Shown: piece by piece, positions 1-64,000 of the stretch
Layout: each line of letters starts with the position of its first letter
How positions within the stretch are numbered: the stretch's first letter is position 1
Assembly (NCBI RefSeq): GCF_001598915.1
Contig: NZ_BDAP01000001.1
Coordinates: 496,001 to 560,000, forward strand
Origin: Williamsia muralis NBRC 105860
Lineage (GTDB): Bacteria; Actinomycetota; Actinomycetes; Mycobacteriales; Mycobacteriaceae
Length of the DNA: 64,000 bases
Direction of reading: 5' to 3'
Notes under the pieces: model-generated
Databases searched by the model: none
Told to the model about the DNA's origin: nothing
The model's input: the letters and a program-made list of their open reading frames with translations, nothing else
Program-made: the position numbers and the translations under genes

Positions 1-884
1 AGGTCAGCAACCTGACGTCGCGGGGAATCACCGAAGGCGACAGCAATTACTTCGCCATCGGCGGCGGACTGATGGCCGGAATGCTGATGGGACTGACCAC
101 GCTGGTGGGATTCGATTCGGCGGCCAATCTCGCGGAAGAGGCCAAGGATCCGTTCCGGAGTGTGCCGCGCGCGATCGTTGCCTCCGTGCTCGCCGCCGGG
201 GTGGCAGGGTTCCTGTTCTTGCTCGCGCTGACCGTCGCGATCGACGATGTGGACGCGATCAGTAAGAGTGGGTCGCCGGTCGCAGCGATCATCCGAGACC
301 AACTCGGTCCGGTGATGGAACGAATCCTGCTGGCTGCCATCGTCTTTGCGATCTTCGGCGCCGGAATGGTGGTGATGGCGGCGTGCTCACGTCAGGTGTT
401 CGCGATGGCCCGTGATGAACGGTTCCCGGCACATGGGCTGATGCGTAAGGTCAATCCCCGCACCCAGACCCCGGTACCGGCCACCCTCCTCATCCTGGTC
501 GTCGGTGTCGTCTTGTTGGTCGTGCTGCCCGGAGATGCGCTGATCAAGCTGATCACCGCCTCGACACTTCTGCCTGCGCTCATCTACGGCGCCATCGTTG
601 TGCTCTATCTGGTGGTGCGCAAGCGGCTGGAAAGAAAAGAGGATGGGTTCAGCCTCGGCCGCTTCGAACTCCCGATTGCCGTGGCAGCCTTGATCTGGGT
701 CGCCTTCGCGCTGTTCGTGTTGGTCACTCCAGGTGACTCCACCTCGTCGAACGTGATCGTCGCCGGCCTGATCCTGTTGGGTGGCGTGTACTTCGCCAAG
801 ATGATGATCTTCAATCGTGAGGTGCTCGAGACCGAGCCTGCCGGTGGCGACGCCGTCGACGCGGTTGTCGAGGTGACCGAGTGA
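1..884 (+). CDS. APC-family amino-acid permease, C-terminal part
   Basis: The left window edge cuts this gene: the frame is open from base 3 and no start is visible. What remains is about 290 residues with several hydrophobic segments. It contains the segment GFDSAANLAEEAKDP, which is typical of APC-superfamily amino-acid/polyamine permeases (the E-E-A-K-x-P stretch after a transmembrane helix), and later RDERFPAHGLMRKVNPRTQTP, another family hallmark. It would import an amino acid or amine by proton- or sodium-coupled transport across the cytoplasmic membrane; the substrate cannot be told. The charged C-terminal tail is cytoplasmic-looking. Its stop overlaps the GTG start of the next flavoprotein gene by 4 bases, so the two are probably co-translated and may share a substrate pathway. 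Confidence 0.88.
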   Translation, partial: VSNLTSRGITEGDSNYFAIGGGLMAGMLMGLTTLVGFDSAANLAEEAKDPFRSVPRAIVASVLAAGVAGFLFLLALTVAIDDVDAISKSGSPVAAIIRDQLGPVMERILLAAIVFAIFGAGMVVMAACSRQVFAMARDERFPAHGLMRKVNPRTQTPVPATLLILVVGVVLLVVLPGDALIKLITASTLLPALIYGAIVVLYLVVRKRLERKEDGFSLGRFELPIAVAALIWVAFALFVLVTPGDSTSSNVIVAGLILLGGVYFAKMMIFNREVLETEPAGGDAVDAVVEVTE

Positions 885-2260
885 GCAAACGGGTGTCCGG
901 GCCGGTGGAACTGACCGGCCGAATCGTGCGCCCCGGGGACCCGCAGTATCAAGAGGCGAGTTCCGGATGGAACCTGCTGTTCACCCAAACACCCCAGGTT
1001 GTCGTGTATCCGCAGGTGACCGAAGACGTCGTCAATGCGCTCACATGGGCACGGCAGAACGCTGTTTCGCTTCGGGTACGTAGCGGGGGACATTGCCTCG
1101 AGGGTTGGTCGAGTGTCGACGACGGCATCGTGATCGATGTCAGCGAGATGAAATCGGTGTCGCTGAACGCGGAATCACAGACGGCGACGGTGGGCGCTGG
1201 GCTCAACCAACTCGAAGCCGTGACTGCATTGGGGCGTGCGGGCTTTGCGGCACCGACGGGAACCGAGGGCACGGTCGGACTGGTCGGCGCCACGCTCGGG
1301 GGCGGTTTCGGTTTGTTGACCCGCTACCTCGGTATGGCATCGGACAACTTGTTGGCAGCCGAAATAGTCGTCGCTGACAATGACCGAGGTGCAGAGGTCA
1401 TCACGGTCGACGAGACGAGCAACCCGGATCTGCTCTGGGCGTTACGTGGTGCAGGCAACGGCAACTTCGGGATCGTGACGTCGTTGACCTACCGCGTCCA
1501 TCCGCTGACGCAGACGATCTACGTCACCGCCACATGGTCTGGTCTCGACCACCTGCACGCTGTGTTCGATGCGTGGCAGCGCTCGGCGCCGGCGACGGAC
1601 AACCGGCTCACCAGTCAGATCGAGATCAACAGCGAACAGGTCCAACTCTTGGGTGTTCTGGCAACGGGGACACCACACGAGGCGTTGGAACTGCTCGGTC
1701 CGATCCTGTCCGTCGGTGCGCCAGAGGTGACAACGTCGGACGCGAGTTGGGTCGACACCTACACGGCATTCCAGATTCCGACCGAGGACGAGCCGGCCAA
1801 CTGGAAGTTCCAGTCCCAGTTCATCTCAGAACCGTTCCCGCCGGAAGCGATCGACCTGGTCTGTCAGTACATCGCGACTGCTCCGACTGCAGAGTGCAAC
1901 TACTTCACCAACGCCTTCGGGGGCGCGGTGACCCATACCGAGCCGTCCGGTGGGTCGGTATTCGCGCACCGCAACGCGATCTTCTACGCCGAGCCCGGTG
2001 CCGGATGGGGAACAAGGGGAGCAGAGGCCGCGGCGGCGGATCCCCTGTCGACAGTGTGCCTGTCCTGGGTGGACGACTTCACGAAAGCGCTGGCGCCCTA
2101 TGTTTCCGGGGCGTACAGCAACGTCCCGAACGCCGACATGGCCGACTGGCAAACCGCCTACTGGGGATCCGGCGTCGAGCGATTGAAGGCGATCAAAGCG
2201 CAGTACGACCCGACCGGTGTATTCAGCTTCGAGCAAGGGCTTTCACAACCCGAGAGCTGA
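881..2260 (+). CDS. FAD-linked oxidoreductase of the berberine-bridge (BBE) type
   Basis: This 459-residue protein starts with GTG inside the stop of the upstream permease gene (GTGA overlap). The N-terminal PCMH-type FAD domain carries SGGHCLEGWSS near residue 68; the His there is the usual 8-alpha covalent FAD attachment site. A GTVGLVGATLGGGFG stretch follows near residue 130. The second linkage seen in bicovalent family members needs a Cys in this later stretch, and none is present, so a singly linked FAD is inferred. The C-terminus (YWGSGVERLKAIKAQYDPTG) is the BBE domain. Family members oxidise sugars, alcohols or alkaloid-like amines with O2. Coupling to an amino-acid/amine permease hints at a nitrogenous substrate. 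No export signal is seen. Confidence 0.9.
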   Translation: MSKRVSGPVELTGRIVRPGDPQYQEASSGWNLLFTQTPQVVVYPQVTEDVVNALTWARQNAVSLRVRSGGHCLEGWSSVDDGIVIDVSEMKSVSLNAESQTATVGAGLNQLEAVTALGRAGFAAPTGTEGTVGLVGATLGGGFGLLTRYLGMASDNLLAAEIVVADNDRGAEVITVDETSNPDLLWALRGAGNGNFGIVTSLTYRVHPLTQTIYVTATWSGLDHLHAVFDAWQRSAPATDNRLTSQIEINSEQVQLLGVLATGTPHEALELLGPILSVGAPEVTTSDASWVDTYTAFQIPTEDEPANWKFQSQFISEPFPPEAIDLVCQYIATAPTAECNYFTNAFGGAVTHTEPSGGSVFAHRNAIFYAEPGAGWGTRGAEAAAADPLSTVCLSWVDDFTKALAPYVSGAYSNVPNADMADWQTAYWGSGVERLKAIKAQYDPTGVFSFEQGLSQPES

Positions 2261-2261
2261 A

Positions 2262-3404
2262 TCATAGTGAGCGAGCGATGATTTCCTTCATGATCTCGTT
2301 GGTGCCGGCGTAGATCTTCTGAACCCGTCCATCTGCCCACATGCGGCCGATGGGGTACTCGCTCATGTACCCGTATCCACCGAAGAGTTGCATGCAGTCG
2401 TCGAGCACTGTCATCGCGCGGTCCGAGGTCCACCACTTGGCCATCGCCACCGTGGGGATGTCGAGCTCGCCGGCGAGGTGTTTGCGAATGCAGTCGTCGA
2501 TGAAGACGCGGGCGATCGTTGTCTCTGTCGCGGCTTCGGCGAGTTTGAACTTGGTGTTCTGGAACCCGAAGATGGGGCGGCCGAACGCTGTCCGCTCCTT
2601 GGTGTAGGCGAGTGTCTGGGCGACAGCAGACTCCATCCCGGCGACCGAGGCCACGGCGATGATCAATCGCTCCTGGGGTAGTTGCTGCATCAATTGGACA
2701 AAGCCCAATCCTTCATCGGTTCCCAGGAGGTTCGCGGTCGGTACCCGAACGCTGTCGAAGAACAGCTCCGACGTGTCCTGTCCACGTTGCCCGATCTTGT
2801 CCAGAATCCGGCCGCGGCGGAAACCCTGCCGGTCACCCTCGACGAGAATCAGCGAGATGCCTTCTGCGCCTTTGCTGGTGTCGGTCTTGGCCACCACGAT
2901 GATGAGGTCGGCCTGCGATCCGTTTGTGATGAACGTCTTGGACCCGTCGATCACGTATTCGTCTGCGTCGCGGATCGCTTTGGTCGAGATGTTCTGCAGA
3001 TCGGAGCCCGTGCCGGGTTCTGTCATCGCGATGGCGCCGACAACCTCGCCGGTTGCCATCTTCGGCAACCAACGCTGCTTCTGCTCCTCTGATCCGTACT
3101 CGAGCAGGTAGTGGGCGACGATCCCGTTGTGCAGGCTCACACCCCACGACGAATCACCCGCTCGCGCTTGCTCTTCGATCAACACCGCCTCGTGCGCGAA
3201 CGTGCCGCCGCCGCCGCCGTACTCCTCTGGAATCGACATGCACAGCAGCCCCAATTCGCCGGCCTGGTTCCACAGATCGCGATCCACATGGTGTTGCGAC
3301 GTGTACTTCTCGGTGTTCGGAATGACGTGCTTGTCGAGGAACGACTTGATCAATCCGCGTAGAGCTTCGAGATCAGGAGTCACCCAGGATGAGGTGTGGG
3401 TCAT
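2262..3404 (-). CDS. Acyl-CoA dehydrogenase
   Basis: The 380-residue product has normal ACAD length and architecture: a helical N-terminal domain, a central beta domain (AMTEPGTGSDLQNISTKA; FITNGSQADLIIV) and a helical C-terminal domain with FGGYGYMSEYPIGR and YAGTNEIMKEI. It would catalyse FAD-dependent alpha,beta-dehydrogenation of an acyl-CoA with electrons passing to ETF; the chain specificity is unknown. The gene is convergent with the BBE-type gene, with only one base between the two stop codons. Its ATG is preceded by GATGAAAGGTACCG, which gives a usable ribosome site. The region upstream, shared with the divergent flavoprotein gene, holds a perfect 13-base palindrome that may control one or both genes. 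Confidence 0.93.
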   Translation of the reverse strand: MTHTSSWVTPDLEALRGLIKSFLDKHVIPNTEKYTSQHHVDRDLWNQAGELGLLCMSIPEEYGGGGGTFAHEAVLIEEQARAGDSSWGVSLHNGIVAHYLLEYGSEEQKQRWLPKMATGEVVGAIAMTEPGTGSDLQNISTKAIRDADEYVIDGSKTFITNGSQADLIIVVAKTDTSKGAEGISLILVEGDRQGFRRGRILDKIGQRGQDTSELFFDSVRVPTANLLGTDEGLGFVQLMQQLPQERLIIAVASVAGMESAVAQTLAYTKERTAFGRPIFGFQNTKFKLAEAATETTIARVFIDDCIRKHLAGELDIPTVAMAKWWTSDRAMTVLDDCMQLFGGYGYMSEYPIGRMWADGRVQKIYAGTNEIMKEIIARSL

Positions 3405-3438
3405 CGGTACCTTTCATCGGCCGCACCATGTCAGTAGG

Positions 3439-3451
3439 CATTGTAACAATG
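3439..3451. promoter_or_regulatory. Perfect 13-base palindrome, candidate operator
   Basis: CATTGTAACAATG is an inverted repeat with 6-base arms and one central base. It lies in the roughly 230-base divergent region between the acyl-CoA dehydrogenase (35 bases from its start) and the Tat-exported flavoprotein. Size and symmetry suit a TetR-type dimer. Ahead of the plus-strand gene, TTGACT at 3564 is a possible -35 element, but no good -10 follows. The regulator is unknown. Confidence 0.4.
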
Positions 3452-3633
3452 ATGGATGTCACTATCGCACAGCGAGATGACGGTGGCGCCAGTGGCTCCT
3501 ATTTTCCCAGTTCGGCCAATTTCCGGCACCAGCGAATGCAACAGTGTATCTATAGTTGTGGCATTGACTTCCCATTGACGCGCTGGATCTAGATGCATGG
3601 TCCGCGTGTCTCTGGCCTACGAAGGCGTATGAC

Positions 3634-5421
3634 ATGGACAATTCGGGGGTTTCTCGCCGCGCGGTGTTGCGCGGGATGGCGATGGGGTCCGCGGCTGTGG
3701 CGGGCACAGCCGCAGCCGGACATCTGGGTCTGGGGCAGGTGTGGGCCGCTCCGCCCACTGATCGCCGGGTGGCCGTTCTCGGTGGAGGTATCGCGGGGTT
3801 GACCGCGGCGCACGAGTTGGCCGAGCGTGGCTACGAGGTCACGGTGTACGAACGGCGCGCACTCGGAGGCAAAGCGCGCAGCATGGACGCCACCACCATG
3901 CGCTTCGGTGGTGGTCGTAGGCCGTTGCCGGGGGAGCACGGGTTCCGGTTCTTCCCTGGCTTCTATCAGGCTGTTCCGGACACGATGCGGCGAATACCGT
4001 TCCGTGGCAATGTAAACGGGGTCCGTGACAATCTGGTGCCGGCCCTGACGGCCACGGGGGCATACAACGGCCCTGAGATCACTGCGCCGTTCGCTTTGGA
4101 CTTCAACGCGATCGGTCTGGCTGCTCACCCCGAACGGTTGGTCAAGTCGCTGCTCGGCGGGTTGATCTACGCGCCGCGGCTGCCCTATCTGGACCTGCTG
4201 GGTCTGGCACAGAGGTTGCTGGTGTACTTCACCAGCTGCGACGAGCGGCGGTTCGGTCAGTACGAGTACCAGACATTCGCCCACTTCGCCCGCGCCGAGA
4301 ACGCCCATCCGAACTATCTGTGGGTGATCTCCACTGTCACCAGGACTTTGGTTGCGGCGAAGGAGAACATCGCCAGCGCCCGAACCATCTGCAACATGGC
4401 CGAAGCCTTCCTCCTGAACATCATCAACCGCGGGTCGCAGGGCTATCCGGACATGGTCTTGAATGCGCCCACGAACGAGGCGTGGATCGACCCATGGGTG
4501 GCGCACCTGCGCGGCATGGGCGTTCGGTTCGAAATGGGCAGCACACTGCAGTCGCTGACCACCGCGGACGGACGAATCGCATCGGCTCGGATGACCGACG
4601 CAAGCGGCCGCCCGACAGAGGTGCCCGCAGATTGGTTCGTGTTGGCAGTGCCGCCCGAAAAGGTGGTCCCGCTCCTGGGTCCGGACGTGTTGGAGCTCGA
4701 TCCTTCGCTCGAGAGGATCTCGAAGTTGTTCTCCGACTGGATGACCGGCATCCAGTTCTACCTCGACATCAATGAGTCCATCGCTCCGGGGCACATAGGG
4801 TTCATCGAATCGCCGTGGCGGTTGACCGGCATCCAGCAGGGCCAGTTCTGGCATGGCCGCAACATCGCCCGCGACTACGGGGACGGCACGGTCCGCGACA
4901 TCTTGTCGGTGGACATCTCCGAGTGGAACACGCCCGGGTCGAACGGCAAGACCGCCAAACAGTGCAGCCCAGAAGAGATCGCCCGGGAGACCTGGCACCA
5001 GGTCGTGACCACGCAGTCGGGTCGATTGTTGTTGCCAGACAAATTGACCGACGCAAACTTGAAGGGCTGGTTCCTCGATCCGGGTATCGGCTGGAATCCA
5101 CAGACCCGCGCATTGACGAACGAGGACCCGTTGCTGATCAATACGGCCGGCTCCTGGGACAACCGGCCCAATGCGGGCACCGGGATACCGAATCTGTTCC
5201 TGGCCGGCGACTATTGCCGCAGCCAGATCGATCTCGCGACAATGGAAAGCGCGAACGAGGGCGGCCGCAATGCGGCGAACGCTGTGCTCGATGCGTCGGG
5301 ATCAAACGCCTCACGGGCACGGCTGTGGCAACACACCACGATCGCCGAGTTCGATGGCGCGCGTCAACTGGATCGCGACCGATGGCGCGCGGGGTTGCCG
5401 AACGTATTGGACATCCCGTGA
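3634..5421 (+). CDS. Tat-exported amine-oxidase/phytoene-desaturase-like flavoprotein
   Basis: The product has 595 residues. The N-terminus has a twin-arginine signal (SRRAVLRG, residues 8-15, then an Ala/Gly-rich hydrophobic stretch), so folded, cofactor-loaded export is expected. A Rossmann FAD motif (VLGGGIAGLTAAHELAERGY) begins near residue 47, followed by GGKARSM and GEHGFRFFPGFY, as in carotenoid desaturase and hydroxysqualene-dehydroxylase-like amine oxidases. The C-terminus has the second FAD contact (NLFLAGDYCRSQIDLATMES). The substrate is unknown; a lipid or isoprenoid is plausible for the family. GAAGG lies 9 bases before the ATG. The gene is followed after 48 bases by a TetR gene in the same direction. 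Confidence 0.85.
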   Translation: MDNSGVSRRAVLRGMAMGSAAVAGTAAAGHLGLGQVWAAPPTDRRVAVLGGGIAGLTAAHELAERGYEVTVYERRALGGKARSMDATTMRFGGGRRPLPGEHGFRFFPGFYQAVPDTMRRIPFRGNVNGVRDNLVPALTATGAYNGPEITAPFALDFNAIGLAAHPERLVKSLLGGLIYAPRLPYLDLLGLAQRLLVYFTSCDERRFGQYEYQTFAHFARAENAHPNYLWVISTVTRTLVAAKENIASARTICNMAEAFLLNIINRGSQGYPDMVLNAPTNEAWIDPWVAHLRGMGVRFEMGSTLQSLTTADGRIASARMTDASGRPTEVPADWFVLAVPPEKVVPLLGPDVLELDPSLERISKLFSDWMTGIQFYLDINESIAPGHIGFIESPWRLTGIQQGQFWHGRNIARDYGDGTVRDILSVDISEWNTPGSNGKTAKQCSPEEIARETWHQVVTTQSGRLLLPDKLTDANLKGWFLDPGIGWNPQTRALTNEDPLLINTAGSWDNRPNAGTGIPNLFLAGDYCRSQIDLATMESANEGGRNAANAVLDASGSNASRARLWQHTTIAEFDGARQLDRDRWRAGLPNVLDIP

Positions 5422-5455
5422 CGTCTCCGGGTGGTCGACGCAATGCAACACGGTT

Positions 5456-5470
5456 TGTAGAGTCGCTACA
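5456..5470 (+). promoter_or_regulatory. Possible leaderless promoter and operator of the TetR gene
   Basis: TGTAG-AGTCG-CTACA is an inverted repeat with 5-base arms that ends on the A of the TetR start codon. Inside it, TAGAGT (5457-5462) fits a -10 hexamer and is followed 7 bases later by the ATG. This is the spacing seen for leaderless transcripts of actinobacteria, and no Shine-Dalgarno sequence is visible. Autorepression at this site would fit a TetR gene. This is inference from pattern only. Confidence 0.35.
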
Positions 5471-6135
5471 TGACGGTAGAGCACGACGAAGTCGACGAGA
5501 AGATCATGGACGCCACGCTCGACCGGATCCTCCAGGTAGGGATTCGTCGAGCGAGTCTGGAAGACATCGCCCGCCGAATCGGGATGAACAGGGCCACGAT
5601 TCACCGCCGGTTCGTGGGCAAAGACAATCTGATCGAGGCGGTGCTCGAGCGCGAGACACGCCGAATGTTGGCCGAGGTCACGGCAATCGCGACGACTGCG
5701 CCAGGGGTCGACGCCCAGATCGAAGAGACAGTGCTCCACGTGCTGCTGCAGACCCGCATCCACACGTTGGTGACACAGCTCCTTCGTGTCGCGCCCGAAG
5801 AAGCCCTCACCTTTTACACCGTCCAGGGCGAGCGGCTCGTCGGTATCGGCATCGACTACATCGTCGGGCTCCTCGACCACGCCCAACAGGCCGGTGTCAT
5901 TGCCCGCTACGACCCGAGGCCGATCGCCGAACTGGTTGCCCGACTATCGCATTCACTGATGCTCACTCCTGGAAGCGGGGGGAGCGTCGACTTCACCGAC
6001 CACGAGCAAGCCCGTCGGTTCGTTCGCACAACTCTCGTGCCCCTCATCAAGTACGGCATCACCGCATCACCGGAGGACAATCCCGATGACACCATCAGCA
6101 GCAGTACCCACCCGGCATCCCCGCAAGCCCCGTAA
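5470..6135 (+). CDS. TetR-family transcriptional regulator
   Basis: The 221-residue protein has an N-terminal HTH (ASLEDIARRIGMNRATIHRRFVGKDNLIEAVL, about residues 28-60) typical of TetR repressors and a helical ligand-binding domain behind it. The last 50 bases overlap the start of the MpaB-like oxygenase gene in another frame, so the two should be co-expressed and the repressor probably controls the oxygenase. The start codon is preceded by an apparent -10 element and an inverted repeat and not by a ribosome site, so a leaderless message is possible. The ligand is unknown; a hydrophobic substrate of the neighbouring oxygenase would be a natural guess. Confidence 0.9.
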   Translation: MTVEHDEVDEKIMDATLDRILQVGIRRASLEDIARRIGMNRATIHRRFVGKDNLIEAVLERETRRMLAEVTAIATTAPGVDAQIEETVLHVLLQTRIHTLVTQLLRVAPEEALTFYTVQGERLVGIGIDYIVGLLDHAQQAGVIARYDPRPIAELVARLSHSLMLTPGSGGSVDFTDHEQARRFVRTTLVPLIKYGITASPEDNPDDTISSSTHPASPQAP

Positions 6136-7303
6136 AGGCCCGGGACTCGGCCCGTTCGCCCGCTTGCTGAGGATAGGGAGCCCCACTCCCCAAAGGTGGG
6201 GCGCGTTGGGCGAATCGTTGCTGATCGGTGATGACCCGATGGACCGTCTCGTCGACTGGATGTACGCCGAGGGCATGGCGGACACGCGGCCACTCTTCGA
6301 CCAGGCCCTGCGTACTGGGATCGACACCATGCCGGATGCGCCGCCGCCCCTTCGGCTCTTTTTCGAGATGGTCGAAGACACGCCTGACTGGGTTGACGAA
6401 GGTCTCCTGCGCCACGGAGAGAGGGTTTATCGCTCAGGTGGCACTGATTCGCTGTACTTCTCGCGAGACGTGTCGTTCCTAGGGGGCTACCTCGCGTCCG
6501 GATTCAACAAGACGCTCATTCGTACCGGTGCGCTCGAAACCGGCCCTGCCCGACGTTTCGCAGAGACACTCCAGTGGGCCATGGACATCTCGAGCGACCA
6601 CGGCATGGCCAAGTTCGGGCAGGGCTATCAATCCACTCTGCACGTGCGCCTCATCCACTCCATCGTGCGCAGGCACGTGGGTGCGATGCCCGATTGGTGC
6701 ACCGACGAGTGGGGTATCCCCATCAACCAAACCGACATGGCTGCAACGCTTTTGGGAGCATTGCTGGCACCGATCGTAGGTGGCATGGCCTTCGGTCTCA
6801 TTCCCTCGCGCAGCGATATGGAAGCTGCGGCCCACCTGACCCGGTACGTCGGCTGGCTGATCGGGGTAGAGGAGCACTGGCTGCCACGCAGCTTCCACGA
6901 TGGGGTGGCGCTGTTGCATCACTGCCTTGCCGCGATCACCAATCCCGATGACACCAGCCGACAGATGGCGCTACCGATGATGAACGACCCCTTGTCCTGG
7001 AACTACCCGAACCTGCCGGGTGTGCGCGGCCGCATTGCCCGCGCCCAGCACCTGTCGGTGACCAGCGCGTTTCTGGGACCGGCGGCGATGAAACGCCTTG
7101 GGCTGCCTGCCTGGGTCCCCCCGTGGTATCCGGCCGTGAGAATACCGATCAATCTTGCACGCACGGCATGGTTCCGGCTGATTCCCGGCGGCACCGAGCG
7201 CGCCGCGAGGCATGGGAGGCAGGAGCAGGAAGCGTTCTTACGCCGACTGATCGGTGACACCAATGTCGTTGTCGGGCAGTATGCTGCCCACGCCAACGGC
7301 TAG
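6086..7303 (+). CDS. Oxygenase of the MpaB/Lcp (DUF2236) family
   Basis: The 405-residue protein belongs by motif to the heme-binding oxygenase family that includes latex-clearing protein and MpaB. The segment GQGYQSTLHVRLIHSIVRRH (about residues 178-197) holds the Arg/His-rich helix that carries the heme ligand in Lcp. MDAPPPLRLFFEMVE-like and PDWVD motifs precede it (PPPLRLFFEMVEDTPDWVDE). Unlike the exported Lcp of rubber degraders, no twin-arginine or Sec signal is visible, so a cytoplasmic or membrane-associated enzyme is inferred. The substrate is unknown; isoprenoid or other unsaturated lipids are the family precedent. The start lies 50 bases inside the upstream TetR gene; CCGGAGGACAATCCCG before the ATG gives a GGAGG ribosome site. 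Confidence 0.82.
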   Translation: MTPSAAVPTRHPRKPRKGPGLGPFARLLRIGSPTPQRWGALGESLLIGDDPMDRLVDWMYAEGMADTRPLFDQALRTGIDTMPDAPPPLRLFFEMVEDTPDWVDEGLLRHGERVYRSGGTDSLYFSRDVSFLGGYLASGFNKTLIRTGALETGPARRFAETLQWAMDISSDHGMAKFGQGYQSTLHVRLIHSIVRRHVGAMPDWCTDEWGIPINQTDMAATLLGALLAPIVGGMAFGLIPSRSDMEAAAHLTRYVGWLIGVEEHWLPRSFHDGVALLHHCLAAITNPDDTSRQMALPMMNDPLSWNYPNLPGVRGRIARAQHLSVTSAFLGPAAMKRLGLPAWVPPWYPAVRIPINLARTAWFRLIPGGTERAARHGRQEQEAFLRRLIGDTNVVVGQYAAHANG

Positions 7304-7334
7304 TACCCACACCATCGGCAATCGGTCCCGCCCG

Positions 7335-7745
7335 TCAGTCGAGGATGGCGGTGGCCTCGACTTCGACAAGGACGTCGGGTTCGAAGAGGTAGTCGACCCC
7401 GATCAGTGAGGCAGGCGGCATCGGCTGCGGCAATCCGATCTCGGCAGAGACGCGCTCGACCCCAGTCATGAACTCGGTGATCTTTTCCGGCGTCCAGTGC
7501 GTGACATAGAACGTCAGTCGCAGCACGTCCGAGAAGGCGGCACCGGCACCAGCCAATCCCGTCGCTGTGTTGCGCAGAGCCTGCTCAACCTGTCCGGCCA
7601 GGTCGTCGGGAGCCACCGGCGTTCCGTCGGCGAGACGGGCGATCTGACCACTGACGTGCACGTGCCGTGACCCGGTACCCACTGCGATGTGGTGGTAAGG
7701 CGTCGGCTGGGTCATGCCTGCGGGGGTGGAGTAATCGACGGTCAT
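7335..7745 (-). CDS. RidA-like (YjgF/YER057c/UK114) protein
   Basis: The protein has 136 residues, normal for the family, and has the fold's typical C-terminal strand (VLVEVEATAILD). The ATG at 7745 follows an AAGGAGAGAAC ribosome site; longer in-frame starts run into the neighbouring gene. Canonical RidA enzymes deaminate reactive 2-imino acids using an Arg in a PARS motif near the C-terminus. Here the aligned residue in PPASLIGV is Ser, so classical imine deaminase activity is doubtful and this looks like an Arg-less Rid subgroup. It is divergent from an HxlR regulator with a shared palindromic region, so regulator-controlled expression is likely. Confidence 0.85.
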   Translation of the reverse strand: MTVDYSTPAGMTQPTPYHHIAVGTGSRHVHVSGQIARLADGTPVAPDDLAGQVEQALRNTATGLAGAGAAFSDVLRLTFYVTHWTPEKITEFMTGVERVSAEIGLPQPMPPASLIGVDYLFEPDVLVEVEATAILD

Positions 7746-7780
7746 GTTCTCTCCTTGTGCTTGTCGGGGTGGGTATAGAT

Positions 7781-7799
7781 TTGATACCTGGTACATCAA
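7781..7799. promoter_or_regulatory. Candidate HxlR operator between ridA-like and hxlR-like genes
   Basis: TTGATACCTGGTACATCAA contains the perfect 9-base inverted repeat TACC-T-GGTA flanked by TTGAT/ATCAA arms. It sits midway in the 79-base divergent region, where HxlR proteins usually bind. TATAGAT just beside it (7774-7780) could be a -10 element that would be blocked by binding. Inference from symmetry and position. Confidence 0.5.
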
Positions 7800-7824
7800 G
7801 GACACTTCAAGGAGACCAGGTTTC

Positions 7825-8196
7825 ATGACGGATACCTCGGCGGCCGAACTCACGGTCAGCGCACCACACCGCGAGCTGCTCGACCAGGTGCTCGACAAGT
7901 GGTCGTTGGCGGTCCTCAACGAGCTCTGTGAGCGCCCACGTCGTTTCAACGAATTGCGGCGATCGATTCCGGTTGTCACCCAGAAGTCCCTCACCGCAAC
8001 GCTTCGCAAGCTCGAGAGGAACGGGATCGTGGAACGGGTACTGCTCAGCTCGCGACCGGTCGCGGTCGAGTACCGGATCACCCCGCTGGGAAAGACGCTC
8101 CGCCCGCCGATCGACGTCATCCTCCAGTGGGCCACCGCGCACATGCCCGACATCGAAAGGGCCCGTGCCGAGTTCGATGCGGCCGATGATGACTGA
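7825..8196 (+). CDS. HxlR-family transcriptional regulator
   Basis: This 123-residue winged-helix protein has the family core: DKWSLAVLNELCERPRRFNELRR near residues 26-48, then SLTATLRKLERNGIVERV and the wing VEYRITPLGKTLRPPI. The start at 7825 was chosen because AAGGAG lies 11 bases upstream and the sequence then begins with a short acidic lead before the winged helix; upstream in-frame codons run through the promoter. One Cys (ELCERP) is present, so a thiol sensor of the usual N-terminal Cys type is not evident. It is divergent from the RidA-like gene and probably controls it and itself through the palindrome in between. Confidence 0.92.
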   Translation: MTDTSAAELTVSAPHRELLDQVLDKWSLAVLNELCERPRRFNELRRSIPVVTQKSLTATLRKLERNGIVERVLLSSRPVAVEYRITPLGKTLRPPIDVILQWATAHMPDIERARAEFDAADDD

Positions 8197-8232
8197 AGAT
8201 GAATTGTCGGCCCGGCATACGTTGCGCGACAA

Positions 8233-8661
8233 CTACTGGCCGTCGCCCCGGAGTCTCTGCGGTGCGCGCAGTAGATAGCTCTCGGTCAGCAGTTCGGCGA
8301 CTTCTTCCCAATCCGTCTCATGCCCGAGTATCAGCCCGATTTCGTCACGGCGCCATGACGTGGCAAAGAAGGGTGCACCGGTGTGACGTAAGGCCTCGAG
8401 TTCGTCGCCGCCCGATCGGAACATGAGGACTGACGCGGGTCCGTCCGTGTCCGCGGCAGTGGCGTAAGCCGGAGGATGGCCGTCGACGATGTCGAGGACG
8501 TGAGCGAATGTCTTGGTGCCGACGCACCATCGGAGGCCCACCCACGCCTGCTCTTCGCGAACCTCGGGGTGGACCAGGCAAAGCTCACGGACCCGCCCTG
8601 CGATGTCGTCGAACGATGGCGTCCGTGTCGGCGAATCGTCCGGGGTCTCGGAGCTGTTCAC
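8233..8661 (-). CDS. MmcQ/YjbR-family protein
   Basis: The protein has 142 residues from a GTG start at 8661; the frame is open further upstream but without family-like sequence. It has the YjbR-like pattern VRELCLVHPEVREEQAWVG, a central GTKTFAHV strand, a beta core (SVLMFRSGGDELEALRHTG) and the closing DWEEVAELLTESYLLRAP. These small double-wing-like proteins are widespread in actinobacteria and have no established biochemical role; DNA binding has been suggested from the fold. It faces the plus-strand gene starting at 8818 across a roughly 155-base divergent region. Confidence 0.8.
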   Translation of the reverse strand: MNSSETPDDSPTRTPSFDDIAGRVRELCLVHPEVREEQAWVGLRWCVGTKTFAHVLDIVDGHPPAYATAADTDGPASVLMFRSGGDELEALRHTGAPFFATSWRRDEIGLILGHETDWEEVAELLTESYLLRAPQRLRGDGQ

Positions 8662-8817
8662 GACCGCTACCGTAACTCTGCATCTGCGCGCTCGACCTCC
8701 CTTCGAGTGCTCGGGCGAACCGACAGTCTTTTGTTCACCGTTGTGCGTCGGCATCACCCGTGGTGCGGAAGTGGTCTCACGCGATTCGGCGTGCGCGCAG
8801 TGGGTACCCGTGGAGGC

Positions 8818-9360
8818 ATGTTGAAGAACTCTGTGATCGAGGGATTGGTCGCCGGCACCGTCGGTGGCGCCGTGATGACGCTCGGGGAAAAGTTCGAACA
8901 GAAACTGACCGGACGCCCGAGTTCGTACGTTCCGGCGCGGGTGCTCGAACGGTTGACCGGGTTGGGCGAGAAGCCCGGTCAGCAACCGGTGTGGGCCAAC
9001 TGGGCGATGCATTACGGCCAGGCCGCGGCGCTGGGCGTTCTCCGGTCGGTGATGTCGGAGGTCGGTCTGCGTGGCCCGGTGGCATCGGCGAAGTTCACCG
9101 TCGTCCGCCTGACCAACGACCAGATCTTGGAGAACGCGACGGGTGTCGGCGCCCCTCCGGAGACGTGGCCTCGGTCAGAGATCGCGATCGACGTCCTCCA
9201 CAAAGCCGTGTACGCCTTCACCACAGGAGTCATCACAGACGCCCTCGCAGCTCGGCGTGGGCCAGGCCCCGGCCAGCAGCATGCGGCTGTGTTCCCCGGT
9301 CGCCACCCAGATGTCGGCCCGATCTCGCGCGAGCGGGCCAAACGTCGACTCCTCGGCTGA
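8818..9360 (+). CDS. Conserved hypothetical membrane-associated protein (YagU/DUF1440-like)
   Basis: The 180-residue protein starts at an ATG with GGAGG 2-6 bases upstream. It has a hydrophobic N-terminal helix (VIEGLVAGTVGGAVMTLGEK), a second hydrophobic stretch near WAMHYGQAAALGVLRSVM and a third near VLHKAVYAFTTGVITDAL. The pattern resembles DUF1440/YagU-like small membrane proteins, sometimes linked to acid or stress tolerance; function is not established. GGGTAC lies at 8802-8807, the same core as before the CsbD gene at 56797, but no convincing -35 precedes it here. It is followed by the L,D-transpeptidase gene after 98 bases. Confidence 0.65.
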   Translation: MLKNSVIEGLVAGTVGGAVMTLGEKFEQKLTGRPSSYVPARVLERLTGLGEKPGQQPVWANWAMHYGQAAALGVLRSVMSEVGLRGPVASAKFTVVRLTNDQILENATGVGAPPETWPRSEIAIDVLHKAVYAFTTGVITDALAARRGPGPGQQHAAVFPGRHPDVGPISRERAKRRLLG

Positions 9361-9458
9361 TCGCCGGCCCCGGGCCCGATCGGACGGATGACGGTTTTCT
9401 TAAAGAATCCGTAAACTGTCAGCAGTCTGTAGGTAGTCGTCGTGGAGGAGTGTGTCGA

Positions 9459-10706
9459 GTGGTCGAAAGCCATCGGGATCAAGGTGGTCTGATCAGTCGG
9501 CGCGGGCTGCTCATCGCCGGGGGAGGTGCGCTGGCGGCTGTGGTGGCCGCGTGCTCGACGGACGGCGGATCTTCCCCACAGAAGAAGTCCGCATCGGCGC
9601 CTCCTCCAGAGGCCGTGGTTACCTTCGAACCGGCCGCGGGTGCGGCGAACTTCGATCCGCTGGGTCCGGTGTTGGTCTCGGTGACCCAAGGAACTCTGGT
9701 CGATGTGGTGATGACGAACAACGAGGGCCGCGTCGTCCCGGGAGTGATGACACCCGATCGGGCCGCGTGGAAACCGGAGACACCGCTGGGGTACACCAAA
9801 ACGTATGCACTGCAGGTGACTACGCGTGACGACGAGGGCCGCACCCGTACGCATTCGAGCTCGTTCAGCACCCTGGCGCCGAACAATCTGACCATGCCGT
9901 CCTTTGTCACCACCGGTGGTAATGCGCTGGTCGACGGCGCCACGTTCGGAATCGGCATCGTGACGGTCGTGCACTTCGACGAACCGGTGCCCGACCGGGC
10001 AGCCGCTCAACGGTGCCTGTCGATCCAGACCGAGCCCGCCGTGGAAGGCCAGTGGAGCTGGCTCGATGATCAGAACGTGCATTGGCGCCCTCGTGAGTAT
10101 TACGCGCCGGGTACGCGGGTCACAGCACGCGCTGACGTGTACGGCATCGACCTCGGAAACGGGCTCTACGGCCAGGACAACGCCGCCTGCTCATTCACGA
10201 TCGGCGACTCCCACGTGTCCATCGCCGACGACACCACCAAGCAAGTCAGCGTGTACGTCAACGGGCAACTCGCACGCACGATGCCCACCTCGATGGGCCG
10301 CGGCGGCACCGAAACCGTCAACGGCAAAACCATCCATTTCTGGACCCAATCGGGCGTCTATACCGTTCTCAGCAAGGCCAACCCGGTGATCATGGACTCC
10401 TCGACCTACGGCCTTCCGGTCAACTCCCGGCTCGGCTACCGCGAGACCATCTACTACGCCACCCGCATCAGCAATGACGGGATCTACCTGCACCAGCTCG
10501 AGGACACCATCGCCCAACAAGGCAACACGAACATGTCGTCGGGCTGTCTGAACCTGAACCCGGACAACGCCAGGTGGTTCTACGACCTGTCGGTGACGGG
10601 AGATGTTGTCGAGGTGCGCAACACCGGCGGGCCACCGTTGGAACAGTGGCAGAACGGTGACTGGAGCATTCCCTGGGAGCAGTGGGTGGCCGGCAGCGCC
10701 TTGTAG
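9459..10706 (+). CDS. L,D-transpeptidase, Tat-type lipoprotein
   Basis: The GTG at 9459 was chosen because GGAGGAG lies 8 bases upstream and the signal region follows. ISRRGLLIAGG gives a twin-arginine motif, and a lipobox (VVAACS, Cys near residue 36) marks an exported, lipid-anchored protein. Two Ig-like domains follow, then the YkuD catalytic domain, with the motif His (IYLHQLED, near 344) and the nucleophile Cys in MSSGCLNLN (near 361). The family forms 3-3 meso-diaminopimelate cross-links in peptidoglycan and is abundant in mycolate-containing bacteria. At 415 residues it matches the mycobacterial Ldt layout. The usual SHGCxN is SSGCLN here, a variant that keeps the Cys and the following Asn two residues on. 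Confidence 0.92.
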   Translation: MVESHRDQGGLISRRGLLIAGGGALAAVVAACSTDGGSSPQKKSASAPPPEAVVTFEPAAGAANFDPLGPVLVSVTQGTLVDVVMTNNEGRVVPGVMTPDRAAWKPETPLGYTKTYALQVTTRDDEGRTRTHSSSFSTLAPNNLTMPSFVTTGGNALVDGATFGIGIVTVVHFDEPVPDRAAAQRCLSIQTEPAVEGQWSWLDDQNVHWRPREYYAPGTRVTARADVYGIDLGNGLYGQDNAACSFTIGDSHVSIADDTTKQVSVYVNGQLARTMPTSMGRGGTETVNGKTIHFWTQSGVYTVLSKANPVIMDSSTYGLPVNSRLGYRETIYYATRISNDGIYLHQLEDTIAQQGNTNMSSGCLNLNPDNARWFYDLSVTGDVVEVRNTGGPPLEQWQNGDWSIPWEQWVAGSAL

Positions 10707-10774
10707 TCCTACGCTCGGCGGCTGCAAGCCGATCAAGGTATCGCTGAATTCAGAAATCTATGTACTATCAGTGG

Positions 10775-11107
10775 GTGACCACTGCTGCGATGCACCGAGA
10801 TGCGCTGTCCCGATTCGGCTATGCGCTCTCGGACGTGACCCGTACCGAGGTGCTGATGATCTTGCGGGATGGTCCCGCCTACCCATCAGACCTTGCCGAC
10901 CGGATCGGCGTCTCTCGTCAAACCCTGTCCAATCATCTGGCGTGCCTGCGCGGGTGCGGTCTGGTGGTCGCGGTGCCAGAAGGCCGGCGAAGCCGCTATG
11001 AACTGGCCGACGCCAGAATCGGTGTGGCGCTCAATGATCTGCTCGGTGTGGTGCTGGCGGTGGACCCCGACTGCTGCGACGCTGCTCCAACACAGAACTG
11101 CTGCTGA
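10775..11107 (+). CDS. CmtR-like ArsR/SmtB metal-sensing repressor
   Basis: The product has 110 residues from GTG at 10775. The winged helix contains LSNHLACLRGCGLVV. Counting from this GTG, the two Cys fall at positions 57 and 61, the same numbering as the Cd(II)/Pb(II) ligands Cys57 and Cys61 of Mycobacterium tuberculosis CmtR. A Cys pair near 100-101 (VDPDCC) takes the place of CmtR Cys102, and CC closes the chain. TACTAT (10763-10768) ends 6 bases before the GTG, fitting a leaderless promoter; the alternative ATG at 10760 would place that element inside the gene. The stop overlaps the transporter start by one base (TGATG), so sensor and efflux protein form one unit. Confidence 0.9.
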   Translation: MTTAAMHRDALSRFGYALSDVTRTEVLMILRDGPAYPSDLADRIGVSRQTLSNHLACLRGCGLVVAVPEGRRSRYELADARIGVALNDLLGVVLAVDPDCCDAAPTQNCC

Positions 11108-11811
11108 TGTCTCAGCACCTGGGCGTGCCGGGGCGGGCGGCTGCTGAAGCAGTGCCTGAGGCGCGGAAGAACGTGTTGGCCAGACGAATTCGGTGGTTCG
11201 TGGCGATCACCATCGCCTACAACGTGGTCGAGGGGATCGTTGCGATCAGCGAGGGTGCACGTGTCTCGTCGGTTGCCCTGATCGGTTTCGGTCTGGACTC
11301 GATCATCGAGGTGTCGTCTGCGGCGGCGGTGGCCTGGCAGTTCGCCGGTAGCAAACCCGAGGACCGCGAGAAGATTGCGCTGCGCATCATCGCCTTCTCG
11401 TTTTTCGCTCTCGCGTTGTACGTGAGCGTTGACGCTCTGCGTGCTTTGGCGGGCGGGGGAGAAGCCGGTCACTCGGTCGTTGGCATCGTTCTTACTGCCA
11501 CCAGTGTGATCATCATGCCCATCTTGTCCTGGGCGCAACGTCGCGCGGGACGAGAACTCGGCTCGTTGTCCGCTGTTGCCGATTCCAAGCAGACGTTGCT
11601 GTGCACCTACCTCTCGGCCATAGTGCTGCTGGGATTGGTGCTCAACAGCACCGTCGGCTGGTCTTGGGCAGACCCGATCGCCGCGCTGCTCGTTGCCGCC
11701 ATTGCGGTGCGGGAGGGCGTCAGTGCCTGGAAGGGCGACACCTGTTGCCCCTCGCCGGTAGGCATCGACAAAGGTCGCTCAGCGGGACACGACTGCGACT
11801 GCTGTCCCTGA
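11107..11811 (+). CDS. Cation efflux protein of the CDF-like family
   Basis: The 234-residue membrane protein has about six hydrophobic segments and the metal-site Asp in GFGLDSIIEVSS, then DSKQTLLCTYLSAIVLLGL and SWADPIAALLVAAIAVREG, the layout of short cation-diffusion-facilitator-like transporters. The C-terminal tail is Cys/His rich (DTCCPS and HDCDCCP), suggesting a soft metal such as Cd, Pb or Zn, in line with the CmtR-like sensor it overlaps. In CDF proteins metal is expelled in exchange for protons. Charged His/Asp pairs of the classical second site are partly replaced by Cys and Gln here, so metal choice may differ. Confidence 0.87.
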   Translation: MSQHLGVPGRAAAEAVPEARKNVLARRIRWFVAITIAYNVVEGIVAISEGARVSSVALIGFGLDSIIEVSSAAAVAWQFAGSKPEDREKIALRIIAFSFFALALYVSVDALRALAGGGEAGHSVVGIVLTATSVIIMPILSWAQRRAGRELGSLSAVADSKQTLLCTYLSAIVLLGLVLNSTVGWSWADPIAALLVAAIAVREGVSAWKGDTCCPSPVGIDKGRSAGHDCDCCP

Positions 11812-11873
11812 CAACTTGCTTGCGCGGCAACGTGTTCCTGTGCAAACGGGCGAAGAAGCAGGAATGGTGATCG

Positions 11874-12308
11874 TCAGCCCGAATGTGATTGCGCGGGTCT
11901 GTTACCCAAGGTTTGGATGACGTCGGCCACGGTCGCGACAGCGTCGTCGGACAGTCCGATCAGGCCGATCAAGATCTCGCGGACTGCGGCGTCCGCAGTA
12001 GGAGTCAGGGCCTCCTGAACAATTCGCTCGCCGGCTACACCAGAGATTCGGCGTGAGCCCGGGGCCTCGAGGAAGTAGCGTATGTCGACGTCCAGTCCGC
12101 CGGAGATTGCCTCGACGTCGGAAAAGGTGGGGGCGAGACCGTGTTGAAGTTGCCGCACACGCGACTTGGATAGTGCGAAGCCTCTCGCGTTCGCGCGTGC
12201 GGCCAATTCAGCACCCGTCATCGGTTCACCGTTCTGCCCGGGTATCGAATCGAGCAGAGTGCGAAGCCTTTTGGGAAATAAGCTGGGTTCGTCGAGATTC
12301 CTCCGCAT
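11874..12308 (-). CDS. EspR-like helix-turn-helix protein
   Basis: The 144-residue protein starts at ATG 12308 behind AGAAAGGTG. Its layout resembles mycobacterial EspR: an N-terminal HTH in which FPKRLRTLLDSIPGQ is followed by TGAELAARANARGFALSKSRVRQLQHG, a second helical part (VEAISGGLDVDIRYFLEA) and a helical C-terminal dimerisation region. EspR is a nucleoid-associated regulator of ESX-1 and cell-wall genes. Orthology is not shown, and the protein may be a generic XRE regulator. It is convergent with the cation-efflux gene and divergent from the unknown gene at 12568 over a 259-base region that includes AT-rich stretches. Confidence 0.75.
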   Translation of the reverse strand: MRRNLDEPSLFPKRLRTLLDSIPGQNGEPMTGAELAARANARGFALSKSRVRQLQHGLAPTFSDVEAISGGLDVDIRYFLEAPGSRRISGVAGERIVQEALTPTADAAVREILIGLIGLSDDAVATVADVIQTLGNRPAQSHSG

Positions 12309-12567
12309 CGAGCACCTTTCTTCTGGGGCTTCGAAAGTTAGTCGGTTCACGCGGGGGGAAGCGCACGGCAAATTGTAGTGATCTGCATCACATATATGCG
12401 CGAGTGGCCTACGACTGGAATGCGTCTTGATCCTGCACAGCGGATTGCGTATGTTACATTTTCGCCGCTGCGCCTGAGGCGTATCGAGGGGATGGCCGGC
12501 TCGGTGGCCGGGTGGGCATTAGCAAACGTGACGACTTCGCCGTGATGATCTGTGGCCATAGGAGGCA

Positions 12568-12930
12568 ATGATGAATGCGCTTGTCGTTTCCGATACGCGT
12601 TCGGTCTATACAACGCTGGGCTCGTTGCGGTCAGAGGGTGATGTCGGACGGCTTCTCGGCGGCCCCGTCCGGGCTTTTGGACTGGAGCTGTTGGACAACC
12701 ACCTGGATATGTGGGTTCCGATCGAACCTGATGTCTATCAACGAAATCCGGCGTTCAACGCGATCGCCTCGGTGATGCTCTTGCGTTGCCACGGGGCCCA
12801 CGTACCCATCTTTGGTGCAGTCGCCGTCACGGCCCGTGCATCCACTGGTGCACTGGTGCCTCTCACGCAAACCCACCATCAGCGCCTGGCTCAGTCGATC
12901 AGCGAGGTGGTGGTCGCCGTCGAGGGCTGA
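12568..12930 (+). CDS. Hypothetical protein, 120 residues
   Basis: I do not recognise this protein. The ATG (or the one 3 bases later) follows a good AGGAGG ribosome site 4-9 bases upstream, and codon use is high GC3, so the gene is likely real. It is a mixed alpha/beta sequence without signal or membrane segment: a GGPVRAFGLELLDNHLDMWV stretch, a hydrophobic strand region (NAIASVMLLRCHGAHVPIFGAVAVTA) and a C-terminal helix. It is followed by 19 bases and then the converging end of the Asp23-like gene, at the edge of the envelope-stress island. Confidence 0.6.
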   Translation: MMNALVVSDTRSVYTTLGSLRSEGDVGRLLGGPVRAFGLELLDNHLDMWVPIEPDVYQRNPAFNAIASVMLLRCHGAHVPIFGAVAVTARASTGALVPLTQTHHQRLAQSISEVVVAVEG

Positions 12931-12949
12931 ACGGTGCTGCGGCCACTGC

Positions 12950-13423
12950 TCAGCTGAGCCATTCGCGTGAGTACACGTCTTGCCAGCGCACGTGGATTGC
13001 GCGGCAAGCCTGTGCAGTGACTTTGGCGCCCAGGGTGCGGACGAGCACGTCCTCGATTGCATCGCGAATGTGATCCGACATGACGGGCAGGTCATCTCGA
13101 TACCGCGCGATCAATCCGATTCGGACAGCATGTATCTGGTCGCCGGCACCGTCGAGTGAAGCGAACACCACCAGGCGACCGAGTCCGGTTCTGATCTGCG
13201 TCGCCAATAGTTGTTTGACAACGCGGTCGCTGATCCAGACCCCGGGCATATCCGTTGCCAGTGCACGAGCGGGTCGACGAACCCGATTGAGGCTGGACGA
13301 GATTCGGGCCACGAGTCGAGACACATCGCTGTCGGTGTCATCGAGATGATGGCTGGCCTCGACCAACCACGCATCGGTCGGATCGAGATCGTCGTCGTAG
13401 TCGTCGTGGACGTCATCACTCAT
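12950..13423 (-). CDS. Asp23-like cytosolic protein coupled to an ECF sigma factor
   Basis: This 157-residue protein has an acidic N-terminus (DDVHDDYDDDLDPTD) and then a domain that reads like a divergent Asp23/Gls24 fold: WISDRVVKQLLATQIRTG, a strand pair around HAVRIGLIARYRDDLPVM, and a helix HIRDAIEDVLVRTLG followed by a final strand IHVRWQDVY. It has no membrane segment. Its ATG overlaps the stop of the sigma-factor gene (ATGA), the arrangement usual for sigma/anti-sigma pairs. A role in controlling the sigma factor is inferred from this coupling only; it has no zinc-binding anti-sigma motif. It lies opposite a divergent operon full of Asp23 proteins. Confidence 0.72.
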   Translation of the reverse strand: MSDDVHDDYDDDLDPTDAWLVEASHHLDDTDSDVSRLVARISSSLNRVRRPARALATDMPGVWISDRVVKQLLATQIRTGLGRLVVFASLDGAGDQIHAVRIGLIARYRDDLPVMSDHIRDAIEDVLVRTLGAKVTAQACRAIHVRWQDVYSREWLS

Positions 13424-14115
13424 GAAGACGCTCCGTCGGCCGTGGAGTCTGGCTCCGACATGTGCTCGGTGCTGCCGGGGCGCCAGGGTGCCAGGCGTGT
13501 GGCCAGATACCGCCGGCTGCGTTGAAGGTGGCCACGCGCGGAACCTGTGCTGATCTGGAGCACCCGGGCAATCTCTGCCAACGACAGTCCCTCGACCTCA
13601 CGCAACCACCATGTGGATCGTGACGTCGGCGGGAGAGCGTCCAGTTCGGTGCGCAGCGCCTCGAGCAGAGAAGTGCCCATGGCGACTTCAGCGGGCAGTG
13701 GCTCTGGTGATTCGAGATCGACGAATCGTGCTTCGTCGGTCGGGACATCACGCTTCTTTCGAAGTGAATCGGCCAGACGACGATAGGCGATGGTGAACAT
13801 CCAGGTTCGGAACGAGCTGCGAAAATCAAAGTCGGGAAGCCCTTTCCAGACACTGAGGAGTGTTTCCTGCGCGAGGTCTTCAGCGCTGACGGGATCGGCC
13901 ATCCGCTGCAGATATCGCAGCAATATGGGAGACACCCTTGCGATGAGAACACCGAACGCCTCCTGGTCCCCTACCGCAGCTGCCCCGGCGAGTTCGTCAT
14001 CGGATAGCTCGGTCAGCGATAGCCGACCACCCATCGGATGCGTGTCTGCCGACCGATCATCGGGCGACTCGTCGGCCGGACCCGCGTCAGGCTTCTCGTG
14101 GTCGCGTTCGGTCAT
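13420..14115 (-). CDS. ECF-type RNA polymerase sigma factor
   Basis: The 231-residue protein starts at ATG 14115 behind AAAAGG; a GTG 18 bases earlier is possible. Region 2 is RYLQRMADPVSAEDLAQETL with SVWKGLPDFDFRSSFRTWMF, and region 4 is the HTH LSLAEIARVLQISTGSARGH, spaced as in ECF factors. The N-terminal 40 residues are acidic and low complexity. It is translationally coupled to the Asp23-like protein downstream. The divergent Asp23/CsbD operon, 604 bases away, is the obvious target. The trigger is unknown, but envelope or alkaline stress is suggested by the cluster. Confidence 0.93.
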   Translation of the reverse strand: MTERDHEKPDAGPADESPDDRSADTHPMGGRLSLTELSDDELAGAAAVGDQEAFGVLIARVSPILLRYLQRMADPVSAEDLAQETLLSVWKGLPDFDFRSSFRTWMFTIAYRRLADSLRKKRDVPTDEARFVDLESPEPLPAEVAMGTSLLEALRTELDALPPTSRSTWWLREVEGLSLAEIARVLQISTGSARGHLQRSRRYLATRLAPWRPGSTEHMSEPDSTADGASS

Positions 14116-14719
14116 GCGCGCGCCTTTTTGCACGCTGCACGAATACTCCCGTTGTCAGGACGGTTCACCAAGGTTACCCAATGACGTCGTAGTTCCTTGT
14201 CCAGATGGCGAGGAAGGCGCTTGGTCGGCCGTCGGGCAATCTGGCCGGGCGCCCCGAGTCGAATGTCTGTGATGAACCGTTGACATGAACGCCAGCTACT
14301 CCTTTGCCCCCGGCCGCGCTTCGATGAAGCGGGCCGACACCCGAGGGCAGCGTTGATCGGTGTCGAACCGACCGAGTTCTCAGCCGGGTCATCAAACGCT
14401 GCCTGCTATTGACTCACCCCCGATCGACCGGCCGATGAAACTCCACCGCTGACCAACGATCGGCAGGTCAGTCCATCCGGTGGCAGTCCACCCGAGGCAG
14501 TCTTTTCGCGAATGATCCCCAATCCCTGCGCGAAGCATAGCAATGCTTATTGGTCTGTCGAGATGGCCGTCCGCGCGGGGAGGTCGACGTGGTCCTGTGA
14601 CGTAGATCGCTTGAAGTCGTGCGTGCCGTTTCACTTTGCCGGCGGGACTAACTCGGTGAAGGGCCAACGTCCAGCGAGTTCCGGGGACGAGCCGAAGAAA
14701 TGGGCACAAGGAGTTGCTG
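14116..14719. other. Divergent intergenic region, no gene seen
   Basis: This 604-base stretch separates the sigma-factor gene from the Asp23 operon. Open frames in it lack ribosome sites and family-like sequence. A small inverted repeat AAGCAT-AGCA-ATGCTT lies at 14533-14548, too weak for a terminator. GTTT with GGGACT 12 bases on (near 14628) resembles a stress-sigma promoter, but the spacing is short. The length suggests long leaders or several promoters for the island. Confidence 0.5.
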
Positions 14720-15181
14720 ATGTCTGACACGACGACCACACCTGCAAAGGACACAAGCGCACAGGGCGCAGCCACTGGTGGCAAGAGTGTGGTTCCCACG
14801 AGTGGTGATCGAGGCCGCACGGCAATCTCCCAAACCGTGGTCGCGAAGATCGCAGGAATCGCCGCCCGCGAGATCAGTGGAGTCAGCGACCTGGGCGGAA
14901 GTGCGGAGCGAGTGGTCGGACGCGTCCGTGACGTGCTGCCGGGCACCTCGACGGCGTCGACCCAGGGGATCGAGGTCGAGGTCGGTGAGCGGCAAGCAGC
15001 CGTCGATGTGGGCATCGTGGCCGACTACGGCGTGGCAATTCACCAGCTCGCTGCTGCAATTCGTCGCAACGTGGTCAATGCGATCGAGCAGATGACCGGA
15101 CTCGAAGTGACGGAGGTCAACGTCACCGTCCACGACATCGCAGTGGACGACGACGCCTCAGACAATCCACGAGTGCAGTGA
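14720..15181 (+). CDS. Asp23/Gls24-family envelope-stress protein
   Basis: The 153-residue protein opens the island operon; its ATG follows CAAGGAG by 6 bases. After a Thr/Gly-rich lead it has the complete Asp23 domain: AISQTVVAKIAGIAAREISG, GIEVEVGERQAAVDVGIVAD, YGVAIHQLAAAIRRNVVNAI and MTGLEVTEVNVTVHDI. In staphylococci Asp23 is a cytosolic protein tethered to the membrane by AmaP and its loss triggers a cell-wall stress response. An AmaP-like gene lies 2 kb downstream in the same operon, so the same tethering is plausible. The stop overlaps the next start (TGATG). Confidence 0.93.
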   Translation: MSDTTTTPAKDTSAQGAATGGKSVVPTSGDRGRTAISQTVVAKIAGIAAREISGVSDLGGSAERVVGRVRDVLPGTSTASTQGIEVEVGERQAAVDVGIVADYGVAIHQLAAAIRRNVVNAIEQMTGLEVTEVNVTVHDIAVDDDASDNPRVQ

Positions 15182-15519
15182 TGCAGGGTAATCAGAGATC
15201 CTCCGCGTCAGGGGGATTGGGTGTGGAGGCCCGACGGGTCGCCGATGCGGTGTGTGAGATCGACGGCGTCGCCGGCCTGTATGGCGGCGTGTTCGGCGAG
15301 ATCGCAACCTACCTGCCGGGAACTCGAATCAACGGAGTGGCCCTGTCCGACGCGCGTGGTGAGGTGCACATCGTCGCCACGGCGGGTTCGGACTTGCTGG
15401 CCGTCGGCGCCCGTGCGCGCGACATCGCCGAATCGATCACCGGCAAACCGGTTTCGGTCACGATCGACGACATCACCACCAGAGATGCCGCTGTTGCCCA
15501 CCGAAACGAGCTCACATGA
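15181..15519 (+). CDS. Small Asp23-like protein of the stress operon
   Basis: This 112-residue protein begins inside the stop codon of the preceding Asp23 gene. The sequence VADAVCEIDGVAGLYGGVFG, then EVHIVATAGSDLLAVGARA and ITGKPVSVTIDDI follows the strand-helix-strand order of an Asp23 domain, but it lacks the usual YGxxI core and is shorter, so it is called a degenerate member. It has no membrane segment. It overlaps the DUF2273 gene by 4 bases. It may form mixed assemblies with the full Asp23 proteins; this is inference from the operon. Confidence 0.75.
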   Translation: MQGNQRSSASGGLGVEARRVADAVCEIDGVAGLYGGVFGEIATYLPGTRINGVALSDARGEVHIVATAGSDLLAVGARARDIAESITGKPVSVTIDDITTRDAAVAHRNELT

Positions 15520-15698
15520 GCACCAACGCCGGCATCGGTTTGCTGGCCGGACTGCTGCTGGCGATCGCGGCGGTCACCGGTGGATTCGGCGGCTTCGTGA
15601 TCGGTGTGCTCCTGGGTGGAATCGGACTTGCCCTCGGACTGCAACGAGACGGGGTCATCGACCTGAGTGCGCTCGTGCGGAGACGCGATCGTGGCTGA
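15516..15698 (+). CDS. DUF2273-like small membrane protein
   Basis: This 60-residue protein is almost entirely two hydrophobic helices (AGIGLLAGLLLAIAAVTGGF and GFVIGVLLGGIGLALGL) with a basic RRRDRG tail. DUF2273 proteins of this size are standard partners of Asp23 genes in Gram-positive bacteria and are thought to anchor or organise Asp23 at the membrane. It has ATGA overlap with the previous gene and an 8-base overlap with the next one, so it is tightly coupled within the operon. Confidence 0.85.
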   Translation: MSTNAGIGLLAGLLLAIAAVTGGFGGFVIGVLLGGIGLALGLQRDGVIDLSALVRRRDRG

Positions 15699-16146
15699 TT
15701 CAGCCGACGCGACCGCTCGTGCGGACCGTGGCACCCTCGTCATCGCCGACCGGGTGGCCGCGAAAATTGCTACACGCGCGGCACTCTCGGTTGATGCTGT
15801 GGTGCGACACCACAGCGGACTGGGTGCAGTCGTCGGTGCGACCTACCCGCAGGTGCGAGTTGACATGGCGCCGAGCGCCGGTCCGCAGTTCATGGTGATT
15901 GTGGCTCTGCGCTGGCCGAGCGCAGTCGCCGAAGTCTGCAGGCAGGTCCGTCGGCAGGTGGCGCACGACATGAACCGCCTGACGGGCCTGGCTCCGTCTC
16001 GAGTCGATGTGTCTGTGGCGCAGATGATATCGAGTTCGGGCCGCCATGGCGGACACGGCATTGCAGGTCGGTCGCATGCCAGGCTGGTGGAGCTACCCAC
16101 CGCTGAAGGAGAACGCGAGTACAGGGGAGTGGGTGAGCAGGCTTGA
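15691..16146 (+). CDS. Second Asp23/Gls24-family protein
   Basis: The protein has 151 residues from GTG 15691, inside the end of the DUF2273 gene; an upstream start would only add residues with no family match. Asp23-type elements are present: LVIADRVAAKIATRAALSVDAV, then VRVDMAPSAGPQFMVIVALR, a helix VAEVCRQVRRQVAHDMNRL, and TGLAPSRVDVSVAQM. It is more diverged than the first Asp23 gene and has a longer polar C-terminal tail. The coding end overlaps a TTG-started membrane-protein gene. It is probably part of the same membrane-proximal stress assembly. Confidence 0.82.
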   Translation: MADSADATARADRGTLVIADRVAAKIATRAALSVDAVVRHHSGLGAVVGATYPQVRVDMAPSAGPQFMVIVALRWPSAVAEVCRQVRRQVAHDMNRLTGLAPSRVDVSVAQMISSSGRHGGHGIAGRSHARLVELPTAEGEREYRGVGEQA

Positions 16147-16763
16147 GTGCGCGACATCGTTCCACAACAGCTGATGCACCTGACCGTGTAGATGTTGCGA
16201 CAGAACAATTCACGAGCCTTCGCCCGGCAAGAGTGCTGCCACCGAGTGAAGCGCCGGGGGCGGCCAGGACTGGGGCCGTATTCGGAGTGTTCATGCTCGT
16301 TGTGGCCGCGATCGCCATACACGATCTACTGATCGAAATCGGGTGGGTCAGTGGACGGCAGTGGAGTCACTCCGCGGCACGGTGGGTGGCGGAAAGCTCA
16401 TGGCAACAATGGATGTGGCCGGCTGCGGCCGCCGCCGTGGCTGTCGGGCTGGGCTGCTTGTGGCAGTCGCTTCGCCCCCGTCGGCGAAAGTACGTTCAGC
16501 TCGCCGGGCATGAAGCGCTGTGGACCCGGCGAAGCGACATCGCCAGGCGATGCACCAGCGCGGTGACGGCGCTCCCCGGCGTCGCACTCGCCGAAACCGT
16601 TGTCGGTCGGCGGCGGGTAAAGGTCACCGTCGAGGCGTCCGGCCTTTACGACACCGAGACCGTACAGACTGCAGTTGACGAGGTGTTGTCGGCAATCGAC
16701 ATACCCTTGCGCGCCAACATCAAAACCGTGGCCCCGCGTGTGACAGAAGGTGGTCGACGATGA
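16143..16763 (+). CDS. DUF6286-type membrane protein of the stress operon
   Basis: This protein of about 206 residues starts with TTG overlapping the previous stop (TTGA). Two transmembrane helices (GAVFGVFMLVVAAIAIHDLL and MWPAAAAAVAVGLGCLW) surround a short external loop; a cytosolic domain of about 100 residues follows (IARRCTSAVTALPGVALAET, KVTVEAS, VDEVLSAIDIP). The C-terminal part looks Asp23-related, which is the usual organisation of DUF6286/AmaP-like proteins in actinobacterial Asp23 operons. It is likely a membrane anchor for the Asp23 proteins. It overlaps the next gene by 4 bases. Confidence 0.78.
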   Translation: MSARHRSTTADAPDRVDVATEQFTSLRPARVLPPSEAPGAARTGAVFGVFMLVVAAIAIHDLLIEIGWVSGRQWSHSAARWVAESSWQQWMWPAAAAAVAVGLGCLWQSLRPRRRKYVQLAGHEALWTRRSDIARRCTSAVTALPGVALAETVVGRRRVKVTVEASGLYDTETVQTAVDEVLSAIDIPLRANIKTVAPRVTEGGRR

Positions 16764-17374
16764 ACCACGGACCGGCGGCGGGGCACCGTTTCACGGTTGG
16801 GCTGATCGGCGCACTGTTGGTGGCAGCGGGTGTTGCAGCAATCGGGTGGCGCCTCGAGGTCGACTCGATTCGGCAACTGGTGAACAGGATCGACTTCGAT
16901 GCGCCGCAACGGGCAGCAGACGGTCGTTGGTGGCCCGCAGTGCTGGCCGCTGTCGCAATCGTCGCGCTCTTCTGGGGAACGTCACTGGTCTTGACCGCAC
17001 TCAGAACCGGGAAGATCGGCGACATACAGCTGACGGGAAGCGATTCCGGCGGGTCTCTGACGATCCCGCCGAAGCTGTTGGCTTCGTCGGTGGCAGACGA
17101 CCTGCGCGGGCACCGCATGTTCGACCGAGTGAAAGCGGTTGCCACCGACGATCGTGGACGCAAGCTGGTACGGATCACCGTGACCGCGCAGCCACATCAC
17201 ACCTACGACGAAATCACTGCGGTGGTGGAGGACAGCGTCGAGCTGATCCGGACCGCGGTCGATGGCGCAGACCTGCGTGTTCAGGCACTGCTGCACATGG
17301 AGAACAACGCTGACAACCGCCGATTTGGCGACCGGCGCTTTTATGAAGAAGGAGAATCCAGTGGGACTCGATGA
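16760..17374 (+). CDS. AmaP-like alkaline-shock membrane anchor
   Basis: The protein has 204 residues, with ATGA overlap to the previous gene. An N-terminal helix (FTVGLIGALLVAAGVAAIGW), a short loop and a second helix (WWPAVLAAVAIVALFWGTSLVL) make a hairpin anchor. A cytosolic alpha/beta domain follows (LTIPPKLLASSVADDLRG, KLVRITVTAQPHHTYDEI, VVEDSVELIRTAV). This is the layout of AmaP, which holds Asp23 at the membrane in staphylococci. It is paralogous in layout to the preceding DUF6286 protein, so the operon carries two anchors. Its last 14 bases overlap the CsbD gene. Confidence 0.8.
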   Translation: MNHGPAAGHRFTVGLIGALLVAAGVAAIGWRLEVDSIRQLVNRIDFDAPQRAADGRWWPAVLAAVAIVALFWGTSLVLTALRTGKIGDIQLTGSDSGGSLTIPPKLLASSVADDLRGHRMFDRVKAVATDDRGRKLVRITVTAQPHHTYDEITAVVEDSVELIRTAVDGADLRVQALLHMENNADNRRFGDRRFYEEGESSGTR

Positions 17375-17558
17375 CAGGTTGTCCAACAAGACCGAAGATC
17401 TCGGTGGCAAAGCGAAAGAGGTCACCGGTGACCTGACCGGCAACGATGAACTCAAGGGCGAGGGCAAGGCCGACCAGTTGTCGGCAGCAGTCAAAGACGG
17501 TGTCGAAGACCTCAAGGACGCCGCCACCAACATCAAGAACAAGCTGACCGGCGGCTAG
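17361..17558 (+). CDS. CsbD-family stress protein
   Basis: The protein has 65 residues from GTG 17361, which has AAGGAG 6 bases upstream; an ATG at 17343 is the alternative start. It is typical CsbD: short, charged and helical, with KTEDLGGKAKEVTGDLTGN and the closing LKDAATNIKNKLTGG. CsbD proteins are general-stress-induced in Bacillus and actinobacteria; the molecular role is unknown. It closes the tight part of the island operon. A close paralogue is found at 56869 in this window, sharing the KxxxGxLTxxxxLKxEGK pattern. Confidence 0.92.
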   Translation: MGLDDRLSNKTEDLGGKAKEVTGDLTGNDELKGEGKADQLSAAVKDGVEDLKDAATNIKNKLTGG

Positions 17559-17657
17559 CTCCGACATGCCCCAGGAAGTAGGACGAAAACCCTCGGAGCC
17601 GACTCGGATGCTGGCTTATCGATGCGAGAAACACGAACCCGGGGAACGGAGGCAGCA

Positions 17658-17807
17658 GTGAGCGAGGATACGGCTCGCAGAGGCGGGGACAAGCTCGAGA
17701 ATCATTCGGCCGAACCAGCGGGTGCGCTTGAAACACGTCTGTTTGTTGTTGGTCTCTCCGGCTTGGCGGTCATAGCCTCGATAGTCGCCTGGGTTGCGGT
17801 CAATTGA
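17658..17807 (+). CDS. Small single-helix membrane protein
   Basis: This 49-residue product starts at GTG 17658 behind GGAGG (5-base spacing). A polar N-terminal half (SEDTARRGGDKLENHS) is followed by one transmembrane helix (LFVVGLSGLAVIASIVAWVA) reaching the C-terminus, so a tail-anchored topology is expected. I do not recognise a family. It is too small for confident homology, but the ribosome site and position just after the CsbD gene support it as part of the stress island. Confidence 0.6.
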   Translation: MSEDTARRGGDKLENHSAEPAGALETRLFVVGLSGLAVIASIVAWVAVN

Positions 17808-17826
17808 CAGACCGACCGCGTCCGAG

Positions 17827-18588
17827 ATGCAGCGTTTGAGAGTGGACGCCGAACGCAACCAGCACAATTCGATGTTTCACAAAGAACTGGCCGAGTGCGC
17901 CCTTCGATTGCACGGGCCCTGGACTGGCCTGACGCCCGATGAGGTACTTCGAGAGGTGCGTAGAGCAGCTGTCGGACTACTGCCGGCGGTTGACTACGCG
18001 AGTGTGACCTTGGTCAGTAAGCACGTGCGCGGCCGCACGAACCAGATCGGTCCGTCCTTCGTCGACGAGGATGTCTCCACGCGCATCGATGCGTTGCACC
18101 ACGAACACGGAACCGGGCCTTGCTTTGACGCGGTGTGGCAACCCGGGCCGCTGACGGTCAACGCTGTGACCACCGAGACCCGATGGCCTGCCCTGATGGC
18201 TGCGGTGCTCGAGCAGACCGAGATCAGATCACTGATGTCGATTCAGCTCAGGGCTGCAGACCAAGCTCTCGGCGCGCTCAACTTGTTCGCCGTCGAGCCT
18301 TCGGCATTCACCTGTGAGATCAGAGAAGATGCGGTCATCCTGGCGACCCACGCCGCAATCGCCTTGTCGGCGGCAGATCGACTCCAGCACATCAACAGAG
18401 CCTTGGAGTCACGAGATCTCATCGGACAAGCCAAAGGGATGCTCATGGAGAGGTTTGCGATCGACGCTGCCCAGGCCTTCGGCATCCTGCGGGAACTATC
18501 GCAGGAAACCAATGTCACTGTGGTCGACATCTGTGCCCAGCTCGTCAACGCAGACCATCCGAGAAAAGCGCGAACCGCAGGCTCCTGA
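17827..18588 (+). CDS. GAF and ANTAR domain regulator
   Basis: The product has about 253 residues. A GAF domain spans roughly residues 40-185 (SVTLVSKHVRG, HHEHGTGPCFDAVWQPGPL, GALNLFAVEP), followed by an ANTAR RNA-binding domain: ALESRDLIGQAKGMLMERF and AFGILRELSQETNVTVVDIC. ANTAR proteins act as antiterminators by binding paired hairpins in leader RNAs; the GAF domain would sense a ligand or redox state. Such GAF-ANTAR proteins are numerous in mycobacteria and relatives. The start is uncertain: ATG 17827 is given, TTG 17794 and ATG 17872 are in frame, and none has a clear ribosome site. The target RNA is not identified. Confidence 0.88.
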   Translation: MQRLRVDAERNQHNSMFHKELAECALRLHGPWTGLTPDEVLREVRRAAVGLLPAVDYASVTLVSKHVRGRTNQIGPSFVDEDVSTRIDALHHEHGTGPCFDAVWQPGPLTVNAVTTETRWPALMAAVLEQTEIRSLMSIQLRAADQALGALNLFAVEPSAFTCEIREDAVILATHAAIALSAADRLQHINRALESRDLIGQAKGMLMERFAIDAAQAFGILRELSQETNVTVVDICAQLVNADHPRKARTAGS

Positions 18589-18592
18589 ACGA

Positions 18593-19267
18593 TCAGGCAG
18601 GATCTGACGGTGGGATGGCTCGTTCGATGACCGAGCGAAGCGCGGAGTCGTAGGACGGGGGGAGAGGCCGGTGGCAGAGTTCGTGGGCTTCGGCCAGCGG
18701 CACCCCGAGCGCTCTCAGCACGTCTGTCGCCATTCGGTCGACCGCGGCTTCGCTGTTTCGATCAGCGTCATCCAGCAACAGACGCCCCAGTGCGAGTAGG
18801 GATCCCGCCACGAGCGCCAACGCGAGCTCAACGTCTTCGACGTCGAACCGGCCTTGCTGCGATGCGGCGAGGATGTCCCGGCGCGATCGCGGAGCAAGAC
18901 CGAGATCCGAGGTGATCGGCGACATCGCCGAGTTCAGGAGCACTCGGCTCAGGTCTGGCTCGAGGCGGAACAGTCGTCCGGCCAGTCGGAATGATTGAGT
19001 GAACATCTCGACCGGGTCTTCGAGCCCCTCGGTCAAGGTGTCGAGGTACGCCCCGACCGATTCGAGTGCACTGTCGATTGCGGCGCTGAACAGGTCTTCC
19101 TTGCTCTCGAAGTGGTTGTAGAACGAGCCCATTCCGACGTCGGCGGCTTGCGTGATCTCCAGGACGGGCGCATTGACTCTGCCGTCGGCGATGAAACCCT
19201 GCGCAGCGGTGACAAGCGCCGCCCGGGTGCGCGCCTTGCGGCGCTCGAGTCGATTACCCTGCGTCAC
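18593..19267 (-). CDS. TetR-family regulator of the aromatic/P450 operon
   Basis: The protein has 224 residues from GTG 19267 (GGAG 5 bases upstream). The N-terminal HTH is VLEITQAADVGMGSFYNHFE with SKEDLFSAAI, a typical TetR pattern; the rest is the helical ligand domain. It lies 81 bases downstream of the P450 gene on the same strand, as the last gene of the operon starting at 24186, and probably controls it. The inverted repeat at 24184-24226 in front of the first gene is a candidate target. It is convergent with the GAF-ANTAR gene, 4 bases apart. Confidence 0.9.
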   Translation of the reverse strand: MTQGNRLERRKARTRAALVTAAQGFIADGRVNAPVLEITQAADVGMGSFYNHFESKEDLFSAAIDSALESVGAYLDTLTEGLEDPVEMFTQSFRLAGRLFRLEPDLSRVLLNSAMSPITSDLGLAPRSRRDILAASQQGRFDVEDVELALALVAGSLLALGRLLLDDADRNSEAAVDRMATDVLRALGVPLAEAHELCHRPLPPSYDSALRSVIERAIPPSDPA

Positions 19268-19348
19268 TCGGGCTCCTGCGTTTTCGACGGTCAATCGTGG
19301 CCACCGGAAGTATACCGACGCGTCCCCGCAGGTGTGCCGACCTGCGAC

Positions 19349-20527
19349 TCACGCGAACCTGGCGCGGAATGAGGCGAAACCCTGCAGACAGTTGTTCGAG
19401 AGCGGAACCGGATCCGACACTTCGATGGTCTCGACCCGGGTGATCAACTCGCGCAGTAGGGTCTGCATCTCGAGCTTGGACAGCTGCATGCCTACACACG
19501 TGTGCATCCCGTGTCCCCAGCCGAGATTGCTGCCTCGTCGGTGCAGTGAGAACGTCTGGGGATCGTCGAAGTGGCGCTCGTCCATGTTCGCCGCGGCGTA
19601 GAGCAGCACAACGCGCTCACCTGCCCGGATCCTGACACCGTCGATGTCCTTGTCGTGACTCACCCTTCGAGTGAAGCCGCGAACAGGTGACGCCACGCGT
19701 ACCGCCTCGACCACAGCGGTGGGGATCAGTTCGGGGTCAGCTCTGAGTTGAGCGTAGAGCTCTGGATCGCGGCCAAGGCTCCAGAGCAGCTGGCCCGTCG
19801 CGAGGATGGTGGTGTCGAGACTCGGTGCCACGAAGTCGATCACCATGGTTCGCGCCTCGGACCTGCTGATCTCTCCGCGGTCGGCAGCATCGAAGACACT
19901 GGCCGCCCATCCGTCGGGCGTGACCTGTGAACGGCGCAGTCGCATCGTGTAGAGCAGCAACCCCAATGCCGTCGGAGTCGCGTCGATGGCTCGTCGGTTC
20001 AGCGGACCGAGAATGTCGAATGTTCCGGCACCCCAGGTGAGTAACTGCTGCGGTCCGACCTCGACACCGACGAGATCTGCAACGGCTGCGATCGGAAGCC
20101 GGGAGGCGAACTCCGCGACTCCGTCGAATGAGTCCAGTTCCAGCAGCCGGTCCACGGTCGCGCGTGCTTCGTCGCGAAGGATGGGCAACGACGGTCGGAT
20201 TGCGCGTGATACCAACGACTGCATCAGTATTCGGCGGCGGGCCGAATGTCGTTCATCATCGCTGGACAATACGGTCTTGCGTCCGAGTAGATTCGCGACC
20301 GGGTTCGCCGCGACCCCGGAGCCGCTACGAAAGGTGGCATCGTCACGCAGTGCACTCCGGACGTCGTCGAAACGGCCCATCGCCCACACCTTGTGTTTCG
20401 GCAGCCACACCACCGAGCCCGCGTCGCGGATCTGCCGGTAAACGGGCTGCGGATCGATCAGTGCCGTCTGCCCGTACAAGTCGACATCGACCACCGGGAC
20501 ATCTCGGCGCGACCGCGTGTTGAGCAT
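19349..20527 (-). CDS. Cytochrome P450
   Basis: This 392-residue bacterial-type P450 has the I-helix (FVAPSLDTTILATGQ), the K-helix ExxR (EAVRVASPVRGFTRR), the PERF-like HFDDPQTFSLHR and the heme loop LGWGHGMHTCVGMQLSKLEM with the axial Cys near residue 343. The first residue of the heme signature is Trp in place of the usual Phe (WGHGMHTCVG), and the I-helix has Ala-Pro-Ser-Leu where AGxD is common; the Thr pair is kept. It would need a separate ferredoxin and reductase, not seen nearby. It lies 31 bases after the aromatic hydroxylase gene and may perform an initial hydroxylation or O-dealkylation of the operon's substrate. Confidence 0.93.
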   Translation of the reverse strand: MLNTRSRRDVPVVDVDLYGQTALIDPQPVYRQIRDAGSVVWLPKHKVWAMGRFDDVRSALRDDATFRSGSGVAANPVANLLGRKTVLSSDDERHSARRRILMQSLVSRAIRPSLPILRDEARATVDRLLELDSFDGVAEFASRLPIAAVADLVGVEVGPQQLLTWGAGTFDILGPLNRRAIDATPTALGLLLYTMRLRRSQVTPDGWAASVFDAADRGEISRSEARTMVIDFVAPSLDTTILATGQLLWSLGRDPELYAQLRADPELIPTAVVEAVRVASPVRGFTRRVSHDKDIDGVRIRAGERVVLLYAAANMDERHFDDPQTFSLHRRGSNLGWGHGMHTCVGMQLSKLEMQTLLRELITRVETIEVSDPVPLSNNCLQGFASFRARFA

Positions 20528-20558
20528 GTCTATGCCTCCAAGAGAGGTGATCGGGCTG

Positions 20559-22124
20559 TCATGCCGCTACGTTCGTGATGTGGGTACGGTGTGCGCGTCG
20601 GTAGACGGACAGCAGTTGCTCCACATCGGCTTCGGTTCGGGCTGATGCCATCACGACACGGTCGGGCCGGAGGAGCACCGCGTACGTGTGATGTGCCCGC
20701 ATCACCTCAGACGGGGATGGGTTCGTCGACGGGACACACGCCAGAGCCTCAACGTCGGTGTGCGTCAGTCCCATACGCGCGAGCCGATGGGCCGTGTCAT
20801 CCCGCAAGGGACCACGGGTGATCAATGCGTAGCGCGGTCCGAGCAGGTTGTCGAGCCGGTGAATGCCGCCGGCCGTACACGCCCGCGGTTGCGGGAACAG
20901 GGTTCCGTTGAGGCGCGACAGTATTCCGCGGCGCCGAACCAGTGGCCCGTGGCGCAGGGAAGGGCTTGCATCGGGCAGAGCATGTGCGATGCGAGGAACG
21001 TGACATACCGCTGTGACTGCTGCTCTGCGGACGGAAGCGAGACGGTCCTGCCCACCGGTGAGGGCCCATCCGACTGCCAACGCCGTCAGGATGATTCGGG
21101 TGGCATGCGGTTTTCGTTCGGATTCGTAGGTGTCGAGCAGCGACTCAGGTGCAGAACCGTCGAGAACGTCGGCCAACTTCCACGTCAGGTTGAACGCGTC
21201 GCGCAATCCCGAGCCGAGTCCCTGCCCGACAAACGGCGGTGTCTGATGAGCGGAGTCGCCGGCAAGGAAGACTCGACCGCTGCGCCAGGTGTGAGCCACC
21301 CGTGCGCGAAAGGTGTAGACGGCCTGGCGCATGATCTGCGAATCCGCGAGTTCAGACGGGGTCATCCATGGCGACAACAGCTTCTGCAACGTCTGCTCGG
21401 ATCGCAGTGCGTCGAGGTCCTCGCCGTCGTGCACACGAAACTCCCAGCGGTATCGGTTTCCGGTGACGGGCATGAACGTGGCAGCGCGATCGGGGTCGCA
21501 GATCTGGTGGACACCGCCCCACACGTCGAGCGGTGCCGGGGTGAGGACGTCGATCACCAACCATCGTTCGTCGAAGTGGAAGTCGCGCATGGTGATACCG
21601 AGTTGATCGCGCACAAGGCTGTTGGCCCCATCGCACCCGATCACAGCGGCGGCATCGACGAAATCTGTTTCGCCACTGCTGTTCTCGTAGCACACCACCG
21701 GCCGTGCGCCGCCGGCAACATCGATGACCTGGCAACCACGCCGAAGGTCGATGAGGTCGACGGACGCTGCTTCGTCGAGGAGAACACCTTCGAGGTCGGG
21801 CTGGTCGAACATGCTTCCCAGCGGGTAGCCGTTGGCGCCGTCCTCGGTGCTGCGGGCGAATTCGGTCATCACTCGCCCGCGTCCGTTGATCAGCCTCATG
21901 CCCGGCATCGCCCGGGTGTGCGGCGCGAACTTCTCGTCGACGCCGACGGCCTGCAGTATCCGGAACACCTCGTCGTCGAGGTGCACCGCGCGTGGCAGCG
22001 GATACGGTTCGCGGTGACGCTCCAGGATCACCGTGGCAACACCGCGTTTGGCAAAGAGCAGAGCGCAGGCGAGCCCGACGGGGCCCGCGCCGACGATCAC
22101 GACGGGGTCGCGCTGGGCGGTCAT
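20559..22124 (-). CDS. FAD-dependent aromatic hydroxylase (MhpA-like)
   Basis: The 521-residue protein has the dinucleotide motif VVIVGAGPVGLACALLFAKR at its N-terminus and the second FAD motif GDSAHQTPPFVGQGLGSGLR near residue 285, as in 3-(3-hydroxyphenyl)propionate hydroxylase and other class A phenol monooxygenases. A thioredoxin-like C-terminal domain closes the chain (YAVLLRPDRVVMASARTEAD). It would use NAD(P)H and O2 to add an ortho hydroxyl to a phenol, making a catechol for the dioxygenase encoded two genes upstream. The ATG at 22124 overlaps the stop of the FAH-type gene (ATGA). The open frame continues upstream but that part is the antisense shadow of the next gene. Confidence 0.9.
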   Translation of the reverse strand: MTAQRDPVVIVGAGPVGLACALLFAKRGVATVILERHREPYPLPRAVHLDDEVFRILQAVGVDEKFAPHTRAMPGMRLINGRGRVMTEFARSTEDGANGYPLGSMFDQPDLEGVLLDEAASVDLIDLRRGCQVIDVAGGARPVVCYENSSGETDFVDAAAVIGCDGANSLVRDQLGITMRDFHFDERWLVIDVLTPAPLDVWGGVHQICDPDRAATFMPVTGNRYRWEFRVHDGEDLDALRSEQTLQKLLSPWMTPSELADSQIMRQAVYTFRARVAHTWRSGRVFLAGDSAHQTPPFVGQGLGSGLRDAFNLTWKLADVLDGSAPESLLDTYESERKPHATRIILTALAVGWALTGGQDRLASVRRAAVTAVCHVPRIAHALPDASPSLRHGPLVRRRGILSRLNGTLFPQPRACTAGGIHRLDNLLGPRYALITRGPLRDDTAHRLARMGLTHTDVEALACVPSTNPSPSEVMRAHHTYAVLLRPDRVVMASARTEADVEQLLSVYRRAHRTHITNVAA

Positions 22125-23065
22125 GCGTAGGTGACGTGGCAGCGTTGACGGCCCAGATCGATGGCGCCGTCGTCGGTCGCGATACGAACCTCGACGACGT
22201 CGCCGTCTTTGAGGTACTTGGGGTTTGATGCCTGACGCTTGAAGAAGGTCTTCCATTTGACGTGCGGCGGGATGAGTGCGCCGATGATCTCGATGGGCTT
22301 GGGTGGCGCGGTCAGCGCGGTGCCACCGGGAGTGCCGGTGAGCAGGAGATCTCCGGCGTCGAGGCGTTGAAAGCCGGTGAGCACGGCGAGCGCGCTCACC
22401 GGATCGATGATCATGTCGCCGCCGACCCGCCCGTTCTGCCGGCGTTCGCCGTTGACCCAGAGTTGCAGGCGAAGCTGGTCGAACCGGCGCCATTCCTCGT
22501 GCGTGAGCAGTACCAGTCGAGGGCCGACCGGTGTGAAGGTGGGGTACGACTTGGATTCGTAGAACTGGGTTTTCGGTAATTGCACGTCGCGAGCGCTGAC
22601 GTCGTTGGTGATCACGACTCCCGCGAAGAAGTCGCTGAGGGTGTCGGTGGTGACGGAAGTGCCGACGTCGATGGAGGCTCCGGCGACGAGACCGATCTCC
22701 ACCTCGTAGTCGAGCAGTGCGACGTGCGCCGGCTTGATGATGTCGTCGAACGGGCCGGTGATCGAACCCGACGATTTGCGGAAGAAGGTGGCCGACACCC
22801 TGTCGGGGTTGATGCCCGAATCGGTTGCGTGGCTGCGGTAGTTGACCATCTGCGCGACCACCCGGCACGGGGCCGTCACAGGCGAGAGCAGAACGAGATC
22901 GCCCACGGGGGTTCCGCCGGCATCGCCATCGGTTGCTGCCGCGTCGATCGCGGCGCGATCGGTCAGCAGCTCGCCGGTGGTCTTCGCGGATGTGCGAATG
23001 GGGTAAGCGGTCTGATCGCGCTGGACCCACCAGCCGGTGTCTGTGCGCAGGACGGTTGTGGTCAT
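22121..23065 (-). CDS. Fumarylacetoacetate-hydrolase-family enzyme
   Basis: The 314-residue protein has the FAH fold signatures: DYEVEIGLVAG with the two metal-binding Glu, NDVSARDVQLPKTQFYESKS with the metal Asp/Lys region, and the late GTPGGTALTAPP loop. Family members hydrolyse C-C bonds of fumarylacetoacetate-like or fumarylpyruvate-like ring-cleavage products, or decarboxylate/hydrate them, using Mg or Mn. Between an extradiol dioxygenase and an aromatic hydroxylase it most likely acts on the ring-fission product. Both ends overlap their neighbours by 4 bases (ATGA), so translation is coupled. Confidence 0.9.
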   Translation of the reverse strand: MTTTVLRTDTGWWVQRDQTAYPIRTSAKTTGELLTDRAAIDAAATDGDAGGTPVGDLVLLSPVTAPCRVVAQMVNYRSHATDSGINPDRVSATFFRKSSGSITGPFDDIIKPAHVALLDYEVEIGLVAGASIDVGTSVTTDTLSDFFAGVVITNDVSARDVQLPKTQFYESKSYPTFTPVGPRLVLLTHEEWRRFDQLRLQLWVNGERRQNGRVGGDMIIDPVSALAVLTGFQRLDAGDLLLTGTPGGTALTAPPKPIEIIGALIPPHVKWKTFFKRQASNPKYLKDGDVVEVRIATDDGAIDLGRQRCHVTYA

Positions 23066-24186
23066 GAACGTGCCACTTTCAGTAGGCCCAGAAGGCGGTG
23101 GATGTCGAATTCGTTGTCGTCACGAAGCCCGGCGAGCATGCCCTTGACCAGATCGGGATCAGGGCTGGCGCCGAGGAAATCGCGGGTCACGGGTGGCCCC
23201 CATTGCGACAGTCCGCTTGCGGTCATCGGCGCCCATCCCGCCTCGATGGTGCTGTCGAACATGTCCCCGTCGGCAAAGTGCTCCACCATGAACCTGTCCG
23301 GATCCCGCCAGTAGTCAAAGAGTTGACTGCCCTGGATGTGACGGCCGATTCCCCACGCGTGGTGATAGCCGCGATCGGCGAGGTAGGCGCCCCCCGCGGC
23401 GACGGCGTCGAGGTCGGCCACCTGATACGCCGAGTGGATGTACCGGGACATCGGCCCCAAAGTCATTGCCAGCGTGTGGTGGTCGGCCGGCTCACCACCA
23501 CGATCACAGCGCATGAATGCCATCGTCGGACCGCGGTCACGTTGACCGGGGAAGAAGAGGAAGTCGCTGACGATCAATCCCAGCATCTCCTGGTACCACG
23601 CAAGATTCTCGCGAAAACGGGGTGTCTCGATCACGACGTGTCCGAGGCGCTGCACCCGTGCAGGTTCGCGAGACGGACGCTGAACGGCGTTGACTCGCTC
23701 GACCTTTCCGCCGAAGTTGAACGTCAGAGAATCTTGGTCGGGGAGCGAAGGTAGGTCGGTCAGTCCCGCAACCACCCGGATTGCCATCCCGGACGGATCG
23801 GTGAGGTCGATGGCCGCGCCGCCGAGGTCGCCGAGAGGGTAGACGCGCCGCCCGGTTTCTCGGGACAGTCGCAGCAGGTCGTCGTTGCCGGCCGCACGGA
23901 ACGCTGGTCCGATGAATTTCGATCGATGTGATCGCCGGATCAGGACGCAGGGCGCTCCGGACCATGTGCCGCGTAGGGACAGCTGATCGGCGGTCCGGGA
24001 GACGGTGGAGAAACCGAAGTCGTGAGCAAACCGTTCCGCGTGCGCGATGTTCGGTTTCTCGAACTCGAGCCAGGCGAGGTCGACAACCTTGACAACGGGC
24101 GACGCCGCTCGGTCCTCGGGATCGCCAGGGCGAGCGCCATCGCCACTGTGCAGATCGGCATGCGGGGTGTGTGCCGGCACCGTCAT
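23062..24186 (-). CDS. Type I extradiol (VOC) dioxygenase
   Basis: The 374-residue protein starts at ATG 24186, behind GAGGAGG. It has two VOC modules; the C-terminal one holds the iron facial triad pattern: His in RVQRLGHVVIETPRF, His in GIGRHIQGSQLFDYWRDPD and Glu in RFMVEHFADGD. It would cleave a catechol next to the hydroxyls with Fe(II) and O2. The N-terminal module starts LAWLEFEKPNIAHAERFAHD. It is the first gene of the five-gene operon. The start codon lies within one arm of a 9-base inverted repeat, so both transcription and translation could be affected by it. Confidence 0.88.
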   Translation of the reverse strand: MTVPAHTPHADLHSGDGARPGDPEDRAASPVVKVVDLAWLEFEKPNIAHAERFAHDFGFSTVSRTADQLSLRGTWSGAPCVLIRRSHRSKFIGPAFRAAGNDDLLRLSRETGRRVYPLGDLGGAAIDLTDPSGMAIRVVAGLTDLPSLPDQDSLTFNFGGKVERVNAVQRPSREPARVQRLGHVVIETPRFRENLAWYQEMLGLIVSDFLFFPGQRDRGPTMAFMRCDRGGEPADHHTLAMTLGPMSRYIHSAYQVADLDAVAAGGAYLADRGYHHAWGIGRHIQGSQLFDYWRDPDRFMVEHFADGDMFDSTIEAGWAPMTASGLSQWGPPVTRDFLGASPDPDLVKGMLAGLRDDNEFDIHRLLGLLKVARS

Positions 24187-24226
24187 AAGTGACCTCCTCA
24201 AGTAATTGAGTAAATCGTCACTTATG
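24184..24226 (-). promoter_or_regulatory. 9-base inverted repeat spanning leader and start codon
   Basis: CATAAGTGA at 24184-24192 and TCACTTATG at 24218-24226 are exact reverse complements separated by 25 bases. The arm nearest the gene contains its ATG. Between them lies a second inverted repeat, CTCAA-GTAA-TTGAG (24197-24210), which overlaps the GAGGAGG ribosome site on the minus strand. It could be a pair of regulator half-sites or an RNA hairpin that hides the start; symmetry is seen, function is inferred. From 24244 to 24428 nothing else is evident. Confidence 0.5.
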
Positions 24227-24428
24227 AGCAAACCGGCAGTCAAGGGGTATGGCGTGTTGGAATTTCGTCAGGACTGATGGAAGTTCGCCAGCACATCAAT
24301 CCGTCGAGCCAGCGGTGAGCGATCGCGCGACCTGGATCAGGTTGTCAACACGGTGAACCGCCAGTCGAGCACCGGCACACCCGTGTCGGGGCGCTCGGAC
24401 ACACCACCCGGCGTCTGAGGTGCAAAAC

Positions 24429-25526
24429 TCAGAGACCGGCCGCTTGTGCCAGTCGTCCCAGCGAATGGTGCGGCTGACCGATCAGCTGAGCGGTCCCATG
24501 TGCGCGCTTGAAGTACAGATGCGCGTCGTGTTCCCACGTGATGCCGATTCCGCCATGGAGCTGAATGGTCTCGGCGGCAATGTGGTTGAACGCGTCCGAG
24601 CAGTACACCCGGGCAGCGTCAGCGAGCGCGAGCGCTTCGTCGGTTCCGTTGACGAGTGCGTCGACGGCTGCGTAGGAGATGGAATGCGCGGTCTCGGTGA
24701 GCGCGTACATGTCGGCCATCCGGTGCTTGAGTGCCTGGAATGAGCCGATGACCCGACCGAACTGTTTGCGCGACTTCGTGTATTCGACGGTCAGGTCGAG
24801 CGCTGCGCGAGCTGCCCCCACCTGTTCGGCGCTGATTGCGACGAATGCGGTCGCGCGGAGGTTGTCCACCAGATTCTCGGCCGTCGGGATGGCGATGGCA
24901 TCGACATCCTCGAAGGTGACGGTTGTCAGCGGCCGCGTGGGGTCCATGGTGGGACGGGCTACTCGAGTGATGCCGTCGGCGTTCGCATCCACCTGATGCA
25001 GCGTGACGTGCTCACCCGAGCGGGCCAGGACCAGCAACACGTCGGCATACTCGCCGTCGAGTACGTAGTGGCTGGTACCGGAGAGAATCCCGCTGCTCGC
25101 CTCCACTCCGGGTTCGTTCCAGCCGGATTCGCCCGCCCAGCACAGTGCGGCCACCTTCTCGCCCGATGCCAGGTCAGGAAGGGTACGCGCGCAGGCCTCG
25201 TCGTCTCTGCTGAGGAGCAGGGCCTGCGTGGCGAGAACCGCAGAACCGAGCATCGGAACCGGGGAGAGGTGTTTGCCCAGTTCTTCGAGGACTACATGGG
25301 TTTCGGTGAGCGTGGCGCCCACACCGTCGAACTGCTCCGGGATCGCCAGTGCGGCGACGCCGATCTGTTCGCACAGGGTGGACCACAGAGCCTGGTCGTG
25401 CCTGTTCTCCGACGACATCGCCGCTCGCACGCTGGCGGAGTCGCCACTGCGGCGTAGCAACGCAGCAACCGAATCACGCAGCGCGGACTGCTCTTCGGTG
25501 TCGATTCCGGGGGAGTAGATGCTCAT
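24429..25526 (-). CDS. Acyl-CoA dehydrogenase subunit, FadE33-like
   Basis: This 365-residue ACAD is coupled to the gene before it (ATGA). It shows the N-terminal helical domain (IPEQFDGVGATLTETHVVLE), a reduced central domain and the C-terminal domain (DLTVEYTKSRKQFGRVIGSF, TIQLHGGIGITWEHDAHLYF). In the KstR2 regulon of mycobacteria and rhodococci, fadE31, fadE32 and fadE33 stand in this order and act on CoA-thioesters from steroid rings C/D. Position, the KstR2-like site upstream of the operon and the pairing with a shorter ACAD support that reading; the exact orthology is inference. Steroid ACADs of this sort work as alpha2beta2 heterotetramers. Confidence 0.85.
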   Translation of the reverse strand: MSIYSPGIDTEEQSALRDSVAALLRRSGDSASVRAAMSSENRHDQALWSTLCEQIGVAALAIPEQFDGVGATLTETHVVLEELGKHLSPVPMLGSAVLATQALLLSRDDEACARTLPDLASGEKVAALCWAGESGWNEPGVEASSGILSGTSHYVLDGEYADVLLVLARSGEHVTLHQVDANADGITRVARPTMDPTRPLTTVTFEDVDAIAIPTAENLVDNLRATAFVAISAEQVGAARAALDLTVEYTKSRKQFGRVIGSFQALKHRMADMYALTETAHSISYAAVDALVNGTDEALALADAARVYCSDAFNHIAAETIQLHGGIGITWEHDAHLYFKRAHGTAQLIGQPHHSLGRLAQAAGL

Positions 25527-26497
25527 GCGCTGATCGACTCCAGAACCCGGGACCGGTGGACGGCGGGCGTACCCCACGCCGACAGCAGGGCTCGAGTCTT
25601 CGTCAGGTACAGCGACAGATCGTGCTCTTGGGTGTATCCGATGGCGCCGAGCACCTGCAGGCCGACCCGGGAGGCGAGGTAGGCGGCCTCTCCCGCGGCG
25701 ACTTTCGCCGCTGACACATCGCGCGAGGCGAATTGTGGTTCGGGTACTTGTCCTTCCAGGGTGAGTGCTGCTCCGTGCACGAGTGGCCGTGCCATCTCGA
25801 CGGCGATCGCCACATCGGCGAGATGGTGTTTGACAGCCTGGAATGAGCCGATTTCCCTGCCGAACTGCTTCCGCGTTTTCGCGTACTCGCTGGTGAGGGT
25901 GAGCATGGTCTGCGCGAGGCCGATGAGCTGCGCCGCCGTCGCCAGGGCACCGAAGTCGAATGCGCGGGAGGCATCGACATCGGCCAGCCGTTCGCCGGCC
26001 TGCACCACCGAGAGTGTGCGGGCCAGATCCACCGACGGGCGCGGGTCCGTACCCACCCCGGTGCTCAAGGTCGAGCCGTCGACGAGATAGGTCTGTTCGG
26101 CGACTTCCACATCGACGGCGAAAGGAACCTCGGGAGGCAGTGCCAGCGTGGCCAGTGCACGTTCTGCCAATGCGGCCAACGGTTCGGTCACGGCGGCATC
26201 GGCAAGCAGAATCGGCACTGCAGCAACAGTTTCGGCAACGGGCCCGGGCACTCCGTAACGGCCGAGTGTCTCGACAGCGACGACCATCTCGACGGCGCCG
26301 GCGCCCATGCCGCCGTTGTCGTCGGAGATCAGCAGTGCGTTGACGCCGGTCTCGGCCAGCCTCGACCACACCTTGCGCCCTGGTTCGAGGTCCCCGGTGT
26401 TCCACGCGCGAATCACCGCGGGCAGATCACTCTTGGCGAGCATGGCGTCGATCGACGACGCGAGATCGCGGTGCTCGTCTTCCAGCAGAAATCTCAT
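25523..26497 (-). CDS. Acyl-CoA dehydrogenase subunit, FadE32-like
   Basis: At 324 residues this is shorter than a normal ACAD (about 380), as is usual for one partner of heteromeric steroid ACADs. It keeps FGREIGSFQAVKHHLADVAI and the C-terminal helix LQVLGAIGYTQEHDLSLYLT, but the middle domain that normally binds FAD and substrate is abbreviated. Its ATG lies directly next to the stop of the preceding FadE31-like gene and its stop overlaps the FadE33-like start. It probably forms a heteromer with one of its neighbours; which one cannot be decided from sequence alone. Confidence 0.83.
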   Translation of the reverse strand: MRFLLEDEHRDLASSIDAMLAKSDLPAVIRAWNTGDLEPGRKVWSRLAETGVNALLISDDNGGMGAGAVEMVVAVETLGRYGVPGPVAETVAAVPILLADAAVTEPLAALAERALATLALPPEVPFAVDVEVAEQTYLVDGSTLSTGVGTDPRPSVDLARTLSVVQAGERLADVDASRAFDFGALATAAQLIGLAQTMLTLTSEYAKTRKQFGREIGSFQAVKHHLADVAIAVEMARPLVHGAALTLEGQVPEPQFASRDVSAAKVAAGEAAYLASRVGLQVLGAIGYTQEHDLSLYLTKTRALLSAWGTPAVHRSRVLESISA

Positions 26498-27673
26498 CTA
26501 GCGGTCCCCTCGCGGAAGTCCGAGCAGTCGTTCGGCGATCACGTTTCGCTGAATCTCGTTGGTACCGGCATAAATCGGCCCCGACAGTGAGAACAGGTAC
26601 CCGTCGGTCCAGTCGCCGGACGGGTGCCGAAGCGCAACTTCGGATTCCGGTCCCAACAGATCCAACGCTGTCTCGTGGGTTGCGATGTCCCACTGTGACC
26701 AGAACACCTTGTTGATCGACGACTCCATGCCCAGCTGTCCGCCCTCGGCCAGTCTGCTGACGGTGGCAAACGTGGACAGCTCATACGCCCGGGCACCGAT
26801 CCACGCATCGGCCACGCGGTCACCGAGCCCGGCGCGCAGCTCGGGTGCGGTGTCGCGCCACAGGTTCAGCAGCCGGTCGGTGGTGGCAAGGAAACGGCCG
26901 GGGGAGCGGAGGGAGAGTCCACGTTCGTTGGCCGCGGTGCTCATGGCCACCTTCCAGCCGTTGTTCACCTCGCCGATCACTCCGGACTCGCCGGGCTGAT
27001 CGGGATCGTCGGGAACAAAGACGTTCTCCAGGAACAGCTCTGCGAATCCTGGCTCGCCGTCGAGCTGATTGATGGGCCGGACGGTGACACCCTCTGCGCG
27101 CAGATCGAACATGAAGTAGGTGATCCCGCGGTGCCGAACCGAGTCGGGGTCGGAACGGAACAGGCCGAAACCCCAGTCCGCGAAGCTCGATCGTGAGCTC
27201 CAGGTCTTCTGGCCGTTGAGCAGCCAGCCGCCTTCGGTACGAGTTGCGGTGGATCGCAGCGATGCGAGGTCGCTGCCGGCCTCGGGTTCGCTCCACGCCT
27301 GACCCCAGATGTCGTCGGCCCGTGCCATCCGCGGCATGATCCGTGTCAGCTGATCAGGGTGAGCATGTTCGAAAAGCGTTGGTGCCAAAAGGAAGATGCC
27401 GTTCTGGCTGACCCGGCCCGGAGCCCCGCTGCGGTAATACTCTTCTTCGAAGATCAGCCAGTGCAGCAGCGGTGCGTCGCGACCACCGAACTCTTCGGGC
27501 CAGCTGACCACCGACATGCGGGCATCGGCCATGGTGGCCTCCCACTGTCGGTGCTGTTCGAAGCCTTCGGCGCTGTCCATGGACCGCAGCGGCTTTTCCG
27601 GGACGTTCTCGGACAGCCAGCCCCGGACCTCGTCGCGAAAGGTGTTCGCCGCGTCGTCGAAGAGCAGATCCAT
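26498..27673 (-). CDS. Acyl-CoA dehydrogenase, FadE31-like
   Basis: This 391-residue ACAD has a complete domain set: GQAWSEPEAGSDLASLRSTA with the FAD/substrate region, WLLNGQKTWSSRSSFADWGF, and the C-terminal GPIYAGTNEIQRNVIAERLL. In medium-chain ACAD the catalytic base is a Glu in a YEGT motif; here the motif is YAGT, so the base must lie elsewhere (as in several FadE proteins) or the partner subunit supplies it. It starts one base inside the stop of the enoyl-CoA hydratase gene (TGATG). The context suggests dehydrogenation in steroid C/D-ring degradation. Confidence 0.87.
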   Translation of the reverse strand: MDLLFDDAANTFRDEVRGWLSENVPEKPLRSMDSAEGFEQHRQWEATMADARMSVVSWPEEFGGRDAPLLHWLIFEEEYYRSGAPGRVSQNGIFLLAPTLFEHAHPDQLTRIMPRMARADDIWGQAWSEPEAGSDLASLRSTATRTEGGWLLNGQKTWSSRSSFADWGFGLFRSDPDSVRHRGITYFMFDLRAEGVTVRPINQLDGEPGFAELFLENVFVPDDPDQPGESGVIGEVNNGWKVAMSTAANERGLSLRSPGRFLATTDRLLNLWRDTAPELRAGLGDRVADAWIGARAYELSTFATVSRLAEGGQLGMESSINKVFWSQWDIATHETALDLLGPESEVALRHPSGDWTDGYLFSLSGPIYAGTNEIQRNVIAERLLGLPRGDR

Positions 27674-28566
27674 CAGGACTCCTGCTTGGTAGCGCTGGAC
27701 TTCATCGACTTGGCGTCCATGCCGCCCAAGGGGTCACCCTCGGGTGCTTCGGCATTGGCGCTGTGTGCGAAGTGGTGCCAGCCGAAGACCGAGTCCATCG
27801 CGTTTCGCATGCCCATCTGGTCTTCACAGATGTTGACGGCCTTCTTGCACAGCGCGAGTCCCAGCTGGGGCATCTCGGCGATGTTCCCGGCGATCTCGTC
27901 GACCTTCGCGGCCAGTTCGTCGCGGGGGACAACGTGGTTGACCATGCCCCAGTCGAGAGCTTCCTTGGCTCCGAACCGCTGGCCGGTGAAGAGGATCTCC
28001 TTGGCGCGGCGTGGGCCGAGCACAAATGCGTGGGCGAAGTACTCGACCCCGGGGATGCCCATCCGGGCGACCGGGTCGGAGAAGAACGCGTCGTCCGAGG
28101 CGACGATGAAGTCGCAGATCCAGGCCAGCATCATCCCGCCGGCGATGCAGGCACCGTGCACCTGTGCGATCACCGGTTTGGGGATCTCCCGCCAGCGGCG
28201 GCACATCCCCATGTACACCTCGACTTCGCGGGCCAGGCGCTGGTCACCGCCGGTGCGGTCGGTGTGGTCCCAATACAGGGTGGCGGTGTTCGGGTATTCG
28301 ACGTGGAAGTCGCGTTCAGGCGTGCCGATGTCGTGACCGGCGGAGAAGTGTTTGCCCGCTGCACGCAGGACGATGACCTTGACGTCGGCATCGTTGACGG
28401 CGCGCACGAACGCCGCGTCGAGGGAGTACGTCATGACCGAGTTCTGCGCGTTGCGATAGTCGGGACGGTTCAACGTCACGTACGCGACGGCGCCCACGGT
28501 CTCGTACGCCACCGGGGTGGTGTCGACGCCAAGCTCGGAAGCGGTGAGAGGGCTCGGGATAGTCAC
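27673..28566 (-). CDS. Enoyl-CoA hydratase/isomerase-family protein
   Basis: The protein has 297 residues from GTG 28566. This start was chosen because it lies just downstream of the KstR2-like site; longer frames would translate the operator. Crotonase signatures: VAYVTLNRPDYRNAQNSVM, an oxyanion-hole strand VIVLRAAGKHFSAGHDIG and PVIAQVHGACIAGGMMLAWI, with DPVARMGIPGVEYFAHAFVL after it. There is an unusually long insert between the two oxyanion-hole segments (FHVEYPNTATLYWDHTDR). It would hydrate or open a CoA-linked intermediate; being first in the operon with three FadE genes it probably serves the same catabolic route. Confidence 0.88.
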   Translation of the reverse strand: MTIPSPLTASELGVDTTPVAYETVGAVAYVTLNRPDYRNAQNSVMTYSLDAAFVRAVNDADVKVIVLRAAGKHFSAGHDIGTPERDFHVEYPNTATLYWDHTDRTGGDQRLAREVEVYMGMCRRWREIPKPVIAQVHGACIAGGMMLAWICDFIVASDDAFFSDPVARMGIPGVEYFAHAFVLGPRRAKEILFTGQRFGAKEALDWGMVNHVVPRDELAAKVDEIAGNIAEMPQLGLALCKKAVNICEDQMGMRNAMDSVFGWHHFAHSANAEAPEGDPLGGMDAKSMKSSATKQES

Positions 28567-28581
28567 CTCGACACCATACCT

Positions 28582-28595
28582 AGCAAGTGCTTGGT
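28582..28595. promoter_or_regulatory. KstR2-type operator
   Basis: AGCAAGTGCTTGGT fits the published KstR2 consensus AnCAAGnnCTTGnT at every fixed position. It sits 16 bases upstream of the GTG of the enoyl-CoA hydratase gene, where a repressor would block transcription. TAGGTA just downstream on the minus strand (28577-28582) may be the -10 element. KstR2 is a TetR-type repressor relieved by the CoA-thioester of the steroid C/D-ring intermediate HIP. The repressor gene itself is not in this window. Confidence 0.72.
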
Positions 28596-28677
28596 TGGTA
28601 AATGGCGCCGGCGAGTCGGTCATGCGGCCAGGAAGTTCCACCATGACCGCCGGCTGGGCTGCTCACGGGATGGCGGG

Positions 28678-28941
28678 TCAGTCAGACAGTCGCCGGGGAA
28701 ACAACCAGTGGGCCACATTGCGGCGCGTGGCCATCAGCGATCTCAACGGGCCGCCGGCGGCCGGGTTGCCGTGGCTGTAGATCTCTGGATCCCCGGTCGT
28801 CGACCGGGTGGGCGGTGGCGGCGGGGTGTTCACCGAGACGGGTTCAAAAGCGGAAGACATTTCCTGCCCTCGTAGTTCTGGCTGCGGCCGCACCGCAGGC
28901 CGCCGTATATCTGTGGCGACCTGCGATACGGGCGTGCTCAT
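28678..28941 (-). CDS. Small Pro-rich hypothetical protein
   Basis: The 87-residue protein has ATG overlapping the stop of the 29-residue gene upstream (ATGA). The N-terminal half is low complexity with a PPPPP run near residue 40, and the C-terminal half is basic and aromatic (RSLMATRRNVAHWLFPRRLS). No signal, membrane helix or known domain is visible. An internal ATG at 28860 with GAGG upstream is an alternative start giving 60 residues. The overlap argues that it is real and translated with the tiny peptide; function unknown. Confidence 0.45.
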   Translation of the reverse strand: MSTPVSQVATDIRRPAVRPQPELRGQEMSSAFEPVSVNTPPPPPTRSTTGDPEIYSHGNPAAGGPLRSLMATRRNVAHWLFPRRLSD

Positions 28942-29027
28942 CCGGCGCTTCCGGTTGCTACAGCCTGCGCGATAACGCCGAAAGTGTTTCCGATGACTTC
29001 GATGAGGTAAAAGAATGTTGACAGCAC
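28938..29027 (-). CDS. 29-residue hydrophobic peptide
   Basis: A GTG start at 29027 follows an excellent AAAGGAG ribosome site (4-base spacing). The peptide is amphipathic to hydrophobic (MLSTFFYLIEVIGNTFGVIA, then QAVATGSAG) and has one acidic and no basic residues. It ends in an ATGA overlap with the 87-residue gene. A perfect 13-base palindrome lies 12 bases upstream of the start. It has no recognisable family; secreted or membrane-acting small peptides are possible, and the neighbouring tatA gene may or may not be related. Confidence 0.5.
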   Translation of the reverse strand: MLSTFFYLIEVIGNTFGVIAQAVATGSAG

Positions 29028-29038
29028 GTTTCTCCTTT

Positions 29039-29051
29039 CGTATCTGATACG
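29039..29051. promoter_or_regulatory. Perfect palindrome before the small-peptide operon
   Basis: CGTATCTGATACG has 6-base arms and one central base, and ends directly before the AAAGGAG ribosome site of the 29-residue gene. It is in the 46-base gap after tatA. On the minus strand it contains TATCAG, which could double as a -10 element. It looks like an operator giving the two small genes their own control. Confidence 0.45.
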
Positions 29052-29073
29052 GTTCTGGGCCGGGAATCGTGAC

Positions 29074-29340
29074 CTATGCGGGCCGTTGCATTCGGCGGGT
29101 TTCTTGCGGGTCGGTACCTGTCCTGGCGGCCTCGCCGCTGTCCAGGGCGGGATGTGAATCAGGTTGTGATGCAGTATCTCCGGCGGTTTTCTCGTCGTTG
29201 TTCATCTCGCTGATCTCGCTCTTGAAAATACGCATCGAGCGACCGAGTCCGCGTGCGGCGTCGGGTAATTTTCTCGATCCGAAGAGAACCAGGAAAACAA
29301 CTACGACGAGAACGATATGCCACGGTTGAAGAGCGTTCAT
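29074..29340 (-). CDS. tatA: Sec-independent translocase protein TatA/TatE
   Basis: The 88-residue protein has an N-terminal transmembrane helix ([16 protein letters not shown]), the FG hinge and the amphipathic helix [19 protein letters not shown] typical of TatA, then an acidic, unstructured tail. TatA forms the pore of the twin-arginine pathway that exports folded proteins; this window encodes at least three probable Tat substrates (3634, 9459, 41599). The ATG follows GGGGGA. The gene lies apart from tatB and tatC, which is normal in actinobacteria, and may be an additional TatA copy, so the symbol is a family assignment. Confidence 0.88.
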
Positions 29341-29677
29341 TGATCCCCCTGATGTGCTGATCAGTTCTCGCGCCAGCGCGGCATTCTGTTAGTTGTGGAC
29401 ATGTTTTAATGTCACCCCGGCTGGTTCAGTGATACGCGAACTGTTTCTATGTAACATGAATAGCATGATGTGGCGGCAGTCACAAGAAGAATTGAGAATC
29501 CTTTTAGCGGATTGCGACGAGTTCAATTTCTCCGCCGACACCGAGGTGACCGGATTCGTTTCGTGCGGCAGCTTGCAAAGTCATCTGTTTGCGGTCGATG
29601 AACGGGCCTACAGGTGGTTCTGGTGATGCCATGCTGAGCGGAGCGTTGGTGATCCGCACCAGCCCGGTGATCGGCTC
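29341..29677. other. AT-richer intergenic region between tatA and a TIMP-like gene
   Basis: These 337 bases are clearly lower in GC than the surroundings, especially 29393-29530. A frame at 29393-29626 could encode 77 residues, but it lacks a ribosome site and has atypical codon use, so it is not called. On the minus strand TGACAT, a 17-base gap and TAACAG upstream of tatA could be a promoter. Confidence 0.4.
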
Positions 29678-30352
29678 ATGATGAGTGAAGAACTCAGGTC
29701 GCGGCTCGGTCGCACGCACCGGCCCCGGCCGTCCATTCCGCGACTGATCGCCGTTGCGCTCTGTGGTGCGCTCGTGTCTTTGGCGGTTTCGGCAGGTGCG
29801 GCCGGGCCTGCCTGCGCGTGCAGCTGCCGTGGTTCCACGACAGAGGAAGCCGCACTGGACGCGGATGGTGTCTTTCTCGCCCGAGCCACTGGCAAGGCGT
29901 CGTCCGGGTCAGATGACATCTACGAGTTCGCTGTGGCCGAGGTGTTCAAGGGGGAGGTGGACTCTGTCACCACTGTGGGCACCCCGCATGACGGCCCTTC
30001 GTGCGGGGTGAGCTTCGAGCTGGGCCGCGACTATCTGCTCTTCGTTGACGCAGGCCTCAGCGAAGGAGTGGGCCGCGGCTGGGAGAGCAACCTGTGCATG
30101 GGTCCGGCCACACTGTCGATGTCCGACGTGCGAGGTGTACTCGAACGGGACTTCGGACCACCGCGGCCGCCGAACCCCGCCACGCCGACCCAACTGCTCG
30201 ATGCCGCCGATGAGGTCCCGGTCAAGAGCAGCTGGTGGACGAGGGTGACGGCGACAGTCCCGTTGCCGCTGCTGGTTGTCGCAGGCGGACTTGTCCTCGC
30301 CGCGGTCGGGTGGCTCGTCGTGAATCGGCGGCGGCGGGGAACGCGACCATAG
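29678..30352 (+). CDS. Secreted, membrane-anchored TIMP/NTR-like protein
   Basis: The 224-residue protein has an N-terminal signal (IPRLIAVALCGALVSLAVSA) ending near AGPACACSCRG. CACSC at the start of the mature protein is the hallmark of tissue-inhibitor-of-metalloprotease/netrin-like domains. A beta-rich domain with further Cys follows (DGVFLARATG, VFKGEVDSVTTV, CGVSFELGRDYLLFV, SNLCMGPATL). A Pro-rich linker leads to a C-terminal helix (PLPLLVVAGGLVLAAVGWLV) and basic tail. In bacteria such proteins are of unknown function; protease inhibition is only suggested by the fold. Confidence 0.75.
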   Translation: MMSEELRSRLGRTHRPRPSIPRLIAVALCGALVSLAVSAGAAGPACACSCRGSTTEEAALDADGVFLARATGKASSGSDDIYEFAVAEVFKGEVDSVTTVGTPHDGPSCGVSFELGRDYLLFVDAGLSEGVGRGWESNLCMGPATLSMSDVRGVLERDFGPPRPPNPATPTQLLDAADEVPVKSSWWTRVTATVPLPLLVVAGGLVLAAVGWLVVNRRRRGTRP

Positions 30353-30364
30353 TCTTCGCCGGGG

Positions 30365-30718
30365 CTAGCCTTTCGTCGCCGGCTCGATCGTCAAGGAACT
30401 GATCTGTTTCGCTTTGTCCACCGTGAATCGGTTCGCCAGGTCGACTCGGCCGCCTGGGAAGTTTCCTTCGATGCGGTTGATCACAACGATTGCGTCGGCA
30501 TGCTCTTCGGTTCGCAACCGTGTTGTGGTGTACGTGAACGACTGCGCGACTTCTGTACGCCAGGAGGCGATTTCGTTGCGACCCCGGTAGGTCTTCCCGT
30601 CGTCGACCACGATGGCGTCCTCGGCGAACAGGTCCGCGAGGGCCGCGGGATCGGCGTCCGGGGCGGCATGAAGGTAGTCGGTTACGGCGGTTGGCAGGTC
30701 AGTGGTCTCGGATGTCAT
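30365..30718 (-). CDS. SnoaL/NTF2-like fold protein
   Basis: This 117-residue protein has a cone-shaped NTF2-like pattern: YLHAAPDADPAALADLFAED, AIVVDDGKTYRGRNEIASW, then alternating strands (TYTTTRLRTEEHADAIVVIN, RVDLANRFTVDKAKQISSLT). Such proteins are polyketide-cyclase-like isomerases or small-molecule binders; no catalytic set is obvious. Its promoter region holds a textbook MerR-type site (TTGACC, 19-base spacer with a palindrome, CAGGGT), so it is very likely activated by the divergently encoded MerR regulator. Confidence 0.85.
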   Translation of the reverse strand: MTSETTDLPTAVTDYLHAAPDADPAALADLFAEDAIVVDDGKTYRGRNEIASWRTEVAQSFTYTTTRLRTEEHADAIVVINRIEGNFPGGRVDLANRFTVDKAKQISSLTIEPATKG

Positions 30719-30759
30719 CTCGATGGTTCCTTTCGCGCGTGATGTTGGTTGCGGACCCC

Positions 30760-30790
30760 ACCCTGGCCGTTCCCCTCAGGGGAAGGTCAA
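30760..30790 (-). promoter_or_regulatory. MerR-type promoter of the SnoaL-like gene
   Basis: On the minus strand -35 TTGACC (30785-30790) and -10 CAGGGT (30760-30765) are separated by 19 bases, longer than the optimal 17, and the spacer contains the perfect palindrome TTCCCCTGAGGGGAA (30770-30784). This overlong, palindrome-filled spacer is how MerR activators work: they twist the DNA to align the hexamers. Confidence 0.75.
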
Positions 30791-30815
30791 CACCCCGGCG
30801 ACGTCACCGCGAAGG

Positions 30816-30846
30816 TTGAGGTTCCCCTCAGGGGAAGGGGGAGACT
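30816..30846 (+). promoter_or_regulatory. MerR-type promoter of the merR-like gene
   Basis: The same 15-base palindrome TTCCCCTCAGGGGAA recurs at 30822-30836 between TTGAGG (30816-30821) and GAGACT (30841-30846), again with a 19-base spacer but on the plus strand. The GTG at 30853 would be about 6 bases from this -10, so the merR transcript may be leaderless. Autoregulation is implied. Confidence 0.65.
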
Positions 30847-30849
30847 GAG

Positions 30850-31671
30850 GTGGTGCCCAGTTTGATGACCATCGGTGACTTCAGCCGCGCTACGCGTCTC
30901 AGTGCCAAAGCGCTCAGGTTTTACCACCGTGTGGGCCTGCTCGAACCCGCTGCCGTGGACCCGAACAACCAGTACCGCTACTACGGTCGGGGACAGATCG
31001 AGGATGCACGGGTCATTCACCATCTCCGCTCGCTCGACATGCCTGTCGAGGACATCCACCGAGCGCTGCAGGCATCCGACGAAGAAACAAAGAACGCCAT
31101 CATCGCCGACCATCTGCAGCGTATGGAAGAACGGCTGGCGCACACACAGTCCGCGGTGGAGTCGCTACGTCGATTGTTGACGGACCACACACAGCCGGTG
31201 CGGATCGAACGACGTGACATCGCGAGCATGTCTGCGTTGGTCATCCGCGACACCATTGATCTGGCTGATCTGGGTGCTTGGTTCACAAGTGCCAACGCGG
31301 GCCTCGATGACGTTGTCACGCGATCGAGCATCCCCACCGATGGGCCGCGCGGTGGACTGTGGTCGACCGAGTTGTTCCTGGACGAACACGGCGAATGTGC
31401 CCTCTATCAACCGGTTGCGCCCTCGAGTGCACCGCCCGAAGGCGGCCGGGTCGTACTGGAATCACTGCCCGCCGCGACGCTGGCGGTGGCGACGCACCGG
31501 GGAAGCGATGCCACCATCGGCGAGGTGTACGCAGACCTCGGTGCTTACGTCAACGAACACGGTATCGGCGCACCCGGCCCGGTGCGAGAGACCTACCTGG
31601 AAGGCACTCCCGGACGAGACGGGACAACCGAGATCGGCTGGCCTATCACTGCTTCGGGCGCCAGGATCTGA
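30850..31671 (+). CDS. MerR-family activator with GyrI-like effector domain
   Basis: The 273-residue protein begins with the winged helix MTIGDFSRATRLSAKALRFY and NQYRYYGRGQIEDARVIHHL, followed by a coiled dimerisation helix (residues about 80-115) and a C-terminal effector domain like BmrR/GyrI (AALVIRD-like SALVIRDTIDLADLGAWF, then TLAVATHRGSDATIGEVYADLG). Such regulators respond to lipophilic drugs or metabolites. GTG 30850, GTG 30853 and ATG 30865 are possible starts. It is divergent from the SnoaL-like gene, and each gene has its own copy of the TTCCCCTnAGGGGAA palindrome. Confidence 0.92.
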   Translation: MVPSLMTIGDFSRATRLSAKALRFYHRVGLLEPAAVDPNNQYRYYGRGQIEDARVIHHLRSLDMPVEDIHRALQASDEETKNAIIADHLQRMEERLAHTQSAVESLRRLLTDHTQPVRIERRDIASMSALVIRDTIDLADLGAWFTSANAGLDDVVTRSSIPTDGPRGGLWSTELFLDEHGECALYQPVAPSSAPPEGGRVVLESLPAATLAVATHRGSDATIGEVYADLGAYVNEHGIGAPGPVRETYLEGTPGRDGTTEIGWPITASGARI

Positions 31672-31675
31672 CCAC

Positions 31676-31891
31676 TCACACCGCGGCGACGGTGCCGCAG
31701 ATGCCGCATTGCTCGAACTGGCGCCGTTTCCACCGCGCGATCGGGATGAAGAACAGCGTGAATTGTTGGTACTGCTTGATCCGTGCCCACTGCGTGGTGT
31801 TGTTGCAGTGAGGGCATGTGCGGGTTTGCCCCGGGCCGAGGTGTTTCTGCTTGGTGCCGAAACCAAAGATGAAGAACACGAAGCCCAGCAT
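31676..31891 (-). CDS. Small zinc-ribbon protein
   Basis: This 71-residue protein has a hydrophobic N-terminus (MLGFVFFIFGFGTKQ), then CPHC and CGIC pairs about 37 residues apart flanking TQWARIKQYQQFTLFFIPIA, the pattern of the small zinc-ribbon-15 proteins common in actinobacteria. Two Cys pairs would bind one zinc. GAAGGA lies 6 bases before the ATG. The function is not established. The stop is 4 bases from the converging end of the merR gene. Confidence 0.8.
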   Translation of the reverse strand: MLGFVFFIFGFGTKQKHLGPGQTRTCPHCNNTTQWARIKQYQQFTLFFIPIARWKRRQFEQCGICGTVAAV

Positions 31892-32042
31892 ATAGCTTCC
31901 TTCGAAGCCGGCCAGTGGTCTGCGGTGATTGCAGGTCGATCGGGGTGCGGCTGGACAGATGGCCGACGGTGGCGCGGCCGATGACTACTGTCCTACCCCG
32001 CGGTCTACCCCTCTGGGTACATCGACAGGCAGGAATACAGAC

Positions 32043-32903
32043 ATGACAGGTGCAACGCGCGCGGGCATGACTTCGGTGCAGGCCAACGGTGTACAACTCG
32101 GCGTCGAGAGCTTCGGCCGCGAGGCCGACCCGCTGATCCTCCTGGTCGGCGGCACCACGATGTTGTCGTGGCCGGACGCACTGTGTGAACGCCTCGCAAC
32201 CGGTGGCCGGCACGTGGTGCGCTACGACCTGCGTGACTCAGGAACGTCGACCACCCTCGACCCGGAGAATCCTGCCTACGACCTCCGGGACCTGGCCGCA
32301 GACGCGGCCGCGTTGGCAGGGGCGCTCGGGAAACGCGCACATCTCGGCGGAATCGGTGTCGGGGGCATGGTTGCTCAAGTCGCCGCGCTCGACCACCCCG
32401 ATGTGTTCTCAGCGTTGACACTTGTCGGCACCCGACCGGTGGCGCCGGGTCCGGCAGACGAGGATCTGCCCGAACACAACCCAGCGGTCATGGCCGAACT
32501 GTTCTCTCGCCCGATGCCGGATTGGAGTGACAGGGAGGCCGTCGGGACGTTCGCGGCCAAGGGCGCCGAGTCATTGCGCAACGACCCAGCCGAGGCGCGG
32601 TCCACGGCGATGCGGATCTGGGATCGAACGCCGTCGCCCGAACCGCCGGTGCAACAGGCGAACCAGCTCGGGATGGTGTTCTCCCGCATCGACTGTGCCC
32701 CACGATGGCGGGAGCGGCTCGGTGGACTCGACCTGCCCACCCTCGTGGTGCACGGTCTCCAGGACCCGTTCTTCCCCGTCGGTAACGGCGAGGTCCTCGC
32801 TGCCGAAATCCCTGGCGCCCGGCTGCTGGTGCTCGACGACATGGGTACCGCATTGCCACATGCGGCCACCGACCGAGTCGCTTCCGCCATGCCCGCGGTC
32901 TGA
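32043..32903 (+). CDS. Alpha/beta-hydrolase-fold protein lacking the nucleophile
   Basis: The 286-residue protein matches RdmC/aclacinomycin-methylesterase-like hydrolases: ADPLILLVGGTTMLSWPDAL, HVVRYDLRDSGTST, then the elbow region AHLGGIGVGGMVAQVAALDH. The elbow should read G-x-S-x-G-G but has GIGVGG: the nucleophile position is Gly. The acid residue is present (LVVHGLQDPFFP), while the catalytic His region reads DMGTALPHA, with Thr where relatives have His (MGHxLP). Loss of two of three triad residues points to a non-hydrolytic role, such as ligand binding, or a different chemistry. A 7-base spacer separates AGGAA from the ATG. ATG 32067 is an alternative start. Confidence 0.85.
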   Translation: MTGATRAGMTSVQANGVQLGVESFGREADPLILLVGGTTMLSWPDALCERLATGGRHVVRYDLRDSGTSTTLDPENPAYDLRDLAADAAALAGALGKRAHLGGIGVGGMVAQVAALDHPDVFSALTLVGTRPVAPGPADEDLPEHNPAVMAELFSRPMPDWSDREAVGTFAAKGAESLRNDPAEARSTAMRIWDRTPSPEPPVQQANQLGMVFSRIDCAPRWRERLGGLDLPTLVVHGLQDPFFPVGNGEVLAAEIPGARLLVLDDMGTALPHAATDRVASAMPAV

Positions 32904-32938
32904 TCGTCAGTTCGTCGTCAATCCGGACAAGGCCTTCC

Positions 32939-34660
32939 TCAGAGATGTTGCGCACTGGCGGTTGCCGGTTCCGCTGCCCGGTACGCGAGCCATCCACCGA
33001 ACCGGGTGATGTCCGTAGCGTCGGACAAAGCCGCACGCTCACAACTGAATCCGATCATCGACCGTCCGCCGGTGAGCTGCACCGATCCCAGCATCATCGG
33101 CGCGGGCAATGTGGTGAGAAACGACGACAGTTCGGCCGGGGCCATCCGCCAGACGCCTCCGGTGATCGAACTGCCGCCGTTGATCGTGCGCACCAGTCCC
33201 GGTTTGGGTGGCGTGGTCGGCAGGGCATAGAGAGCATAGGTGGGGGCGGTGTGATCGGCGCCTACGAATCGCGCTCCCCGGCTTGTCATCTCGTGCTCGA
33301 GTGGCTGGCCTGGTAGGTGTGCGCCGACGACGAACACGTCCGACCACGATGCGCCGATGGATTCGATCCACGGCGCCCCTTGTGACAACGGCGGTGTTGC
33401 ACCCGCAGCTGCAGCCGGCTCTGGCGTCTCGACAACTCGGCGGGCCACGTCGAGGGCGACCGCATCGTGGAAGGCGCCCGCCAGCACAGTGACCCCGAAC
33501 TGGGCGGGTCCGGCGGTTCCCGCGGGGACGGCGACACCGCACATGTCGAACAGGTTCGCGAAGTTGGTGTAGGTGCCGAGCCACGAGTTCACGCCGATCG
33601 GGTCGTCCTCGACTGCTGCGATCGATGGATGTCCTGGAACGGTCGGAACCAGCAGCGCGTCGAAATCCGACAGCAACGCAACGCTTTCGGCGCGCAGACG
33701 CTCGAGCCGCTCCAGGTCGCGCGCCATCTGAGACGCCGTCACTGTTCCCGCCGCCGAGATCACGCGGCCGACGGTGGGGTCCACTGTGTCCCGATGCGTG
33801 TCGACGAAGGCGCCGACAGCCGCGTGGCGTTCGGCGACAAGTCCACCCTCGTAGAGCATGCGTGCTGCCTCGAGAAATGGTTCGAATGGAATTGCTTGTA
33901 CAACAACACCGTCCGCGCGCAGTCGGTCCACGACTCGGTCAAAGGCCTCACTCCAGCCCGGGGACATCGCCGGCAACTCGCGCGGTATCGCAACGCGCGG
34001 GACGGGAGGTGCGGCCAGTGGTACGTCGTGTGGGAGAGCGCGTGTGCCCTCGCCTCCGGACATGAACCCCATGGCCGTGTTGGCAGTCTCGATGTCTCGG
34101 GCCATGATGGTCACCGCATCCCACGATCGGCATGCGGGCACCAGCCCTCGCGTGGACACCAGACCCAGAGTGGGCTTGATCCCGACTATGCCTCCGAGCG
34201 CTGCCGGTACCCGGCCTGAACCGGCCGTGTCGGTACCGATCGCGATGTCGGCGAGTCCGAGCGCGACGGCCACCGCCGATCCTGAGCTCGAACCACCCGC
34301 GATGTGGTCTGGTCGTCGCGCGTCCCGGACACCTCCGTAAGGGCTTCTCTGCCCGACCAATCCGGTGGCGAACTGGTCCATGTTCGTCGACCCCACGACG
34401 GTGGCACCTGCGGCCCGTAGGCGTGCGACCGCGTCGGCGTCAACGCTCGCCGGCGCAGCGGCGTACGAGGGGCATCCGGCGGTGGTCGGCAGTCCGGCGA
34501 CATCGACGTTGTTCTTGACTGCCAACAGCATTCCCGCGAGCGGGCCCGTCGCTGTCGCCGCGGCCTTGATCACGTCCTCTCGGGCGAGGAGGTCGATCCA
34601 GATCTCGGACCGATCGAGTGTGTCCACTGCCTCGAAGAACGCGTCCACTCGTTCGGTCAT
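32939..34660 (-). CDS. atzF: Allophanate hydrolase
   Basis: The 573-residue protein has the amidase-signature core in its first 440 residues: Lys in GMLLAVKNNVDVAG, GGSSSGSAVAVALGLADIAI and GTDTAGSGRVPAALGGIVG with the Ser-cisSer-Lys triad. It also has the C-terminal domain specific to allophanate hydrolases (VFVVGAHLPGQPLEHEMTSR, LYALPTTPPKPGLVRTINGG, ITRFGGWLAYRA). It splits allophanate to ammonia and CO2, the last step of cyanuric acid and urea-amidolyase routes. The ATG overlaps the stop of the preceding hydrolase gene (ATGA). It is the last gene of the operon. Confidence 0.92.
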   Translation of the reverse strand: MTERVDAFFEAVDTLDRSEIWIDLLAREDVIKAAATATGPLAGMLLAVKNNVDVAGLPTTAGCPSYAAAPASVDADAVARLRAAGATVVGSTNMDQFATGLVGQRSPYGGVRDARRPDHIAGGSSSGSAVAVALGLADIAIGTDTAGSGRVPAALGGIVGIKPTLGLVSTRGLVPACRSWDAVTIMARDIETANTAMGFMSGGEGTRALPHDVPLAAPPVPRVAIPRELPAMSPGWSEAFDRVVDRLRADGVVVQAIPFEPFLEAARMLYEGGLVAERHAAVGAFVDTHRDTVDPTVGRVISAAGTVTASQMARDLERLERLRAESVALLSDFDALLVPTVPGHPSIAAVEDDPIGVNSWLGTYTNFANLFDMCGVAVPAGTAGPAQFGVTVLAGAFHDAVALDVARRVVETPEPAAAAGATPPLSQGAPWIESIGASWSDVFVVGAHLPGQPLEHEMTSRGARFVGADHTAPTYALYALPTTPPKPGLVRTINGGSSITGGVWRMAPAELSSFLTTLPAPMMLGSVQLTGGRSMIGFSCERAALSDATDITRFGGWLAYRAAEPATASAQHL

Positions 34661-35319
34661 CCTCGACTCCCAGCGCTGTGTACATGAACCATGGGCTCCA
34701 ACTCCTCGATCAGGGGCGCAAAGGCGTTGTCCAGGTGAGCGGCGTGAGAAGTGCCGGGCAGAACTCGCACTTTCAGGTCGAGGGCACCCGCCAGTGCGTT
34801 GACGGACTCGTGGCGCACACGCGGTGACTTGGCTCCGACGGTGAGGGTGACCGAAGACGAATTGATCGTGAGGGGGCGAGGTTCGAATCGTCGGAACATG
34901 GCAAGTTCTCGGGCAACCGTCTCCGAGTTCGATGTGGTCATCGAAGGGTCCCACCCGGGACCGTAGAGCTCGTGGCCGAAACCCGGCACCCCGTGTTCGT
35001 CGAACGCGGCGACGACGGGGTCCAGCAATCCTGGCATCAGTGACCCGGCCGCCGGTTCGTGCAGGACCGCCGCGGTCATCGTGACACCGCGGGCAGCCAA
35101 CTCCAAGCCCAATGTCGCCCCGCCGCTGACGCCGAAGACCACCGCGCCGTCACACAACGGTGCCAGGAACTCGACTTCGGCCGCCAGGTCGCCGGAGCGG
35201 GGCCGCTGGGGGATCACGACGTGAAACCCTCTCTCGGACAACACTGTGGATGTCTGCTCCCATACGGGCGGGTCCACGGCCACGCCACACAGCAAGACGG
35301 CTCGCGACTGCGTTGTCAT
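34657..35319 (-). CDS. Alpha/beta hydrolase inserted in the cyanurate operon
   Basis: The 220-residue protein has the strand [20 protein letters not shown], the nucleophile elbow [16 protein letters not shown] (Ser present) and a late His in [17 protein letters not shown], so the hydrolase triad is plausible. Both ends overlap neighbours by 4 bases: after the biuret hydrolase gene and before the allophanate hydrolase gene. No alpha/beta hydrolase is a known step between biuret and allophanate. It may release a side group from a derivative or handle carboxybiuret, or serve another substrate; this is open. Confidence 0.83.
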
Positions 35320-36023
35320 GAGGCGGCGAGCGATGCACTCGGGCCCAGCGCCGACAACAACTGCTCCGAGGTGGCAGTCGCGCCGAACACCCCACCCTGC
35401 ATCGCGATCATGCTCAGCGCCGCCACATGGTGGCCGTGGTCGGTGGCGCCGGTGCAATCCGACAGCACCAGGCACTCGAAGCCACGATCATTGGCCTCAC
35501 GCATGGTGGTGTGGACGCAGACATCAGTGGTGATCCCGGTGAGGATGAGGTTCGTGATACCCGCACTGCGCAAGATCAGGTCCAGGTCGGTGGCGTAAAA
35601 GGCGCCCTTGCCGGGTTTGTCGATGATCGGTTCTCCGGGCAGTGGTGCAACCTCCGGGACGATCTCCCACCCGGGTTCGCCGCGCACAAGGATGCGTCCG
35701 CACGGTCCGACCGAACCGATCTCGGCGCCCGCGCGCTCCGAACGCCACCGCTTGTTCTGCGGGAGGTCGGTCAAGTCGGGACGGTGCCCTTCGCGGGTGT
35801 GGATCACCAGCATTCCTGCGTCGCGACACGCAGCGAGTACCTGGGCGGTCGGGGCGAGGCCGGCACGGGTCAGCGAGAGGTCGTAACCCATCGAGTCGAC
35901 GTATCCGCCGGGCCCGCAGAAGTCGACCTGCCAGTCGATGAGTATGAGCGCGGTGCGCCCGACGTCGAGAACACCGTCGTAGGGCCAGGCGTAGGGATGA
36001 GCGTCAACGGGGTGCGTGGTCAT
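35316..36023 (-). CDS. biuH: Biuret hydrolase (isochorismatase-family cysteine hydrolase)
   Basis: The 235-residue protein shows the catalytic Asp in [20 protein letters not shown], Lys in [19 protein letters not shown] and Cys in [20 protein letters not shown] (near residue 167). The strings [39 protein letters not shown] and [14 protein letters not shown] follow the BiuH pattern closely and distinguish it from nicotinamidases. It hydrolyses biuret to allophanate and ammonia. It sits between the ring-opening amidohydrolase and allophanate hydrolase genes, overlapping its neighbours by 4 bases on each side, in the order of the pathway. Confidence 0.93.
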
Positions 36024-37102
36024 CGAGGTGTGCCTTCCGAAGTGGTGCTGTACGGGGTGATCTGGGGTGGATCTACTTCGTAGACGACGGTCACGCTGCC
36101 GCCCCCGGGTCGTCCCTGATGTTCGGCGCCGCCCGAGACATACACCGCCCCGTCGCCTTTGATGGCCGCAACAAGGGCGCCGACAGCAGCTCGTGCGTGG
36201 CGCGTCGCGTTGATGTCAGAGTCGGTGAGCATCGTGTGCCGCAGGTTGCGGATGGTTCCGGACGGATCGGCTTCGGCCTTGACGAACAGCTGTCGAATGC
36301 GGCCGCCACGCTCGGACACCAGAGCGGCAGCGGAGAGAAGCGAATCGAGGTCGTAGGCGTCCTTCATCTCGGTGTGCAAGGCGCGCAACGAGTTCGCGGC
36401 CTTGTCGCTCTCGCCGACCACCAGCACGTGGCACGATTTCAGTTCGGCTCCGGCACTTGCCGACGCCCGGTTCGACCAGGCGTGGCGCCGTCCCTCGAGT
36501 GCAGCCAGAGCGGTGTCGGTGTCGATCTCGTCGAGCGCCAGGGCGATTCCCAGCGAACTCGCTGCGCGCGAACGCGCCATCGACTCATAGGTGTCGTCGC
36601 TGACCGGCTCGATGCCGAGGGCACGCAGTCCCGCGATGTCGGTGGAGGTGAGCAGCGGACACTTGACCAGGACAAGGTGCACATCGTCGCCTGCGATGCC
36701 GAGTTCGGCGACCAGCTTGGCCACTGTGTCGCGGACCGACTCCATGTGCGCGACGCGCCCCAGCTCGGCCGGGGGGATCGCCGGGGTGGTTCCTGCGGCG
36801 GCGACCAGACCACGCTGATGACGGGGATCGACCCGATCGTCGGCCACCAGTAGGTTCACATGCGGTGCGATGACACCTTCGGTGCCTCCCGAGAACACGG
36901 TCACCGCAGCTTCTTTGAGGTGGGGTTCCCATGCCGCAGAGGCAAGCGTGCGGCTGAAGTCGTTGACGCAACCGTTGCCCTCGGTCTTGCCGACCACGGC
37001 GAGCACATCATCGGTGCCGAATCCGTTGTCGGCCAACAGCTCGAGGGCGCTGATGTCGTCGGGCCCCGTGGTGGGCGCGGTGAGCAGGCGGACTGCGGTC
37101 AT
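36020..37102 (-). CDS. atzD: Cyanuric acid amidohydrolase (AtzD/barbiturase family)
   Basis: The 360-residue protein is made of three similar units, the fold unique to this family; each carries a Ser/Lys pair: [39 protein letters not shown] and [19 protein letters not shown]. The family opens cyanuric acid to carboxybiuret, which decarboxylates to biuret, or barbituric acid to ureidomalonate. Coupled biuret and allophanate hydrolase genes strongly favour cyanuric acid. The symbol is given on that context; residues that separate cyanurate from barbiturate specificity were not checked. It starts inside the end of the permease gene (ATGA). Confidence 0.88.
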
Positions 37103-38496
37103 GCCACGACCTCCTTGTCCGACGTCGGTTCAGCGGTCGGGGTGTCGTCGCCGCGTCGTCGTGGCGGTAGGTGATGGAAGACGATGTTGAGGACAAATGC
37201 GGTGATCACAGCGCTGCTGATGGCGTTGCCGAAGATGATCTGCACCTCGGCGGGGAAGTCGGTGTAGATGTCCTTGGAGACCACCGGGATCATCCCTGCG
37301 CCCAACGCCAGCGAGACGATCATCAGGTTGTCGTTGTTGCGGTAGTCCACCTTCGACAGGGTGCTGATGCCGGTGCCCGCGACGAGTGCGAACATCACCA
37401 GACTGACCGATCCGATGACTGCCCCCGGCAGGCTCGCGATCGTCTCGCCGAGCTTGGGGATCAACGCGAAGATGATCAGGAGCGCACCGGCGAACACCAC
37501 GACCGAACGGCTCGCGATCTTGGTGATCCGGACGAGACTGACGTTCTGCGCAAAGATGGTGTCGGGGAACGAGGTCCATACTCCCGCGAGTACTGCGGAC
37601 GCACCGTCGGCGGCCAGGCCGCGGGCGATACGCGGAGGGTCCGCGTCGATGCCGGTGGTCTCGGAGATCGCCATCATGTAGGCGGTCGACTCGATGAAGA
37701 TCACGATCATCACGATGCTCATGGAGATGATCCCGGCGAGGGGGAATGTCGGTGCGCCGAAGAAGAAGGGTTGCGGGATCCCGAACCACGCTGCGTCACC
37801 CACACCGGAGAAGTCCGTCATCGACATCGCCGCAGCCGCGATGGTTCCGAGGACCAGAGCGGTGAGAACGGCTGCCTGCCTGATGAATCCGCGGCCGTAG
37901 CGCATCAGGGCGACCACGACGATGATGATGCCCAAAGCCAGCGACAGTCGTTCACCGTCGGCCGGGCCGTCGTCGAAAATCATCGACACTGCTTTACCGA
38001 TGAGCGACAACCCGATCATCGTCACCGCTGCACCGCGCACGACCGGAGGAAAGAACCGCAACAGCTTGGAGAACGGCACCGCCATGAGAAGAGCGAAGAT
38101 CCCGGCACCGATCATCGACCCGTACACCGCATTCAGGCCGTATTCCTGCCCGATGAGAATCATCGGGGTGACGGCTGTGAACGAGGCACCTGCCACGACC
38201 GGCATCCGCGCACCCAGGATGTTGCCGATGCCGGCGGCTTGGATGATGGTGACGATGCCGGCGATCAGCAGGTCGGCGTTGACCAACAGTCCGATGGTGC
38301 GTTGGTCCAATCCGAGTGCGGCACCGAAGACAAGGGGAACGGTGACGCACCCCGTGTACATGACGATCACATGCTGAGCGCCGAAGGCTCCCGTGCGCCA
38401 CAGGCCGGACATGCTCGGCGTTCGCGACGGGGTAGGTAGGAAGTTTCGCATAAACAATTCGTATACGTTCTGTGTGTCACGGCCGTTATCAACCAT
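37099..38496 (-). CDS. NCS2-family permease, probable cyanurate importer
   Basis: The 465-residue membrane protein has the nucleobase-cation symporter-2 layout: GAFGAQHVIVMYTGCVTVPL near the start, VAGASFTAVTPMILIGQEYG in helix 3, the substrate-binding helix IFIESTAYMMAISETTGID (Glu near residue 272) and SFPDTIFAQNVSLVRITKIA. Relatives import xanthine, uric acid or uracil; cyanuric acid is a close analogue. It is the first structural gene after gntR. The start is uncertain: ATG 38496 or ATG 38451, neither with a clear ribosome site; the operator at 38458 lies between them, favouring the second, perhaps leaderless. Confidence 0.9.
   Translation of the reverse strand: MVDNGRDTQNVYELFMRNFLPTPSRTPSMSGLWRTGAFGAQHVIVMYTGCVTVPLVFGAALGLDQRTIGLLVNADLLIAGIVTIIQAAGIGNILGARMPVVAGASFTAVTPMILIGQEYGLNAVYGSMIGAGIFALLMAVPFSKLLRFFPPVVRGAAVTMIGLSLIGKAVSMIFDDGPADGERLSLALGIIIVVVALMRYGRGFIRQAAVLTALVLGTIAAAAMSMTDFSGVGDAAWFGIPQPFFFGAPTFPLAGIISMSIVMIVIFIESTAYMMAISETTGIDADPPRIARGLAADGASAVLAGVWTSFPDTIFAQNVSLVRITKIASRSVVVFAGALLIIFALIPKLGETIASLPGAVIGSVSLVMFALVAGTGISTLSKVDYRNNDNLMIVSLALGAGMIPVVSKDIYTDFPAEVQIIFGNAISSAVITAFVLNIVFHHLPPRRRGDDTPTAEPTSDKEVVA
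38458..38469. promoter_or_regulatory. GntR operator 1 before the cyanurate operon
   Basis: TTCGTATACGTT holds the palindrome CGTATACG (38460-38467), 7 bases upstream of ATG 38451 of the permease. FCD-type GntR proteins commonly bind GTATAC-centred palindromes. A second copy lies 63 bases away. On the minus strand TATACG could itself be the -10 element. Confidence 0.6.
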
Positions 38497-38520
38497 TACA
38501 TTCGAGTTAACGGGCGAGAG

Positions 38521-38532
38521 TTCGTATACGAA
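38521..38532. promoter_or_regulatory. GntR operator 2 before the cyanurate operon
   Basis: TTCGTATACGAA is a perfect 12-base palindrome with the same CGTATACG core, placed 4 bases after the gntR stop codon. The 63-base centre distance, six helical turns, would put both sites on one face of the DNA and allow looping or cooperative binding. Confidence 0.62.
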
Positions 38533-38535
38533 GTG

Positions 38536-39201
38536 CTACTTGATCAGTCGCCGAACCAGATCTTCGTCTTTCTTCACGTGCTCATCCATCAGATAGCCCG
38601 CCTGAAAGGGGGAGCCGTCCAGAACGGCACCGGCAATCGCCGTGTGGTCACGCCAGCATCCGTCGGCCCTGCTCTCCACGTCGCGGTCGAAGACCCACGC
38701 GATGCGTCGCAGCGTGTGTTCGAGAGTGCGGGCCAGTTCGTGGTTCCCGGAAGCCTCGGCCATCAGCGTGTGGAAGCGAAGCACCAGGGGAGGGACCTGA
38801 TCATGTTGCTTCAACCGCTCGGCCTGGGTTCCCGACTCGATGACGAGACGCAGTTCGGCGGCGAACTCACCACCGCTGCGCTCGGCAGCCAGTCGGGCAC
38901 CGAACACCTCCAGGCCTCGACGGACCTGCATCAACTCGATAGCGTCGGCCCGTGACGCGCCTGACACGGTCGCGCCCTTGTAGCGCTCGAGGTTGACGAA
39001 TCCTTCGCTCTGCAACTGCGACAGCGCCTCTCGGACCGGTACCCGCGACACCCCGAATCGTTCGGCGAGCATGGGTTCCGGGAGACGGTCGCCCGGTTGC
39101 AGCTTTCCATCGAGAACGTCGTCGCGGATCGCTGCAGCAATCGCTTCCCTGGTCGCCGGCTCTCTTGTCATCGCAGCGGCGACATCCGAGTCGGTGTGCA
39201 T
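38536..39201 (-). CDS. GntR-family (FCD) regulator of the cyanurate operon
   Basis: The 221-residue protein has the GntR winged helix: LQPGDRLPEPMLAERFGVSR then VPVREALSQLQSEGFVNLER, followed by an all-helical FCD ligand domain with the metal/ligand His pattern (FHTLMAEASGNHELARTLEH). It lies just upstream of the permease gene on the same strand; two CGTATACG palindromes fill the 39-84 base gap. It probably represses the operon until the ring compound or an intermediate binds. No operator copy is seen in front of gntR itself. Confidence 0.92.
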   Translation of the reverse strand: MHTDSDVAAAMTREPATREAIAAAIRDDVLDGKLQPGDRLPEPMLAERFGVSRVPVREALSQLQSEGFVNLERYKGATVSGASRADAIELMQVRRGLEVFGARLAAERSGGEFAAELRLVIESGTQAERLKQHDQVPPLVLRFHTLMAEASGNHELARTLEHTLRRIAWVFDRDVESRADGCWRDHTAIAGAVLDGSPFQAGYLMDEHVKKDEDLVRRLIK

Positions 39202-39243
39202 CCGGTCAGGATAGTTGTAATCGCGACTTCGTGGCCTGTGGAC

Positions 39244-39618
39244 CTATCTGGCAGGTCCCGCTGCCCCTGGCGTCCCCGCGCTGGGTGGCTGGTGCAGTCC
39301 GAAACGTGTGCCTTGGTCGTCGATGCACTCCGCGAACCGGCCGAACCCGGGCTCCTCGGCACTGGGTCGACCCGGTTGCCCGCCGAGTTCACCTGCGGTC
39401 GTCAGCGCGTGGTCGAGGTCGGGAACGCTGAAGTACACAACCACACCGGGATTCGGGTCGTTCTCGTGTAACCCTCCGGGCACACCGCCGGTCTCTATCC
39501 AGCCTTCTCGTCCTTCACCCACGGGATGGAAGGTCCATCCGAACAGCTTGCTGTAGAAGACTTTTGCGCGTTCGGCGTCGTCGACGCCGAGTTCGAAGTG
39601 AGTGGGTCCAGCAGGCAT
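39244..39618 (-). CDS. VOC-family (glyoxalase-like) protein
   Basis: The protein has 124 residues from ATG 39618 behind TTGGAG. A single VOC module: THFELGVDDAERAKVFYSKL, FGWTFHPVGEGREGW, then VVVYFSVPDLDHALTTAGEL and FAECIDDQGTRFGLHQPP. The metal-site positions of glyoxalases (His, Glu) are partly present (HFELGV; GRFAECID), so a metal enzyme or a simple antibiotic/ligand-binding protein is possible. It lies 121 bases downstream of an AraC regulator on the same strand and may belong with it. Confidence 0.86.
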   Translation of the reverse strand: MPAGPTHFELGVDDAERAKVFYSKLFGWTFHPVGEGREGWIETGGVPGGLHENDPNPGVVVYFSVPDLDHALTTAGELGGQPGRPSAEEPGFGRFAECIDDQGTRFGLHQPPSAGTPGAAGPAR

Positions 39619-39739
39619 ATGAGCTCCAACGTCGCGGTGAAATGCGGTCGTCGGCCACGTTATGCCGCAGCGAGATACGCGTCTTGTACAAATGTCGGCC
39701 GGCGTGGTGGACACCGCCGCCATCCGAATGGACGTCGGC

Positions 39740-40585
39740 TCAGAACAAATCGGCTCGTTGAGTGCGTTGCCACTCCAGGGGAGTGCACGCCGCGAAATTC
39801 TTGAAATCCCGGTTGAAATGGGCCTGGTCGAAATAGCCGCACGACAAGGCCATCGACGACAGCGAGGCAGTCGGCTGGGCCATGAGTTGTTGTGCGGCTC
39901 GATCCAACCGCACGATCGAGGCAGCGGCTTTAGGTGTGAGACCGGTCTGCGCACGGAATCGTGTGGCCAGGCGGGAGCGACTCCATCCGGTGTCCGCGAG
40001 CAGCTCACCGATCTGCACGCTGCCCGAGGTGCTCTGGAGGCGGTTCCAGACGTAGAGCACCTCCGGATCGGGAGATGGGCCGGATGCCATTGCATCTCCC
40101 AAAATCTGGTCCAAGATGCCGAACCGGGCGCCGGCATCCGGCTCGGTGACGAGCTGTTCGACCAGACTGTCGGCCGAGATGTTCAGCACGCTGTCGAGAT
40201 CGACGATGCGGCCCCCGAAGTCGTCCATCGTGCCGAACAGTTGATAGGCGCCAGGCAAAGAGAGGCGGACCTCGACACAGTGCTGGGCCCCTTGGTGCCA
40301 GGTCAGCGCCGGACCACGGCCAGGGCAGCCGACGAAGGCGCTGACCGGACGCAACGACCCGGTCTCGGTAGCACCTGCCGCGTGCACTGCCGACCCCAGC
40401 TCGATGATCAGCACAGTGGCGGGCCCGGGAATCTCACGGCGGCTCACCGGCGACACCGAGTGCTCGAGGAACTCGACGTAACTGTCCACCACGCCCCGCA
40501 GATGACGCCCGGGCCGTCCTGTCACCGTCTGCCATCGGGTTGTCGAGGACTCGCCTCGTCGGACCGTGATGTCTGGACGTTGCAT
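39740..40585 (-). CDS. AraC-family transcriptional regulator
   Basis: This 281-residue protein has an N-terminal sensing domain with cupin-like strands (TVLIIELGSAVHAAG, CVEVRLSLPGAYQLFGTMDD) and the C-terminal double HTH: IGELLADTGWSRSRLATRFR and ASLSSMALSCGYFDQAHFNR, closing with FKNFAACTPLEWQRTQRA, the AraC/XylS signature. The layout resembles the DUF6597-type AraC regulators of actinobacteria. The ligand is unknown. It may regulate the VOC protein gene downstream. Confidence 0.9.
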   Translation of the reverse strand: MQRPDITVRRGESSTTRWQTVTGRPGRHLRGVVDSYVEFLEHSVSPVSRREIPGPATVLIIELGSAVHAAGATETGSLRPVSAFVGCPGRGPALTWHQGAQHCVEVRLSLPGAYQLFGTMDDFGGRIVDLDSVLNISADSLVEQLVTEPDAGARFGILDQILGDAMASGPSPDPEVLYVWNRLQSTSGSVQIGELLADTGWSRSRLATRFRAQTGLTPKAAASIVRLDRAAQQLMAQPTASLSSMALSCGYFDQAHFNRDFKNFAACTPLEWQRTQRADLF

Positions 40586-40671
40586 GAGAGAACCTGTCGT
40601 TGATCGAAGCTCATCTCACCCGGCCGACCGCGTTGCGCCGGCCGGAATACCGCGTCGGCCGGCGACTCAGG

Positions 40672-41136
40672 TCAGGAAGCAGTCGCTGCGGCCAATCGCG
40701 CAAGGGTGTCGGTCAGCTGATCCTCGGTGACGAGCGGGAACTTCACCTTCTCCAGGAGCTTCTTGTCGGTGACCTTGGACCAGTCGTACGTGTGCCGGAC
40801 CAACGTCTCGTTGGGGCCCTGAGACTCCAACTCCCACAACCACTCCCAGCCGGGAGGTTCCGTACCGGCGGGTGCGGTCTTCCATGCCAGCAACTTGTCT
40901 TTCGCGTAACCGGAGACGTGGTTGTCGGTCTTGTACTCGCCGCCCATGTGATCGCCCTGCATGTTCATGGTGAACACCTCGCCGACCTGCTGGATCCGAT
41001 CGGCGTGGTCCACGCCGCGGATGAACCCCGAACCGTCGAGCTCTTGGTGCCGCTCGGGGTTGGAAAGAACGTCGAAAACTGCGTCGACGGGCGCATCGAT
41101 GGTGCGTTCGACTGTGACCTTCGTGTTTTCGCTCAT
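40672..41136 (-). CDS. SRPBCC-family protein
   Basis: The 154-residue START-like helix-grip protein starts TKVTVERTIDAPVDAVFDVL and continues NPERHQELDGSGFIRGVDHA, a strand run with FTMNMQGDHMGGEYKTDNHV and the long C-terminal helix LLEKVKFPLVTEDQLTDTLA. Proteins of this kind bind hydrophobic ligands in a central cavity; polyketide cyclase/dehydrase is the family name, but enzymatic activity is rarely known. It follows 86 bases beyond the AraC gene start on the same strand. Confidence 0.85.
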   Translation of the reverse strand: MSENTKVTVERTIDAPVDAVFDVLSNPERHQELDGSGFIRGVDHADRIQQVGEVFTMNMQGDHMGGEYKTDNHVSGYAKDKLLAWKTAPAGTEPPGWEWLWELESQGPNETLVRHTYDWSKVTDKKLLEKVKFPLVTEDQLTDTLARLAAATAS

Positions 41137-41248
41137 GCCCCAACACTGCCTAAGAATCGGTGACACGGCAAGGCGGCCCGCGTCGCCCCACCATGTCTGC
41201 CCGCGCGAATCGATATGCATTTCGAGTGGACACGTGCACACTGAACGT

Positions 41249-41602
41249 ATGACCCAACATCGTGCGCCCATAGTGGCGGACAACCCGTTGGCGCTGATCA
41301 TGCTGGCTGAACTACCCGAAGAAGTGTCATCGGCCGCGTCCGGCGAGCAGACGGGCAGTGTGACGCCAGAGATGCTCACCGAGTACATGGCCCTCATCGA
41401 CCGGCACTGTCCGGCCTCGGCGACGGTGAGTTCGGCGACGTTGCATGCCGCAGTGAACGCACAGCTGGCTGTGTACGCACCGACGATGCCCGAGCTCTGC
41501 GCCAGTTACCTCAACAGCCACGGCGGGTTCGGGGCCAACATCTGGGTCAAGGCGGCGGTCCTGCAGCTTCGTGATGCGCTGGTGGACGGACGCACGAGCT
41601 AG
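41249..41602 (+). CDS. Hypothetical protein, 117 residues
   Basis: I do not recognise this protein. It is helical, with an Asn-Pro-Leu-Ala start (VADNPLALIMLAELPEEV), a possible disulphide or metal Cys pair separated by about 30 residues (RHCPAS, ELCASY) and a GGFGANIWVKAAVLQLRDAL C-terminus. The frame is open upstream but antisense to the SRPBCC gene there. No clear ribosome site. The stop overlaps the converging dioxygenase gene by 4 bases. Confidence 0.6.
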   Translation: MTQHRAPIVADNPLALIMLAELPEEVSSAASGEQTGSVTPEMLTEYMALIDRHCPASATVSSATLHAAVNAQLAVYAPTMPELCASYLNSHGGFGANIWVKAAVLQLRDALVDGRTS

Positions 41603-42570
41603 CCCGTCGGGCCACCGTTCGGCATTCCGCCGGGTGGGGCACCGCCCCCGGGTACCTGGCCGCCCGCGGGTTCGGTGGTGGCGTCCACCCCCACGGCCAG
41701 GGAAACCGTGTAACCGCCGGTGACGTCGCCGGTCACCGAGGCCAGCTGGGCGGCACCGGAATCGTCACCGAAGACGTTGTCGCTGTCGAGTCCGACCCGG
41801 GTGAGGTTGGCCACGGAATCCTCGTACCCGGCGGTCGCGTAGACGGCGTCGCACACGTTCTGTGGAAGCGCGACCTGCGACGTGGAGATGGCATTGCTGG
41901 AATCGGTGATGCTGTTCTGGTCGGGGTAGACCTCGAAATGGATGTGAGGCCAGCGGCCGCTGTAACACGCAGGAAAGATGCTCAGGAACTCGACCTTTCC
42001 GGCGGCATCGGCAATCTGGACGCCGCGCAGGAAGTTCTGGTCGGTGACCCCGTCCGAGTACAGGGAGTATCCACCTTCGCGCGTGCAGTGCCACACGTAC
42101 ACAGCGGCGCCCTGCAGGGGGACACCTCCGTCGGCGAGATCGGAGACCGTCAGCTGCAGGGTCATCGGAACCCCGTCGGCAGTCCCGCTGAAGTCGCCGA
42201 AACTCGAGCGGATGTCGGTGCGGACGATGCCGCTCTGTTCGAGTACGTCGGGTCCGTTGGACCCGTCCCCGGGATAGGGACCTGCGGTCTCGTCGGGAAT
42301 TTCGGTCAGTGCCGTCGATGACCCTGTGCTTGTTGTGGTCGATGCAGGCGTCGTCGCCGAGCTGGTGGCCGAGTTCGAGTTGCTCGACCCTCCGCACGCC
42401 GCCAATCCGACGGTGGCTGCACCCAATCCGAACACTGCCAGCATCCTGCGCCGACTGAACAACGTATCCACGTCGAAAGCCAACCCCTGGTCGACCACCT
42501 CGTCGGCAGGCCGCGGCAGTCGGCGACCCTCGTAGGTCGGTGTCGAATCACGTTGCCTGCGCGGTGTCAT
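41599..42570 (-). CDS. Exported lipoprotein of the intradiol dioxygenase family
   Basis: The 323-residue protein has GAGGAGG before ATG 42570. After a long N-terminal lead, SRRRMLAVFGLGAATVGLAACGG gives a twin-arginine-like motif and a lipobox (Cys near residue 59). A Ser/Thr-rich linker follows, then the intradiol core: GVPLQGAAVYVWHCTREGGY, NFLRGVQIADAAGKVEFLSI and YSGRWPHIHFEVYPD, giving the His-x-His iron ligands and Tyr candidates. A Gly/Pro-rich tail ends the chain. Intracellular relatives cleave catechols; exported ones are poorly known. It may act on extracellular aromatics. Confidence 0.85.
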   Translation of the reverse strand: MTPRRQRDSTPTYEGRRLPRPADEVVDQGLAFDVDTLFSRRRMLAVFGLGAATVGLAACGGSSNSNSATSSATTPASTTTSTGSSTALTEIPDETAGPYPGDGSNGPDVLEQSGIVRTDIRSSFGDFSGTADGVPMTLQLTVSDLADGGVPLQGAAVYVWHCTREGGYSLYSDGVTDQNFLRGVQIADAAGKVEFLSIFPACYSGRWPHIHFEVYPDQNSITDSSNAISTSQVALPQNVCDAVYATAGYEDSVANLTRVGLDSDNVFGDDSGAAQLASVTGDVTGGYTVSLAVGVDATTEPAGGQVPGGGAPPGGMPNGGPTG

Positions 42571-42745
42571 GGTGCCTCCTCTGTCGGTCCGGTTCGATAG
42601 TCGAACCGGGGTGACATCAGTCTTGATCGACAACCTGGCAACCAGCTGGACGGCCGCTGCGAAGATCCCACCCACGGTGAGCGGCAGCCGCTGCGGGATT
42701 GGGCGGGTACCGAGGAACCTGCGGCCGCAACGGTTTCGAGTGGGC

Positions 42746-43177
42746 TCAGCCGGCGGGCGGTGGCCCGAAGGTGCGCGGCGGTGTGCCGGGAACCAATGAG
42801 AGATGAGTGTGTATCGCCTGCCACGGTTGGTCGACGTCTGATCGGGTCAGCAAGACCGTCGAGCGGCCCGGCCGTTCGAACGGCGCCCCGTTCTCGGCGT
42901 AACCGGTAGAGGTCCACAGGCACAGCCCCCAGCCGGTGAGCTTGTCATCAGACGTGCCGGTGACCATCGAATCCAGGTCGAAACGGAACTCGGTGATACG
43001 GCCCCATATGGAACGCCATTGCTCGTTCTCCAACTCGTCGATGCCTCGGACCAGTCGCATGTAGGTCCCGAAGCCGACGACGTCGGGGGCGAACATCGTG
43101 CGGGCCTTGTCGTAGTCGACGTCGACGATCAGTTGACGCCAGCTCTCGAACCAATCCCGGATCGTGATGTCCTGCAA
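42746..43177 (-). CDS. NTF2-like (SnoaL/DUF4440-type) protein
   Basis: The protein has 143 residues from a TTG start at 43177, chosen because AGAGG lies 7 bases upstream; the long frame further upstream is antisense to the ATP-grasp gene. Pattern: ITIRDWFESWRQLIVDVDYD, MFAPDVVGFGTYMRLVRGID, IWGRITEFRFDLDSMVTGTS and WQAIHTHLSLVPGTPPRTFG, the usual layout of calcium/calmodulin-kinase-II-association-like NTF2 proteins. The function is unknown. Only 33 bases separate its start from the divergent gene, so promoters must overlap coding sequence. Confidence 0.75.
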   Translation of the reverse strand: MQDITIRDWFESWRQLIVDVDYDKARTMFAPDVVGFGTYMRLVRGIDELENEQWRSIWGRITEFRFDLDSMVTGTSDDKLTGWGLCLWTSTGYAENGAPFERPGRSTVLLTRSDVDQPWQAIHTHLSLVPGTPPRTFGPPPAG

Positions 43178-43210
43178 AGTAATCCTCTTCCGCCTTAGGG
43201 GGTTAGTCTG

Positions 43211-44074
43211 ATGCCGATGTCTGACACCACCGTAGCGCGGGTCGCGCTCGCCGCGATCATGCGAATTCCACTGACACCGAGACGAATTCTGTTCTATGGT
43301 GCCCTTCACCGACGCCTGCCGCGTCTGCGGAATCCGCAACGTTTCACCGACAAGGTCAACTGGCGAGTGCGCCACGACCGCCGCGAGTTGCTGGCCCCGA
43401 CGTGCGACAAGTTGGCCATGAAAGAACTGGCGTCTGCCACTGCCGGAGATTCTGTGAGGGTTCCGCAGACCCTCTGGGCGGGAACCGATCTGCGGGACCT
43501 GGGCTCGGTCGATCTGCCCGATCGGTGGATCCTCAAGCCGGCACACCGGTTCGGCAAGATCATCGTGGGCCATGGACGTCCCGACCTCGACGACCTGCTC
43601 GCCCGGACCGACGGGTGGCTCGACAACGAGAACTGGCAGCTGATGGGCGAGTGGGGGTACAGCCGGGCCACGCCGCGGATCCTGGTCGAAGAGCGGATCG
43701 GTACATCCGATGTCCTCCCCTCGGACTACAAGTTCTTCGTCTTCGCAGGCGTCGCGCGATACGTGCTGGTGGTCTCCGATCGAGTCGCAGATCCGCGGGC
43801 CTCGTATTACGACACCTCGTGGAATCGGGTCGCGACGCATCCCGGGGCGGAGGACCTCCCGCTGGTGCCTGCGCCGCCCCATCTGTCGGAGATGATCGCG
43901 ATCGCCGAACGCATCGCGCAGGGATTCGATTTCCTCCGCGTCGATCTGTACGACGTCGACGGCCACGTGTGGTTCGGCGAAACCACCGCATATCCGATGA
44001 GTGGGCTCGGCCGGTATTCGCCGGATTCCTTCGATGAAGAACTCGGCAGCTGGTGGACGTTGCCCGACCTCTGA
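43211..44074 (+). CDS. TupA-like ATP-grasp protein
   Basis: The 287-residue protein follows the TupA-like ATP-grasp family: PQRFTDKVNWRVRHDRREL, APTCDKLAMKELASA, PDRWILKPAHRFGKIIVGHG, an ATP-binding VEERIGTSDVLPSDYKFFVF and the closing GETTAYPMSGLGRYSPDSFD. Related proteins ligate amino acids or sugars onto cell-surface polymers (TupA in teichuronopeptide synthesis, and glycan-linked relatives). The acceptor cannot be inferred here, and no polysaccharide cluster is adjacent. ATG 43211 or 43217 may be used; GGGGG is upstream. Confidence 0.83.
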   Translation: MPMSDTTVARVALAAIMRIPLTPRRILFYGALHRRLPRLRNPQRFTDKVNWRVRHDRRELLAPTCDKLAMKELASATAGDSVRVPQTLWAGTDLRDLGSVDLPDRWILKPAHRFGKIIVGHGRPDLDDLLARTDGWLDNENWQLMGEWGYSRATPRILVEERIGTSDVLPSDYKFFVFAGVARYVLVVSDRVADPRASYYDTSWNRVATHPGAEDLPLVPAPPHLSEMIAIAERIAQGFDFLRVDLYDVDGHVWFGETTAYPMSGLGRYSPDSFDEELGSWWTLPDL

Positions 44075-44118
44075 ACCGGTGTCGCTCCGAATCGCCGGCG
44101 CTGCAGCCGATCCCGGCC

Positions 44119-45330
44119 TCAGAGCCGACCCTTGAGAATCAGGTTCCAGTACATCTGCGGCAGTCCGTAGCGGTCGAAGGCCCATGCCGATCGTCGTGGT
44201 TTGAGCGGGTCGACAAACGACGGTAACGATGACTCGACGGTGCCGGCCCGGTCGAACTCACCGGCGATCAGCCTGTGCCCGTCGATGGCGACGGGCGCGA
44301 CCGTGTATCCGTCGTACTCCGCCAACGCTTTTCCCTCGCGGGCAGCGATCAGGTTGTCGACGAGGATTGCGATCTGCCGACGCAGCGCACCGCCGGACGG
44401 GTCCGTGGCCACCGCGGCCCCGTCTCCTGCAGCCCAGATGTCGGGGTACGTGTGATGACGGAACGTGTGGGGGTCGATGTCGACGAGACCCCGGGGATCG
44501 GCGCCGGAAAGCCCTGACAACTCGACCCACAAGGGCCCACGGAACGGCGGGACCAGGTGAAGCATGTCGTAGGGCAGTCGTTCGACCGACCCGGTGGCCC
44601 CCGTCACCGATATCTGCTGACCCTCGGGATCGAGCTCGGTGACCGCTGTATTGCGCAACACTCGCACGTCGAGGTCGGCTAGAAGGCTGTACAGCCGGCC
44701 GTCGAGGTCGGGCACACCCAGCAACTCGGGACGGTCGACCACCAGGGAGATGTCGACCCCGGGCAGTCGGCCGGTCTTCTGCCAGTGGGCTGCAGCCAGG
44801 AAGAGTGGTTTGAGCGTGGTGCCGGTACAGCTCACCGGCGCGCGAGGCACGGTGAACACAGCCCGTCCGCGAGCGGGCATGGACTTGACCAACTCCCATG
44901 TCTCCTCGGCCCGGTCCACGTAATTGCTGGCGACAGCAGGGGATTCGAGGGCCGCGTCGATTCCGGGTAGTGCGTCAGCATCCGGGACGAGCCCGGGCCC
45001 GAGAACCAGGTCTCGGTATCGGTAGGTACGGCCTGACGCGCACAGCACCGTCTGCGACGGCGCATCAACCGAGATGGCTGTGTCCTGAACCCATGTGCAC
45101 TGCTCGGGGGTCACCGATCGCTGGGTTCGTTCGGCGTCGTTCAACGTCGCCTGGCCGCCACCCACATACGACAGCAGTGGCCGATAGGTGTGGACCCTCT
45201 GCGGCTCGATGACGGCGACGTCGGTGATGCCCTTCTTGATCAGCCGGGCCGCGGCACTGATCCCGGCGTTACCGCCGCCGATGACCAGAACGTCGAAGTA
45301 CTGGTCCGCTGTGCTCGCTGCTGGGGTCAT
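44119..45330 (-). CDS. Sulfide:quinone-oxidoreductase-like flavoprotein
   Basis: This 403-residue FAD protein has FDVLVIGGGNAGISAAARLI at the N-terminus, QRVHTYRPLLSYVGGGQATL and a redox-Cys segment (PRAPVSCTGTTLKPLFLAAA) like the C-x-G-x-x-x-K of SQR, then DIWAAGDGAAVATDPSGGAL and a C-terminal amphipathic part. SQR enzymes use two conserved Cys; the second, late Cys is not evident, so either another Cys serves or the substrate differs. Type II NADH-dehydrogenase-like electron transfer to quinone is an alternative. Confidence 0.82.
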   Translation of the reverse strand: MTPAASTADQYFDVLVIGGGNAGISAAARLIKKGITDVAVIEPQRVHTYRPLLSYVGGGQATLNDAERTQRSVTPEQCTWVQDTAISVDAPSQTVLCASGRTYRYRDLVLGPGLVPDADALPGIDAALESPAVASNYVDRAEETWELVKSMPARGRAVFTVPRAPVSCTGTTLKPLFLAAAHWQKTGRLPGVDISLVVDRPELLGVPDLDGRLYSLLADLDVRVLRNTAVTELDPEGQQISVTGATGSVERLPYDMLHLVPPFRGPLWVELSGLSGADPRGLVDIDPHTFRHHTYPDIWAAGDGAAVATDPSGGALRRQIAILVDNLIAAREGKALAEYDGYTVAPVAIDGHRLIAGEFDRAGTVESSLPSFVDPLKPRRSAWAFDRYGLPQMYWNLILKGRL

Positions 45331-45374
45331 ATCGGCCCTGTACCCAGAACCTCCGGTGACCACCCGTCGGCGAA

Positions 45375-45662
45375 TCACGCACCGGTGTCGACCACATCGC
45401 GTTGAACGAAGATGACCATCGGGTCGTCGGGCGCGATCATGATGCACGCATCGTCGGTCAGCGTGAGCATGACGGCGCGGGTGGTGTCGACGGACGCGTC
45501 GAGTTGGTCGAAGATCTCTGTGGCCAACTGGCTCGGGATCTCGAAGCGGTGGTCGTCGAGGTGGACCGCGGTGACCGCCTCCGCGATCGCTTCGCCTGCG
45601 GACTCGTCGGCGTCCGACAGAGGGATGTCTGATGCAGTCGACTCCCTGCCCTTGTCGACCAT
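45375..45662 (-). CDS. Hypothetical protein, 95 residues
   Basis: ATG 45662 lies 7 bases behind GAGGAG; an ATG 6 bases earlier is too close to that site. The protein has an acidic N-terminus, then VHLDDHRFEIPSQLATEIFD and a beta-rich end (TTRAVMLTLTDDACIMIAPD, MVIFVQRDV). No signal or known family is recognised. It lies 44 bases before the SQR-like gene on the same strand and may be its operon partner. Confidence 0.6.
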   Translation of the reverse strand: MVDKGRESTASDIPLSDADESAGEAIAEAVTAVHLDDHRFEIPSQLATEIFDQLDASVDTTRAVMLTLTDDACIMIAPDDPMVIFVQRDVVDTGA

Positions 45663-45917
45663 CTGCATTCTCCTCAACGTGTGGTGATGAGTCAGCCTAA
45701 GAGATTTTGGGTGATCTGGCACCTGCGCCTGGGTGCTCGGTCGATTTCGGCCGTGCGTCACCGTCTCCGGTCCCAGGTGATGCTGCGGGAACGGAGTTCG
45801 AGGATGACATCGGACCACCTCGTCGTGGTCCATGCCATGCTGCGAGGGTCAGCGGTGCGATGGTCGGCGATCAGGTAACACATTCCTCACCGAGGCGACC
45901 GCACGGCCGGCTGCGGG

Positions 45918-46154
45918 TCAACTCATCACCAGGGCCTCCTGCACCGCGGCGTAGAACGCCTTACCCGGGTCGCCGACCACTTCGGTCTCCGGAAAGTACA
46001 TGGCGGCCATACCGCTGAGGAGTGATCCGCACGCGCCGGGACGGACCGCGACGGCAAACCACATGCCGATGGAGACACCTTGGATGGTGCGGGTCCAGTC
46101 GGCGCGCTCCTCGATGGCATTGGCAACACTCAGCATCAGCTTCGGATCCTTCAT
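45918..46154 (-). CDS. Hypothetical protein, 78 residues
   Basis: A short protein from ATG 46154: LSVANAIEERADWTRTIQGV followed by an uncharged, Gly/Ala-rich stretch (SIGMWFAVAVRPGACGSLLS) and AMYFPETEVVGDPGKAFYAA. I know no family for it. GGGGG lies 8 bases upstream of the start; longer in-frame starts are possible up to 46259. The coding potential is moderate (high GC3), so it is listed with reserve. Confidence 0.45.
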   Translation of the reverse strand: MKDPKLMLSVANAIEERADWTRTIQGVSIGMWFAVAVRPGACGSLLSGMAAMYFPETEVVGDPGKAFYAAVQEALVMS

Positions 46155-46504
46155 GCTCCGAACCCCCGTGCTGCGAAACCGCTCTGCTTTTGGGTGGTGA
46201 TCGGTGGGCATGTCGACAAATGCATTTGTTCTCCCTGGATGGGTTGGACAGCTGGCCACTTGGCCAACTGCCCTGACCGTCGCACGAGAGACGCCTACTT
46301 GTCGCAGGTCAATGAGTAATTGCTGGTGAGTTAATAAAAGAACATGCGAAATTAACGACCGAAGAGGAGAAAGTGCTCGTATCGATCGTCAGGAGGGTGG
46401 TTACCGGCTCGGCCGACAATGATGCGATCGCCGCCCATCCCGCCTCGAGCGGTGGAGCCGCCCCGGGCCAATGGTGACCCAGGACACAAAAGTCGGATCA
46501 GTAA
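46155..46504. other. Intergenic region with one possible very small gene
   Basis: These 350 bases include an AT-rich patch at 46320-46360 and then a strong ribosome-site-like GAGGAGAAA that leads into the small frame listed separately. Near 46245 CTGGCCACTTGGCCAACTG is an imperfect repeat without a T-run, so not a terminator. Nothing else is seen. Confidence 0.4.
46373..46477 (+). CDS. Possible 34-residue small protein
   Basis: A GTG at 46373 lies just after GAGGAGAAA, and an AT-rich stretch with TTAATA upstream (46331-46336) could be a promoter. The frame encodes MLVSIVRRVVTGSADNDAIA and 14 more residues up to GQW and TGA. The start is basic and hydrophobic, the end neutral and Gly/Ala/Pro rich. 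It converges on the glutamate decarboxylase gene 27 bases on. No family is known; it could also be a chance frame. Confidence 0.3.
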   Translation: MLVSIVRRVVTGSADNDAIAAHPASSGGAAPGQW

Positions 46505-47863
46505 TCAGTGAGCGAAATGCTGGGTTTCCAAATGGCCGCCGGCCTGTATCTTGCGTAGTCCGTCCATCACCTCGACGAGGTGCTGATGCAGGACGCGGGC
46601 CATGTCACGCGAGAACCCCTCCCTCACCACGACCCTGAGAACGGCGACGTCCGTGGCGTCGTCGGGCATCGTGTAGGCGGGTACCTGCCAGCCGTACACC
46701 CGGAGTCCATGAGAGATGTCGAAGACCGTGAACGGGCAGGGATCATTCAGCTTGAACGTCACGACAGGGATGGCCGAACCGTCGGTCAGGACCTTGATCT
46801 CTTCTTCTTCGGCGATCTGCCCGGCGAACCATTGGGCCGTGCTCGACAACGCTTTCATGATGTCGGTGTAGCCGGCGCGCCCGAGCCGCAGGAAGTTGTA
46901 GTACTGGCCGATGACCTGGTTGCCGGGGCGCGAGAAGTTGAGGGTGAAGGTGGGCATGTCGCCACCGAGATAATTGACGCGGAACACCAGGTCTTCGGCA
47001 AGGTCCTCTTTGCCCCGCCAGACCACGAAACCGACTCCGGGATAGGTGAGTCCGTACTTGTGCCCGCTGACGTTGATCGAAACCACGCGCGGCACCCGGA
47101 AGTCCCACTCGACATCGGGATGCAGGAACGGCAGTACAAAACCACCACTGGCCGCGTCGACGTGGATCGGGATGTCCGGGCCGCCATCGGCCGCGAGCTT
47201 GTCCAGGGCGGCGGCGACCTCTTTGACCGGCTCGAGTTCGCCTGTGTACGTGGTCCCGGCGATCACCACGACGCCGATCGTGTTCTCGTCCACCGCCTCG
47301 GTCACCTGCTCAGGGGTGATGACGTAGCGACCCTCCTCCATCGGAAGGTAGCGCGGTTCGACCTCGAAATAACGGCAGAACTTCTCCCAGACCACCTGAA
47401 CGTTGCTGCCGAGGACGAGGTTCGGTGTGCCACCCGTCTTCTTCTCGCGCCAGCGCCATTTGAGGGCGAGCCCGCCGAGCATCACCGCCTCCGATGAGCC
47501 GATGGTGGAGGCGCCGGTGGCCGTCGATGCGTCCTCGGGGTCGAGTCCGGGAGCGTGGAACAGATCGGCGACCATGCTCACGCACCGAGATTCGATGGCT
47601 GCAGTCAGCGGATACTCGTCTTTGTCGATCATGTTCTTGTCGAAGGTCTCGGCCATCAATCGTTCGGCCTGTGGATCCATCCAAGTGGTCACAAATGTGG
47701 CCAGATTGAGGCGCGAATTGCCGTCGAGCATCAATTCATCGTGAATGAAGCGGTACGCGATTTCCGGCTCCATCGAGTCGTCCGGAATTCTCAGTGCCGG
47801 GACACCCTCGACAGCGAGTCGGCCGGTGTATGCGGGAGCGATCAATCCACGTTCGTTCGACAT
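46505..47863 (-). CDS. gadB: Glutamate decarboxylase
   Basis: The 452-residue PLP enzyme has the schiff-base Lys in SINVSGHKYGLTYPGVGFVV (near residue 269), IHVDAASGGFVLPFLHPDVE with the PLP Asp, TASTGSSEAVMLGGLALKWR-like TGASTIGSSEAVMLGGLALK and the C-terminal His tail (GGHLETQHFAH) that closes the active site in GadB at neutral pH. It converts glutamate to GABA and CO2 with proton consumption, the basis of acid resistance. No gadC antiporter is adjacent. GGAG lies 6 bases before the ATG. Confidence 0.95.
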   Translation of the reverse strand: MSNERGLIAPAYTGRLAVEGVPALRIPDDSMEPEIAYRFIHDELMLDGNSRLNLATFVTTWMDPQAERLMAETFDKNMIDKDEYPLTAAIESRCVSMVADLFHAPGLDPEDASTATGASTIGSSEAVMLGGLALKWRWREKKTGGTPNLVLGSNVQVVWEKFCRYFEVEPRYLPMEEGRYVITPEQVTEAVDENTIGVVVIAGTTYTGELEPVKEVAAALDKLAADGGPDIPIHVDAASGGFVLPFLHPDVEWDFRVPRVVSINVSGHKYGLTYPGVGFVVWRGKEDLAEDLVFRVNYLGGDMPTFTLNFSRPGNQVIGQYYNFLRLGRAGYTDIMKALSSTAQWFAGQIAEEEEIKVLTDGSAIPVVTFKLNDPCPFTVFDISHGLRVYGWQVPAYTMPDDATDVAVLRVVVREGFSRDMARVLHQHLVEVMDGLRKIQAGGHLETQHFAH

Positions 47864-48026
47864 TTGAACTCCATCGCGTTGGATGAGACGCGGTGCTTTT
47901 CGACGCCCGCGAAGCGCTTTGATCGTACCGTTTGCCGTGCGCGTGTATGGGGAAACGATTTCTAGGTCTGCGTACGCCGCGCCGGTAGTGTTTCACTCCT
48001 GAAGGTCGAGCTGAGGAGCAAAACGT

Positions 48027-48866
48027 ATGGGGCCCGGATATGGCAACGATCCCAACAAGCCGGATGAGCCGTACTGGGGCGGCCAGGATCCTCGGCAACC
48101 GCAACAGTCGTATTGGGGTCAACCCTCGGATCAGCCGGGTCAGGGCCCGAGCGGCACCAGCCAGATGCCCGCGTACGGGTCCGGCCCGACTCCCCAATAC
48201 GGCGATCCCCAATACGGCGGTAACCAATACGGCGAACCGGCGTATGGCCCGCCCGCCTATGGTCCCCAAGGTCAGCCTGCGTATGGGGAGCCGTACGACC
48301 CGAACAATCCCTACGGCAACAACCCTTATGGTGGCGGACCTCCATACGGAGAGCCTCCGTACGGAGGCGGCTACGGCGGTCCCCCGAACGGGCCCGACGA
48401 CGGGGGCAGCAAGAAAACCCTGCTGATCATCCTGGGCGTGGTGGTCGCACTGATCGTGGTCGCCGGCGGAGCGTTCGCGGCCCTGGCTCTGATGGGAGAT
48501 TCCGACAACGACTCTCCATCGGCGACGTCCACCTCGGCAACGTCGACCACGGAGACGACAACCACCCGGGAAACCGACGACACCACCACCACGGAAACCA
48601 CCACCACGAGTTCGACATCGGGAACGGTCGAGTACGAGGTGACCGGGTCGGCGATGCTGATCCTGTACAGCGATCGTGACGGCGAGAAGACCGAGTCCGA
48701 TCCCCGCACACCGTGGACCAAGACCATCGACGGCGCGCCGGATACGTTGCAGCTCAGTGCATTTTCGATCGACGGCAATGACGTGACGTGCTCGATCAAG
48801 GTCGACGGGAAGGTCGTCGCCGACGAGAAGGGTGTGTTGGCGGTCTGCGTCCATCTCGGCTCATGA
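48027..48866 (+). CDS. MmpS-like membrane protein with Gly/Pro/Tyr-rich N-terminus
   Basis: The product has 279 residues. Residues 1-127 are a low-complexity Gly-Pro-Tyr-Gln region with repeats such as QYGDPQYGGNQYG and PPYGEPPYGGGYGG, followed by one helix (TLLIILGVVVALIVVAGGAF), a Thr-rich linker (about 30 residues) and a C-terminal domain VEYEVTGSAMLILYSDRDGE to DVTCSIKVDGKVV and LAVCVHLG that resembles mycobacterial MmpS proteins, which assist MmpL lipid exporters. No mmpL gene is nearby. It overlaps the first methyltransferase gene by 4 bases. Confidence 0.82.
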   Translation: MGPGYGNDPNKPDEPYWGGQDPRQPQQSYWGQPSDQPGQGPSGTSQMPAYGSGPTPQYGDPQYGGNQYGEPAYGPPAYGPQGQPAYGEPYDPNNPYGNNPYGGGPPYGEPPYGGGYGGPPNGPDDGGSKKTLLIILGVVVALIVVAGGAFAALALMGDSDNDSPSATSTSATSTTETTTTRETDDTTTTETTTTSSTSGTVEYEVTGSAMLILYSDRDGEKTESDPRTPWTKTIDGAPDTLQLSAFSIDGNDVTCSIKVDGKVVADEKGVLAVCVHLGS

Positions 48867-49657
48867 GCACGCCATGGGCTCGGGGTCGGTACCGGACGGT
48901 GGCAGATCACCTCGTCCCACTCGCCGAGGACCTGGTGGCCGTTACCGGTCGTCGTACCCCCTTGGTGGGTGCGGTCGTCTACGACCTCGCCTGCGGAACC
49001 GGCAGCGCGGCACTGCTCTGCGCCCGTGAAGGGGCTCAGGTCACGGGGGTCGACCTGACCGTCGAACTGCTCGAAGAAGCAGAGGTGGAAGCGGCACGTT
49101 CGGGTCTCGACATCCGCTGGGTGTGTGCGGACGCGAGCGCGACCGGACTGCCGCCGGCCGACGTGGTGCTCTCCAGCGTGGGCATCATCTTCGTGCAGCC
49201 CGAACCTCAGATCACCGAGGTCCGCAGATTGCTGGAGCCCGGCGGGACATTCGCGTACACCGCCTGGGCATCGGCGCCGGACCAACCGCTGTTCGCACCG
49301 ATCGCCGACGTGCTCGGCCCGTCGCCGGCGCCGCAGTTCGGTGACGTGTCGCCCGAATCGTGGGCCGACCCGGCAGCCATCGAACAGAGACTCGCCGATG
49401 GCTTCATCGATGTTGTGGTGGACGAGCGCGACCATCTGTGGCAGTTCGGTTCCGTGGACGAGGCGATGCATCTGGTGACCAGTGAGTCCCCGGTGCACGT
49501 CAACCTGCTGTCGATGATCGACGACGAACGAGGTCAGCAGGTTGTCAACGGTTTTCGGGACGTGTTCGGTGACCTCGCGCACGCCGACGGCTCGGTGACC
49601 TTCGCGGCCCCGTACGTGGTGGTGAGCGCAACCAGGGACAGGACGTCGTGGCAATGA
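48863..49657 (+). CDS. SAM-dependent methyltransferase
   Basis: The 264-residue protein has the SAM-binding motif I VVYDLACGTGSAALLCAREG, the acidic motif QVTGVDLTVELLEEAEVEAA, and EPGGTFAYTAWASAPDQPLF as motif III: a class I methyltransferase fold. The substrate is unknown. It starts in the stop of the MmpS-like gene (ATGA) and its own stop overlaps the next methyltransferase gene, so three genes appear co-translated. A lipid or surface target would fit the MmpS-like partner, but this is inference. Confidence 0.9.
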   Translation: MSTPWARGRYRTVADHLVPLAEDLVAVTGRRTPLVGAVVYDLACGTGSAALLCAREGAQVTGVDLTVELLEEAEVEAARSGLDIRWVCADASATGLPPADVVLSSVGIIFVQPEPQITEVRRLLEPGGTFAYTAWASAPDQPLFAPIADVLGPSPAPQFGDVSPESWADPAAIEQRLADGFIDVVVDERDHLWQFGSVDEAMHLVTSESPVHVNLLSMIDDERGQQVVNGFRDVFGDLAHADGSVTFAAPYVVVSATRDRTSWQ

Positions 49658-50394
49658 CCGACCCTCACCGGCAAGGGCGGATGGCCACGTCGTTCGGTCG
49701 CGAAGCAGCGTCGTACAGCAAGGGCCGGCCGGACTATCCGGAAGCTGCAATCGCCCATCTCGTTCCGTCCGACGCCCGAGTGGTCGTCGACATCGGTGCC
49801 GGCACAGGCAAACTCACCGCGTCGCTCCTGTCGCCGGGACGGACGGTGATCGCGGTGGAGCCGGATCGGGTGATGCTCGACGCGTTGTCCTCGGCATTGC
49901 CGACGGTGCACTCGGTATCGGGCACTGCCGAGCAGACGACACTCGACGACTCGGTGGCCGATGTCCTGACCTATGGGCAGGCCTGGCACTGGGTGCAGCC
50001 CGAGCCGGCGACCGCCGAAGCCGCCCGGGTACTGCAGCCCGGTGGACGGATCGGCCTGGTGTGGAACATCCGGGACGAGTCGGTTCCGTGGGTGGCCGCG
50101 CTCACCGAGATCATGTCCGCCAGCGCTGCCGAAATGTTCGTGGCCAGGGGAGGACCCCGGTTACGAACGCACTTCGGTCCGTTAAAACACAAGGCCTTCG
50201 ACTGGGAGCGTCCGATGACATCGGAACAGCTTGTTGCGATGGCAGCGTCGCGCAGTCATGTCATCACCGCAGCCGAGGCCGAACGCACCCGGATCCTGGC
50301 GGGGGTGCAGGAGCTGGCGGATGATGTGGCCGACGGCGACGGTGTCATCGTGTTGCCCTACCGGACGCACGTGTACCGCGCCCACCGACTCTGA
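49654..50394 (+). CDS. SAM-dependent methyltransferase (class I)
   Basis: The 246-residue protein begins RMATSFGREAASYSKGRPDY, a common start of the UbiE/SmtA-like group, and has RVVVDIGAGTGKLTASLLSP as SAM motif I, VIAVEPDRVMLDALSSALP as motif II and LQPGGRIGLVWNIRDESVPW. The ATG at 49654 lies in the preceding stop (ATGA); a GTG 6 bases earlier is possible. The substrate is unknown. It ends the MmpS-like/methyltransferase unit. Confidence 0.9.
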   Translation: MTDPHRQGRMATSFGREAASYSKGRPDYPEAAIAHLVPSDARVVVDIGAGTGKLTASLLSPGRTVIAVEPDRVMLDALSSALPTVHSVSGTAEQTTLDDSVADVLTYGQAWHWVQPEPATAEAARVLQPGGRIGLVWNIRDESVPWVAALTEIMSASAAEMFVARGGPRLRTHFGPLKHKAFDWERPMTSEQLVAMAASRSHVITAAEAERTRILAGVQELADDVADGDGVIVLPYRTHVYRAHRL

Positions 50395-50472
50395 GCGGTC
50401 GGCACGTCGAGTTCGGCTCACCATGAACGAAATCGGCCGGCCATGCTGACGCCATCGCTGCGGTGGTGTTCT

Positions 50473-51474
50473 ATGGAACAGATGCGAACGCTCCCTCGCC
50501 GGCGGACCTGGATCAGGCTCACCCTGGTGCCGTTGATCGTCATGCTGCTGGCGACCGTGGTGACAGGATGCTTCGATCCCCTCAACCGTGCGGGATCGCG
50601 TGATCCCGATCCCCGTCACATCGTCGTCGGATCAGGGGGCGTGCTGGAAAGCCAGATCATCGGTCAGATCTACATCGACGTTCTCGAGGCCAACGGGTTC
50701 ACGGCCGAGAACCAGCTCAATTCGGGTACCCGGGAGCGTTACCTTCCCGCCCTGCGCGCCGGCGACATCGACATCGCACCCGACTACATCGGGAACCTGC
50801 TCCAGTATCTGGCAGCGGCCGCTCCCGGGCTGTCCGAGGAAGAGGTGACGAAGTACTCGTCGCTGACGTCGTTGCCCGACATCGAGAATGCGTTGCCCGC
50901 AGTACTCGGTGACGATCTGCTGACCTACACGCCGGCTCCCGGGTCCAACTCGGACTCGGTGACCGTCACCCGACAGAGCGCAGAGAAGTGGAACCTGGTG
51001 TCCATCGCAGACCTCGCTCGAGTGGCGCAGTCGGAGACCGTCAGCTTCATGGCCAACAGCGAGTTCGCCACCCGTGAGGTGGGGGTACCGGGCCTACGCC
51101 GAAACTATGGGCTGGACGTGGACTTCAAGCCCAACAACGACAGCGGCGGCCAGGCCACCATCAACGAGCTGACCAGCGGACGGGTCACCGCCGCCGACAT
51201 CTACACCACAACGCCCGCGATAACCACGGAAAACCTTGTGGTGCTGGAAGATCCGAAACACAACTTCCCCGCCAACAACATCGTGCCGGTGCTGGCGAAG
51301 TCGAAGGACTCGCCGGAACTACGCAAGGTGCTCGACGCGGTGTCGGCGCAGCTGACCGTGGAGGAACTCCGAACCCTGAACGAGATGGTCTCGGGCACAC
51401 AGAAACTCGAAGTCGAGGACGCGGCAGAACGCTGGGTGAGAGACCACGGGCTCAACAAGCAGCTGGGGTCATGA
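50473..51474 (+). CDS. Glycine-betaine-type ABC transporter, substrate-binding lipoprotein
   Basis: The protein has 333 residues from ATG 50473. A signal with lipobox (MLLATVVTGCFDP, Cys near residue 36) is followed by an OpuAC/ProX-type binding domain: HIVVGSGGVLESQIIGQIYI, GTRERYLPALRAGDIDIAPD, YIGNLLQYLAA, ITTENLVVLEDPKHNFPANN and AEIVxxx-type C-terminal helices (TVEELRTLNEMVSG). It delivers a quaternary amine such as glycine betaine, choline or carnitine for osmoprotection; the aromatic cage residues were not resolved. It is the first of four genes. Confidence 0.92.
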   Translation: MEQMRTLPRRRTWIRLTLVPLIVMLLATVVTGCFDPLNRAGSRDPDPRHIVVGSGGVLESQIIGQIYIDVLEANGFTAENQLNSGTRERYLPALRAGDIDIAPDYIGNLLQYLAAAAPGLSEEEVTKYSSLTSLPDIENALPAVLGDDLLTYTPAPGSNSDSVTVTRQSAEKWNLVSIADLARVAQSETVSFMANSEFATREVGVPGLRRNYGLDVDFKPNNDSGGQATINELTSGRVTAADIYTTTPAITTENLVVLEDPKHNFPANNIVPVLAKSKDSPELRKVLDAVSAQLTVEELRTLNEMVSGTQKLEVEDAAERWVRDHGLNKQLGS

Positions 51475-51475
51475 G

Positions 51476-52597
51476 ATGACCGATGGAAGGAAGCCGATGA
51501 TCACCTTCGATGCGGTGACCAAGACCTACCCCGACGGCACCACCGCGGTCGACAACCTGACCCTGGAGATCGAAGAAGGCAGCTTCACGGCCTTTGTGGG
51601 TCCGTCGGGATGTGGCAAGACCACCTCGATGCGCATGATCAACCGGATGATCGATCCGACGTCCGGCACCGTGAAGGTGGACGGACAAGACGTGAGCACC
51701 ACCAACCCGGTGACGCTGCGACGCGGGATCGGTTACGTGATCCAGAGCGCCGGTCTGATGCCCCACCAGCGAGTGGTGGACAACGTGGCCACCGTCCCGG
51801 TGCTGGAGGGCGAGTCGCGCAAGGCGGCCAGGCGCGCGGCGCTCGAACTCCTCGAGCGGGTCGGTCTGGACTCGACCGTCGCCACCCGGTACCCGGGCCA
51901 GCTGTCGGGCGGACAGCAACAACGTGTCGGTGTGGCAAGGGCTTTGGCTGCAGATCCGGCCATCCTGCTGATGGACGAGCCGTTCAGTGCTGTCGATCCC
52001 GTCGTTCGCGAGGACCTGCAGAACGAGATGCTCCGACTGCAGGCCGAGCTGCGCAAGACCATCGTCTTCGTCACCCACGACATCGATGAGGCCGTAAAGC
52101 TCGCCGACCGGATCGCGATCTTCGGCAAAGGCGGTGTCCTGCGCCAATTCGACACCCCGGCGCGACTGCTCGCCGCGCCCGCCGACGAGTTCGTGTCCTC
52201 GTTTGTCGGTCGCGACCGCGGTTATCGTCTGCTGCAGTTCAATTCGGGTCAGGACGTGAAGATCGAGCCGCTCGAACCGATCACCGAAGCGCAGATCGAC
52301 GGGCTGGTCCTCGGCGCCGACGAATGGCGCCTGGTGACGGTGAACGGAACCCCGTTCGGTTGGGTCGACGCCGATGGGGTGCGGGCGCATTCCGGTGGGG
52401 CGTCGCTGTACGACAGTTGTTCGGCCGGTGGGTCCCTGTTCAGTGAGTCCGGGTCGTTGCGCCAGGCACTCGATGCCGCATTGTCATCGCCCTCTGGAAT
52501 CGGTGTGGTGGTGGACGGCCAAGGAACCGTGAGCGGAGGGGTCCGCGCCGCCGACGTGCTCGCTGCTCTCGAACAGCAGCGCAAGTCGGCATCATGA
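51476..52597 (+). CDS. Glycine-betaine-type ABC transporter, ATPase subunit
   Basis: The 373-residue protein has Walker A (FVGPSGCGKTTSMRM), the Q-loop (YVIQSAGLMPHQRV), ABC signature (LSGGQQQRVGVARALAADP), Walker B (ILLMDEPFSAVD) and switch His (FVTHDIDEAV). The C-terminal 120 residues form a CBS-like regulatory part, degenerate compared with OpuCA. ATG 51476 or ATG 51497 is the start; the latter has GGAAGGAAG just upstream and begins MITFDAVTKTYPDG, the family N-terminus. It powers uptake with the two permeases that follow. Confidence 0.94.
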   Translation: MTDGRKPMITFDAVTKTYPDGTTAVDNLTLEIEEGSFTAFVGPSGCGKTTSMRMINRMIDPTSGTVKVDGQDVSTTNPVTLRRGIGYVIQSAGLMPHQRVVDNVATVPVLEGESRKAARRAALELLERVGLDSTVATRYPGQLSGGQQQRVGVARALAADPAILLMDEPFSAVDPVVREDLQNEMLRLQAELRKTIVFVTHDIDEAVKLADRIAIFGKGGVLRQFDTPARLLAAPADEFVSSFVGRDRGYRLLQFNSGQDVKIEPLEPITEAQIDGLVLGADEWRLVTVNGTPFGWVDADGVRAHSGGASLYDSCSAGGSLFSESGSLRQALDAALSSPSGIGVVVDGQGTVSGGVRAADVLAALEQQRKSAS

Positions 52598-53289
52598 ACT
52601 ACCTCTTCGACCACTTCTCGAAGGTCTGGGAACTGACGCTCGAGCACATCAAACTATCGATGATCCCGCTGGCGGTGGCGCTGGTCATCGCGATTCCGCT
52701 GGGTCTCCTGGTGTACCGGTCCCGGCCGGCGCGGCGCGTGACCATCGTGATCGGCTCGATCATCTTCACCATCCCGTCCATCGCTCTGTTCATCGTGCTG
52801 CCCTCGCTGATCAACACGCGCATTCTCTCCGACGTCAACGTGATGGTGGCGCTGGCCTTGTATTCGACTGCGCTGCTTGTGCGTTCGGTTCCCGAAGCGC
52901 TCGACGCCGTGCCTCCGGCCGCTGTCGACGCCGCCAAGGCCATCGGATACAAGCCGTGGCAACGCGTGCTCAAGGTGGAACTGCCCCTGTCGATCCCGGT
53001 GCTCATCGCCACCATTCGCGTGGTGTCGGTGACCAACATCTCGATGGTGTCGGTAGGTGCGGTCATCGGTTTCGGCGGCCTGGGACGGTTGTTCACCGAA
53101 GGCTACAGCCGCAACTACACCGACGAGATCGTCGCCGGCATCATCGCCGTGGTGGTTCTCGCACTGGTGATCGACCTGGTCCTCGTGGTGATCGGCCGGG
53201 TGCTGACCCCGTGGGCACGCGTCGGCCGGGGACCGGGCAGGTTGGCACGTAGCCGGATGAACCTGGCCAAGGAGGCGGCACCGGCATGA
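52594..53289 (+). CDS. Glycine-betaine-type ABC transporter, permease 1
   Basis: The 231-residue membrane protein has about five or six helices with the BPD-type EAA loop PPAAVDAAKAIGYKPWQRVL and VELPLSIPVLIATIRVVSVT. It has ATGA overlap with the ATPase gene and with the second permease gene. It would form half of the channel; two different permease halves are typical of OpuC/ProW-like systems in actinobacteria. The C-terminal 20 residues are basic and cytoplasmic. Confidence 0.94.
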   Translation: MNYLFDHFSKVWELTLEHIKLSMIPLAVALVIAIPLGLLVYRSRPARRVTIVIGSIIFTIPSIALFIVLPSLINTRILSDVNVMVALALYSTALLVRSVPEALDAVPPAAVDAAKAIGYKPWQRVLKVELPLSIPVLIATIRVVSVTNISMVSVGAVIGFGGLGRLFTEGYSRNYTDEIVAGIIAVVVLALVIDLVLVVIGRVLTPWARVGRGPGRLARSRMNLAKEAAPA

Positions 53290-53987
53290 GCAACATCTTC
53301 AGCGACACCGTCAGCTACCTGACCACCGGAACCAACTGGACCGGTACCGAGGACTCCGAGGGATTGCTGGTCGAGATCGGCCAACACATCGGCTACACCT
53401 TCTACGCAGTGGCGGTCGCGGCGTTGATCGCGATCCCGATTGGTTTGCTCATCGGTCACACCGGCAAGGGCGAGGTGGCGGTGGTGGGACTGGTGAACGT
53501 CCTGAGGTCGTTGCCGACCCTGGGTCTGCTGCTGCTCTTCATCTTGTGGATGGGTCTCGGACTCACGCCCACGATCATCGCTCTGATCCTCCTCGCGATC
53601 CCGCCGCTGCTGGCAGGCACCTATGCGGGGGTCGCCAATGTCGACAAGGCCGTGGTCGACGCATCCCGGGCCATGGGGTTGAGCCATCTGCAGGTGCTGC
53701 TCAGAGTGGAGTTACCAAACGCACTCCCACTCATCCTGGGTGGCCTGCGTAACGCCACGCTGCAGGTGGTGGCAACCGCAGCCATCGCCGCCTACGCCGG
53801 CCTGGGTGGCCTCGGACGCCCGATCTTCGACGGCCTCGCCACCTATGACTACCCGCCGATGATCGCCGGGTCGCTGCTGGTCACGCTGTTGGCCCTGATT
53901 CTCGACGGCATACTCGCAGGTGTCAGCTGGGCGTCGGTCCCAGGCACTGGACGGTTGCGACGCACTCCTGACCTGTCCACCGCCTGA
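53286..53987 (+). CDS. Glycine-betaine-type ABC transporter, permease 2
   Basis: The 233-residue permease has an extracytoplasmic start (YLTTGTNWTGTEDSEGLL), several helices (AVAVAALIAIPIGLLIGHTG, LGLLLLFILWMGLGLTPTII) and the EAA loop VDASRAMGLSHLQVLLRVEL with PNALPLILGGLRNATLQVVA. It completes the transporter encoded from 50473. The gene order (binding protein, ATPase, permease, permease) differs from opuCABCD, where the ATPase gene comes first. Confidence 0.94.
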   Translation: MSNIFSDTVSYLTTGTNWTGTEDSEGLLVEIGQHIGYTFYAVAVAALIAIPIGLLIGHTGKGEVAVVGLVNVLRSLPTLGLLLLFILWMGLGLTPTIIALILLAIPPLLAGTYAGVANVDKAVVDASRAMGLSHLQVLLRVELPNALPLILGGLRNATLQVVATAAIAAYAGLGGLGRPIFDGLATYDYPPMIAGSLLVTLLALILDGILAGVSWASVPGTGRLRRTPDLSTA

Positions 53988-54058
53988 TCAAAGGGGTGGA
54001 CCGGCCAATGTGTGCCATTGGTTCGGAAACATGGGGTCTGGTCGCCTACCTTGAAGGT

Positions 54059-54694
54059 GTGAATTCCCCAGACGTGTCCCAAGAGGCAAACGTGCTCCAG
54101 CCAGGGTCGGCCGGTGTCTCTGACAACAGCGACTTCAAGACAGTGATGACCTGGCGTGGGATAGGCGAGGACCGGCTCGAGCAGGTGCGTGTCGCGGTCA
54201 CCGGGAATCGGGTGAAGGCGTATGGGCGGATCGTTGCTGCGGCAACCGCCGACCGAGAGGCCTTCAGCGCCTCGTACGACCTGGTCACCAACGATGCCGG
54301 TGTCACCAAGCGGTTGTCGCTGCACCTCGTGCGCGCGGGTGGGGACGCCCAGATCTCGATCACCCGCGACGGTGAGGACACCTGGCTGGTCCAGACTGCC
54401 CGCGGTATGGAGCGCAGCGACTTCGGCGGTGCACAAGACGTCGACCTGGCGCTCAGCCCCTTCTTCAACGCGTTGCCGATCCGCAGGCTGGGCCTGGGCA
54501 AACCCGCGGCCGCGCCGGTCGCCGTCCCCGTTGCCTACCTCTATCTGCCCACGGGCGAGGTGAAGTCGGCGACGCTGCAGTACACACCCGGTGCCGATGG
54601 CGTCGGAGTGGTCTCACCGGTGGCCGACACCACCCTCACCGTCGACGACAACGGTTTTGTCATCAACTACCCGGGGTTGGCCGAACGGGTCTGA
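54059..54694 (+). CDS. Putative glycolipid-binding family protein (PF06475-like)
   Basis: The protein has 211 residues from GTG 54059. TACCTT (54047-54052) lies 6 bases before this codon, a leaderless arrangement; ATG 54008 is the alternative. Pattern: MTWRGIGEDRLEQVRVAVTG, YDLVTNDAGVTKRLSLHLVR, GGAQDVDLALSPFFNALPIR with RRLGL, VAYLYLPTGEVKSATLQYTP, and DDNGFVINYPGLAERV, as in the PF06475 family once tied to lipoarabinomannan-type glycolipid binding. It is shared by mycolata. The end overlaps the converging tyrA by 28 bases. Confidence 0.8.
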   Translation: MNSPDVSQEANVLQPGSAGVSDNSDFKTVMTWRGIGEDRLEQVRVAVTGNRVKAYGRIVAAATADREAFSASYDLVTNDAGVTKRLSLHLVRAGGDAQISITRDGEDTWLVQTARGMERSDFGGAQDVDLALSPFFNALPIRRLGLGKPAAAPVAVPVAYLYLPTGEVKSATLQYTPGADGVGVVSPVADTTLTVDDNGFVINYPGLAERV

Positions 54695-55653
54695 CCCGTC
54701 CACACCCCGCCGCGGCGGGCGGCGTCACGCAGTGCCGCCTCCCAGCCGTGGGAACCGATCACCACGTCGGTGACGGGCACGTCGGCGGAAGCGTTGATCT
54801 GCTCGTAGCGCTTGCGTGCGCGGTGCCCGTCGTCGACGAGGATCTCCACCGAGCCCTCGTCGCGCAGTTGGTCACGGGCACGGGTGAGGCGGTCGATGGT
54901 TTCGCTGAGTGCATTGAGCAAGGCGATGTCGTTCGCCTCGAGCATGGCCCGCTGCGCAGACGGTTTGGTGCCGGCGACGCGTGTCCCATCGCGGAACGAG
55001 CCCGCCGCGAGCCGCAACGCGAGTTCACCTTCGCCGGCGCCCACCACAGCGGTTACGGCGGCCGTGAGGTGAGGTAGATGGGAAATGCCCGCGACAGCGC
55101 GATCGTGCTCATCGGACGCCGCGGGGATCACGCGGGACCCGACCTCGAGGGCGAGCTGCGCAACGGTCCGCCACACGTGGGGATCGGCGCCGTCGTCGGT
55201 GGCGACCACCCAGACCGCGCCGTCGAAAAGAGCGGGGTCGGTGGCCGCCCAGCCCGAGTCGGCCGAACCCGCCATCGGGTGGCCGCCCACGAAGTTGCTG
55301 CTGAGCCCTTGTGCGTGAACCGCGTCGGCGACCGGCTGCTTCACGCTCACCACATCGGTCAGCGGACACCGGGGAGCGTGCTCGGCGACGGCCGCGACGA
55401 TCGCGGTAACTGTGGGAGCCGGCGTCGCGATCACGATCAACGCCGACTGCTCCGCTGCGCGGGCGAGGGTCGCGACGAGGTCGGTCGACACGTCGAACCC
55501 GCTCTCGGCGGCAGCGGCGACGGTGGCCTCGGAGCGGTTGTAACCGAACGCCGGCCGACCGGTGGCGGCCAGTGCCCGCAGCAACGAACCGCCGATCAAA
55601 CCCAGGCCCAGAACACAGACAGAGGGCCGGGGCTGTGGCGAGGTCGCGGTCAC
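54667..55653 (-). CDS. tyrA: Prephenate dehydrogenase
   Basis: The protein has 328 residues from GTG 55653. The NAD(P) Rossmann motif is SVCVLGLGLIGGSLLRALAA, followed by VIATPAPTVTAIVAAVAEHA, PLTDVVSVKQPVADAVHAQG and the substrate region SNFVGGHPMAGSADSGWAAT with the conserved GGHPMAG, and SDEHDRAVAGISHLPHLTAA with the catalytic-domain His. It oxidatively decarboxylates prephenate to 4-hydroxyphenylpyruvate in tyrosine synthesis. A C-terminal regulatory extension is short. It is divergent from the tadA-associated gene over about 90 bases, the arrangement common in mycobacteria and relatives. Confidence 0.93.
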   Translation of the reverse strand: MTATSPQPRPSVCVLGLGLIGGSLLRALAATGRPAFGYNRSEATVAAAAESGFDVSTDLVATLARAAEQSALIVIATPAPTVTAIVAAVAEHAPRCPLTDVVSVKQPVADAVHAQGLSSNFVGGHPMAGSADSGWAATDPALFDGAVWVVATDDGADPHVWRTVAQLALEVGSRVIPAASDEHDRAVAGISHLPHLTAAVTAVVGAGEGELALRLAAGSFRDGTRVAGTKPSAQRAMLEANDIALLNALSETIDRLTRARDQLRDEGSVEILVDDGHRARKRYEQINASADVPVTDVVIGSHGWEAALRDAARRGGVWTGQTRSANPG

Positions 55654-55744
55654 TCGATCAGATTGGCACACGCGGGCGGTACGCAGGTCACGCGGCTGCT
55701 CGTAGAGAGTTGGGTTTACCCGCGCCGACCGCTACCGTGACCGC

Positions 55745-56254
55745 ATGGCAGCTGCAGGTGCGGATGATGTAGATGGTTTCGCCATTGCGGTCGTCCGGGA
55801 GGACGGCAAGTGGACCCTCACCGCAATGGATCGCAGTGCACTGGCCGAACTCGGTGAAGCCGAGAATCGGCTGCGGGGCCTGCGCAGCGCCGGAGCGGTG
55901 TTCGGACTGCTCGACGTGGACGACGAGTTCTTCATCGTCGTGCGGCCGTCGCCGTCGGGAACAAAACTCTTGATCTCGGACGCCACAGCGGCAATCGACT
56001 ACGACATCGCCGCCGATGTACTCGACGTGCTCAATGTCGAGATCCCCGACATCGACCCCGACGAGATCGATGATGTCGAACCGTGGGAAGAAGGCGATCT
56101 GGCCATTCTCGCCGACCTCGGTCTGCCGGACTCGGTGATGAGCATCATCGTCGGTGACACGGATCTATATGCCGACGAACAGATCGGGATGATCGCCGCC
56201 CGACTCGGTTTCGCGGACGAGCTGTCGAAGACGCTCGAGAAGCTCGGTCACTGA
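55745..56254 (+). CDS. tRNA adenosine deaminase-associated protein
   Basis: This 169-residue acidic protein is of the actinobacterial family encoded directly upstream of tadA. It has AIAVVREDGKWTLTAMDRSA-like DDVDGFAIAVVREDGKWTLT, an acidic stretch (VEIPDIDPDEIDDVEPWEEG) and the closing AARLGFADELSKTLEKLG. Its function is not established, and the name comes from its constant position by tadA, 21 bases downstream here. It has no membrane or signal segment. Confidence 0.88.
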   Translation: MAAAGADDVDGFAIAVVREDGKWTLTAMDRSALAELGEAENRLRGLRSAGAVFGLLDVDDEFFIVVRPSPSGTKLLISDATAAIDYDIAADVLDVLNVEIPDIDPDEIDDVEPWEEGDLAILADLGLPDSVMSIIVGDTDLYADEQIGMIAARLGFADELSKTLEKLGH

Positions 56255-56275
56255 GTACTTTTCGTGAGTCGGGGC

Positions 56276-56734
56276 ATGGGTACCGATGAGCAGATGATCG
56301 AGGCGGCACTGGCGGCCGCCGCCGGAGCCGATCCCAGAGACGTGCCCGTGGGCGCGGTGGTCTTCGATTCCGATGGCACTGCCATCGCGCAGGCCGCAAA
56401 CGCACGCGAGGCGACCTCCGATCCCACCGCACACGCCGAGATCCTCGCCATCCGAAAAGCGGTCGACGTGGTCGGCGACGGATGGCGGCTCACGGGTTGC
56501 ACCATCGCCGTGACCCTCGAGCCGTGCACCATGTGCGCGGGCGCCATCACCCTGGCCAGACTCGATCGGCTGGTGTTCGGTGCGTGGGAGCCGAAGACAG
56601 GGGCCGTGGGCTCTTTGTGGGACGTGGTGCGCGACCGCCGCAACGTCCACCGTCCTCAGGTGCGCGGCGGTGTGCTCGCCGACGAGTGTGCCGCGGTCCT
56701 GCGCGAGTTCTTCGCTGGTCGACGACCCTCGTGA
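56276..56734 (+). CDS. tadA: tRNA-specific adenosine-34 deaminase
   Basis: The 152-residue protein has the zinc deaminase sites HAE (PTAHAEILAIRKAV) and PCxxC (VTLEPCTMCAGAITLARLDR), with VFGAWEPKTGAVGSLWDVVR after them. TadA makes inosine at the wobble base of tRNA-Arg(ACG), an essential activity. ATG 56276 is used since the protein then starts MGTDEQMIEAALAAA, the usual N-terminus; GTG 56264 is possible. Confidence 0.93.
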   Translation: MGTDEQMIEAALAAAAGADPRDVPVGAVVFDSDGTAIAQAANAREATSDPTAHAEILAIRKAVDVVGDGWRLTGCTIAVTLEPCTMCAGAITLARLDRLVFGAWEPKTGAVGSLWDVVRDRRNVHRPQVRGGVLADECAAVLREFFAGRRPS

Positions 56735-56777
56735 GGGCATCGTCGACGCGCTGATCGTCGAATTCCCGGGTTGTCGG

Positions 56778-56802
56778 GTTGAAACGGTGGGGCAGTGGGT
56801 AC
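56778..56802 (+). promoter_or_regulatory. Stress-sigma-like promoter of the second csbD gene
   Basis: GTTG (56778-56781) and GGGTAC (56797-56802) are separated by 15 bases, matching the GTTT-N14-16-GGGTA type of promoter read by SigB/SigF-class general-stress sigma factors in actinobacteria. It lies 66 bases upstream of the CsbD start, and CsbD genes are standard members of such regulons. Confidence 0.6.
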
Positions 56803-56868
56803 CCCTGGAGAACGCGACAGTCGCGTGTGATGCACCTTGGTCACAGATCGAGTCAACTAGGAGGATCC

Positions 56869-57078
56869 ATGGCTGTATCCGACGATGCCAAGAACAAGGC
56901 CGAAGATCTCAAGGGCCGCGGGAAAGAAGCCGCAGGGAGCCTGACCAACGACCACGACCTCAAGAACGAAGGCAAGGGCGATCAAGCCAGTGCCGGCGCG
57001 AAGCAGAAGGTGTCTGACGCTGCCGACGCCGTCAAGGGTGGCGTCGACAACCTCAAAGACAAGCTGACCGGCCACTAA
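56869..57078 (+). CDS. CsbD-family stress protein
   Basis: The protein has 69 residues; ATG 56869 lies 4 bases after AGGAGG. Charged and helical: KNKAEDLKGRGKEAAGSLTN, then LKNEGKGDQASAGAKQKVSD and VDNLKDKLTGH. It is a paralogue of the protein at 17361 with the same repeated Lys/Gly pattern. It stands alone between tadA and the tRNA-Ser gene with its own stress-sigma-like promoter, in contrast to the copy in the Asp23 operon. Confidence 0.94.
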   Translation: MAVSDDAKNKAEDLKGRGKEAAGSLTNDHDLKNEGKGDQASAGAKQKVSDAADAVKGGVDNLKDKLTGH

Positions 57079-57167
57079 GAGCCGCTCATACCGCCGAAGG
57101 CTGTCTGTACAGCCGGACTGACCAGCGGATTGTTGGCTCAGCCCGGCCCTGCGGTACAGTTTTCGGC

Positions 57168-57258
57168 GGTGGCGTGTCCGAGCGGCCGAAGGTGCAGCAC
57201 TCGAAATGCTGTGTACGGTAACCCCGTACCGAGGGTTCAAATCCCTCCGCCACCGCCA
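57168..57258 (+). tRNA. tRNA-Ser (anticodon CGA)
   Basis: The acceptor stem GGTGGCG/CGCCACC pairs perfectly, with discriminator G and an encoded CCA (57256-57258). The anticodon loop CTCGAAA within GCAGCACTCGAAATGCTGT gives anticodon CGA, reading UCG. A long variable arm (TACGG-TAAC-CCGTA) marks a class II tRNA and fits Ser, and GGTTCAAATCC is the T-loop. TACAGT at 57155-57160 with TTGGCT 16 bases upstream of it is a likely promoter. Confidence 0.97.
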
Positions 57259-57261
57259 GCG

Positions 57262-57299
57262 AACAGCCCCTCACCTGATCCAGGTGAGGGGCTGTTTCT
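57262..57299 (+). terminator. Strong intrinsic terminator after tRNA-Ser
   Basis: AACAGCCCCTCACCTG and CAGGTGAGGGGCTGTT are exact reverse complements (16-base stem) around the 3-base loop ATC, followed by TTCTG. The T-run is short, as is usual in high-GC actinobacteria. Confidence 0.9.
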
Positions 57300-57422
57300 G
57301 TGTTGTATCGAGTCCGATGGTTCCGCATGAGGTCGCACCCGGGCGGTGGGGTGTAATCGGTAACCGGGGTAACCGTCGCAGCGGTGGTGCGGCACGACAG
57401 CGATTTTTGTGTGGGGGTCTAC

Positions 57423-58448
57423 ATGGGTCACGGCTGGATTCTCATCGAGTGCATGGGCAATGGAGAGCCCACTCTCGTGTTCGACAGGGTGAGGCCACGG
57501 CGCTATTCGTCGATCCGCCGGCGCGACAATCTGCGGAGTCCCCAGGTGACCGCGGCACTGCTCACGATCGTCGGCGACGTGACCGGCTCGCGGAGCACCG
57601 TTCGCCGAGTGCTCTCCGCCGACAAGAACGAATCGCTGATGATGGTCGGGCACCCCGTCGAAGGACCCGGAGGCAGTGTCTACGGCGTCCAGGTGTGGGT
57701 GGGCCTCGAGCGCGAGCTGCCGCCACCCCGCCGGCTGGTCGGAGCGTTTCTCTGGGATCCGGCAACACAGCTGACCCATCATGGGCCGACCATCGAGACC
57801 GAGATCCTCGGGATCACCGATCCGCAGACGACGCGGGTGAGCCCCGAGGTGTTCAAGTACTTCGAGGCGTTCCCCCGTGAGGGCGAACTCGGCACGTATG
57901 TGGCCGACATCATGGCGGGGAACATCACGGACGGCGAAGCATTCGACAGCGACATCACCATCCGCCGGGACGATGGGGATCTGGCCCAGGTGTACATGAC
58001 CATGCGCGCGGTCAAGAACCGCGACGACACCTGGGGGTTGCGGGGAATCGTCCACGACATCACCGACGTGCGCGAACCCAGCTCGGCCGCAGCCTACAAC
58101 CGCCGGACGGCCCGGGTGGTCGCGCGGCTGGTGGACGGGGAGTGGGGCATCGGGCATGTCGACTTCGCGACGGGCATCGTCACCGAATGGCTGACTGAGC
58201 CGCCTGCCCCGCTGGATCGATGGGCCACGCAGAACGCAGAGTTCCATCCCGACGACATGTCCACTGTCATGGAAGCCCAGATCGCGGTGGCGACCGAACG
58301 TATACCTCGGGCCGAATACGTGGTCAGAGTGCGGTTTTCGGACGGGCCATGGCACGGCGCACGCATCACCCTCACTGCCGCGACCGCGGGGTCGAACGGA
58401 CATGGGCTGATGCGAGTGGAGTCCGCGGGTCGAGAAGGCAGGTTGTGA
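57423..58448 (+). CDS. PAS/GAF-like sensory protein, actinobacterial
   Basis: The 341-residue protein starts at ATG 57423 with GGGG 5 bases upstream. The N-terminal part has an unrecognised alpha/beta domain (WILIECMGNGEPTLVFDRVR), then a PAS-like region: GSVYGVQVWVGLERELPPPR, GAFLWDPATQLTHHGPTIET, and DGDLAQVYMTMRAVKNRDDT with LRGIVHDITDVREP, the PAC-type end. A second, similar fold follows. No kinase, HTH or cyclase output is attached, so it is a stand-alone sensor or adaptor; proteins of this sort are annotated as DUF5593/PAS in mycobacteria and Gordonia. Ligand unknown. Confidence 0.7.
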   Translation: MGHGWILIECMGNGEPTLVFDRVRPRRYSSIRRRDNLRSPQVTAALLTIVGDVTGSRSTVRRVLSADKNESLMMVGHPVEGPGGSVYGVQVWVGLERELPPPRRLVGAFLWDPATQLTHHGPTIETEILGITDPQTTRVSPEVFKYFEAFPREGELGTYVADIMAGNITDGEAFDSDITIRRDDGDLAQVYMTMRAVKNRDDTWGLRGIVHDITDVREPSSAAAYNRRTARVVARLVDGEWGIGHVDFATGIVTEWLTEPPAPLDRWATQNAEFHPDDMSTVMEAQIAVATERIPRAEYVVRVRFSDGPWHGARITLTAATAGSNGHGLMRVESAGREGRL

Positions 58449-58477
58449 AGGCGAATCCCTGCCGGGTTTGTGTACAA

Positions 58478-58501
58478 ACGCAGGTGTTGCAACACCTGCG
58501 T
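58478..58501. terminator. Perfect 24-base palindrome between converging genes
   Basis: Two 12-base arms (ACGCAGGTGTTG and its complement CAACACCTGCGT) meet without a spacer. A second inverted repeat, GTTTG-TGTA-CAAAC, lies beside it at 58466-58479. The position between the ends of the PAS-like gene and nuoN suggests a bidirectional terminator; without T-runs a protein-binding site is the alternative. Confidence 0.5.
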
Positions 58502-58540
58502 ATGCACGGAAAGCCTGCACCTCGTGGGCTCGGCCCGGGC

Positions 58541-60154
58541 TCAACTCAGAAAGACCGCTGCCTGATCCACGAGGTCGAGGAGCGGTTGAGGAACGATGCC
58601 GAGGGCGATGGTCGCGACAGCGCCGAGACCGATGACAAAGGTGGTCGCCGTGTTCGGTACGACTACGGTGGGGGCGTTGTCGACAGGTGGCTCGGAGAAG
58701 AACATCAGCACGATGACCCGGACGTAGAACACCACGGCGATTGCGCTGCTCAGCACGCCGACGATCACCAGCGGAACGGCGCCGCCGGACGCAGCCGCCT
58801 GAAACACCGCGAACTTGCTGAGGAAGCCACTCGTCAGAGGGATGCCGGCGAACGCGAGTAGGAACAACGCGAAAGTCCCGGCCACCAACGGAGACTGTCG
58901 CCCCAGACCCGCCCACCGCGACATCTCGCCGACCTCGCCTGCCCGGTCCCGCACCAGGGTCACCACGGCAAATGCGCCGACGGTACTGAAGCCGTAGGCG
59001 ACGAGGTAGAACATCGTGGACGACAGTCCGGCACGGTTGATGGCGACAACACCGGTCAGGATGAAACCGGCGTGCGCCACAGAGGAATACGCGAGCATGC
59101 GCTTCATGTCGGTCTGGGTGATCGCAACGACGGAGGCGACGACCATCGTCAGGATCGCAACCGCCCACAACACCGGACGCCACTCGTCTTTCAAACCGGG
59201 CAGGGCCACGTAGAACAATCTCAACATCGCACCGAACGCCGCGACCTTGGTGGCTGCGGCCATGAAGGCGGTGATGGGCGTCGGCGCGCCCTGGTAGACG
59301 TCCGGGACCCAGTAGTGAAACGGCACCGCACCGATCTTGAACAGCAAGCCGATCGAGACCAGGCCCGCCCCGATCAAAGCGAACGTCCTGTCACCGGCCT
59401 CGGCGTCGATGGCTGCGGCGATCTCCGGGAAGTCGACCGACCCGGCGTAACCGTAGAGGAACGCCGCCCCGAAGAGGAAAAACGCCGATGAAAAGGCGCC
59501 CAGCAGAAAGTATTTCAACGCCGCTTCCTGCGAGAGCAGCCGGCGACGACGCGCAAGACCGCACATCAGATACAACGGCAGCGACAGTACTTCGAGCGCC
59601 ACGAACATGGTCAGCAGGTCGTCGGCCGCGGGGAACAACAGCATGCCGCCGACCGCGAACAGCATGAGGGGGAACACTTCCGTCTGCGCGAGTCCGGCAG
59701 TGGTCGCTCGTCGTTCCGGCTCGCTGCCCGGCACGGTGGACGCAGCAGATGTGAACGCGTCCAGCGACTTCACCCGGCCACCGGCTGCCGCGCCCACCCC
59801 GGCGCCGACGGTCACGCCCGCCATGGTCCGCTGGGCGATGAGGGGGATGGACAACGCCGACACCACCAAAATCGTGCCTTGCATGAACAGTGCCGGGCCG
59901 TCGACCGCCACGGCGCCGACCGCCACCGATTCGCGTGTACCGGCCAGTGCCACAACAGCTGTGAATGCTGCCACCAGGCCACCGACGCTCAGGAGAAGCT
60001 GCAACGCGTACCGGAATCGATCGGGTGCAAACGCCTCGACCAGTACCGCGGCCACCGCCGCCGCGAACACGATCAACATCGGTGAGAGTTGTGCGTATTC
60101 GATCGACGGCGCAGGCAGCACGTCCTGGGCAGTATCCAACGCCCAACCGTTCAT
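58541..60154 (-). CDS. nuoN: NADH-quinone oxidoreductase subunit N
   Basis: This 537-residue antiporter-like subunit of complex I has about 14 helices. The key residues of the proton channel are visible: Glu in FVALEVLSLPLYLMCGLARR, Lys in LFKIGAVPFHYWVPDVYQGA and Lys in ITQTDMKRMLAYSSVAHAGF. An actinobacterial insert of about 60 residues (GAAAGGRVKSLDAFTSAAST) separates early helices. It is the last gene of the nuo operon; its ATG overlaps the nuoM stop. Confidence 0.96.
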   Translation of the reverse strand: MNGWALDTAQDVLPAPSIEYAQLSPMLIVFAAAVAAVLVEAFAPDRFRYALQLLLSVGGLVAAFTAVVALAGTRESVAVGAVAVDGPALFMQGTILVVSALSIPLIAQRTMAGVTVGAGVGAAAGGRVKSLDAFTSAASTVPGSEPERRATTAGLAQTEVFPLMLFAVGGMLLFPAADDLLTMFVALEVLSLPLYLMCGLARRRRLLSQEAALKYFLLGAFSSAFFLFGAAFLYGYAGSVDFPEIAAAIDAEAGDRTFALIGAGLVSIGLLFKIGAVPFHYWVPDVYQGAPTPITAFMAAATKVAAFGAMLRLFYVALPGLKDEWRPVLWAVAILTMVVASVVAITQTDMKRMLAYSSVAHAGFILTGVVAINRAGLSSTMFYLVAYGFSTVGAFAVVTLVRDRAGEVGEMSRWAGLGRQSPLVAGTFALFLLAFAGIPLTSGFLSKFAVFQAAASGGAVPLVIVGVLSSAIAVVFYVRVIVLMFFSEPPVDNAPTVVVPNTATTFVIGLGAVATIALGIVPQPLLDLVDQAAVFLS

Positions 60155-61722
60155 CGGTCACCTCCATCGGGCTCGGCAACAGCCGGTGCGGGGTCACGCT
60201 CGTCGATGACGGTGAGGGTGTGGCCCACGGCTGGATCGATGACGTCGAGCACCGGTGCGGGATAGATGCCCAGCGCCAGCAGCAGCGCCAGGAGGGGTGC
60301 CACCACCAGCATTTCGCGGCCGTGCAGATCGGTGAGGCGCTCGGTGCCCTTGTTCACGGGGCCGGTCATCACCCGCTGGTACATCCACAGCACGTATATT
60401 GCGGCGAGCACCAGAGCCACCGAGGCGCAGACGGCCGCCACCGGGTAGCGGGTGAAAGTGCCGATCAAGACCAGGAACTCGCTGACAAACGGACCCAGCC
60501 CGGGAAGCGACAGAGTCGCCAGTCCCGCCACCAGGAAAGTGCCGGCCAGCAGTGGTGCGACTTTCTGAACCCCGCCGAAATCGGCGATGGCCCGTGATCC
60601 GCGCCGCGACACCAGGAACCCGGCAATCAACATCAGTGCCGCGGTGGCGATGCCGTGATTCACCATGTAGAGCGTGGAACCGGACTGTCCCTGACTGGTG
60701 AGTGCGAAGATGCCCAGGATGATGAAGCCGAAGTGGGAGATCGACGTGTAGGCGATCAGTCGCATCAGATCGGTCTGGCCTATCGCGAGGATGGCGCCGT
60801 AGATGATGCCGATGACCGCCAGTGTGACGATCAACGGGGTGAAATACCTTGTCGCATCGGGGAACAACTGCACGCAGTACCGGAGCATCGCGAAGGTGCC
60901 GACCTTGTCCACCACGGCCATCATCAGCACCGCGCCGGCGGGGGTGGCCTGTACTGCCGCATCGGGGAGCCATGTGTGCAGCGGCCACAGCGGTGCCTTC
61001 ACCGCAAAGGCGAACATGAAGCCCAGGAACAGAGCTTTGCCGACAGTCGGGTCGATGTCCAGCGAGCCGGAGGAGACGGCCGAAACGATCTCGCGGAAGT
61101 CGAACGTGCCGCCGCCCTGGTCGGCGGTCACCACGTACAGGCCGATCACCGCGGCCAGCATGACCAGGCCCCCGGCGAGGTTGTACAGCAAGAACTTCAC
61201 CGCCGCGCGCGACCGCTGGCCCGGGGCCTGTTCTGCCGCACCGAAACCGGCGATGAGGAAGTACATCGGGATCAGCATGGCTTCGAAGAAGATGTAGAAG
61301 AGGAAGATGTCGAGCGCGGTGAACGACACCATGACCATGGCCTCGACCAGCAACATCAGTGCCACGTAGCGATGGGTCGCACGCCGTCGGTCGGCGTCGG
61401 CGTCGTTCCACCCGGCCAGGAGCAGGAGGGGGAGCAACACGGCGGTCAACACCACAAGCGCCAGCGCGATGCCGTCGATACCGAGCTCGTAGCGGGTCCC
61501 GAAAGCGGGTATCCACGAGCGTGATTCCACGAACTGGTATTGATCGCCACCGGGATCGAAGCGGACCGCCAGCACAATGGCGAGGGCGAGCACCCCTACA
61601 GACGTTGCCAGCGCTGCCCATTTGGCGACCACTCGTAGTCGAGGAGGCAGCATCAAGATGACAACCGCACCGATCGCCGGTACCACCCACAACAGTGTCA
61701 GCCAGGGGATTGCGTTCACCAC
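60151..61722 (-). CDS. nuoM: NADH-quinone oxidoreductase subunit M
   Basis: The 523-residue complex I subunit has the channel Glu in [20 protein letters not shown], Lys in [20 protein letters not shown] and [20 protein letters not shown]. In the last motif the usual Lys of helix 10 reads Leu-Met-Arg, conserved as in many NuoM. It overlaps nuoL by 7 bases and nuoN by 4. It pumps protons in the membrane arm during NADH oxidation. Confidence 0.96.
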
Positions 61723-63611
61723 ACCCTCACCAACATCATCATCGCGACCAACAGGGCGCCTCCGGCGAACATCGACAACGCGTACGAGCGGACGTATCCG
61801 GTCTGCACTTTGCGGAACAGCGTGGATGTGGCGCCGACGGCGCCGGCGAGTCCGTTCACCAGGCCGTCAACGCCTTTCGAATCCGCCGACCCCAGTGCTC
61901 CGGTCAGCTTCTGGCCAGGTCGCATGAACGCCGCCTCGTTGAATGCGTCGCCGTAGAGGTCGCGGCGGGCTGCGACGGTGAGCGCGCGTCCCTTCGGTGC
62001 GACAACGGGGATGTCGCGTCGGGCGTACTGCCGCCAGGCCACGGCGACGCCGGCCAGCACCACCGCGAGTGTGCCGGCGGTGATCACCCAGATGGGAACG
62101 GGCAGCTCGTCGTGGTGCTCACCGACCACCGGTTCGAGCCAGTGCTGCAGTGAACCACCGAATGCCAAGAACCCACCGGCAAAAACGGATCCGAGGGCCA
62201 GCAGGACCATCGGTCCGGTCATCAAGGCAGGCGACTCGTGTGGGTGCGCGGTCACCCCGTGGGTGTCAGCCGGCCAGCGCTTCGTGCCGAAGAAGGTCAT
62301 CAGCATCACGCGTGTCATGTAGAACGCGGTGATACCGGCACCGAGCACGGTGACGATGCCCAGGATCACGCCTTTCACACCACCTGCTGCCCAGGCTGTT
62401 TCGATGATCTTGTCCTTGGAGAAGAAGCCTGCGAACGGCGGGATCCCGATGATGGCCAGATAGCCGAACCCAAAGGTGACGAAGGTGATCGGCATCAGCG
62501 CACGCAAGCCGCCGAAACGGCGCATGTCGGTCTCGTCGTTCATTGCATGCATCACCGACCCGGCGCCGAGGAACAGACCGGCCTTGAAGAAGCCGTGTGT
62601 GATGAGATGCATGATGGCGAAGGCATATCCGGCCGGCCCCAGTCCGGCGGCGAGCACCATGTAACCGATCTGGCTCATGGTGGAGGCGGCGAGGGCCTTC
62701 TTGATGTCGTCCTTGGCGCAGCCGATGATCGCGCCGAACAAGAGCGTGACCGCGCCGACGACCACCACCGCGAGTTGCGCTCCGGGCGCCAGGTCGAAGA
62801 TCGGGCCCGACCGGGTGATGAGGTAGACGCCTGCGGTCACCATGGTCGCGGCGTGGATGAGCGCGGACACCGGCGTGGGGCCCTCCATGGCATCCCCGAG
62901 CCAGGATTGCAGCGGCACCTGCGCCGATTTGCCACACGCGGCGAGCAGCAACATCAGGCCTAGGAAGGTCAGTACTGTCTCACCGGCCTCGTCGGCTCCG
63001 GCGAACACCTCGGCGAAGCCCACCGACCCGAACGTCGCGAACATGATCATCATCCCGATGGCAAGACCCATGTCGCCGACGCGGTTGACCACAAAAGCCT
63101 TCTTCGCGGCTGCGGCCGCCGACGGACGCTGATGCCAGAATCCGATCAGCAGATAGGAGGCGAGTCCGACGCCCTCCCAGCCGAGGTAGAGACCGAGGTA
63201 GTTGTCGGCGAGGACCAGCAGAAGCATGGCTGCCAGAAAGAGGTTGAGGTAGGCGAAGAACCGCCGGCGATCAGGGTCATCGGCCATGTAGCTGATCGAA
63301 TAGACGTGGATGAGCGAGCCCACACCGGTGATCAGCAGGACAAAACACATCGACAACTGGTCGAGTTGCAGACCGAAGTCCACACGCAGCTCACCGACGG
63401 GCACCCACGTGAAGAGGTCCTCGTGGACGGCGCGTTCGTCGCCGCGGCGTCCGAGCATGTCGGTGAACAGCACCAACCCGTAGACGAAAGAGGCGATCGC
63501 CATGAGGGAGCCGAGCAGATGACCCCACGGGTCGGTGCGCCTGCCTGCGAGCAGCAACACGATCGACCCGACGAGCGGGAGCGCCGGCAGGATCCAGATG
63601 GTTGTGTTCAT
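61716..63611 (-). CDS. nuoL: NADH-quinone oxidoreductase subunit L
   Basis: The 631-residue protein is normal for NuoL. The Glu of helix 5 is in [20 protein letters not shown], Lys in [20 protein letters not shown], and Lys/His in [20 protein letters not shown]. The long C-terminal lateral helix that couples the antiporter units is represented by the last 130 residues ([20 protein letters not shown] to the terminal helix). It lies 7 bases downstream of nuoK. Confidence 0.97.
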
Positions 63612-63618
63612 CCGTGTC

Positions 63619-63918
63619 TCATAGCTTCAGCAGGTCGGCATCGTCGACCGAGGCCGAGTGGCGGGTCCGGAAAATGGTCATGATGATCGCCAGTCCGACA
63701 ACAACTTCGGTGGCCGCGACGACCATGGTGAAGAAGGCGATGACCTGACCGTCCAGGTTGCCGTGCATCCGGGCGAAGGTGACGAAGGCCAGGTTGCAGG
63801 CGTTGAGCATCAGTTCCACGCACATGAACACGACCACGGCATTGCGGCGGATCAGTACGCCGGATGCCCCGATCGTGAACAGCAGAGCCGAGACGTACAG
63901 GTAGTTCTCGGGATTCAT
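63619..63918 (-). CDS. nuoK: NADH-quinone oxidoreductase subunit K
   Basis: The 99-residue protein has three helices and the essential membrane Glu residues in [20 protein letters not shown] (Glu35) and [20 protein letters not shown] (about 71). It forms part of the E-channel/hydrophilic axis of complex I. The ATG overlaps the nuoJ stop (ATGA). Confidence 0.97.
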
Positions 63919-64000
63919 GACCGCCGCCGCCCACCGGCGCGATCCGACTTGGCCGACCCGAGGTTGGGGCCCGCCGGATCCCGGGGCTCGAGAACATCAC
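63915..64000 (-). CDS. nuoJ: NADH-quinone oxidoreductase subunit J, C-terminal end
   Basis: Only the last 27 codons are in the window; the rest lies beyond the right edge. They read [20 protein letters not shown] and GGRRRS before TGA. The frame ends in ATGA overlap with nuoK, where nuoJ is always found. Identification rests on position and operon order. Confidence 0.75.

Follow-up and report, generated by a model that had tools for sequence, protein, structure and literature searches.

Cyanuric acid is a junction in the breakdown of triazine herbicides, melamine and pool disinfectants. In the atzDGEHF operon of Pseudomonas sp. ADP, AtzD stands first and AtzF last; carboxybiuret is deaminated by AtzEG, with AtzH acting thereafter (PMC6219798, text available in part), and the operon annotation holds neither BiuH nor an alpha/beta hydrolase. 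The pRL10 cluster of Rhizobium leguminosarum/johnstonii 3841 pairs atzD with biuH in a biuret route, has a GntR gene nearby, and includes an ABC transporter, a formamidase, a second isochorismatase-type hydrolase and a small cupin, with atzF absent among the genes shown. In the triuret pathway of Herbaspirillum (TrtA/TrtB/BiuH/AtzF), as far as the accessible account goes, carboxybiuret is handled ahead of BiuH by a dedicated enzyme, TrtB. Pairs of AtzD and BiuH have also been noted, in excerpts available to us, in Gordonia sp. KTR9 and Rhodococcus sp. Mel, so that this kind of operon is already known. Both strains fall in Group I, which carries an AtzD-type signature and for which the available text names no characterised member (PMC3758960).

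Here we describe a compact actinobacterial operon that would hold all steps, together with an enzyme that may serve the carboxybiuret step. The window, that is the whole stretch of DNA analysed, comprises 64 kb of Williamsia muralis NBRC 105860. Five minus-strand genes encode an NCS2 permease, an AtzD-type ring opener, BiuH, an alpha/beta hydrolase (ABH) and AtzF (Table 1). The initial annotation had read them as a string of genes with 4-base overlaps behind a GntR gene; gene calls agree, and the overlap is exactly 4 bases at all four junctions of the window, the last being a 1-base overlap in the two nearest relatives. The locus resembles that of Rhizobium 3841 in AtzD, BiuH, the biuret route and the nearby GntR gene, but differs in that its coupled genes include those for an NCS2 permease, ABH and AtzF; as in Pseudomonas sp. 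ADP, AtzD precedes the other pathway enzymes and AtzF comes last. ABH occupies a slot comparable to that of TrtB. Rhodococcus sp. Mel and Gordonia sp. KTR9 most likely share this operon type, judging from the closeness of the window BiuH to the Mel enzyme 6XJM and from their Group I placement; the partial text on these strains names just AtzD and BiuH, and no mention of ABH, operators or a GlnR-like array was found there. What is new is the near-restriction of ABH to the genomes of one AtzD clade, the phasing of the operators and the GlnR-like array.

Table 1. Coordinates of genes and predicted control elements in the window
Feature	Position	Strand	Basis
Allophanate hydrolase AtzF, 573 aa	32939..34660	-	TIGR02713; amidase and AH_C domain
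Alpha/beta hydrolase (ABH), 220 aa, candidate carboxybiuret-processing enzyme	34657..35319	-	PF12697
Biuret hydrolase BiuH, 235 aa	35316..36023	-	NF050097
Cyanuric acid hydrolase (AtzD type), 360 aa	36020..37102	-	PF09663, NF052395, three Ser-Lys dyads, RTRGG
NCS2 permease, probable cyanurate uptake	37099..38451 (ORF extendable to 38496)	-	TIGR03173, TIGR00801
Proximal GntR operator (predicted), AACGTATACGAA (minus-strand reading)	38458..38469	.	Proximal GTATAC in 20/20 loci
GlnR-like array, nnnAC-n6-nnnAC-n5-nnnAC-n6-nnnAC	38474..38510	-	4 bp from proximal operator; AC boxes conserved
Distal GntR operator (predicted), TTCGTATACGAA	38521..38532	.	Sole perfect genome copy; distal GTATAC in 20/20 loci
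GntR/FCD regulator, 221 aa	38536..39201	-	Pfam GntR and FCD above cut-off

Comparisons were made over 20 loci, the window and 19 relatives located via its compact AtzD clade; because the loci are related, counts over them are not independent. The operon DNA matches 274 records of a plasmid collection somewhere, none with 80% coverage in one place.

Specificity of the ring opener

The ring-opening amidohydrolase domain PF09663 scores 373 bits (cut-off 25) in the window protein, and the AtzD equivalog NF052395 is marginally above its cut-off (362 vs 360). Identity to the enzymes of Pseudomonas sp. ADP and Rhizobium 3841 is 42-43%. Three Ser-Lys dyads are present (K39/S71, K147/S216 and K275/S323), but since 65 of the 66 aligned rows, with barbiturases among them, have all six residues, they are not diagnostic of substrate. 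The specificity residues are informative: AtzD carries R, T, R, G and G at positions 195, 321, 325, 345 and 346 (PMC3758960, seen in part), and the window protein has R179, T300, R304, G324 and G325. This RTRGG set is found in 23 of the 66 rows: the window and its 19 relatives account for 20, and three are proteobacterial AtzDs, among them those of Pseudomonas sp. ADP and Rhizobium 3841; a barbiturase-type NHKV(A/S) occupies the same positions in 40 rows. Alignment against AtzD and barbiturase sequences, the check proposed in the initial annotation, thus returned the residues of a cyanuric acid hydrolase and none of those of a barbiturase, which supports opening of cyanurate rather than barbiturate as the predicted activity.

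In a tree of 43 of the 66 rows, made up of the compact and named rows, one in three of the remainder and a few selected sequences, the compact AtzD clade stands apart from barbiturases and proteobacterial enzymes with support of 100/100. It would represent a deep AtzD branch; the tree, in which branches are long, places it only tentatively among the remaining groups. No assay of any clade member was found in the literature, as far as the available texts extend. A search across the order picked up AtzD-family proteins in 104 of 397 genomes, and the 30 best-scoring of these loci are all barbiturase-type. Regarding the barbiturase subgroup, the accessible part of PMC4051656 gives glutamine at the position of Arg188, where PMC3758960 and the present alignment show Asn.

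These results bear on a reading of the locus as an operon of the oxidative pyrimidine (barbiturate) route, with a barbiturase as ring opener and a ureidomalonase as amidase. Barbiturase and AtzD do belong to one protein family, NCS2 permeases are nucleobase transporters, and the window permease scores best with a xanthine permease model (TIGR03173, 416 vs 414; the NCS2 model TIGR00801 gives 301 vs 292). Nevertheless this reading is highly improbable: all five specificity positions are AtzD-type, barbiturase-type genes lie on a separate branch, the amidase has an AH_C domain and exceeds the allophanate hydrolase cut-off, and BiuH has no place in a barbiturate route. A barbiturase was therefore rejected on the specificity residues and the amidase partner.

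Downstream hydrolases and the carboxybiuret step

Both enzymes named in the initial annotation as biuret hydrolase and allophanate hydrolase score above curated cut-offs. BiuH reaches 422 with NF050097 (cut-off 370), and its 13 checked active-site positions, which include catalytic D36/K142/C175, the substrate residues F41, K145 and Q215, and also Y53 and V218, all equal those of Rhizobium 3841 BiuH. Its nearest solved relative, 6XJM, comes from Rhodococcus sp. Mel, where the gene of this slow biuret hydrolase neighbours one for an AtzD (PMC7948467, partial text). AtzF reaches 610 with TIGR02713 (cut-off 511), combines an amidase (PF01425) with an AH_C domain (PF21986), and has the allophanate hydrolase 4GYR as top solved relative. 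Its amidase carries K, S and S at positions 91, 165 and 189, in what we take to be AtzF numbering. Both hydrolases are found above cut-off in all 20 clade genomes, BiuH lying away from the operon in two of them.

With RTRGG, BiuH and AtzF above their cut-offs and both encoded in 20/20 clade genomes, the locus is very probably a nitrogen-scavenging cyanuric acid operon that uses the biuret route. The conversion of cyanuric acid to ammonia and CO2 that had been proposed for it is supported by the AtzD residues and by the two cut-offs, cyanurate being the presumed substrate. The NCS2 permease would import cyanurate, the AtzD-type enzyme would open the ring to give carboxybiuret, BiuH would turn biuret into allophanate and ammonia, and AtzF would release ammonia and CO2 from allophanate. 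It is improbable that another ureide (triuret, biuret or a natural product of oxidised purines) is the true substrate and cyanurate opening secondary. Uric acid oxidation can, according to partly available text, give both triuret and cyanurate, the Rhodococcus sp. Mel BiuH is slow on triuret too (PMC7948467, in the part available), and all ten BiuHs of group g3 have I at the V218 position, as in TrtA. Against this, at two positions that are N and I in the rhizobial hydrolase taken as TrtA, the window BiuH shows Y and V, and BiuH is missing from two of 20 loci while AtzD, used to find them, is present in all.

The extra hydrolase appears, from its distribution, not to be incidental, since it travels with the AtzD clade and is near-restricted to its genomes. 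ABH homologues match in 60 of 401 genomes of a family sample; 21 are strong (E<=8.7e-87) and belong to the 20 AtzD-clade genomes and one more, and the other 39, at 2.6e-6 or weaker, were counted as unrelated alpha/beta hydrolases. The 21st genome is without the permease and most of atzD, and its flanks are about 91% identical to those of the relative L079. A general actinobacterial gene was rejected: a phylum sample of 396 genomes yields matches in 17 at E<=0.001, of which just two, both from the AtzD clade, are strong (E about 1e-108), the other 15 lying at 3.6e-6 to 9.2e-4. A search of the plasmid collection gave zero ABH matches, and one against solved structures by sequence gave none at E up to 10. 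Residues S65, E88 and H192 are invariant in 20/20 loci; together with a structure model of moderate quality (pLDDT 69.8), this makes Ser65-Glu88-His192 a candidate catalytic triad. The fold resembles general esterases and lactonases. RutD, of the pyrimidine rut pathway, matches at about the same Z as the other alpha/beta hydrolases listed, so generic a match that orthology with RutD is unsupported.

For its function, ABH would probably act on unstable carboxybiuret, most likely by speeding conversion to biuret. Such a role on carboxybiuret, taking the place of TrtB or AtzEG/AtzH, is given slightly less than even odds. Carboxybiuret decays spontaneously, half of it being lost in about 20 min (PMC7948467, available in part), so that no enzyme is strictly needed at this step. 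The small rhizobial cupin, a candidate TrtB from its place in rhizobial clusters, finds marginal matches at best in the window and its 19 relatives. It is also quite conceivable that ABH plays no part in carboxybiuret decarboxylation: it may hydrolyse an upstream triazine or by-product in its ester, amide or lactone form, or else cleave carboxybiuret to allophanate and carbamate, bypassing BiuH. The esterase/lactonase-type fold would suit such activities, and in two genomes ABH is kept with AtzD and BiuH lies elsewhere. However, no upstream triazine enzyme is among the five operon genes, a 4-base overlap joins the ABH gene to biuH or atzD in 19 of 20 loci (the window counted), and retention of BiuH in 20/20 genomes suggests that biuret is formed.

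Predicted control region

The initial annotation had placed two palindromes, 63 bases apart, between gntR and the operon. The sequence CGTATACG does occur twice in the window (38460-38467 and 38523-38530; 63 start to start), and the operator pair is kept in 20/20 loci. Whether both sites are non-coding depends on the permease: if the ORF began at 38496, the gene would take in the proximal palindrome, and with ATG 38451 both lie outside it. The latter start is likelier because an in-frame ATG lies 6-7 bp past the proximal palindrome in 9/9 loci of groups g1 and g5, window included, and because 5/20 loci have no start codon ahead of that palindrome's end. By chance count alone the pair is modest (0.26 matches expected; two or more in 3 of 100 shuffles); it is made strong by the conservation of both GTATAC sites. 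The perfect 12-mer TTCGTATACGAA is found once in the 5.54-Mb genome.

Permease homologues and, upstream of them, GntR orthologues are present in 19/19 relatives. Operator spacing is 63 bp in nine loci (the window and 8/8 g1/g5 relatives), 73 in one, 83 in one, 84 in eight and 85 in one, which gives just three classes, near 6, 7 or 8 helical turns. No operator that would indicate autoregulation was found within 300 bp upstream of gntR in the 20 loci. The GntR recognition helix is nearly invariant; flanking residues (P41R, P43V/T and M44D) separate CG from TG operator classes, but 30 columns in all do so, and no conclusion on operator class and GntR sequence is therefore drawn.

Between the operators, AC falls at offset -38 in 20/20 loci, at -27 in 16, at -17 in 19 and at -6 in 18, the average for an offset being 2.3; other AC-rich offsets nearby are -56 (10/20) and -8 (9/20). 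At least three of the four AC boxes are present in 19/20 loci, and all four in 14/20. In the window the boxes read TTAAC, GTAAT, ATAAC and GACAC, three with AC and one with AT. Compared with the GlnR motif of M. smegmatis, AC/T-n9-AC (PMC3662644, as given in the accessible part), the second pair (ATAAC-n6-GACAC) agrees and the first (AC-n9-AT) does not, its AT box falling in the half that reads AC in the published motif. Of the two amt genes of the genome, one (L124) is preceded by TTAAC-n6-GCAAC, with GAAAC 22 bp further on; such a motif is absent at the second (L125).

That the array is part of the core promoter, or the site of another activator, and not a GlnR site is somewhat unlikely. The array lies where -35 elements may lie, and the window's first pair departs from the published motif; inspection by eye found no clear -10/-35 hexamers. 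On the other side stand the 11/10/11-bp periodicity of the AC boxes, whose half sites resemble those given in PMC3662644 (partial text), and the similar boxes at the first amt gene. No literature match listed joined cyanuric acid with GlnR or GntR.

Operator phasing and the array together suggest looped repression by GntR around a nitrogen-control site. GntR/FCD would repress from two operators on the same helix face, plausibly by looping, a pathway compound would relieve repression, and GlnR would bind the array between the operators and activate transcription under nitrogen limitation. Such nitrogen-plus-substrate control, if correctly predicted, would explain when the operon switches on. 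The joint proposal, in which ABH is a new carboxybiuret enzyme that has replaced TrtB and AtzEG/AtzH in this lineage and the GntR loop changes by whole turns (6, 7, 8) around an embedded GlnR site, is rather doubtful as a whole. If it is true, the natural series of 63-, 73- and 84-bp operator spacings would suit the study of phase-dependent repression.

The ring opener and its distribution

The gene map proposed in the initial annotation is correct: behind a GntR/FCD gene lie five minus-strand genes, for an NCS2 permease, an AtzD-like ring opener, BiuH, an alpha/beta hydrolase (ABH) and AtzF, with exact 4-base overlaps at each junction, and the palindrome CGTATACG occurs in two copies 63 bases apart. 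Its reading of these genes as a cyanuric acid operon is very probably right, being supported by the RTRGG residues of the ring opener and by the family cut-offs for AtzD, BiuH and AtzF. The pathway is known in kind, since an uncharacterised AtzD-BiuH cluster of Gordonia KTR9 has already been mentioned (PMC5806882). The operon stands out as a variant by its compact AtzD clade, probable NCS2 uptake, the ABH and the control region; the parts of the literature on these pathways available to us mention neither the ABH, the operator pair nor the GlnR-like array, and earlier accounts of the neighbourhood are possible.

The ring opener scores 373 bits against PF09663 (Pfam), narrowly passes the NCBIfam cyanuric acid hydrolase model (362, cut-off 360) and is 42-43% identical to the enzymes of Pseudomonas ADP and Rhizobium 3841. 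At the five specificity positions, AtzD has R195, T321, R325, G345 and G346, and barbiturase (Bar) N, H, K, V and S (PMC3758960). The comparison there, suggested in the initial annotation, gives R179, T300, R304, G324 and G325 for the window protein in a 66-protein alignment, the AtzD-type RTRGG and not the barbiturase pattern NHKV(A/S). RTRGG is common to 23 of the 66 rows (the window, 19 relatives and three proteobacterial AtzDs), NHKVA or NHKVS to 40, and three match neither (RERGG, SMKSG, RMKTG). Among the NHKVS proteins, that of L054 (L083 covers the identical gene) matches the solved barbiturase 5HWE over its full length (E 9e-224). In a tree built from 43 of the 66 rows, the 20 compact proteins form one clade (support 100/100), separate from barbiturases and proteobacterial AtzDs, with a deeper placement that the tree does not fix. 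This clade is probably Group I of PMC3758960, which holds Rhodococcus Mel and a Gordonia (KTR8 according to the legend, KTR9 according to the accession list), bears an AtzD-type signature and has no characterised member named in the available text. A 42% identical AtzD relative with RERGG, in a g3 genome, is neither of the compact clade nor barbiturase-type.

AtzD-like matches occur in 43 of 401 genomes sampled from the family; 20 of these carry the compact type at 62-100% identity, and in the remaining 23 identity is 37-42%. The compact type is present in three of nine genomes from the window's genus. The relatives also include group g5, to which Gordonia belongs, and g3, probably Rhodococcus. 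Gene order is gntR-NCS2-atzD-(biuH)-abh in all 20 loci. About 1.3 kb separates atzD from biuH in 9 of 11 g3 loci, and the sole such insert checked holds a cytosine/purine permease gene (PF02133). Locus L094 (NZ_JNYV01000002.1), titled Kitasatospora arboriphila NRRL B-24581, encodes operon proteins 96-99% identical; its species label is probably wrong and the record probably belongs with the window's genus.

Biuret, allophanate and the extra hydrolase

The window BiuH (score 422, cut-off 370) has 150 of 227 aligned residues in common with that of Rhizobium 3841 and agrees with it at 13 of 13 active-site positions checked. A second rhizobial hydrolase, taken as TrtA, departs at Y47, Y53 and V218; because all 10 g3 BiuHs have I at the V218 position, a clean BiuH/TrtA divide is weakened in g3. 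The closest solved relative is 6XJM, the slow biuret hydrolase of Rhodococcus sp. Mel, which has some triuret activity and whose gene is located with an AtzD gene (PMC7948467). AtzF scores 610 (cut-off 511) and contains an AH_C domain. Genome searches found BiuH and allophanate hydrolase above cut-off in 20/20 clade genomes; atzF adjoins abh in only seven loci, the window included, and the BiuH gene lies away from the operon in two genomes (G700 and G520). The window's genome encodes a second allophanate hydrolase above cut-off outside the operon. Four g5 genomes have a second BiuH-like gene (about 260 bits, below cut-off) adjoining a below-cut-off AtzF-like gene, possibly another ureide pathway.

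The ABH (220 aa; sole Pfam match PF12697) has S65 (GVSGG), E88 (HEP; HES in one row) and H192 invariant in 20/20 orthologues. Since an equally invariant Ser165 occupies the place where the usual catalytic acid would be expected, E88, located after strand 6, probably serves as the acid. The predicted structure (pLDDT 69.8, built from 3 sequences) is an alpha/beta hydrolase, for which Foldseek ranked zearalenone lactonases top; in these the catalytic acid is a Glu after strand 6. VIA-align placed many hydrolases, RutD included, at equal rank.

The ABH accompanies the compact ring opener, even in genomes with BiuH relocated. The two are tied together because strong ABH matches were found in only 21 of the 401 genomes, the 20 of the AtzD clade and G620, which holds an atzD remnant. 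Both flanks of the G620 locus are about 91% identical to those of L079, and the segment absent from it comprises nearly all of the permease gene and most of atzD; gntR and abh remain. G620 is a natural loss of the pathway.

The product of AtzD, carboxybiuret, has a half-life of about 20 min (PMC7948467) and is handled by TrtB or AtzEG in other bacteria (PMC7948467, PMC6219798). In the rhizobial clusters a small cupin is encoded close to AtzD and BiuH; in the clade genomes this cupin gave marginal matches at best (9/20, E 1.3e-4 to 5.3e-4). From the slot, co-occurrence and chemistry of the ABH, we propose that it carries out the carboxybiuret step; alternatively, it may cleave carboxybiuret directly to allophanate and carbamate.

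Coordinates of features in the window and related loci
Feature	Locus or genome	Coordinates
Proximal operator (permease side)	window	38458-38469
Distal operator (gntR side)	window	38521-38532
Permease ATG, probable start	window	38451
Permease, alternative start	window	38496
AtzD relative with RERGG	L052 (G610)	1501-2568
Cytosine/purine permease gene	L071	6564-7856
Segment absent from G620	L079	6705-8947
Gap in G620	L123	8626-8669
Second allophanate hydrolase	window's genome	G000:C2:578817-580406
BiuH-like + AtzF-like pair	g5	G587:C1:302940-304888
BiuH-like + AtzF-like pair	g5	G716:C72:67070-69012
BiuH-like + AtzF-like pair	g5	G700:C1:3419841-3421823
BiuH-like + AtzF-like pair	g5	G624:C2:3612835-3614821

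The control region

All 20 loci carry a pair of GTATAC sites in the interval from gntR to the permease gene. In the window, g1 (its genus) and g5 these read TTCGTATACGAA (with one base changed in L064) and AACGTATACGAA; in g3 the pairs resemble TTTGTATACAAA, and some of them differ in at least one outer base. Start-to-start spacings are 63 (9 loci), 73 (1), 83 (1), 84 (8) and 85 (1), or 6.0, 6.95, 7.9, 8.0 and 8.1 turns at 10.5 bp/turn; the largest deviation from whole turns is 0.10, rising to 0.17 turn when 10.4 or 10.6 bp/turn is assumed. Such phasing points to looping, suggestively and short of proof, as there are just three spacing classes. The perfect operator has one copy in the window's genome, which makes a local role for GntR probable.

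Four AC boxes occupy fixed positions between the operators, at a distance of 4 bp from the proximal operator. Their A falls at -38 in all 20 loci, at -27 in 16, at -17 in 19 and at -6 in 18, where the mean is 2.3 loci per offset; -56 (10 loci) and -8 (9 loci) are likewise raised. All four boxes are present in 14 loci and at least three in 19. By sequence, the 11-bp repeat of this putative array is the GlnR motif of M. smegmatis, AC/T-n9-AC, with AT permitted in the first half only (PMC3662644). The window has three AC boxes, its second box being GTAAT; owing to that restriction its second pair fits the motif and its first pair fails. Elsewhere in the genome, TTAAC-n6-GCAAC, with GAAAC 22 bp further, lies upstream of one amt gene (L124), and no GlnR-like motif was found in the stretch of the second (L125).

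The permease probably starts at the downstream ATG, since an in-frame ATG lies 6-7 bp past the proximal palindrome in all nine g1/g5 loci, the window counted, and five of the 20 (L064, L066, L067, L069, L079) have no start codon before the palindrome's end. In g3 the first ATG is 40 bp beyond it in 9 of 11 loci.
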